Assembly (NCBI GenBank): GCA_022826185.1
Contig: JAJDVH010000087.1
Coordinates: 1 to 32,216 of the forward strand
Direction: 5' to 3'
DNA from: Alphaproteobacteria bacterium
GTDB lineage: Bacteria; Pseudomonadota; Alphaproteobacteria; Bin95
DNA length: 32,216 nt
Shown here: one piece after another, positions 1 through 32,216 of the stretch
Position numbering within the stretch: the stretch's first letter is position 1
How the letters are laid out: every line of letters begins with the position of its first letter
Made by a program: the position numbers and the translations under genes
The notes under the pieces: model-generated
The model's input: the letters and a program-made list of their open reading frames with translations, nothing else
Told to the model about the DNA's origin: nothing
Databases searched by the model: none

Positions 1-220
1 CAGGCAAAGGGCGGGACGGGTCCCTGTTTTGCGCGCGTTTCGCGTGGGCGCGCGTGCGGGCGCGGGCGGGTGTCGGCGCCGGCGCGGTTCGCGCACCTGA
101 TTGCGCGCGCGAGACGGCGCACGCACCTCTCGCGCTTGCTCTCGCCGGGGGTTTTTCGGCCCCCAGCCGGTCGCTTTGTGCAGAAACGCCGAAAGGCGGC
201 CCCGGAAGCCGCCTCTCTCT
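1..220 (-). other. Putative transcribed 5' leader running out of the left edge
   Basis: This stretch lies downstream of the minus-strand promoter at about 227-253 and has no convincing coding sequence. Read on the minus strand it holds two hairpins. One has 7-bp arms at 194-200 and 208-214 (AGGCGGC/GCCGCCT) followed by a short T-rich tract. The other has a G5/C5 stem at about 147-165 with an A-rich loop. The rest, to base 1, is extremely GC-rich. Both hairpins are kept in the copy at the right end, where a single-base length difference falls in the loop and the stem survives. That fits a structured leader of a stable-RNA operon, but the mature RNA is outside the window. A stand-alone small RNA is the alternative. 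Confidence 0.35.
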
Positions 221-255
221 ACTTTCATCATACACCATACCGCCAAATGTCAAGC
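89..255 (-). repeat. Left copy of the terminal inverted repeat
   Basis: Bases 89-255 match the reverse complement of 32049-32216 almost base for base. By eye there are about six substitutions and one single-base indel over about 167 bp. Differences cluster near 115-119, in the G/T run near 151, at 178 and near 228-230. The repeat starts at the -35 hexamer of the outward promoter and continues through the leader. The flanks inside the window (256 onward, and before 32049) are not similar, so the repeat boundary coincides with a transcription unit and not with an insertion-sequence end. Confidence 0.9.
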
Positions 256-286
256 TCGTTGCAAAGAATTATTTCAAAAAATGCGA
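222..286 (-). promoter_or_regulatory. Strong outward-facing promoter with AT-rich upstream region
   Basis: On the minus strand there is a perfect TTGACA (253-248), a 15-base spacer and TATGAT (232-227), which matches five of six bases of the -10 consensus. Upstream (about 254-286) is the only markedly A/T-rich patch nearby, resembling an UP element. The spacer is shorter than the usual 16-18 bases. The same arrangement occurs at the right end with TAGAAT as the -10. Perfect -35, UP-like tract and structured leader together resemble rRNA promoters. Confidence 0.55.
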
Positions 287-493
287 ACGAAGCATGGTTT
301 CCTGGCAACGCCGGCGCGCGGCGTTGCGTTTAGAGGACGGCGAGGCTGTGGAGGCGGGCCCGATCGGCTACCATCGGCGGACAAGGGGGGCTGACCGCGA
401 ATAATCCGGCGAGGCGGACTGCCGAAGCTGGATCCGCTGGCCGAAGCCGTCCTCGACGCCCGCGCCGCGCCCGCAAGGAGGAGGTGGAACGCT
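287..493. other. Intergenic stretch before brnA
   Basis: I see no gene that I can support here. No BrnT-like toxin frame precedes the antitoxin. The only clear signal is the purine-rich ribosome binding site AAGGAGGAGG at about 474-483, which serves the gene starting at 494. Confidence 0.4.
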
Positions 494-718
494 ATGAAAG
501 CGCATGAGTTGGACCGCGCATTCGACGGTGCCGAGGATGTGAGCGCGCATGTGGACTGGTCCGGAGCCGGGCGCGTCAATCTCGGGACCAGGCGGGTCAA
601 TGTGGACTTTCCGGCCTGGGTGGTCGCCGCCCTCGACCGGCAGGCGAGGCTGCACGGCGTTCCCCGGCAGTCGCTCATCAAGCTCTGGATTGCCGACCGG
701 CTGAAAAACCTCGACTGA
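494..718 (+). CDS. BrnA-type antitoxin (CopG/ribbon-helix-helix-like), apparently orphan
   Basis: A 74-residue protein with the layout of BrnA antitoxins: an acidic N-terminal segment (MKAHELDRAFDGAEDVSAH), then RRVNVDFPAWVV (about 33-44) and the helix-turn-helix-like stretch GVPRQSLIKLWIADRL near the C-terminus. In the BrnTA family the antitoxin neutralises the BrnT ribonuclease and represses its own operon. The ATG at 494 follows a very good AAGGAGG site. No BrnT reading frame is visible on either side: upstream is the end repeat, downstream the convergent TcmP gene. It is therefore an orphan here, perhaps left after loss of the toxin, or acting in trans. The family call is by motif recognition. 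Confidence 0.75.
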   Translation: MKAHELDRAFDGAEDVSAHVDWSGAGRVNLGTRRVNVDFPAWVVAALDRQARLHGVPRQSLIKLWIADRLKNLD

Positions 719-774
719 GCCCGCACCGCTGGAAGCGGGGACGCCGGGGAAAAGGAACGACGAAGGCGGAAACG

Positions 775-1919
775 CTAAGCGGGAAAGATCCGTGTTGCAG
801 GAAGCGGCGTTCGCTTGCGTGGGGGTAAATCGAATTCAAGCCGTCCGGCTCTGCGAAGCGCGACTGCGATCTTGTTTAAATCAGTAGTCCGAACCGGGAC
901 CAGTTCCATCACCATGCCTGTCAGTTTTTCAAACTCGATGCCGGGTGTCTGACTTACGATACGACGCAACATCTCAGTGGCGCGTTCGATGTGCGTTGGA
1001 CAGCCGACGCCAGCGCGCTTCGCTTCGATCCCAATGAGCTGGCTGTTCGGAAAAAGGAAAGGCTGTCCACTCTCCTCGACTGCAATGCTTTGCCGGGTCG
1101 AAACGGCTTCCGTCTCCACTTTTTTCTGAACCGTCCGAAACACTTCTACCCCTAAGACATGATGTGTGCCGAGCAGCAGGCGCATTTTCACCCGATGGTC
1201 CCTCGGTCGCAATATGTCCATTTCCGGTAAATAAGTCGCGACGCCGGCCTCCTTCATTTTCTTTTTCAGCAAGTGAAGAATTTTCCTTTCGTTGGACCAA
1301 TCATCAGGCAAATCGAGAAATTCTTGCTTCCAGGCCGGATCGGCGAGAAAACGGCCGATAGACTCCGATACTCCTTCCCATCCGGCATGTCGATTGATGT
1401 CCTCTGCCATGAAGTTGAAAAGGAATTCGCCGTTAAGGTTCCTTAGGAAGGAGAAAACCTTCTCCGACTCTATGTTCCAGCCCGTAGGGTCGATGAAGGT
1501 GAAGGTAAAGCCGCCACCACAAGCGGCACCGATTTCGTCTATATTGTCCTCGAACGACCCTTGGAAAACTTGGATATCGAACTCCTGCCTCTCGGCAGCA
1601 AATTGACGAAGCCGGACGAACGATTCCGGGTTTCGTTCACAGAACCGATACCGTATCCGGAGGCCGGCGCGACCCATTTTCGTCAATTGCCGTCGAACCG
1701 TCTCCAGCGTTTCAAGTGCTTGCGAGAAGGAAGCATCCGAAAAGTCATTGCGGTCCGATACACGCCATGGACCGGCGAACGCATCCACGAAATTGAAAAC
1801 GGGCGCCCCTCGTCGCGGTTGGAGAAGTTTGTAGGCTGCGGATTCAAGATACTTATTTAGGAAAACATGCTTGATATAGGACTGTTCTCGCCGTTGATAG
1901 TGTTCGATCTGAGGCTGCA

Positions 1920-1920
<1 letters not shown>
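775..1920 (-). CDS. tcmP: Three-Cys-motif partner protein TcmP
   Basis: A 381-residue protein recognised as TcmP, named for its association with a 'three-Cys-motif' protein, which is exactly what lies upstream here. It opens with an aromatic/basic helix (HYQRREQSYIKHVF), followed by VDAFAGPW (about 45-52) and FIDPTGW (about 142-148). These resemble the SAM-binding and catalytic motifs of Rossmann-fold methyltransferases, so a methyltransferase role is plausible but unproven. The ATG at 1920 is preferred over the TTG one codon earlier because it forms a TGATG stop/start junction with the upstream gene, implying translational coupling. The gene is visibly less GC-rich than the rest of the window (many A/T-rich stretches, e.g. 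1200-1300), a sign of horizontal acquisition. Biological role unknown. Confidence 0.85.
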
Positions 1921-2687
<767 letters not shown>

Positions 2688-2743
2688 GCCGCCCCCTTGC
2701 AGATCGCGCTGCTGATTCCTTCTTTGTTCCAGAATATCCACAG

Positions 2744-2772
2744 AAAAGCCCGGCGCAAGCAGTTTTCGGGCT
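2744..2772 (-). terminator. Probable intrinsic terminator after parE
   Basis: On the minus strand AGCCCG (2772-2767) pairs with CGGGCT (2752-2747) around a 14-base loop, followed by a short T run. It sits about 55 bases past the parE stop and just upstream of the three-Cys cassette, so it would separate the housekeeping block from the accessory operon. The stem is short and the T tract brief. Confidence 0.45.
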
Positions 2773-2825
2773 GCGGCTTATTTTTTCTTCGGCGGCGGAG
2801 CCTGTGTGCGGAGACCGGAAGCCGC

Positions 2826-4784
2826 TCAGACGTCCAGTTCGCCGGCGAATGTGGCGTTTTCCTGGATGAAGGCGAGGCGGTGGCGGGGGTTGCGGCCCAT
2901 CAGCCGCTCCACCGTTTCCAGCGATTCCTCCGGCTCCAGTTCGACGCGCAGCAGGCTTCGCGCGCCGGGGTCCATGGTGGTTTCCCGAAGCTGGCCGGGC
3001 GGCATCTCGCCGAGGCCCTTGAAGCGCGAGACCTCGACCTTGCGCTTGCCCTTGAAGACGGAGTCCATCAGTTCGACCCGGTGGGCGTCGTCGCGGGCAT
3101 AGGCCGTGGTGCCGCCCGCGCTCAGCCGGTAGAGCGGCGGACGCGCGAGGTAGAGGTGTCCGTTTGCGATCAGGCCCGGCATCTCGCGCAGGAAATAGGT
3201 CATCAGCAGCGAGGCGATGTGGGCGCCGTCCACATCCGCGTCGGTCATGATGATGATCCGGTCGTAGCGCAGGTCCTCGTCGCAATAGGACTCGCCCGTG
3301 CCGCAGCCGAGCGCAAGCTGGAGGTCCGCGATCTCGCGGTTGGCGCGCAGCTTGTCGTCCGTGGCGCTGGCGACATTCAGGATCTTGCCGCGCAAGGGCA
3401 GGATCGCCTGCGTCTCGCGCTGGCGCGCCTGCTTGGCGGACCCGCCGGCGGAATCGCCCTCGACCAGGAAGATTTCCGTGCCGCCGCGCTCGCGCCGGGA
3501 GCAGTCGGTCAGCTTGCCGGGCAGGCGCGCGCGCCGGTTGCCGTTCGCCTTGCGCTTGCGGTCGCGCTCCTCGCGCCGGCGCTGGCGGTCCTCCGCGCGC
3601 TCCACGGCGAAGGCCGCGACCGCGTCCGCAGCGCCGGTGTCGGCGGCGAGCCAGTGGTCGAAGCGGTCCTTGATCGTCAGCTCGACCATGCGCTGCGTCT
3701 CGGGGCTTTCCAGCTTTTCCTTGGTCTGGCCCTGGAATTGCGGGTTGCGGATGAAGACGGACAGCATGACGCCGGCGCCGCCGATGGCGTCGTCGGCATT
3801 GATCCTGCCGACCTTGCGGTTGCCGACGCGCTCGCCGTGGGCGCGCAGGCCGCGCATCAGCGCCTGCCTGAGGCCGGCCTCGTGGCTGCCGCCCAGCGCC
3901 GTCGGGATCGTGTTGCAATAGGTGTGGGAGAAGCCCTCTCCGTCCGCGAGCCAGGCGATGGCCCACTCGACCCGCCCGCCGCCATCGGGGAAATCGGCCT
4001 GCCCGGCGAAGGCCCGGTCGGCGATGCGCCCCCGTTCCCCGGTGGACAGGTCCAGGAAATCCGCGAGGCCGCCGGGAAAGTGCAGCTCGGCCTCCGCCGG
4101 CACATCGGAGTCCGCCGGCAGCCGCTGCGGGTCGCAGTTCCAGACGATGCGGATGCCGGCGAACAGGCAGGCCTTGGAGCGGGCCATGCGGAACAGCCGC
4201 TCGGGCCGGAACCGGGCGGCCTTGCCGAATATCCCGGGGTCCGGCCGGAAGCGCACCGCGGTGCCGCGCCGGTTGCGGGAAATCCCGACCTTCTCCAGCG
4301 GCGAGACCGGCTCGCCCCGGGCATAGCTCTGCCGCCACAGGATGCGGTCCCGCGCCACCTCGACGACGAGTTCGGCCGCCAGCGCATTGACGACCGAGAC
4401 GCCGACGCCATGCAGGCCGCCGGCCGCGCGGTAGGCCCTCTCGTCGAATTTCGCGCCGGAGTGGAGCGTCGTCAGGATGACTTCCAGCGCCGACCGGCCC
4501 TCGAACTTGGGGTGCGGGTCCACCGGGATGCCGCGCCCGTTGTCGCGCACCTCGACCCAGCCTTCGCCGTCCAGCGAGAACTCGATGCGGTCCGCATGGC
4601 CGGCGATCGCCTCGTCCATGGCGTTGTCGAGCAGCTCGGCGGCAAGGTGGTGCAGCCCGGTCTCGTCGGTCGAGCCGATATACATGCCGGGCCGCCGCCG
4701 CACCGGCTCCAGACCCTCGAGGACCTCGACATGCTCGGCGGTATAGGCGCTGTCGATCGCGGCTTGCTGGAAGAGGTTGGCCAT
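2826..4784 (-). CDS. parE: DNA topoisomerase IV subunit B
   Basis: A 652-residue type IIA topoisomerase ATPase subunit, which with ParC decatenates daughter chromosomes. The GHKL ATPase domain shows EGLEPVRRRPGMYIGS, ELLDNAMDEA, DNGRGIPV and GGLHGVGVSVVNALA. The TOPRIM domain has FLVEGDSAGGSAKQARQRE (around residue 437) and MTDADVDGAHI, and the C-terminus has RFKGLGEMPPGQL. Length, the MANLF start and the absence of the large GyrB insertion fit ParE and not GyrB. The ATG at 4784 starts the conserved N-terminus. It lies 49 bases after trpE on the same strand, so the two may be co-transcribed. Confidence 0.93.
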   Translation of the reverse strand: MANLFQQAAIDSAYTAEHVEVLEGLEPVRRRPGMYIGSTDETGLHHLAAELLDNAMDEAIAGHADRIEFSLDGEGWVEVRDNGRGIPVDPHPKFEGRSALEVILTTLHSGAKFDERAYRAAGGLHGVGVSVVNALAAELVVEVARDRILWRQSYARGEPVSPLEKVGISRNRRGTAVRFRPDPGIFGKAARFRPERLFRMARSKACLFAGIRIVWNCDPQRLPADSDVPAEAELHFPGGLADFLDLSTGERGRIADRAFAGQADFPDGGGRVEWAIAWLADGEGFSHTYCNTIPTALGGSHEAGLRQALMRGLRAHGERVGNRKVGRINADDAIGGAGVMLSVFIRNPQFQGQTKEKLESPETQRMVELTIKDRFDHWLAADTGAADAVAAFAVERAEDRQRRREERDRKRKANGNRRARLPGKLTDCSRRERGGTEIFLVEGDSAGGSAKQARQRETQAILPLRGKILNVASATDDKLRANREIADLQLALGCGTGESYCDEDLRYDRIIIMTDADVDGAHIASLLMTYFLREMPGLIANGHLYLARPPLYRLSAGGTTAYARDDAHRVELMDSVFKGKRKVEVSRFKGLGEMPPGQLRETTMDPGARSLLRVELEPEESLETVERLMGRNPRHRLAFIQENATFAGELDV

Positions 4785-4833
4785 GCGCCTGCGTTCGGGA
4801 GGAAACGATCTCGCCCTTGGCCTACTACCGATT

Positions 4834-6387
4834 CTAGCCGGGGTTCAACGCCGAATCGGGGAGGTTCGCGCCCGGAGGGGGCGCATGGCTCGCAAACCGC
4901 ACCGCTTCCTCCGCCGCGCGCATCAGCGCCCGCGCCTTGTCCCAGCTCTCGCGATATTCCATCTCCGGGTCGCTGTCGGCCACGACGCCGACGCCCGTCT
5001 GCACGTAAAGCACCTCGTCCTTCACCAGCGCCGTGCGCAGCGCAATGCAGGTGTCCATCGAGCCGTCCGCGGCGAAATAGCCGATGCAGCCGGCATAGAT
5101 GCCGCGCTTCTCCGGCTCCAGCTCGTCGATGATTTCCATGGCGCGCACCTTCGGCGCGCCGGACACGGTGCCGGCCGGAAAGCCCGCGACCAGGGCGCCG
5201 ATGGCGTCGTAGCGCTCGTCGAGATCGCCCTGCACCTCGGAGCCGATATGCATGACATGGGAGTAGTATTCGATCTCGAACTGCTCGGTCACTTCCACGC
5301 TGCCGATGCGGCTGACCCGCCCGACATCGTTGCGGGCGAGGTCCAGCAGCATCAGGTGCTCGGCCACCTCCTTCGGGTCGCTCAGCAATTCGGCCGCAAG
5401 CAGGCGGTCTTCCGCAGCGTCCCGGCCCCGCGGACGGGTTCCGGCCAGCGGCCGGATGGTGACGCGCCCGTCGCGGACCCTCACGAGGATTTCCGGGCTG
5501 GAGCCGACGATGGAAAAGGCGCCGAAATCGAGGTGGAACAGGAAGGGCGACGGGTTGAGGCGGCGAAGCGCCCGGTAGAGCGCGAAGGGCGGCAGCGAGA
5601 AGTCGATGGAGAAGCGCTGCGCCGGCACGATCTGGAAGGCGTCGCCGGCATGGATGTAGTCGCGCGCCGTCTCGACGACCTCGTGGAAGCGCTCCCTGGT
5701 CATGTTCGAGCGCGGCGTGCCGTCGGGGAGCGCGGCGGGCGCGCTCTCGCGGCGGTCGACGGCGGCGCCTTCGAGGTCGGCCAGGGCGACCGCCAGCCGT
5801 TCCTCGGCGTGCAGCCACGCCGTTTCGGCCGTCAGGCCGTCCTCCGGCCAGACCGGCGTCACCAGGGTGATCCGGTCCTCGATGAGGTCGAAGACGGCCA
5901 TGATGGTGGGGCGCAGGAACAGCCCGTCCGGAATGCCGACCGGGTCGGGCGGCTCGTCGGGCAGATGCTCCATGAGCCGCACCATGTCGTATCCCATGTA
6001 GCCGACCAGCGCGGCCGCCATCGGCGGCAGGCCGTCGGGCAGGTCGTCGATGCGGCACTCCTCGATCAGGTCGCGCAGCGAGTCGAGCGCGCCCTTGCCG
6101 CACGGCTGGAACCGGTCCGGATCGTCGAGCGCGCGCCGGTTGATCTCGGCCTCGTCGCCCCGGCAGCGCCAGACGATGTCCGGGTCGCGGCCGATGAACG
6201 AGTAGCGTCCGCGAATGGCGCCGCCCTCGACGGACTCGAGCAGGAAACAGTTGGACCGCCCCGCGGACAGCTTGATCATCGCCGACACGGGGGTTTCCAG
6301 GTCCGCCACCAGGGTGGTCCAGACGAGTTGCGGCCGGCCGGACTCGTAGCGGGCCTGGAAGGCGGGAAAGTCGCCGGGCTCGATCAT
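4834..6387 (-). CDS. trpE: Anthranilate synthase component I
   Basis: A 517-residue TrpE, which converts chorismate with ammonia or glutamine-derived ammonia to anthranilate, the first step of tryptophan synthesis. Visible blocks are the N-terminal CFLLES motif of the tryptophan feedback site, IRPLAGTRPRGRD, LDLARNDVGRV, HVMHIGSEVQG and the chorismate-site stretch FPAGTVSGAPKVRAMEIID. There is no fused glutaminase domain, so a separate TrpG is expected, but none is in the window. ATG 6387 lies 24 bases after the stop of the upstream foldase gene with a purine-rich stretch before it. The ppiD-trpE order is familiar in alphaproteobacteria, whereas parE as the next gene in place of trpG is less usual. 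Confidence 0.93.
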   Translation of the reverse strand: MIEPGDFPAFQARYESGRPQLVWTTLVADLETPVSAMIKLSAGRSNCFLLESVEGGAIRGRYSFIGRDPDIVWRCRGDEAEINRRALDDPDRFQPCGKGALDSLRDLIEECRIDDLPDGLPPMAAALVGYMGYDMVRLMEHLPDEPPDPVGIPDGLFLRPTIMAVFDLIEDRITLVTPVWPEDGLTAETAWLHAEERLAVALADLEGAAVDRRESAPAALPDGTPRSNMTRERFHEVVETARDYIHAGDAFQIVPAQRFSIDFSLPPFALYRALRRLNPSPFLFHLDFGAFSIVGSSPEILVRVRDGRVTIRPLAGTRPRGRDAAEDRLLAAELLSDPKEVAEHLMLLDLARNDVGRVSRIGSVEVTEQFEIEYYSHVMHIGSEVQGDLDERYDAIGALVAGFPAGTVSGAPKVRAMEIIDELEPEKRGIYAGCIGYFAADGSMDTCIALRTALVKDEVLYVQTGVGVVADSDPEMEYRESWDKARALMRAAEEAVRFASHAPPPGANLPDSALNPG

Positions 6388-6411
6388 TGCTGGCGGTATC
6401 CGGTCTTCCGG

Positions 6412-8271
6412 TCAGTTGAACTGGGCGAGCAGGTCGCTGTTGATCGCGACCCCGAACCTGTCCTGAAGCGCAGCGTGGAATTGCTGCCGGACATCCGCCG
6501 CCATTTCGGCCGAAAGCTGCTCCCTGATCGCCTCGATCTCCTGCTCGGAGTAGGGCGGGGGCTCGATCCCCTCGACGACCGCGACCGTATAGCCGTCGGC
6601 GGCCCGCGCCACCACGGTCTCGGAGCGGTCGGCCGCGAACACCGCCTCGACAACCGCCCCGGACAGGCCGATCTCCGGATCGCTGTCCGTGCGGGCGAAG
6701 GATCCCGTCTGCTCCACCGCGAGCCCGCCGGCGACGGATGCGGGCGTCCGGCCCTCCCGCAGCCGGGCCGCCAGCGCATCCGCCCGCGCCTTCGCCGCTT
6801 CGTCGAGCCGCTCGGCGCGCCAGGCTTCCAGCACCAGCGGCTTCGCTTCCTCGAACGGGCGCACGGCAGGCGGTGTCTCGCCTTCCACCCGGAGCACGAA
6901 ATAGCCCCCGTCCCCGAGCTCGCCGAGAAGGCTGTCCTCGCCCGCGGGCGTCGAGAAGGCCGTCCGCAGGAAATTCGGCTCCGCCGGCAGGCCTTCCGGC
7001 TGCTCGCCGGCGCGGTCCCGCCCGGAAGCGTCCACCGCTTCGATCGTCAACAGGGGCAGGTCGAGCGCGCGCGCCGCATCCTCGAATGTCGCGCCGCCGC
7101 CCAGATGGTCGTCCAGGTCGTTGGCAAGGTCCGCCAGCCGCTCTATCGCGATCTCGCGCGCAACCTCCCTGTGCAGCCCCTCGCGCACGTCCTCGAACGG
7201 GATCACCCTTTCCTCGCTGGACTGGTCGACGGCGAGCACATGCCAGCCGAGCGGCGTCTCCACCGGGCCGGTCACGCCGTCTCCCGCCAGGGAGAACACC
7301 GCATCGGCGAGCGCGGCCTGCGGCAACTGGCTGCGCGAAACCGGGCCGAGGTCGCTGACCGTCTTGCCGGCGGCCCCGGCAGCCGTTTCCAGTTCGGCGC
7401 CGGTTGCGAGCTGCCCCATGAAATCCTGCGCGCTCGCACCGTCGTCGAACAGCACCTGGCGGACGCGCCGCGTCGCCGGCACGGTGAAGTCGGCGATGCG
7501 CGCCTCGTAGGCGTCCCGCACGGCGGCCGGGTCGGCCTCGACCCGGTCCAGCCACCGGTCGGGATCGAGCACGATCGCCGTCACGGCCCGGTATGCGGGC
7601 GCCATGAAGGCGTCCCGGTTTTCTTCATGCCAGGCGCGCAATTCCGCATCGCCGGGCCCGTCGGGAAGCGCCGTGTCCTCCGGGACGCGGATCAGCACCG
7701 CCTTGCGGGTCTCGTTGCGGTAGCGGAAAACGGCCTCGGCCATGCTCCGGGACGCCTGTACGGGGCGGCCGACGGACCGGTCGACCTGGCGTCTCGTTAT
7801 GTCGCGGCGGAGCATGGCGACGAACTCGCCCTCGCTCAGCCCGTTGGTCAGCAGGACGCGCTCGAACAGCGCGCGGTCGAACCCGCCGAGGCGTCCGCCG
7901 AAATTCGGGTCTTCCTCGATGGCGCGGCGCACCTGCCCGTCCCCGACCGCAAGGCCGAGCCGGCCGGCCTCGAGCTCGACCAGCCGGCGCCGGACCGCCG
8001 CCTGCAGCACCTGCTCCGGCAAACCCAGCTGCACGGCCAGTTCCGGCGAGACATTGCCGCCGAAGCGCCGGCGCCAGTCATTGAACTGGCGGGAATATTC
8101 GCGCCTGAATTCCTCGGCGCCGATCTCGGATTCGCCGACCGTCGCCACCGCGTCCTCCACCTCCGGTGACAGATAGTCCCCGACGCCCCAGGCCGCGAAG
8201 CTCAGGATCAGCAGGGCGAAGAGGATTTTGGCGAGCCAGGAGGCGGCGCCTTTTCGGAGCGAGGTCAGCAT
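6412..8271 (-). CDS. ppiD: PpiD-like periplasmic peptidyl-prolyl isomerase/chaperone
   Basis: A 619-residue protein with one N-terminal membrane anchor (about residues 13-30, LAKILFALLILSFAAWGVG) and a periplasmic body. A SurA/PpiD-type N-terminal chaperone region (residues 35-200) is followed by a parvulin-like region with RRVRQVLF, GDGVTGPVETPLGWHVLAV and a C-terminal helical part. PpiD-type proteins assist folding of exported and outer-membrane proteins at the SecYEG exit. The order anchor, SurA_N, rotamase, C-terminal helix and the length fit PpiD. Whether the isomerase site is active cannot be judged. It lies immediately upstream of trpE, with a 24-base gap. Confidence 0.8.
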   Translation of the reverse strand: MLTSLRKGAASWLAKILFALLILSFAAWGVGDYLSPEVEDAVATVGESEIGAEEFRREYSRQFNDWRRRFGGNVSPELAVQLGLPEQVLQAAVRRRLVELEAGRLGLAVGDGQVRRAIEEDPNFGGRLGGFDRALFERVLLTNGLSEGEFVAMLRRDITRRQVDRSVGRPVQASRSMAEAVFRYRNETRKAVLIRVPEDTALPDGPGDAELRAWHEENRDAFMAPAYRAVTAIVLDPDRWLDRVEADPAAVRDAYEARIADFTVPATRRVRQVLFDDGASAQDFMGQLATGAELETAAGAAGKTVSDLGPVSRSQLPQAALADAVFSLAGDGVTGPVETPLGWHVLAVDQSSEERVIPFEDVREGLHREVAREIAIERLADLANDLDDHLGGGATFEDAARALDLPLLTIEAVDASGRDRAGEQPEGLPAEPNFLRTAFSTPAGEDSLLGELGDGGYFVLRVEGETPPAVRPFEEAKPLVLEAWRAERLDEAAKARADALAARLREGRTPASVAGGLAVEQTGSFARTDSDPEIGLSGAVVEAVFAADRSETVVARAADGYTVAVVEGIEPPPYSEQEIEAIREQLSAEMAADVRQQFHAALQDRFGVAINSDLLAQFN

Positions 8272-8364
8272 GGGCAGGCCGGGCCGGTGGGAAGAAGCCG
8301 CGCATCATAGGCAGCCGCCCATATGCCTGCAACGCGCCGGTGCGGCGCCGGCCGCCAAGGGCGG

Positions 8365-10035
8365 TCAGGGCACGCCGACGGCGATATCCAGCAGCGCCTG
8401 CCGGCCTTCCCCGGTGACGGTCTCGATGGCGCGGGAGAGCGCGCCGGGCAGCGCCTCCGGGTCCTCCACGCGCTCCCCGTGCCCGCCGCTCGCCTGCATG
8501 ACGAGATCGTAGCGCGGCGCAGGCTCCAGCGAGGTCAGCGGCATGACATTGGCGCGGCTCGCATGGCCGTCCGGATAGACCGAGAGCGCCGCGCGCCGGA
8601 CGGCGTTGTAGATGCCGTTGTTGAAGACGAGCGTCAGCACCGGCAGACCGAGCGAGGTGCCGGCCTGGTGGCAGGCGACGGGGTTGGCGAACATGTAGGA
8701 GCCGTCGCCGACGCAGGCGACCGCCATGCGCTCCGGCCGGGCCAGCTTCGCGCCCATCGCCGCCGGCAGCCCCCAGCCGAGGCCGCCCGCCAGCGAGCCG
8801 CCGAAATAGCCCAGCGGATCGCGCACGGTGAGCGCCGCCAGCGGCGCGCCCAGCTCGTTGAAGATCATCGCGTCGTCCGGCAGCGCCCGGTCGAGGCAGC
8901 GGGCGACCCAGCCCGGCGACATCGGCTCGGACGCGCCGCCGGCTTCCGCGGCGGCGATGCGCGCCTCCCGCCCTTCGCGGCAGCGGCGGGCGACGGCGTT
9001 GTACCGTCCTTTCGGGGGCGGCCCCATTTCCCCGGCCAGCGCCTCCAGCACCACGGCCGGGTCCCCGGCAATGGCGACATCGGCGGGGAAGCCGCGCATC
9101 GGCACGTCGGAGAACAACGGATCGGCGCCCGCCTGCACCACCTTGCAGCCGGGCGGAATATCCTGCTCGGCAGGCATCCAGGGCACCATCGCGTCCAGCA
9201 CCAGCACGGCGTCGGCGTCCGCGAGCCACGGGCCGGGGTCGAAGCCGCCATGCATGGGGTGGTCGCCCGGCAGCGAGGCGCGGCTCGCCCAGAACTCCAC
9301 CACCGGCATCGCGAACCGTTCGGCGAAATCCGCCAGCACCTGCCAGCCGGCGCCCCGGTTGGCGACGATCAGCGGCCGCTCCGCCGCCGACAGCACGGCC
9401 GCCCCTTCGGCTATCGCCGCCGGGTCCGGCAGGCCCGGAGGCACCGGCTTCTGGCGCGGCTCCGGCGAGAGGCGGAAGCCCGGCAGCGGCTCCGCCATGA
9501 TCTCGCGCGGCATGGTGAAATAGACCGGCCCCCGGGGCGGCGTGGCGGCGACGGCGAGCGCGCGCTCCACCACGGCCTCCAGCTGGTCGGGGAGGCGCAG
9601 CTCGTAGTCCCACTTCACCGCCTCGCGCAGCATCCCCGCCTGGTCGTACATGTCCTGGCCCCAGTGGATGCCGCGGTCGCGCGCGCCCTTGCGGCCCTTT
9701 TCGGTGACGGGCGTGCGCCCGGCGGCCATGAAGATCGGCACATTGTCGCGCCGGGCGTTGATGAGGCCCATCAGCGCGTTGGCGGTGCCAACATTCACAT
9801 GCGCCATGACGGCGGCCATCCGGCCCGACGCCTGCCAGTAGCCGTCCGCCATGCCGACCGCCACGGTCTCATGCACGATGGTGTGGGGCGCGGGGAAGTC
9901 CAGCCCCGTCTCCCCGGCCCGCGCATAGGCCTCGACGATGGGCGCGAAGTCGGTGCCCGGATTGGCGAACAGCACATCGACGCCGCGCGCCTTCAGCAGC
10001 GCCAGATAAGCCTCGGCGACGGTGATTTCGGTCAC
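8365..10035 (-). CDS. Thiamine-diphosphate-dependent enzyme, acetolactate synthase/benzoylformate decarboxylase-like
   Basis: A 556-residue ThDP enzyme of the pyruvate-oxidase/decarboxylase superfamily. The PYR domain has NPGTDFAPIVEAYA and the catalytic glutamate in VHETVAVGMADGY (Glu56). The PP domain has the ThDP/magnesium motif GDGSYMFANP (443 onward) ending in FNN (471-473). The middle domain is present. The substrate is not readable: this branch holds many uncharacterised 'thiamine pyrophosphate-requiring' proteins, not true acetolactate synthases. I chose GTG 10035 because everything before it is an overlap shadow of the upstream VOC gene, which ends 16 bases earlier. It is probably the last gene of a typA-VOC-ThDP operon. 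Confidence 0.85.
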   Translation of the reverse strand: MTEITVAEAYLALLKARGVDVLFANPGTDFAPIVEAYARAGETGLDFPAPHTIVHETVAVGMADGYWQASGRMAAVMAHVNVGTANALMGLINARRDNVPIFMAAGRTPVTEKGRKGARDRGIHWGQDMYDQAGMLREAVKWDYELRLPDQLEAVVERALAVAATPPRGPVYFTMPREIMAEPLPGFRLSPEPRQKPVPPGLPDPAAIAEGAAVLSAAERPLIVANRGAGWQVLADFAERFAMPVVEFWASRASLPGDHPMHGGFDPGPWLADADAVLVLDAMVPWMPAEQDIPPGCKVVQAGADPLFSDVPMRGFPADVAIAGDPAVVLEALAGEMGPPPKGRYNAVARRCREGREARIAAAEAGGASEPMSPGWVARCLDRALPDDAMIFNELGAPLAALTVRDPLGYFGGSLAGGLGWGLPAAMGAKLARPERMAVACVGDGSYMFANPVACHQAGTSLGLPVLTLVFNNGIYNAVRRAALSVYPDGHASRANVMPLTSLEPAPRYDLVMQASGGHGERVEDPEALPGALSRAIETVTGEGRQALLDIAVGVP

Positions 10036-10051
10036 GGCGCGCGCCGCCCGC

Positions 10052-10549
10052 TCAGGCGTCGGCGGGCGCGAAGCCCGGTTCGTCGCGGAAGCGCTCTTCG
10101 GTCCAGCGGGCGAGGTCTTCGTCGCTGAGCGCCGGGTCCCAGGCGACCGCCTGCGGCTGGGCCACCTTCCAGGGCGTGTCGCAGAAGATCTCGATGCCGT
10201 TGCGCTCGGGATCCTCGAAATAGATCGACCAGGTATTGCCGTGGCTGCGGGGGTTGCAGGAGACGCCTTCGGCGTCGAGCGCCGCCGCCATGCCGCGCAG
10301 CGCCGCAAGGCCCTCGATGCGGAAGGCCGCATGGTTGACGCTGTTGGAGGGGCCGGCTTCCTTCCTGCCGTTTATGAAGGCGACCTGATGGTGCTCCTCC
10401 GGGTCCTGGCTCAGGAAGACGATCTCCCTGTCGTCCCTGCCGAGCGGCCCGCGGTCGGTGACCTCGAAACCCAGCACATCGGTGTAGAACGCGAGCATCC
10501 GCTCCACATCCTCGACATAGAGCACCATGTGGGACCATGCGAGCGCCAT
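10052..10549 (-). CDS. VOC-fold protein (glyoxalase / extradiol dioxygenase-like)
   Basis: A 165-residue vicinal-oxygen-chelate protein with two beta-alpha-beta-beta-beta modules. Likely metal ligands are His7 (WSHMVLYV), His73 (NHAAFRI) and Glu120 (NGIEIFCD). The stretch GNTWSIYFEDPERNGIEIF is typical of the single-chain glyoxalase/bleomycin-resistance/dioxygenase superfamily. The reaction cannot be assigned. A non-consensus tail of about 35 residues ends the protein. It follows typA by 13 bases with a GGAGTAGAGG-type site before ATG 10549 and precedes the ThDP enzyme by 16 bases. Co-expression with a ThDP carboligase or decarboxylase suggests joint action on a small keto acid or aromatic substrate, which is inference only. 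Confidence 0.82.
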   Translation of the reverse strand: MALAWSHMVLYVEDVERMLAFYTDVLGFEVTDRGPLGRDDREIVFLSQDPEEHHQVAFINGRKEAGPSNSVNHAAFRIEGLAALRGMAAALDAEGVSCNPRSHGNTWSIYFEDPERNGIEIFCDTPWKVAQPQAVAWDPALSDEDLARWTEERFRDEPGFAPADA

Positions 10550-10563
10550 CGCCTCTACTCCCG

Positions 10564-12390
10564 CTATTCCGCCGCCATGCGTTTAGCTTGCCGCCTGCGT
10601 TCGTGCATGTCGAGGTAACGCTTGCGCAGGCGCACGGCGTTCGGCGTCACCTCCACCAGCTCGTCGTCGGCGATCCAGGCGATGGCGCGCTCCAGCGCCA
10701 TGTCCTGCGGCGGCGACAACAATATCGCGTCGTCCTTGCCGGCGGCGCGGAAATTGGTGAGCTGTTTCGACTTCAGCGGATTGACCTCTATGTCCTGCCC
10801 GCGCGCGCATTCGCCGATCACCATGCCGCCATAGACGGCGTCGCCCGGCCCGACGAACAGCCGCCCGCGCTCCTCCAGGTTCCAGAGCGCGTAGGCCGCC
10901 GCCTTGCCCCGCTCCAGCGAGACCATGACGCCGCGCCGCCGGCCCGCCATCCGCCCCTTGTGCGGCGCATAGCCGTGAAACAGGCGGTGCAGCACGCCCG
11001 TGCCGCGCGTGTCGGCCAGGAACTCGCCGTGATAGCCGATGAGGCCGCGCGAGGGCGCCAGGAACACCAGCCGCTGCCGGCCGGCGCCGGTCGGGCGCAT
11101 GTCGGTCATCTCCGCCTTGCGCACGCCCATCTTCTCGACCACCGCGCCGGCATGGCCGGTGTCCACGTCCACGGTCACTTCCTCTATGGGTTCGAGCCGC
11201 CGGCCCGTTTCCGGATCGGTCCCGAACAGGACGCGCGGGCGCGAGACGGAGAGCTCGTATCCCTCGCGGCGCATGGTCTCGATCAGCACGGCCATCTGCA
11301 GCTCGCCCCGCCCGGCAACCTCGCAGGCGTCCTTCTCCGCGCTCTCGGTCACGCGGATGGCGACATTGCCTTCGGCCTCTCGCATCAGCCGCGCGCGGAT
11401 TTCCCGCGAGGTCAGCTTGTCGCCGTCCTGTCCGGCAAGGGGCGAGTCGTTGATGGAGAGGGTGAGCGCCAGCGTCGGCGGATCGACGGGCCGGGCCGGC
11501 AGCGGGCGCAGGACCTCCGGCGCGGCCAGCGTGTCGGCGACCGTCGCCGTCTGGAGGCCCGCCACCGCCACGATGTCGCCCGCGGCGGCGCGCTCGACCG
11601 GCACGCGGTTCAGGCCCCGGAAGGCGAGCAGGCGCGTCGTCCGGGCGCGCTCGACGACGCCTTCATCGGGCCGGAGCGCGTGGACCTCCCGGTTGGCGCC
11701 GATTTCGCCGCTCTCGATCCGCCCGGTGAGAACCCGGCCGAGATAGGGGTCCGACTCCAGAATGGCCGCCGCCATGGCAAAAGGTTTGCCGGGGCTGACC
11801 TGCGGAACCGGCACGCGGTCCAGCACCGTCTCGAACAGGGGGCCGAGCCCGTCGCGCGGTCCTTCCGGCGCGGCCGCCGCCCATCCCTCCTTGGCGGAGG
11901 CGAACAGGGTGGGGAAGTCCAACTGGCGTTCGTTGGCGTCGAGGGCGGCGAACAGGTCGAAGGTCTCGTCCTGCACCTCGAAGGGGCGCGCGTCCGGCTT
12001 GTCCACCTTGTTGACCACGACGATGGGCGCAAGGCCGGCGGCAAGCGCCTTGGCCAGCACGAACTTGGTCTGCGGCATAGGCCCCTCGGAGGCGTCGACC
12101 AGCAGCAGGCAGCCGTCCACCATGCCGAGCACGCGCTCCACCTCGCCGCCGAAATCGGCATGGCCGGGCGTGTCCACGATGTTGATCCGCACGCCGCTCC
12201 ACTCCACCGAGGTGCATTTGGCGAGGATGGTGATACCGCGCTCGCGCTCCAGGGCGTTGGAATCGAGCGCGCGCTCGGCGACCCGCTGGTTGCTGCGGAA
12301 GGCCCCGCTCTGGCGCAGCAGCCCGTCCACCAGCGTCGTCTTGCCGTGGTCCACATGGGCAATGATGGCGATATTGCGCAGATCGTTCAC
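10564..12390 (-). CDS. typA: Ribosome-associated translational GTPase TypA/BipA
   Basis: A 608-residue GTPase of the elongation-factor family that binds ribosomes and is needed for growth under stress, with a role in ribosome assembly in studied species. The G domain shows AHVDHGKTT (11-19), [15 protein letters not shown] (73-80) and NKVD (127-130). EF-G-like domains and the TypA-specific C-terminus ([38 protein letters not shown]) follow. The start is GTG 12390, which places the conserved [14 protein letters not shown] at the N-terminus. No good Shine-Dalgarno sequence is visible. The gene is divergent from the threonine-synthase-like gene with only 29 bases between starts. Confidence 0.95.
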
Positions 12391-12419
12391 GATGGCGGCG
12401 GCAGGACGGAGGGCTCGGG

Positions 12420-13523
12420 ATGGCGGCGGCTTCCTACATCAATCCGCGCAGCGGCGCGAATTGGCCGGCGGACCGGGCGCTCTGGCGCGCGCCGGACGAT
12501 GGCGGCCTGCTGGGCCTGACGCCGGGGCGGGGCCTCACGCGGGACGAGATCGAACGGTCGGAACCGTCTCTCTGGCGGTACAGCGCCGCTATCCGTGTCG
12601 AGAGCGCGCGCCGGGTGAGCCTTGGCGAAGGCTTCACGCCTCTGGTCGAGACGGAGTGGGAGGGCCGGCGGCTGCTCTTCAAATGCGAGCACCTGATGCC
12701 GACCGGCTCCTTCAAGGACCGCGGCACCACCGTCATGATGTCGCATCTGAAGCAGGCCGGCGTCGAGGCGCTGCTGGAAGACAGTTCCGGCAATGCGGGC
12801 GCCTCCATCGCCGCCTATGCCACCGCCGCCGGCATCCGCGCCCGCATCATGGTGCCGGAGAGCGCGCCGGCGGCGAAGCGCGTCCAGATCGCCGCCGCCG
12901 GGGCAGAGCTGCAGGAGGTGGCCGGAGACCGCGACGCCGTGGAGCAGGCGGCGCTCGCGGCTGCAGAGGGGTCGTTCTATGCGAGCCACAACCGCCAGCC
13001 CTTCTTCCTCGAAGGCACGAAGACGCTCGCCTTCGAGCTGTGGGAGCAGCTGGGCTTTCGCGCCCCGGCGGCCGTCGCGGCGCCATGCGGCAACGGCGCC
13101 AACATACTCGGCCTCCATCTGGGCTTCCGGGAACTGCAGGAGGCGGGCGAGATCGAAGCGCTGCCCCGCCTCCATGCGGTTCAGGCGGCCAACAATTCCC
13201 CGATTCGCACCCTTTTTGACGGCCGGACCCTGCCGCAGGGGCCGACCGTCGCCGACGGCATAGCCACAGCGCAGCCGATCCGGGGGCAGATGGTGGTGGA
13301 CGCCGTGCGCGCCACCGGCGGCTCGGTGCCCGTCGTGGGCGAGGAGGCGATTCTGGGGGCTATGCGCCGGCTCGCCCGCTCCGGCTGGTTCCTCGAGCCG
13401 ACCTCGGCCGTGGTCGTTGCCGCGCTACCGCAGATCCCGGAGGAGGACCTCGTCCTGGTGCTGACAGGCTCCGGCCTCAAAGCCCTCGGCGTCCATGCCG
13501 GCCTGTTGGGAGTTGCCGGTTAG
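12420..13523 (+). CDS. Threonine synthase-like PLP-dependent enzyme
   Basis: A 367-residue fold-type II PLP enzyme. PTGSFKDRG supplies the Schiff-base lysine (Lys99), DSSGNAGAS (121-129) the phosphate-binding loop and LTGSGLK the C-terminal pyridine-nitrogen loop. GEGFTPL and NGANILGL are also threonine-synthase-like. Threonine synthase converts O-phosphohomoserine to threonine. Many members of this branch carry an N-terminal CxxC-type segment; here the corresponding region (residues 5-45) has no cysteines, so it may be a diverged paralogue. A GGAGGG site precedes ATG 12420. The stop codon overlaps that of the convergent hydrolase (shared TTAG at 13520-13523). Confidence 0.8.
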
Positions 13524-14461
13524 CAATTCTTCCGGATCCAGGCGCCGAGCCATTCGGAGATTTGGGCAGAGTGCTCGTCCATCATGAACATGTGGGTTGC
13601 GCCGGGGAATCCGGCATCGGGCAGTTCGACCAGTTCCGCCCGCCCGCCGACGGCATTCACCCGGTCGCCGAAGGCGGTGGTCGCCTCCCGCGTGGCGGTC
13701 CATCGCGGCGAGAAGTCGATGAAATCGCCGAGCAGCAGCAGCCACGGCCCGCCGGCGACCGCCGCCGGCGTTACCTGCTCGTCCGCGGGCAGGGTCGAGC
13801 CCTCGCAGCAGACGACGCCGCGAATGCAATCGGGATTTTCGATCGCGGCATGGCTGCCGAGATAGCCGCCCTGGCTGTGGCAGATGAGCACCGAGGGGCC
13901 GATGCGCCTGAGCGCCGCGCCGACGCCCCGGATCTGGGCTTCCGAAGTCGAGGTCCAGCGCGGCACGAACTGGCGCTGGAAGCTCTCCATCGCATCGAGG
14001 GGGAAGCGCTGGCCCTCGAACGGCTTGCCCGCGGCGAAATCCCCGGGCCGCCCGAACCGGAACAGGTCCCATGCTTCGGCCGCCGTGCGCATGACGGGCT
14101 CGCCGTCCCATACGCCCTCCAGCGCGCAGAAGCCGGAACGCCCGCGCTCGACATTGTCGATGACATAGACGGCGAAGCCCTGGCGGAGGAAGTCGTGCAG
14201 CCAGCCGGGGCGGCCGTCCGGCGTGGTCTCCCAGCAGGCGCCGGTCAGGCCGCCGCCGTGAAGCAGGACGAGCGGGTGCGGGAATTTCCGTTCGGCCGGG
14301 ATGAAATACTGGACATAGACCTGCTCGACGAGGAACTCGCCATTCGGGTCGTATTCCAGCACCAGGCTCGGCGTAAACGCAACGGTACGCTTCTCCTGCC
14401 CCGAGACGGTCACGATCCGGCCGCCGACATGGAAGCTGCCGAAGTCCTTGAGTGCATACAT
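13520..14461 (-). CDS. Alpha/beta hydrolase
   Basis: A 313-residue alpha/beta-hydrolase fold protein. An oxyanion-type HGGG occurs at 68-71, the nucleophile elbow is ICHSQGG with Ser196, the likely acid is Asp246 or Asp249 (LLGDFIDFS), and the catalytic histidine is His290 (GATHMFMMD). No signal peptide is seen, so it is probably cytosolic. The substrate is unknown: esterases and lactonases share this pattern. The start at ATG 14461 is supported by a strong GGGAGGGGG ribosome binding site. Longer upstream frames look like random GC-rich coding. It is divergent from the Sel1 gene across a 243-base region with two palindromes. Confidence 0.83.
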   Translation of the reverse strand: MYALKDFGSFHVGGRIVTVSGQEKRTVAFTPSLVLEYDPNGEFLVEQVYVQYFIPAERKFPHPLVLLHGGGLTGACWETTPDGRPGWLHDFLRQGFAVYVIDNVERGRSGFCALEGVWDGEPVMRTAAEAWDLFRFGRPGDFAAGKPFEGQRFPLDAMESFQRQFVPRWTSTSEAQIRGVGAALRRIGPSVLICHSQGGYLGSHAAIENPDCIRGVVCCEGSTLPADEQVTPAAVAGGPWLLLLGDFIDFSPRWTATREATTAFGDRVNAVGGRAELVELPDAGFPGATHMFMMDEHSAQISEWLGAWIRKNC

Positions 14462-14577
14462 GACAAGGCCCCCTCCCGAAGCCGGATACTGAATCTCCCG
14501 TTTGCCGCTTGCAAGGCCGGCGGCTCGCGGGGGGAAGGGTTGGCAGCCCGCAATCGGCCCTCTAGCCGTTTTCCGCG

Positions 14578-14609
14578 AATTGTGACAATTATGCGTCTCA
14601 GGGACGCAT
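14578..14609. promoter_or_regulatory. Adjacent palindromes in a divergent intergenic region
   Basis: Two perfect inverted repeats abut: AATTG-TGA-CAATT at 14578-14590 and ATGCGTC-TCAGG-GACGCAT at 14591-14609. They sit about 115 bases upstream of the hydrolase start and 95 bases upstream of the Sel1 start. They could be operators for one or both genes. The second could also form a 7-bp RNA hairpin. No regulator gene is adjacent. Confidence 0.4.
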
Positions 14610-14704
14610 TCGGGCGCCGGAACGCTTGTACCGGTCTGCGAGGACGCGGATACCCGCCGCTTTGTTTCACGGGATGGGCGGGAGCGTTGCGAGAACCCCC
14701 AACC

Positions 14705-15343
14705 ATGCGAATAGCAGCCGGGACAGGAAGGAACGGCGCGCGCCTCGCCTTGTGCGGGCTCCTGGCCCTGCTGTGCCTCGCGCCCGTCCCGGTCCGCGCG
14801 GCCGACCTGCCGCCGCCTGTCGTCACCTATGGCGACGCCATGCGCTGGTACGGCCGCGCGGCGGAAGCGGGCGATCCCGAGGCGCAGTTTTATCTGGGCT
14901 ATATCCACGACCGGGGCCTGCGCGGGGCGAACAGCCTGCCGGAAGCGGTGACCTGGTATCGCAAGGCGGCGGCGCAGGGCGAGGCGCGGGCGCAGTTCCG
15001 GCTGGGGCTCCTGTTCGACTCCGACCCCCGTCTGCCGCGCGACCCGGCCGAGGCGCAAGGCTGGTACGAAGCTGCCGCCGCGCAGGGCCATGCCAAGGCG
15101 CGCTTCAACCTCGCAAGGTTGATCGAGGCCGAAGATGCCCCCCGCGCCGCGGAGCTCTACGCGCTGGCCGCCGAGGCGGGCATCGGGCTGGCGGCCTTCA
15201 ATCTCGCCCTGCTGCACATCAACGGGCCGGACGAGGTCTACGATCCGGCCGGGGCGTGGCGCTGGGCGCTCCGGGCGCAGGATCTGGACGCGCCGGGGGC
15301 CGGAGAGTTACGCAGCCGGCTGTCGGCCGCTTTCGACGAGTAG
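14705..15343 (+). CDS. Exported Sel1-repeat (tetratricopeptide-like) protein
   Basis: A 212-residue protein with a signal peptide: a basic start, then a hydrophobic core LALCGLLALLCLAPVPV ending VRAAD around residue 33. The mature part consists of about four Sel1-like repeats with the pattern A-x-x-W-Y-x-x-A-A-x-x-G-x-x-x-A-x-x-x-L-G, e.g. AMRWYGRAAEAGDPEAQFYL, AVTWYRKAAAQGEARAQFRL and AQGWYEAAAAQGHAKARFNL. Such solenoids mediate protein-protein contacts in the periplasm, and the partner is unknown. I chose ATG 14705 because it begins the signal peptide. The ribosome binding site is weak. It converges with the DUF1289 gene. Confidence 0.82.
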   Translation: MRIAAGTGRNGARLALCGLLALLCLAPVPVRAADLPPPVVTYGDAMRWYGRAAEAGDPEAQFYLGYIHDRGLRGANSLPEAVTWYRKAAAQGEARAQFRLGLLFDSDPRLPRDPAEAQGWYEAAAAQGHAKARFNLARLIEAEDAPRAAELYALAAEAGIGLAAFNLALLHINGPDEVYDPAGAWRWALRAQDLDAPGAGELRSRLSAAFDE

Positions 15344-15360
15344 GCCGGCAAAGGCCGGCC
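15343..15360. terminator. Hairpin between convergent genes
   Basis: GGCCGG (15343-15348) pairs with CCGGCC (15355-15360) around a 6-base loop, immediately at the stop of the Sel1 gene. There is no T tract, so it is a weak terminator candidate that could serve either direction. Confidence 0.25.
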
Positions 15361-15379
15361 CGCCCGCGAATCCGGCGGC

Positions 15380-15574
15380 TCAGGCCGGCGCGGCTGCGCC
15401 TCCGGCAAGCCGGCGCGGCAGGTCCGCCATGATGGCGGCGCGCTCCTCCGCGGTCATCCGGGCCCAGCCTGCGATCTCCCTGAGCCGGCGTCCGCACCCC
15501 TCGCAAAACTGCGTCTCCGGCGAGATGCGGCAGACCTTCACGCAAGGGCTGGCGATGGGGCGGGGCGCGGTCAT
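15380..15574 (-). CDS. DUF1289 small cysteine-rich protein
   Basis: A 64-residue protein of the DUF1289 family with the signature SPCVKVCRISPETQFCEGCG. Four cysteines (11, 15, 24, 27 from the ATG) probably bind a metal or iron-sulfur centre. The following REIAGWARMTAEERAAIM is also family-typical. Function unknown. I chose ATG 15574; a TTG at 15583 would add three residues. No clear Shine-Dalgarno sequence. It lies between the convergent Sel1 gene and the toxin-antitoxin pair, 41 bases after vapC on the same strand. Confidence 0.85.
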   Translation of the reverse strand: MTAPRPIASPCVKVCRISPETQFCEGCGRRLREIAGWARMTAEERAAIMADLPRRLAGGAAAPA

Positions 15575-15615
15575 GGGCGGCAAGGATAGGACGGAGGCGC
15601 GGCTGGCCGCAAACG

Positions 15616-16029
15616 CTATGCGGCCGCGTCCAGTGCGTGGAGATGGCCGCTCGTCGCGTAGGTCAGGATTGCGCGGTCAGCAGTGAGCAGCGGAACGCCG
15701 CGATACCGCGAGGTGGCGACGATCAGCCGGTCGGCGGGGTCGGCGTGGAAGTCGCCCGGCAGTCTGGTGCTGTCCACGGCAATTGCCGGCTCGATCGGGG
15801 CGAGCACAATGCCGGGCAGAGCAAGCGCGGCGTCGAGCCAGGCGCCGACCTCGCGGCCGAGCCGCAGCCGCCCCTTCGCGACCAGCAGGGCGATTTCCCA
15901 CGGCGTAATCGCCGAGACCAGGATACCGTCGGACGCTGCCGCCTCCTCGATGGCGGCGCGGGCGCCGGGGCCGAGCCGGCGGTCGCCGTCCACCGTCCAG
16001 ACAAAGGCATGCGTATCCAGCAGGATCAC
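15616..16029 (-). CDS. vapC: VapC-type PIN-domain toxin
   Basis: A 137-residue PIN-domain protein, a probable RNase toxin of a type II toxin-antitoxin pair. Acidic residues are in the expected places: Asp5 (ILLDTHAFVW), Glu45 (ITPWEIALL), Asp100 (HADPADRLIVATS) and Asp118 (LLTADRAI). These would hold the magnesium ions used to cut RNA, and all four appear intact. It begins with GTG 16029, sharing GTGA with the antitoxin stop, so the two are translationally coupled with the antitoxin first. The RNA target cannot be predicted. Confidence 0.88.
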   Translation of the reverse strand: MILLDTHAFVWTVDGDRRLGPGARAAIEEAAASDGILVSAITPWEIALLVAKGRLRLGREVGAWLDAALALPGIVLAPIEPAIAVDSTRLPGDFHADPADRLIVATSRYRGVPLLTADRAILTYATSGHLHALDAAA

Positions 16030-16262
16030 CGCATGGCGTTCCAGTCGGAGGGGTCGGCAGCCGGCTCGAAAGGCTCGTCATAGCCCAGCACGCTGCCCTC
16101 CATCGCGCCGAACGGGGATGGCGTCCTTCCCGGCGCCGCCGACAGTACCGCAACGGGTTTGCCCCGCTTCGTGATCGTCACGGGCTGGCGGTCCCTGCTC
16201 ACCCGGTCGATGAGCCGAAGGCAATGCGCCTTGAAAGCCGCCACGCCCACTTCTTCGGTCAT
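16026..16262 (-). CDS. Phd/YefM-type antitoxin of the VapC pair
   Basis: A 78-residue antitoxin. The N-terminal half, VGVAAFKAHCLRLIDRV followed by PVTITKRGKPVAVLSA, is the Phd/YefM DNA-binding fold. The C-terminal half, ending in DPSDWNAMR, would be the disordered toxin-binding tail. I chose ATG 16262 because of the preceding GGGAGGAC site. A much longer upstream frame runs antisense through npdG and is rejected. It overlaps the toxin start by 4 bases. Antitoxins of this class repress their own promoter, and a palindrome lies about 25 bases upstream. Confidence 0.88.
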   Translation of the reverse strand: MTEEVGVAAFKAHCLRLIDRVSRDRQPVTITKRGKPVAVLSAAPGRTPSPFGAMEGSVLGYDEPFEPAADPSDWNAMR

Positions 16263-16310
16263 AATGTCCTCCCTATATAGATACTGGTCATTCGACATGA
16301 CTATAATGAA
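16263..16310. promoter_or_regulatory. Operator/promoter region between the toxin-antitoxin pair and npdG
   Basis: This AT-rich island contains a perfect inverted repeat GTCAT-TCGAC-ATGAC (16287-16301) between the antitoxin start and npdG. A consensus TATAAT occurs on the plus strand at 16303-16308 and TATAGT on the minus strand at 16305-16300. No good -35 hexamer is seen for either. The palindrome is a reasonable operator for Phd-type autorepression and could also affect the divergent npdG transcript. Confidence 0.45.
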
Positions 16311-16397
16311 CGGCGCCGCAAGGCAAGGATGCTTTGGCTTGGCGTCCGGCTTGGGGTAAACCCTGCGGGCGCAGCGAGAGGGGGAGGGCGGCGGCTC

Positions 16398-17057
16398 ATG
16401 GGACGGACCATCGCGATCATCGGCGGCACGGGCGCGCTCGGCACGGGCTTCGCGCGGCGCTGGGCGGATGCCGGCCACAAGATCGTGATCGGCTCGCGCA
16501 CGCAGGAGCGGGCCGACGCCGCCGCGGCGGAGGCGGGCCACGGCGCGGTCGGCCTCGTCAACCCGGAAGCCGCCGCCGCTGCCGATATCGTGGTGCTGAC
16601 CGTGCCCTACGCCCACCACAAGAGCACGATCGAGAGCATTGCGGACGGCCTTGAGGGCAAGATTCTGGTGGATGCGACGGTGCCGCTGATGCCGCCCAGG
16701 GTCGGCACGGTGCAGCTTCCCGAGGCCGGGTCGGCGGCGGTCGAGGCGCAGGCCTGGCTGGGCGAGCGCGCCACGGTCGTCTCGGCCTTCCAGAATGTAG
16801 CGGCCGCGCATCTGCAAGCCGAACACGAGATCGACTGCGACGTGCTGGTGGCCGGCGACAAGCTGGCGGCGCGCGAGACCGTGATCGGGCTGGCGGAAGA
16901 CCTCGGCCTGCGCGGCTGGCATGCCGGACCGCTGGCGAACTCCGCCGCCGCCGAGGCGCTCACCTCGGTCATCATCCAGATCAACCGCCGCTACGGCATA
17001 GACGGCGCGGGCCTCAGGATTACCGGGACGCCGGCGGCCGGCCAGGACGGCGCGTGA
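16398..17057 (+). CDS. npdG: NADPH-dependent F420 reductase (NpdG-like)
   Basis: A 219-residue Rossmann-fold oxidoreductase. IAIIGGTGALGTGFARRW (5-22) is the dinucleotide-binding loop and IGSRTQERA (31-39) the phosphate-recognition loop for NADP. VLTVPYAHHKSTIES and VVSAFQNVAAAHL match the F420:NADP oxidoreductase family, which moves hydride between NADPH and coenzyme F420. Length is normal. ATG 16398 follows a GGGAGGG site; earlier in-frame starts lie in AT-poor non-family sequence. It shares GTGA with cofE, and its neighbours are F420 synthesis genes, which supports the F420 assignment over a generic NADP oxidoreductase. Confidence 0.85.
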   Translation: MGRTIAIIGGTGALGTGFARRWADAGHKIVIGSRTQERADAAAAEAGHGAVGLVNPEAAAAADIVVLTVPYAHHKSTIESIADGLEGKILVDATVPLMPPRVGTVQLPEAGSAAVEAQAWLGERATVVSAFQNVAAAHLQAEHEIDCDVLVAGDKLAARETVIGLAEDLGLRGWHAGPLANSAAAEALTSVIIQINRRYGIDGAGLRITGTPAAGQDGA

Positions 17058-17809
17058 CCCGGCGGCTGGAGCTGATTGCGCTGCCCGGCCTGCCGATGGT
17101 CGAGCCGGGGGACGATCTGGCCGGGCTGATTTCGGACGGGCTGGAACGGGCCGGAACCGGGCTCGAGGCGGGCGACATTCTCGTGGTCGCGCAGAAGATC
17201 GTTTCCAAGGCCGAGGGGCGCTACGCCTTTCCGGCGGAGACGACCCCTTCGCCCGCCGCGAAACGGCTCGCCGCGCTGACGCACAAGGACCCGGCCCATG
17301 TCGAAATCCTGCTGGGAGAAACGGCGGAGATCGTGCGCCACCGGCCGGGCGTGGCGGTCGTCGAGCACAGGCTCGGCCATGTGATGGCGAATGCGGGGAT
17401 AGACCATTCCAACATCGAGGCGGGCCGCCTGCTGCTGCTTCCGAAAGACCCCGATGCTTCCGCGAGGGCCTTGCGGGCTGCGCTGGCGGAGCGTTGGGGC
17501 GCGGCGCCGGGCGTCATCGTCTCCGACAGTTTCGGCCGGGCGTGGCGGGTCGGCACCTGCGGCGTCGCCATCGGTGTCGCCGGCCTGCCCGCAATCGACG
17601 ACCGCCGCGGCGAACCGGACCTGTTCGGCCAGCCGCTGGAAGTCACCATTGTCGGCCAGGCGGACGAGATCGCCGCCGCCGCCTCGATCCTGCAGGGACA
17701 GGCCGACGAGGCGACGCCGGTTGTGCTGGTGCGCGGGCTCGACCTGCCCGACGACGATGGCGGTGTGGGCCCGCTGCTGCGCGACCGGGCGACGGACCTG
17801 TTCCGGTGA
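17054..17809 (+). CDS. cofE: Coenzyme F420-0:L-glutamate ligase
   Basis: A 251-residue CofE, the GTP-dependent enzyme that adds glutamates to F420-0. Family blocks include GDILVVAQKIVSKAEGR, HKDPAHVEILL, HVMANAGIDHSNIE and VIVSDSFGRAWRVGTCGVAIG. The protein is stand-alone and lacks the C-terminal nitroreductase-like domain seen in actinobacterial FbiB. The start is GTG 17054, overlapping the npdG stop (GTGA), and it ends in another GTGA overlap with cofD, so the three are translationally coupled. Confidence 0.92.
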   Translation: MTRRLELIALPGLPMVEPGDDLAGLISDGLERAGTGLEAGDILVVAQKIVSKAEGRYAFPAETTPSPAAKRLAALTHKDPAHVEILLGETAEIVRHRPGVAVVEHRLGHVMANAGIDHSNIEAGRLLLLPKDPDASARALRAALAERWGAAPGVIVSDSFGRAWRVGTCGVAIGVAGLPAIDDRRGEPDLFGQPLEVTIVGQADEIAAAASILQGQADEATPVVLVRGLDLPDDDGGVGPLLRDRATDLFR

Positions 17810-18708
17810 AGGTGGCTGCGCTCTCCGGCGGCGTCGGCGGCGCAAAACTGGCGGAGGGGCTGATGCGCGCCGGCGCGGACCTCACGGTGATCGCCAATAC
17901 CGGCGACGATTTCGAGCATCTCGGCCTCTCGATATGCCCGGACATCGACTCGCTGGTCTATGCGCTGGCGGGCCTCGCGGACCGGGAACGCGGCTGGGGC
18001 CGGGCGGGCGAAAGCTGGTCCTTCATGTCGGCGGTGGGAGAGCTCGGCGGCGAAACCTGGTTCAATCTCGGCGACGCCGACCTTGCCATGCATGTGCTCC
18101 GCAGCGAGCGCCTCGCCCGCGGGGAGCCGCTCTCGACGGTGACGGCGGGCATCCTCCGGCAACTCGACGTGGCGGCGCGCGTGATTCCGGCGACCGACCA
18201 GCGGTTGCGGACCCTCGTCGAGACCGAGTCGGGGCGGCTCGCCTTCCAGCATTACTTCGTGCGCGAGCGCACCGCGCCCCGCGTCACCGGCTTCACCTTC
18301 GAGGGCGCGGAAACCGCCCGCCCGGCTCCCGGCGCTCTGGAAGCCCTGCGCGAGGCCGACCGCGTCGTCATCTGCCCGTCCAACCCCTATATCAGCATCG
18401 ACCCGATCCTCGCCGTTGCCGGCTACCGGGACGCGGTGCGCGATGCCGTCTGCGTTTCGCCCATTATCGGAGGCAAGGCCGTGAAGGGGCCGGCGGCAAA
18501 GATGATGGTAGAACTAGGGCTTGAACCCTCCTCGCTCGCCGTCGCCCGGCACTATCGCGGCCTGATCCGCGCGCTGGTCATCGACGAGGCGGACGCGCAT
18601 GAGGCGGCGGCGGTCGAGGCGGAAGGCGTGCGCGCTGTCGTCGCGCCCACGCTGATGGCCGGGCCGGAAGACGCGGAACGGCTCGCGCGCATCGTGCTGG
18701 AGGCCTGA
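17806..18708 (+). CDS. cofD: F420 phosphotransferase CofD/FbiA (2-phospho-L-lactate transferase-like)
   Basis: A 300-residue CofD, which transfers a phospho-acid moiety (phospholactate or a related 3-carbon acid) to Fo to form F420-0 or a variant. Recognisable are LSGGVGGAKLAEGL (6-19), IANTGDDFEHLGLSICPD, TWFNLGDADLAMH and ICPSNPYISIDPILAV. The start is GTG 17806 by overlap with the cofE stop. The genes for the other steps, CofC/FbiD guanylyltransferase and the CofG/CofH or FbiC Fo synthase, are not in the window and must lie elsewhere if the pathway is complete. Confidence 0.92.
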   Translation: MKVAALSGGVGGAKLAEGLMRAGADLTVIANTGDDFEHLGLSICPDIDSLVYALAGLADRERGWGRAGESWSFMSAVGELGGETWFNLGDADLAMHVLRSERLARGEPLSTVTAGILRQLDVAARVIPATDQRLRTLVETESGRLAFQHYFVRERTAPRVTGFTFEGAETARPAPGALEALREADRVVICPSNPYISIDPILAVAGYRDAVRDAVCVSPIIGGKAVKGPAAKMMVELGLEPSSLAVARHYRGLIRALVIDEADAHEAAAVEAEGVRAVVAPTLMAGPEDAERLARIVLEA

Positions 18709-18709
18709 C

Positions 18710-19324
18710 ATGCCGGACCCGCTCGGCGACATCTCCTTCACCTGGCCGCTCTATGCGGCGTTCCTGGCGGCCTACCTGCTGGGCAGCATTCCCTTCGGCG
18801 TGCTTCTGACCCGCCTGGCCGGGGCGGGAGACCTTCGGCAGGTCGGCTCCGGCAATATCGGCGCGACCAACGTGCTGCGCACGGGCCGCAAGGGCCTGGC
18901 GGCGCTCACCCTGCTGCTCGACGCCGGCAAGGGCGCTGCGGCAGTGGCGATTGCGGACCACTGGTTCGGCCCGAGCATGGCCGTGTTCGCCGCGCTCGGC
19001 GTGGTCGTCGGCCATATTGCGCCGGTCTGGCTGCGCTTTCGGGGCGGCAGGGGCGTGGCGACCGCTTTCGGCGTGCTGTTCGTCTTCGCATGGCCGGTCG
19101 GGATTGCGGCGGCGGCCGTCTGGCTCGGAACGGCCGCGCTTTTCCGCTATTCGTCGCTGGCTGCGATCCTTGCCATCGGCTCCGCGCCGGCCTGGGCCTG
19201 GGCGCTTGTCGGGGTGGCCGAAGCGGAGGTGACCGGCCTGATTGCGATAGCCGTGATCGCCCGCCATGCCGCCAATATCCGCCGGCTGCTGAAAGGCGAG
19301 GAAAGCCGGATCCGGCTGCGATGA
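18710..19324 (+). CDS. plsY: Glycerol-3-phosphate acyltransferase PlsY
   Basis: A 204-residue integral membrane protein that acylates glycerol-3-phosphate from acyl-phosphate, the first step of phospholipid synthesis. The signature LLGSIPFGVLLTRLAG followed by GDLRQVGSGNIGATNVLR (about 40-57) is diagnostic. A second motif, FRGGRGVATAFG, is near 105. Several hydrophobic spans (residues about 10-28, 65-75, 82-100, 120-140, 155-175) fit the multi-pass fold. ATG 18710 lies one base after the cofD stop, and the gene overlaps dprA by ATGA. Confidence 0.94.
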   Translation: MPDPLGDISFTWPLYAAFLAAYLLGSIPFGVLLTRLAGAGDLRQVGSGNIGATNVLRTGRKGLAALTLLLDAGKGAAAVAIADHWFGPSMAVFAALGVVVGHIAPVWLRFRGGRGVATAFGVLFVFAWPVGIAAAAVWLGTAALFRYSSLAAILAIGSAPAWAWALVGVAEAEVTGLIAIAVIARHAANIRRLLKGEESRIRLR

Positions 19325-20406
19325 CGGCAAGATTGCGCCTTGCGCGGACGCCCGGCATCGGGCCGATCCGTTATTTCGAACTGATCGAACGGCTCGGCTC
19401 CGCGGAAGCCGCGCTGGAGGCGCTGCCGGGTTTCGGCTTCCGCCCGCCGCCCGTGCGGGAAGCAGAGGAGGAACTGGAGTCGCTGGCCCGCCTCGGCGCA
19501 ACGCCGGTCTGGTTCGGCGACGAGGCCTATCCGGTCGCGCTCTCGCGCATTGCCGACCCGCCGCCCTTCCTTGCGGCTCTGGGCGACCTTTCGCTGGCTG
19601 CCGCGCCGGTCGTCGCCATGGTGGGCGCGCGCAATGCCTCCGCCGCCGGCCAGCGCATTGCGGAACGGCTGGCCCGGGCGTTGGGCGAAGCCGGCTTTAC
19701 GGTCGTTTCCGGGCTCGCGCGGGGGATCGATACGGCCGCGCACAGGGGCGCGCTCGCCAGCGGCACCATTGCCGTGCTGGCCGGCGGCATCGACCGGCCC
19801 TATCCGCCGCAGAACCGCGCCCTGTTCGACGCCATGGCCGCGGACGGCCTCGTGCTCGCGGAAAACCCGCCGGGCTTCCAGGCGCGGGCGCAGGACTTTC
19901 CCCGCCGCAACCGTATCGTTGCAGGGCTGGCCGCGGGCGTCGTGGTGATCGAGGCGGCGGCCCGCTCGGGTTCCCTGATAACGGCGCGGCTCGCCGCCGA
20001 GGAAGGCCGGCAGGTGTTCGCCGTGCCGGGCTCGCCGCTGGACCCGCGCAATGCCGGCGCGCACGAGCTGATCCGCAACGGCGCAACGCTCGTCACCGGC
20101 GCCGACGACATTGCCGAAGCGCTTGCCGGCAGCATCGCGCCGCCGCCTTCCATCCGCCCCGCGCCGACGCGGCCGGTCCGCGCCAAATCGCCGCCGCCGG
20201 CCTCCGCTGCGCCGCCCGCCGGGAACGGGCGCGAGGCCGAGGACAGCCTGCTCTCCGCGCTCGGCCCCGTCCCGGTCACGGTTGACGAACTGGCGCGCCG
20301 GTGCCACTTGTCGAGCGGCGCCGTGGCCGCAATGCTGCTCGATCTTGAGCTGGCAGGCCGTGTCGAACGGCATCCTGGTCAAAGGGTTTCACTGATATCG
20401 CGATGA
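19321..20406 (+). CDS. dprA: DNA-processing protein DprA
   Basis: A 361-residue DprA, which loads RecA on incoming single-stranded DNA during natural transformation. An N-terminal HhH/SAM-like part (RTPGIGPIRYFELIERLG) precedes the Rossmann-like core: MVGARNASAAG, VSGLARGIDTAAHRGAL, GTIAVLAGGIDRPYPPQN, FPRRNRIVAGLA and SGSLITARLA. After a proline-rich linker (about 280-310) a C-terminal winged-helix domain follows (VTVDELARRCHLSSGAVAAM). ATG 19321 overlaps the plsY stop. It ends in an ATGA overlap with topA. The plsY-dprA-topA order is a familiar alphaproteobacterial cluster. Confidence 0.93.
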   Translation: MTARLRLARTPGIGPIRYFELIERLGSAEAALEALPGFGFRPPPVREAEEELESLARLGATPVWFGDEAYPVALSRIADPPPFLAALGDLSLAAAPVVAMVGARNASAAGQRIAERLARALGEAGFTVVSGLARGIDTAAHRGALASGTIAVLAGGIDRPYPPQNRALFDAMAADGLVLAENPPGFQARAQDFPRRNRIVAGLAAGVVVIEAAARSGSLITARLAAEEGRQVFAVPGSPLDPRNAGAHELIRNGATLVTGADDIAEALAGSIAPPPSIRPAPTRPVRAKSPPPASAAPPAGNGREAEDSLLSALGPVPVTVDELARRCHLSSGAVAAMLLDLELAGRVERHPGQRVSLISR

Positions 20407-23003
20407 CTGCCGAAACTGTCGTTGTTGTCGAATCGCCGGCCAAGGCAAAGACGATCAACAAGTATCTCGGAAGGGATTTCCGGGTGTTGGCGAGCTTTGG
20501 TCATGTCCGCGACCTTCCGCCGAAGGACGGCTCGGTCCTGCCCGACAAGGGTTTCGCCATGTCGTGGCAGATGGACGAGCGCGGCAGGAAGCATGTGGGC
20601 GAGATCGCAAAGGCGGTGAAGGGCGCCTCGCGCCTCTATCTCGCCACCGACCCGGACCGCGAGGGAGAAGCGATCTCCTGGCATGTCCGCGAGGCCCTGG
20701 AGAGCCGCAAGGCGCTGAACGGAGTCGAGGTCGGGCGGGTCGTTTTCCATGAGGTGACGCGAAACGCGGTCCTCGATGCGGTGGCGAACCCCCGCGGCAT
20801 CAATCAGGAGCTGGTGGACGCCTATCTGGCCCGCCGCGCGCTCGATTACCTGGTGGGATTCACGCTCTCGCCGGTGCTCTGGCGCAAGCTGCCGGGCGCG
20901 CGTTCGGCGGGGCGGGTGCAATCGGTGGCGCTGCGCCTGGTCTGCGACCGCGAGGCGGAGATCGAGGCGTTCCGGGCGCGCGAATACTGGACTCTGGATG
21001 CCGATTTCGAGACGGCCGCCGGAGCGGCCTTCCGCGCCCGGCTCACCCATCTCGACGGCAACAAGCTCGCGAGATATGCGATTCCGGACGAGGCCGAGGC
21101 GTTCGCCGTCAAGGCGCGGCTCGAAGACGCCGCCTACCGGATCGCCGGCGTCGAAAAGAAACAGGCGCGCCGCAACCCGGCGCCGCCCTTCACCACATCG
21201 ACGCTCCAGCAGGAAGCGTCGCGGCGGCTCGGATATGGCGCCGCGCGCACCATGCGCCTGGCCCAGCAGCTCTATGAGGGCGTGGACCTCGACGGCGAGA
21301 GCGTGGGCCTCATCACCTATATGCGCACGGACAGCGTGGCGCTCAGCGCAGAGGCGCTTGCGGGCGCGCGGCGGCTGATCGACCGCGAGTTCGGCGAGGC
21401 CTACCTGCCGGCCAAGCCCCGGCGCTACCGCTCTTCGGCGCGCAATGCCCAGGAAGCGCATGAGGCGATCCGGCCGACGGACATGGGGCGCCGCCCGCAG
21501 GATGTCCGCAGCCGGCTCGCCCCGGACCTGTTCCGGCTCTACGAGCTGGTCTGGAAGCGCGCCGTCGCCAGCCAGATGGCCGCCGCCGTCTTCGACCGCG
21601 CCGCCGTCGATGTGGCGGCGACCGACGGCCGGGCCGTATTGCGGGCGACCGGCTCGGTCATCCGCTTCGACGGGTTCCTGAAGCTCTACCGCGAAGGTCA
21701 GGACGACCGGCCGGACGATGACGAGGACGGGCAGGCCCTGCCGCCCGTCGCCGAGGGCGAGACGGCGCAGCGCAAGGCGGTGGTGGCCGAGCAGCATTTC
21801 ACCCAGCCGCCGCCGCGCTACACCGAGGCGAGCCTGGTCAAGCGGCTGGAGGAGCTCGGCATCGGCCGCCCCTCCACCTACGCCTCGATCATCCAGGTCC
21901 TGCAGGACCGCGACTATGTCCGGCTGGAGAGCAAGCGGTTCGTTCCGGAGGACCGGGGGCGCATCGTCACGGCGTTCCTGCAGAACTTCTTCGAGCGCTA
22001 TGTGGAATACGAGTTCACCGCCGACCTGGAGGAGAAGCTCGACGCGGTCTCGAACGGCCGCATCGACTGGCGCGCGCTGCTGCAGGAGTTCTGGGACGGG
22101 TTCGCGGCCAAGGTCGAGGAAACGCAGGGCCTGCGCATCACCAATGTCATCGACGCCCTGGACCGCGAGCTCGACGCGCATTTCTTCCCGCCGACCGAAA
22201 ACGGCAAGGACCCGCGCCTTTGCCCGGCCTGCGGCGAAGGCAGGCTCGGATTGCGGCTCGGCCGCCACGGCGCCTTTTTCGGCTGCTCGCGCTACCCGGA
22301 ATGCCGCCATGTCCGGCCGCTGACGGCCGCGGAGGGCGAGGCGGAAAACGGGCCGCGCGTTCTCGGCGACCACCCGGAGAACGGACTGGAGGTCTCGGTG
22401 CGCAAGGGGCCCTACGGCTTCTACGTGCAGCTTGCCGGAGAGGAGGGGGACAAGCCGAAGCGCGTCTCCACCCCGCGCGGCACCGATCCGGCGGCCGTTA
22501 CCCTGGAACAGGCGCTCGGCCTTCTGTCCCTGCCGCGCGAGGTGGGTCGGCATCCGGAAACCGGCAAGCCGATCTCGGCCGGCCTCGGGCGCTACGGCCC
22601 CTATCTGCGCCATGACGGCGCCTATGTCTCGATCCCGCGCGGCGACGATGTGCTGGAGATCGGGTTGAACCGCGCCGTCGTGCTGATTGCAGGCAAGAAG
22701 GGCGGGCGGTCCGCCGGGCCGCTGAAGGAGCTGGGCGGGCATCCCGAAGACGGGAAGCCGGTCACGGTCCACACCGGCCGCTACGGGCCCTATGTGAAGC
22801 ACGGCCGCACCATGGCCTCGCTGCCCAAGGGGCAAGCGCCGGATGAGGCGACGCTGGAGGCCGCCCTGCCGTTGCTGGAGCAGAAGAAGAAGGCGGCCGG
22901 CCGGAAGGCCCCTGCCCGCAAGGCTGCAGCGAAGCCGAAAGCCCCCGCCGCGAAAGGCCGTACGCGCAAGCCCGCCGCTTCGAGGAAAGCCCCGCCCGCG
23001 TGA
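20403..23003 (+). CDS. topA: DNA topoisomerase I
   Basis: An 866-residue type IA topoisomerase that relaxes negative supercoils. The TOPRIM domain opens VVVESPAKAKTINKYLG and has ATDPDREGEAISWH. The active-site tyrosine is Tyr306 in GLITYMRTDS. A four-cysteine zinc finger (CPACGEGRLG with FFGCSRYPEC) lies at about 606-638, followed by ribbon-like repeats of the form GRYGPY and KKGPYGFYVQ type. The tail (about 825-866) is a lysine/alanine/proline-rich extension, a common DNA-binding C-terminus. ATG 20403 overlaps the dprA stop, and the end overlaps the rnr start. Confidence 0.96.
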   Translation: MTAETVVVVESPAKAKTINKYLGRDFRVLASFGHVRDLPPKDGSVLPDKGFAMSWQMDERGRKHVGEIAKAVKGASRLYLATDPDREGEAISWHVREALESRKALNGVEVGRVVFHEVTRNAVLDAVANPRGINQELVDAYLARRALDYLVGFTLSPVLWRKLPGARSAGRVQSVALRLVCDREAEIEAFRAREYWTLDADFETAAGAAFRARLTHLDGNKLARYAIPDEAEAFAVKARLEDAAYRIAGVEKKQARRNPAPPFTTSTLQQEASRRLGYGAARTMRLAQQLYEGVDLDGESVGLITYMRTDSVALSAEALAGARRLIDREFGEAYLPAKPRRYRSSARNAQEAHEAIRPTDMGRRPQDVRSRLAPDLFRLYELVWKRAVASQMAAAVFDRAAVDVAATDGRAVLRATGSVIRFDGFLKLYREGQDDRPDDDEDGQALPPVAEGETAQRKAVVAEQHFTQPPPRYTEASLVKRLEELGIGRPSTYASIIQVLQDRDYVRLESKRFVPEDRGRIVTAFLQNFFERYVEYEFTADLEEKLDAVSNGRIDWRALLQEFWDGFAAKVEETQGLRITNVIDALDRELDAHFFPPTENGKDPRLCPACGEGRLGLRLGRHGAFFGCSRYPECRHVRPLTAAEGEAENGPRVLGDHPENGLEVSVRKGPYGFYVQLAGEEGDKPKRVSTPRGTDPAAVTLEQALGLLSLPREVGRHPETGKPISAGLGRYGPYLRHDGAYVSIPRGDDVLEIGLNRAVVLIAGKKGGRSAGPLKELGGHPEDGKPVTVHTGRYGPYVKHGRTMASLPKGQAPDEATLEAALPLLEQKKKAAGRKAPARKAAAKPKAPAAKGRTRKPAASRKAPPA

Positions 23004-25075
23004 TGCTCCCCGACCGCGACCGCCTGCTCGCCTTCATTGCCGAACGCGGCGGGCCGGTGGACCGCAAGGAGATCGCACGAGCCTTCCGGCTCAAGGGGGC
23101 CGAACGGGCGGCCTTGCGCGACCTGCTGCGCGAGCTTGAGGCCGAAGGCGCGTTAGATCGCCGCCGCGGCCGGCGCGTCTCTTCGGGGCCTCCGGAAGTG
23201 ACCGTGGTCGAGGTGTCGGGGCGCACGGAGGACGGCGAACTTCTTGCGCGCCCGGCGGGACGCAAGGGCGTGCCCGCGCCGGAGATCATCGTCGACGAAC
23301 CGGGGCCGGGTCCGCTCCCCGCGACAGGCGCGAAACTTCTGGTGCGCCTCAGGCCGGCGGGGGAGGGCGGCTATCTGGCCCGCGTCATGCGCCGGCTGAC
23401 CGCGCCGCCCCGGGACATTCTGGGCGTCATTGCGGAGGATGACGGGGCGCTGGTGCTGCGCCCCGTGGACCGGGGCAGGAACCGGGGCTTCGCCGTGTCG
23501 GACGCTGCGGGAGCGGCCGCCGGCGACATCGTGCGGGCTGCGGTCTTGCCCGGCCGGGCGGAACAGCGGCGTTCGGTGCGGGTGGTCGAGCGCCTGGGCC
23601 GCCATGACGGTCCGGGCGCGCTTTCGACACTGACCCTGCTGGAACACGGCATAGAGGAGCCGTTCCCGCCCGAGGTTCTGGCCGAGGCGGAGGCCGCACG
23701 GCTGCCGGACCCGGCCGGCCGCGCCGACCTGACCGGCATGGCGCTGGTGACGGTGGACGGTGAGGACGCGCGCGATTTCGACGATGCCATCCATGCCGAA
23801 CCGGACGAGGAGGGAGGCTGGCGCGTGACGGTCGCCATCGCGGATATCGCGAGCTACGTCCGGCCGGGAAGCGCGCTCGACCGCGAGGCGGCGCGGCGCG
23901 GCAATTCGGTCTATCTGCCGGACCGCGCCGTTCCCATGCTTCCTGCGCGGCTGTCCGCGGGTCTCGGCAGCCTCGTGCCGGGCGAAGAGCGGCCTTGCCT
24001 TGCAGTAGAGTTGCGCATCGGGGCGGGAGGCGCGCTGCGCGGCCACCGCTTCCGTCGCGGCTGGATGCGGTCTTCCGCCCGGCTTACCTACCGCGCCCTT
24101 CAGGACATGCTGGACGGGCCGGACACGCCCCCGCACCTCGCCCATCTGGAAGGGGCCTTCCGCGCGCTGGAACGGGCACGGCAGCGGCGGGGCGCGCTGG
24201 AGCTGGACCTGCCCGAGCGCCGGGTGGTGTTCGACGCCGGCGGGAACGCCGTTGCGGTGGCTGCGCGCGAGCGGCTGACGACCCACCGGATCGTCGAGGA
24301 GTTCATGATCGCGGCGAATGTTGCCGCCGCGGAAACGCTGGAAGCCAAGGGGCAGATCTGCATGCGGCGGGTCCATGACCGGCCGGACCCGGCGCGGATC
24401 GAGGCGATGCGAAGCCTGCTGCGCGATCTGGGGCACCCGGTTTCCTTCGGCGAACTGCAGCGCCCGAAACAGTTCAACGCCCTCTTGGCGCGGCTCGCGG
24501 GCACACCGTTTGCGGCGCTGGCGCACGAGCTGGTGCTGCGCGCCCAGGCCCAGGCGGTCTACACGCCGGACATGCGCGGCCATTTCGGCCTCGGGCTCGC
24601 GCGCTACGCGCATTTCACCTCGCCGATCCGGCGCTATGCCGACCTTCTCGTGCATCGCGCGCTGATCGCCGCGCTCGGCCTCGGCGCCGGCGGTCTGGAG
24701 GACGAATCCGGCTTCCACGATATCGCGGAAGCTCTCTCGACGACGGAGCGGCGCGCGGCGGCGGCGGAGCGCCGGGCGCTGGACCGCTACGCCGCCGCGG
24801 TGCTGGAGGGCCGGACAGGCGAGACCTTCGAGGGCCGCATCGTCGGCGTGCAGCGCTTCGGCCTGTTCCTGCGCCTTGCGGGCGAAGGGGCGGACGGCAT
24901 CCTGCCGACGGCTTCGCTCGGCGGAGAGTATTTCCGCCACGACGCCCGCCGCCACACGCTCTCCGGCAGCGCGACGGGGCGCACATTCTGCCTGGGCGAC
25001 ACCCTCCCTGTCCGCCTTGAGGCGGCCGACCCGGTCAGCGGCGGTGTCGTGCTGGCCTTGGGAGAAGGCCGGTAA
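23003..25075 (+). CDS. rnr: Ribonuclease R
   Basis: A 690-residue RNase II-family 3'-5' exonuclease that degrades structured RNA. The N-terminus is a helix-turn-helix-like segment (DRKEIARAFRLKGAERAAL), followed by cold-shock-like domains, the RNB catalytic domain with VDGEDARDFDDAIHAEPDE (aspartates for two metals), SYVRPGSALDREAARRGNSV and YAHFTSPIRRYADLLVHRAL, and a C-terminal S1 domain (GRIVGVQRFGLFLRL). It is shorter than the enterobacterial enzyme, lacking its long basic tail. The ATG at 23003 forms a TGATG junction with topA; a GTG at 23000 one codon upstream is equally possible. Confidence 0.93.
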   Translation: MLPDRDRLLAFIAERGGPVDRKEIARAFRLKGAERAALRDLLRELEAEGALDRRRGRRVSSGPPEVTVVEVSGRTEDGELLARPAGRKGVPAPEIIVDEPGPGPLPATGAKLLVRLRPAGEGGYLARVMRRLTAPPRDILGVIAEDDGALVLRPVDRGRNRGFAVSDAAGAAAGDIVRAAVLPGRAEQRRSVRVVERLGRHDGPGALSTLTLLEHGIEEPFPPEVLAEAEAARLPDPAGRADLTGMALVTVDGEDARDFDDAIHAEPDEEGGWRVTVAIADIASYVRPGSALDREAARRGNSVYLPDRAVPMLPARLSAGLGSLVPGEERPCLAVELRIGAGGALRGHRFRRGWMRSSARLTYRALQDMLDGPDTPPHLAHLEGAFRALERARQRRGALELDLPERRVVFDAGGNAVAVAARERLTTHRIVEEFMIAANVAAAETLEAKGQICMRRVHDRPDPARIEAMRSLLRDLGHPVSFGELQRPKQFNALLARLAGTPFAALAHELVLRAQAQAVYTPDMRGHFGLGLARYAHFTSPIRRYADLLVHRALIAALGLGAGGLEDESGFHDIAEALSTTERRAAAAERRALDRYAAAVLEGRTGETFEGRIVGVQRFGLFLRLAGEGADGILPTASLGGEYFRHDARRHTLSGSATGRTFCLGDTLPVRLEAADPVSGGVVLALGEGR

Positions 25076-25124
25076 CGGCATTATGCTGGGGGCCTCTGGG
25101 CGGCAGCGAACGAAGGGGGCCGGT

Positions 25125-26126
25125 ATGCGGAGCAAGTTGTTTTCAGTCGTGGCGATGCTGGGGGTCCTTGCGGCCGGGACGGCATTCGCCGAAGAGTTCA
25201 AGCCAGCGGTCGTCTATGACATCGGCAGCAAGTTCGACAAGAGCTTCAACGAGGGCGTCTGGAACGGCGTCAAGAAGTTCTCCGAGGAAACCGGCGTCAA
25301 GGTCGCGGAGTTCCAGATCGTCAACGAGACCCAGCGCGAGCAGGCGATGCGCCGTCTGGTCGAGCGCGGCGCCACGATGGTGATCGCAGTCGGGTTCTCG
25401 CAGGCGGACGCTCTCGATGCGGTCGCGGCCGACTTCCCGGACCGCCAGTTCGCGATCATCGACGTCTCGTGGCTCGACCGGCCCAATCTGCGCCAGTATG
25501 TCTTCAAGGAGCATGAGGGCAGCTACCTGGTCGGCATCGCCGCGGCCATGGCCAGCAAGACCGGCAAGGTTGGTTTCGTCGGCGGCATGGACATCCCCCT
25601 CATCCGCAAGTTCCATTGCGGCTACCTCCAGGGCGCGAAGGCCGCGAACGCCGATATCGAGGTGCTGCAGGCGATGACCGGGACGACGCCGGCCGCGTGG
25701 AACGACCCGACGAAGGCCTCGGAGCTGGCGCAGGGCCAGATCGACCGCGGCGCGGACGTCGTCTATCACGCCGCCGGCAGGAGCGGCATCGGCGTGATCC
25801 AGGCCGCGGCCGATGCCGGCAAGCTCGCCATCGGCGTGGATTCGAACCAGAACGGGCTGGCGCCCGGCTCCGTGCTGACCTCGATGCTGAAGCGCGTGGA
25901 TGTCGCGACCTACGAGACGTTGAAGGACGGGCTGGCAGGCACGTTCACGGCCGGCATACGCAGCCTGGGCCTCGCCGAAGACGGCGTGGGCTGGGCGCAG
26001 GACGAGCACAATGCCGGCCTGCTGACGGACGAGCTGAAGGCGGCGGTCGAGAGCGCCAGGGCCGACATCGTCGCGGGCCGGACCGCCGTCCACGACTATA
26101 TGAGCGACTCGAACTGCCCCGGTTGA
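25125..26126 (+). CDS. BMP-family ABC transporter substrate-binding protein
   Basis: A 333-residue periplasmic binding protein of the Bmp/Med family, which in studied cases binds purine nucleosides. The signal peptide MRSKLFSVVAMLGVLAAGTA ends with a likely AFA/EE cleavage; no lipobox cysteine is seen, so the protein is soluble. Family blocks are VYDIGSKFDKSFNEGVWNG, FKEHEGSYLVGIAAAMAS, VGFVGGMDIPLIRKFHCGY and VYHAAGRSGIGVIQAA. ATG 25125 has an AAGGGGG site and starts the signal peptide. It is the first gene of a four-gene import operon. Confidence 0.92.
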   Translation: MRSKLFSVVAMLGVLAAGTAFAEEFKPAVVYDIGSKFDKSFNEGVWNGVKKFSEETGVKVAEFQIVNETQREQAMRRLVERGATMVIAVGFSQADALDAVAADFPDRQFAIIDVSWLDRPNLRQYVFKEHEGSYLVGIAAAMASKTGKVGFVGGMDIPLIRKFHCGYLQGAKAANADIEVLQAMTGTTPAAWNDPTKASELAQGQIDRGADVVYHAAGRSGIGVIQAAADAGKLAIGVDSNQNGLAPGSVLTSMLKRVDVATYETLKDGLAGTFTAGIRSLGLAEDGVGWAQDEHNAGLLTDELKAAVESARADIVAGRTAVHDYMSDSNCPG

Positions 26127-26135
26127 GGGCAGTCC

Positions 26136-27689
26136 TTGGCCCGGAACGGCGGCTCCCGGCAGCCTGACCGCGCGGCGGTCAGGCTTCGCGGCGTCGCAAA
26201 GCGTTTCGGCGCCGTTCTCGCGAACGACGGTGTCGATCTGGATATCGGCCGGGGCAGCGTCCACGGCATTATCGGCGAGAACGGGGCGGGCAAGTCCACC
26301 CTCGCCTCGATCATCTACGGGCTCTATGCGCCGGACGGCGGCGCCGTGGAGATCGACGGCAAGGCGGCGGCGCTCCGCAGCCCCGCCGACGCCATCGCGC
26401 GGGGCGTCGGCATGGTCCACCAGCACTTCATGCTGGTGCCGACCTTCACCGTGCTGGAAAACATCATGCTCGGCATGGAGGGCGGCTTCCTGCTCGGGCA
26501 GGGCGAAGCCGACATCCGCGCAAGGCTGGAGAGCCTGAGCCGGCAGCACGGCCTCGAGGTGGACCCCGACGCCCTCGTCGACGACCTGCCCGTCGGCCTG
26601 CGCCAGCGGGTCGAGATCCTGAAGGCGCTCTTCCGCGGCGCGCGAATCCTGATCCTCGACGAACCCACGGGCGTGCTGACCCCGGACGAGACGGACCGGC
26701 TCTTCACCATCCTGCGCGGTATACGGGATGCGGGCGGCACGGTCGTCCTGATTACCCACAAGCTGCGGGAGGTGATGGCGGTCTGCGGCACGGTCTCGGT
26801 CATGCGCCGCGGCCGGATGGTCGGCCACCGCGAAACGGCGGAGACGAACACGGCGGAACTCGCCGAACTCATGGTCGGGCGGAAGGTCGGGCAGGCGGCG
26901 CGGCCGTCGGGAAGCGCGGCCGGGACCCCGGTTCTGCGGGCGGCGGGGCTCACTTGGCGCAGCCCGGGCGGCGCACTGCGCCTCGGCGAGGTCGATCTGG
27001 AGCTGCGCGCCGGTGAGATCCTCGCCGTCGCGGGCGTTTCCGGCAACGGCCAGTCCGAGCTGCTGGACCTTCTGTCCGGCCTGTCCGGCGTGCAGGAGGG
27101 CCGGATCGAATTCGCCGGACGGCGCATCGACGCGGCCCATCCGGCGACGCCTGCCGAAATGCGCGCGCTGGGCCTGGCGCATGTGCCGGAGGACCGCCAG
27201 CGGCGGGGGTTGGTGCTGCCGTTCGAGGCGCGCGAGAACGCGGTGCTCGGCCGCCCGCAGAACGCCGGACCCGGCCCCTGGACGAGCGGGGCGGCGATGC
27301 TTGCGCATACGGAGCCGCTGATCGCGCGCTTCGACATTCGACCGCCGGAACCGATGCTGCCGGCGGCCGGGTTTTCCGGCGGCAACCAGCAGAAGATCGT
27401 GCTCGCGCGCGAGTTCGACTCCGCGCCCGCCGTGCTGCTGCTCGGCCAGCCGACGCGCGGCGTCGATATCGGCACCATCGAGACCATCCACGCGCAGGTC
27501 ATGGCGCTGAAGGAACGGGGCTGCGCCATCCTGCTGGTCTCGACGGAGCTCGATGAGATTCTGGCGCTTGCCGACCGGATCATGGTGATAAACGGCGGGC
27601 GGGTGGCCGGCACGGTTCCGGCGGAGGGCGCGACGCGCCGGCAGCTCGGGCTGATGATGACCGGCGCCGCAGGGGAGGCCGGCGCGTGA
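26136..27689 (+). CDS. ABC transporter ATP-binding protein with two fused domains (BMP/nucleoside type)
   Basis: A 517-residue tandem ATPase. The first domain is canonical: Walker A GENGAGKST, the family-style signature VGLRQRVEIL and Walker B ILILDEPTGVL. In the second domain the P-loop reads GVSGNGQSELL (lysine replaced by glutamine) and Walker B reads LLLGQPTRGVD, with signature FSGGNQQK. Such degeneracy is usual in this transporter class. The start is TTG 26136, 10 bases after the binding-protein gene, with GAGGG upstream; no better start precedes the conserved RLRGVAKRFG. It overlaps the first permease by GTGA. Confidence 0.92.
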   Translation: MARNGGSRQPDRAAVRLRGVAKRFGAVLANDGVDLDIGRGSVHGIIGENGAGKSTLASIIYGLYAPDGGAVEIDGKAAALRSPADAIARGVGMVHQHFMLVPTFTVLENIMLGMEGGFLLGQGEADIRARLESLSRQHGLEVDPDALVDDLPVGLRQRVEILKALFRGARILILDEPTGVLTPDETDRLFTILRGIRDAGGTVVLITHKLREVMAVCGTVSVMRRGRMVGHRETAETNTAELAELMVGRKVGQAARPSGSAAGTPVLRAAGLTWRSPGGALRLGEVDLELRAGEILAVAGVSGNGQSELLDLLSGLSGVQEGRIEFAGRRIDAAHPATPAEMRALGLAHVPEDRQRRGLVLPFEARENAVLGRPQNAGPGPWTSGAAMLAHTEPLIARFDIRPPEPMLPAAGFSGGNQQKIVLAREFDSAPAVLLLGQPTRGVDIGTIETIHAQVMALKERGCAILLVSTELDEILALADRIMVINGGRVAGTVPAEGATRRQLGLMMTGAAGEAGA

Positions 27690-28780
27690 CGGGCCTGCCG
27701 CGCTGGCTCGATATCGGCGTCCTGCCTCTTGTCAATCTCGCGCTTGCGCTGCTGGCGGCGGCGGTCGTGGTCGTGCTGGTCGGCGAGGACCCGCTGCACG
27801 TCTTCGCCGTCCTCCTGCAGGGGGCCTTCGCGCCCGGCGCGCTCGGCTACACGCTCTACTACGCGACCAACTTCATCTTCACCGGCCTTGCCGCCGCGCT
27901 CGCCTTCCAGGCGCGGCTCTTCAACATCGGCGCCGAGGGCCAGGCGATGCTGGGCGGCCTCGGCATCGCCTTCGTCTGCCTCTCTTTCGAGACCGTGCTG
28001 CCCGGCCCCCTTGTCGCGGTCGTCGCGATTGCCGCCGCCGCGCTGTTCGGCGCCGCATGGGCCGTCGTGCCCGGCTGGCTGCAGGCCTACCGGGGCAGCC
28101 ACATCGTCATCACCACCATCATGTTCAACTTCCTCGCCTCCGGCCTGATGGTCTGGCTGCTCTCGGGGCCGATCATGCGGCCGGGACAGGGTTCGCCGCA
28201 GACGCGGCTCTTCGGCGAGGGCGTCTGGTTGCCGGCCATGCACGACCTCGCGCGCGGCCTGGGGTTCGAGGCCGCCCGCTCGCCGCTCAACCTGTCCTTC
28301 CTGTTCGCGCTGCTCGCCTGCGCGGCGGTCTGGGCGCTGATCTGGCGCACCAAGTTCGGCTATGCGCTCCGCGCCATCGGCCACAGCGAGGAGGCGGCGC
28401 GCTATGCGGGCATTCCCGTCCGGCGCGCGGTGGTCGTCGCGATGGCGCTTTCCGGCGCGTTCGCGGGCTGCATGGCGCTGAACGAGATACTCGGCGTCCA
28501 GCACAAGCTGGTGCTCAACTTTTCCGCCGGCTACGGCTTCACCGGCATCGCGGTCGCGCTGATGGGCCGCAACCATCCGGCGGGCATACTGGCGGCGAGC
28601 CTGCTGTTCGGCGCGCTCTTCCAGGGCGGGGCGGAGCTCAATTTCGAGTTCGAGACCATCACCCACGAGCTGGCCCTTGTGATCCAGGGCCTTGTGATCC
28701 TGTTCTCGGGCGCGCTCGCCTACATGTTCACGCCCTGGCTGGCGCGGCTGCTGCTCTCGCGGAGCGCCGCCCGTGCCTGA
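27686..28780 (+). CDS. ABC transporter permease, BMP/nucleoside type, first subunit
   Basis: A 364-residue inner-membrane permease with about eight hydrophobic segments. Typical family stretches are LAFQARLFNIGAEGQAMLGG, GSHIVITTIMFNFLASGLM, WRTKFGYALRAIGHSEEAAR and GFTGIAVALMGRNHPAGI. The start is GTG 27686 in a GTGA overlap with the ATPase gene. It pairs with the next permease to form the channel. Confidence 0.92.
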   Translation: MTGLPRWLDIGVLPLVNLALALLAAAVVVVLVGEDPLHVFAVLLQGAFAPGALGYTLYYATNFIFTGLAAALAFQARLFNIGAEGQAMLGGLGIAFVCLSFETVLPGPLVAVVAIAAAALFGAAWAVVPGWLQAYRGSHIVITTIMFNFLASGLMVWLLSGPIMRPGQGSPQTRLFGEGVWLPAMHDLARGLGFEAARSPLNLSFLFALLACAAVWALIWRTKFGYALRAIGHSEEAARYAGIPVRRAVVVAMALSGAFAGCMALNEILGVQHKLVLNFSAGYGFTGIAVALMGRNHPAGILAASLLFGALFQGGAELNFEFETITHELALVIQGLVILFSGALAYMFTPWLARLLLSRSAARA

Positions 28781-29747
28781 GGTCTGGATCGACATTCTGG
28801 CGGTCCTGGACGGCACGGCCCGCCTCGCCGCGCCGCTCATCCTCTGCGCCATGGCCGGGCTGGTGTCCGAGCGCTCCGGCATCGTCGATATCGGGCTGGA
28901 GGGCAAGCTGCTGGCCGGGGCTTTCGCCGCCGCCGCGGTCGCCACGCTCACCGGCTCGCCCTGGGCGGGGTTGGGCGCCTCGCTGGCGGCGTCCGTCATG
29001 CTGGCGCTCGTCCACGGCTTCGCCTGCATCACCCATCGCGGCGAGCAGATCGTCTCCGGCGTCGCGGTCAACATCCTCGCGCTCGGCATGACGGTCGTGA
29101 TCGCGAATGCGCTCTTCCGCCATGGCGGCCATACCCCCGCGCTTGGCCCGGGCGAGAGGTTTTCCCCGATGGCCCTGCCACTGTCCGAAACCCTGCGCGA
29201 GGTCCCGGTTCTGGGGTCCCTCTATGCGGAGCTGGTATCGGGCCACAACCTGCTGGTCTATGCGGCCTTCCTCTCCGTCCCGCTGGTCTGGTGGCTCCTC
29301 TGGCGCACGCGCTTCGGGCTCAGGCTCCGCGCCGCCGGCGAGATGCCGGAGGCGGTGGACAGCGCCGGCGTCTCGGTCCCGGCGCTCCGCTATCGGGGCA
29401 TCCTGATCGCCGGCCTGCTCTGCGGGCTGGCGGGCGCCTACCTCTCGATCGCCCACGGCGCTGGGTTCGTGCGCGAAATGAGCGCGGGCAAGGGCTTCCT
29501 CGCGCTCGCGGCGCTGATCTTCGGGCGCTGGAAACCGCTGCCCGTGCTCTTCGCCTGCCTGCTGTTCGGCCTGCTGGACACGGTGGCGCCGAGGCTCCAG
29601 GGGGTGGACCTGCCGCTGGTCGGCCCGGTCCCCGTCGCGCTGGTCTCGGTGCTGCCCTATGCGATGACGGTCGTGCTGCTGGCGGGCTTCTTCGGCCGCG
29701 CCATCCCGCCCCGCGCCCTAGGACGGCCCTTCGTGAAGGAGCACTGA
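28773..29747 (+). CDS. ABC transporter permease, BMP/nucleoside type, second subunit
   Basis: A 324-residue permease. [39 protein letters not shown] and [20 protein letters not shown] are family-typical, with about eight membrane spans. The start is GTG 28773, overlapping the previous gene by 8 bases. It is the last gene of the import operon. No nucleoside hydrolase or phosphorylase gene follows, so the substrate must be inferred from the family alone. Confidence 0.92.
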
Positions 29748-29794
29748 TACCAGCGGCATCGACTTCGGACTCATGTGAAGACTGCGGCCCATAT

Positions 29795-29925
29795 CGTCGC
29801 CCCGGACCCCGATCCGGGGCCCAGCCTCGGTCCTGGCGGCAGTTTCAGCAGTCGAGCTTGCCCTCCACCGGCTGCGGCGGTGGCGCGAGTCAGGGATGGG
29901 CCCCGGCTCGGGGGCCGAGGCGACG
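29795..29925. repeat. Small palindromic intergenic element
   Basis: Two 29-base arms, 29795-29823 and 29897-29925, are inverted copies with 26 of 29 positions identical by eye. They are very rich in C/G runs (CCGGGGCCCA type) and separated by 73 bases. Each arm is also partly self-complementary. The element fills the 293-base gap between the import operon and leuB. This form resembles the GC-rich palindromic repeats scattered in alphaproteobacterial intergenic regions. No transposase is present. The rest of 29748-30040 shows nothing else that I can support. Confidence 0.6.
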
Positions 29926-30040
29926 GTGGAGGTGGCTTCGCCATGGGTTCCGGTCAACGACCGCTGGTATGAGGCCCGGCGCTTCCGGGGCGGCGGCGCG
30001 GGCGCTATGTTCCGCGCATCCGAGGAGGAGGGGGCCGGAC

Positions 30041-31156
30041 ATGCCCGCCAACAAGAAGATGCTCATTCTCGCCGGCGACGGCATCGGCCCGGAGGTGGTG
30101 GGGCAGGTGCGCCGCGTGGTGGACTGGATGGACCGGCGCCGCCATGTCTCCTTCGACATCGCCGAAGGACTGGTGGGGGGTGCGGCCATCGACGCGCACG
30201 GCCTGCCGCTGACCGACGAGACGCTCGCCGATGCGGTCGCCTCCGACGCGGTGCTGTTCGGCTCCGTCGGCGGGCCGAAATGGGAGACCTTGCCCTTCGA
30301 GGTCCAGCCCGAGCGCGGCCTGCTGCGCCTGCGCAAGGAGATGGACCTGTTCGCCAATCTCCGCCCGGCCATCGTGTTCGATGCGCTTGCCGACGCCTCC
30401 TCGCTCAAGCGCGAGCTCGTCTCCGGCCTCGACATCATGATCCTGCGCGAGCTGACCGGCGGCATCTATTTCGGCGAGCCGCGCGGCATCGAGGACCTGG
30501 GCAACGGCGTCCGGCGCGGCATCAACACGCAGGTCTATACGACGCCGGAGGTCGAGCGCGTCGCCCGGGTCGGGTTCGAGCTCGCCCGCAAGCGCTCCAA
30601 CCGCGTGATGTCGGTCGAGAAGGCCAATGTCATGGAGAGCGGCGTGATGTGGCGCGAGGACGTCCAGCGCATCCATGACGACGAGTTTCCCGATGTCGAG
30701 CTTGCGCACATGTATGCGGACAACTGCGCCATGCAGCTCGTCCGCGACCCGAAGCAGTTCGATGTCATCGTCACCGACAACCTGTTCGGCGACCTGCTGT
30801 CAGACTGTGCGGCGATGCTGACCGGCTCGCTCGGCATGCTGCCCTCGGCTTCGCTGGGCGCGGAGGACCCGACCACGGGCCGCCGCCTCTCGCTCTACGA
30901 GCCGGTGCATGGCAGCGCGCCCGACATCGCCGGGCAGGACCGCGCCAACCCGCTTGCCGAGCTGCTCTCCTTCTCCATGATGCTGCGCTACAGCTTCGAC
31001 ATGGACGAGGACGCCGACCTGGTGGACGGCGCGGTCGAGACCGTGCTGGCCTCCGGCGTGCGCACCGCCGACATCGCCGAACCGGGCCGGGACCCCGTCT
31101 CCTGCTCCGCCATGGGCGACGCCGTGCTCGCGGAACTGGACCGGCTGGCGGCTTGA
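30041..31156 (+). CDS. leuB: 3-isopropylmalate dehydrogenase
   Basis: A 371-residue LeuB, which oxidatively decarboxylates 3-isopropylmalate in leucine synthesis using NAD. Blocks in order: [98 protein letters not shown] and the NAD-site stretch [22 protein letters not shown] 30041 has a strong GAGGAGGAGG site. Other leu genes are absent from the window. A decayed copy of its own 3' end follows immediately. Confidence 0.96.
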
Positions 31157-31180
31157 TGAGGCGTCTCACCGGCGCGGATG

Positions 31181-31354
31181 GACAGGTCGGCAGGACTGAG
31201 CAACACCGACCGGCCGCGCGCCGCGCTTTCCTTCTCGGCGACGCTGCGCTAAAGCTTGGACATGGCTGAAGACGCGGATCTCGTGGACCGGGCGGCGGAG
31301 ACCGCGCCCGTCTCCGGCGCGCTCGCCGCGGGCGGCGCCGGGCCGGCGGCCTGA
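31181..31354 (+). pseudogene. Degenerate second copy of the leuB 3' end
   Basis: The DNA after leuB aligns to codons about 294-348 of leuB itself. In frame from 31223 it reads ALSFSATLR, then a TAA stop (31250-31252), then SLDMAEDADLVDRAAET. The intact gene reads [10 protein letters not shown] then [17 protein letters not shown]. The tyrosine codon TAC has become TAA. The match starts about 31181 (GGCAGGAC stretch), needs a small indel near 31210 and fades after about 31320. A TGA in the same frame ends the remnant at 31354. It is most simply a tandem-duplication or recombination relic. Confidence 0.8.
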
Positions 31355-31389
31355 GACGCCGCGTGTCGTCAACGGAAGAACGCCGGACG

Positions 31390-31926
31390 ATGCGCGGTCC
31401 GCTGCGGATCGTAAGGCACGGGTGGCGGCCTCCGGAGCGGCCGAAACGCCTGCCCCCCTGGTGGCCGCAGGCCAGGGAAATGCTGGAGCAGGGCCACTCG
31501 CTCAAGTCGGTCGGCAGGACGGTGGGCGTTTCCAGCCAGAGGGTCGCGCAGATAGCCGGCAAGGCCGAGAGGTTCGGGGAAACCGTCAGGCGGAGGCGGC
31601 AGAACCCGCCCAAGCCGCGCCCTTGCGCCGTATGCGGCACGGTGTTCCGGCCGCACAGCCGGCACTCCGCCTACTGCTCCAGGCAATGCGCCGGCCTGGG
31701 CCGGAGCGAAAAGACCCGGCCGGCCGAAACGATCCGGCGCGCCTTCGAACTGCGCTGCGCCGGGAAATCCTACTGGGACATCGCGGACATGCTGGACATC
31801 GCGCCGGAGGGGTCCCGGCATTACCGCCAGACACGGGCGCGGCACTTCGCCAATGCGTGGGCCCGGCGGTCGGGGCTCAAACTGCCCGCCAAGCCGCGCA
31901 AGCCCCGGACACCGCCCGAAAGCTGA
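31390..31926 (+). CDS. Unrecognised basic protein with HTH-like and zinc-finger-like segments
   Basis: A 178-residue, strongly basic protein that I do not recognise. From the N-terminus it has a helix-turn-helix-like stretch (GHSLKSVGRTVGVSSQRVAQ), then a zinc-knuckle-like motif CAVCGTVFRPHS...YCSRQC (C-x2-C-x13-C-x3-C, cysteines 79, 82, 96, 100), then a second HTH-like stretch (GKSYWDIADMLDIA) and a proline/lysine-rich tail. This suggests DNA binding, or a small phage- or plasmid-type regulator. ATG 31390 is chosen, but a GTG at 31363 would add nine residues; neither has a good ribosome binding site. It lies between the leuB remnant and the right outward promoter. Confidence 0.6.
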   Translation: MRGPLRIVRHGWRPPERPKRLPPWWPQAREMLEQGHSLKSVGRTVGVSSQRVAQIAGKAERFGETVRRRRQNPPKPRPCAVCGTVFRPHSRHSAYCSRQCAGLGRSEKTRPAETIRRAFELRCAGKSYWDIADMLDIAPEGSRHYRQTRARHFANAWARRSGLKLPAKPRKPRTPPES

Positions 31927-31933
31927 GCCGGGG

Positions 31934-31961
31934 GCCGGCAATGGCGGCTGCAGCCGCCGGC
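31934..31961. terminator. GC palindrome after the HTH/zinc-finger-like gene
   Basis: A perfect 16-base palindrome GGCGGCTGCAGCCGCC (31943-31958) sits just downstream of the stop at 31926, within a longer GC-rich inverted stretch. There is no T tract, so termination is only a possibility. Confidence 0.25.
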
Positions 31962-32010
31962 GTGAGAGGGGAACGCCTGCGGCTTCCTCCCGGATTCAAC
32001 GGGCTGCGAG

Positions 32011-32078
32011 AAAATAGCCGGATATTTTCATTTTTTGTTCCCGGACGGGCTTGACATTTGGCGGTATGGTGTAGAATG
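32011..32078 (+). promoter_or_regulatory. Strong outward-facing promoter at the right end
   Basis: TTGACA (32051-32056), a 15-base spacer and TAGAAT (32072-32077). Upstream, about 32011-32040, is an A/T-rich run (ATATTTTCATTTTTTG) like an UP element. It mirrors the left-end promoter, although the upstream AT-rich sequences differ in detail, which indicates conserved function and not simple duplication of flanking DNA. Confidence 0.55.
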
Positions 32079-32216
32079 AAAGTAGAGAGAGGCGGCTTCC
32101 GGGGCCGCCTTTCGGCGTTTCTGCAGAAAGCGACCGGCTGGGGGCCGAAAAAGCCCCCGGCGAGAGCAAGCGCGAGAGGTGCGTCCTGCGTCTCGCGCGC
32201 GCAATCAGGTGCGCGA
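32049..32216 (+). repeat. Right copy of the terminal inverted repeat
   Basis: This is the reverse complement of 89-255 at about 96% identity by eye, and it runs to the last base of the window. It carries hairpins with arms 32090-32096/32104-32110 (AGGCGGC/GCCGCCT) and 32140-32145/32153-32158 (GGGGGC/GCCCCC), both downstream of the promoter. It probably continues outside the window, since the left copy's transcribed side extends a further 88 bases before the window edge. Confidence 0.9.

Follow-up and report, generated by a model that had tools for sequence, protein, structure and literature searches.

A diverged copy of the leuB 3′ end persists as spacer DNA behind the intact gene in three related alphaproteobacteria and is probably the relic of an old partial duplication

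Our analysis of a 32,216-nucleotide stretch of alphaproteobacterial DNA (contig JAJDVH010000087.1; hereafter, the window) identified a diverged copy of the 3′ end of leuB in the spacer immediately behind the intact gene. The copy and leuB are immediate neighbours on the same strand (Table 1), and we consider it likely that this stretch is a pseudogene fragment, the relic of an old partial, and probably tandem, duplication of leuB that now serves as spacer DNA. A first-pass annotation, made from the window alone, had proposed that this DNA is copied and decayed and does not correspond to a normal gene, which our analysis supports.

Table 1. Features of the leuB locus in the window, whose genome is G000, and the insert found at the same locus of the related genome G003. 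G004 is the third genome carrying the remnant.
Feature	Position	Strand	Evidence or remark
leuB, 3-isopropylmalate dehydrogenase, intact, 371 aa	30041..31156	+	Clear isocitrate/isopropylmalate dehydrogenase; Pfam PF00180, E 3.2e-133
Spacer containing the remnant	31157..31362	+	Common to G004 and, from ~31206 onward, G003
Frame 1, starting on the leuB stop (TGATG) and reading block 1 out of the leuB frame; a weak candidate for translation	31156..31269	+	Open also in G004
Weak 5′ extension, ~leuB codons 297-308, with frame-breaking gaps	31189..31225	+	Local alignment; low nhmmer posterior
Block 1, leuB codons 309-335, with TAA at codon 317	31226..31306	+	Codon alignment
Frame 2, 30 codons in the leuB frame, Met321 to remnant stop; possibly translated, weak	31262..31354	+	Open also in G003 and G004
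Block 2, leuB codons 352-364 with an additional codon (CTC), downstream of a 48-nt in-frame deletion	31307..31348	+	28-31/39 identity with each of the seven leuB genes of the genus
Remnant end, leuB codon 371 plus stop, after an 18-nt in-frame gap	31349..31354	+	14/18 match to the last 18 nt of leuB
Next gene, helix-turn-helix (HTH) protein, 187 aa	31363..31926	+	HTH matches, each under the Pfam cut-off
G003 insert, 1.77 kb, with a 286-aa open frame, starting directly behind the leuB stop	L115:742-2508		Replaces ~first 49 nt of the spacer

The reading of the spacer as a diverged copy of the leuB tail is borne out by alignment. An ungapped repeat of 122 nt with 75% identity links positions 30964-31085 to 31225-31346. 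When leuB and the spacer were aligned with gaps, the local score was 100, far above that of 2000 dinucleotide shuffles of the spacer (mean 25.6, maximum 43). In addition, a profile built from seven leuB genes of the genus recovered the remnant stretches alone with nhmmer E-values of 1.7e-19 (window), 1.1e-19 (G003), and 1.2e-14 (G004), and in relatives the spacer is not filled by any unrelated conserved gene. It should be noted that spurious alignments arise in sequence of high G+C content and that the genomes of this genus are multi-contig assemblies, but the shuffle scores, together with the presence of the identical kind of diverged remnant behind leuB in three separate assemblies, refute a chance resemblance or an assembly artefact, a reading to which we attach practically no probability.

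The first-pass annotation had placed the copy at leuB codons ~294-348, with a match that fades towards its end. The assignment to the leuB tail stood, while its extent had to be redrawn, as the firm match comprises codons 309-335, codons 352-364, and codon 371 plus the stop. The fading match over codons 336-348 was a misalignment, since codons 352-364, placed after a 48-nt in-frame deletion, fit better: comparing the G000 and G004 remnants with the seven genus leuB genes, the 39 nt past codon 335 are identical at 28-33 of 39 positions to codons 352-364 vs 13-23 of 39 to codons 336-348 (the extra G000 codon is excluded from the block 2 identity counts). In 3000 letter shuffles of each piece, none equalled its best match at any offset in its own leuB tail. 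The profile placed the later portion of the G004 remnant at leuB positions 1054-1104, a match that is weak alone (E 0.039, below the inclusion threshold). Finally, the last 18 nt of leuB align with the remnant end at 14 of 18 positions (shuffle p 0.003 in G000 and 0.009 in G004), and the remnant extends to leuB's own stop, at 31352-31354.

The TAC-to-TAA nonsense change that had been reported for the window was confirmed at codon 317 and is the same in G003 and G004. With this stop, the 48- and 18-nt deletions, and the absence of the 5′ part of the gene, the remnant is inactivated and is without any possible LeuB function. A comparison of the genus consensus sequences of leuB and remnant revealed 25 differences (5/10/10 over the codon positions), with 14 changes towards G/C and 4 towards A/T in the direction from leuB to remnant; Met, Val, and Leu are frequently replaced by Ala, Thr, or Pro. 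As read from these aligned sequences, the changes accumulated since leuB do not look like those of a LeuB-like constraint. Two observations are not predicted by pure decay: every deletion beyond codon 309 has a length divisible by three, and the differences between G000 and G004 lean synonymous.

The family search covered 14 genomes, eight of which belong to the same genus, including G000. Within the genus, LeuB was detected in seven genomes and not in G006 (75% complete). Three of the seven carry the remnant (G000, G003, and G004), and no remnant was found behind leuB in the other four (G001, G002, G005, and G007; in G002 only ~1.4 kb are available downstream before the contig ends). The gene order in the carriers is leuB, remnant, and then the HTH gene; the remnant is directly behind leuB in G000 and G004 and ~1.77 kb further downstream in G003, the only one of the 14 family genomes in which the insert of this length was found. 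An HTH-type gene is found directly or nearly directly after the leuB stop in G002, G005, and G007, and other genes are located behind leuB in G001. The whole-genome protein search listed the remnants of G000 and G003 and missed that of G004, which was found by the DNA search, so that an absence by protein search alone is weak. Three kinds of match were set aside as chance: a 28-nt spacer match behind leuB in G002, a translated match resembling the LeuB tail in G001 (E 0.88), and matches shorter than 50 nt elsewhere in the genus.

Outside the genus, loci were drawn from two genome collections (16 + 80), with at least 300 nt of downstream DNA required, and one of the 96 was excluded for having too little. 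None of the remaining 95 loci has a copy of the leuB tail downstream within the up to 3 kb examined, and the same search recovers the copy of the window. The DNA behind leuB includes asd at 27 of the 75 loci having at least 1500 nt, and a gene named asd from its sequence is also located downstream of leuB in G004.

A tree based on 126 aligned sites grouped the three remnants in one clade (support 100/99) on a stem of 0.21, nested within the leuB clade of the genus (100/100). This topology, in which one long stem among the leuB genes of the genus carries all the remnants, indicates that they arose once; the TAA and both deletions are common to all three. With both the remnant and the gene inside this genus-level clade, there is no sign of another lineage, and judged by this tree the remnant is derived from the genus's own leuB lineage. 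Its placement among the genus genes is compatible with a grouping with the carriers' leuB (AU p 0.37) and with a position outside all seven (0.30); the best tree joins it to G001 leuB with a support of only 38/65. An earlier alignment of 120 columns, which was partly wrong and has been superseded by the 126 columns, gave a similar picture with a longer stem (0.3).

Regarding the age of the copy, the remnant tips measure 0.05-0.07, and stem plus tips amount to ~0.26-0.28, close to half of the leuB dS of 0.47 between G000 and G001, the deepest member of the genus. This suggests that the remnant may be as old as the genus, in a rough dating that assumes neutral rates, and if so it may since have been lost by the non-carriers. 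The first-pass description of the event as old is thus supported, as the copying came before the G000 and G003 remnants separated from that of G004. The remnants of G000 and G004 differ at 12 of 126 sites, a divergence of ~0.10 that is lower than the dS of leuB (0.17) and of the HTH gene (0.24) for the same pair. Given this divergence under the dS of its neighbours, some constraint on the remnant is possible.

Taken together, we propose that a single copying event, in an ancestor belonging to the genus or to its stem, placed a second leuB 3′ end immediately after the gene, covering at least codon 309 to the stop. The copy and its position are present in the DNA, and the mechanism would most likely be a short tandem duplication. 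The upstream copy, whose frame is intact, would have remained part of the whole, functional gene, while the headless copy would have lost its 5′ frame, acquired the TAA and the deletions of 48 and 18 nt, drifted to higher G+C, and survived in three species as the spacer separating leuB from the HTH gene; the 1.77-kb insert of G003 would later have taken the place of roughly the first 49 nt of this spacer. Tandem duplication, one of two origins put forward by the first-pass annotation, accounts most simply for a neighbouring copy on the same strand that ends at leuB's own stop. It fits the arrangement, although no repeat could be detected in the flanks: the 70-nt stretches that follow the leuB stop and the remnant stop have no detectable likeness (p 0.66 in G000 and 0.38 in G004). 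Decay would hide a repeat running past the stop, or the repeat may have ended at the stop. An origin of the remnant as the tail of a second leuB was also considered and rejected, since no second close leuB was found in the genome: a protein search of G000 identified a sole close copy, with the next-best match elsewhere at 36% identity.

The other origin put forward, replacement of leuB by an incoming copy, would make the remnant the original tail. The present tail would have come with an incoming leuB, through recombination with a close relative, or with an element integrating at the leuB 3′ end, and the old tail would have been pushed downstream, where it decayed. Site-specific integration of mobile elements leaves copies of gene 3′ ends, and our locus is similar in having a copy of the leuB end downstream of the whole gene and, in G003, other DNA between the two; a layout with a 1.77-kb insert between leuB and remnant is what is expected of an integrating element. 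It differs in that G000 and G004 offer no space for an element, none was recognised in G003 (neither of two ORFs of the insert, including the 286-aa frame, matches Pfam), and the leuB tail is not foreign. The match between leuB and remnant is also far longer than the usual attachment core. Furthermore, the G003 insert is later than the remnant, because the ~49 nt with which the spacer begins, common to G000 and G004, are missing there. In favor of a displaced tail, leuB has apparently been exchanged within the genus, because its divergence disagrees with that of rpoB and gyrB: for G000 and G003 the dS is 0.12 for leuB vs 0.04 for rpoB and 0.08 for gyrB, and for G000 and G004 it is 0.17 vs 0.38 and 0.26, which suggests recombination at leuB. 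In the core gene trees (12 genomes for gyrB and 11 for rpoB, with G009 and one or two others omitted because the gene was partial, absent, or doubled, and no whole rpoB for G002), G003 is nearest to G000 and G004 is no closer than the others. Against it, the remnant groups with leuB in a single genus clade, no such tail is found at the 95 loci outside the genus, and the leuB tails of the carriers do not diverge from the level of the rest of the gene more than non-carrier tails do (codons 295-348 vs 1-294: 92.6 vs 96.4% for G000-G004 and 87.7 vs 93.7% for G002-G005). The claim of replacement thus found no positive evidence and no foreign lineage, although replacement from a close relative is conceivable given the apparent exchange of leuB, and we regard a displaced original tail as unlikely.

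A different view of the locus is that the remnant was retained for its short frames, which would pass translation on from leuB to the HTH gene, replacing the direct overlap with the leuB stop seen in G002 and G005. The proposed path runs from leuB through TGATG into frame 1, through ATGGCTGA into frame 2, and to a stop 8 nt before the HTH start. Comparing G000 with G004, 8 of 18 differences in frame 1 (p 0.076) and 6 of 9 in frame 2 (p 0.022) are synonymous, and this excess in both frames gives a combined p of 0.005 by site permutation. The in-frame indels past codon 309 point in the same direction, as do the inverted-repeat arms of G004, which span 12 bp and coincide precisely with the leuB stop and the HTH start; this length is reached in 1.0% of 200 shuffles. 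However, the synonymous signal comes from effectively one genome pair, in frames picked after the sequence had been seen and with a 12-nt gap of frame 1 set in frame by hand, and in G003 the insert interrupts frame 1. In G000 no perfect arm exceeds 9 bp, a length that 33.5% of shuffles also attain; by our estimate, chance would yield one compensatory change in the arms with a probability of roughly 0.15, and folding is no better than that of shuffles (z 0.37 and -1.27). The case for the short spacer frames still being translated is weak, and we find it quite improbable that the frames at 31262-31354 and 31156-31269 are translated and kept open as a coupling relay between leuB and the HTH gene, whether as translated spacer or as a micropeptide source.

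Inverted-repeat arms lie at 31156-31168 and 31352-31364, on the leuB stop and the HTH start; in G004 they pair perfectly over 12 bp, and one two-sided change distinguishes G000 from G004. Predicted folds would pair the leuB stop with the HTH start. A structured cis-regulatory RNA found no support in the folding of the spacer relative to shuffles (z 0.37 in the window and -1.27 in G004), and the spacer has no match in Rfam at E up to 1. A consensus scan of the spacer revealed neither promoter nor terminator. A miniature mobile element with terminal inverted repeats was considered and rejected: the arms are present, but there is no further copy of the spacer in its own genome, where, apart from itself, the spacer matches only two places, over 35-41 nt. 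A repeat listing of the window (seeds of 11) contained two repeats of 41-42 nt and missed the leuB repeat itself, and is therefore uninformative on similar tails.

The preferred reading of a decayed partial duplication places the remnant within a known kind, most likely a harmless leftover and an ordinary genome fossil. The remnant resembles bacterial intergenic pseudogene fragments (PMC9336565, PMC522871, PMC2916853) in being a truncated, stop-containing gene copy in a spacer, easily missed by gene calling; here the parent is intact and adjacent, and the fragment is old and common to three species. Young Salmonella pseudogenes are reported to be removed fast (PMC2916853), whereas the leuB remnant has persisted, a point against the preferred reading. 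Among the titles of the literature matches listed, a copy of the leuB tail did not appear as a topic. The locus shows that the dead end of a gene can last as spacer DNA while three species diverge. It also marks the DNA behind leuB as a site of turnover in this genus, occupied by the HTH gene, the remnant, the 1.77-kb insert, or other genes. If the translation signal were true, a pseudogene would have turned into a translational linker; as it stands, the remnant is a small piece of ordinary genome history.

The HTH gene behind the remnant is present in 6 of the 14 family genomes, with one match each and every time behind leuB. It is fast-evolving, with a dN between G000 and G004 of 0.15 vs 0.007 for leuB. 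Its product matches PHROG 125, "DNA invertase" (3.9e-06). The protein also contains a paired-cysteine stretch, which we take to be a zinc-ribbon-like motif. Within 31900-32040, a weak Rfam match to ar7 is located on the minus strand (21.9 vs a cut-off of 60 bits, E 0.078). The same region contains a terminator-like hairpin at 32002-32019 (+), 3′ of the HTH gene, which is one of three such sites, vs a shuffle average of 1.0.
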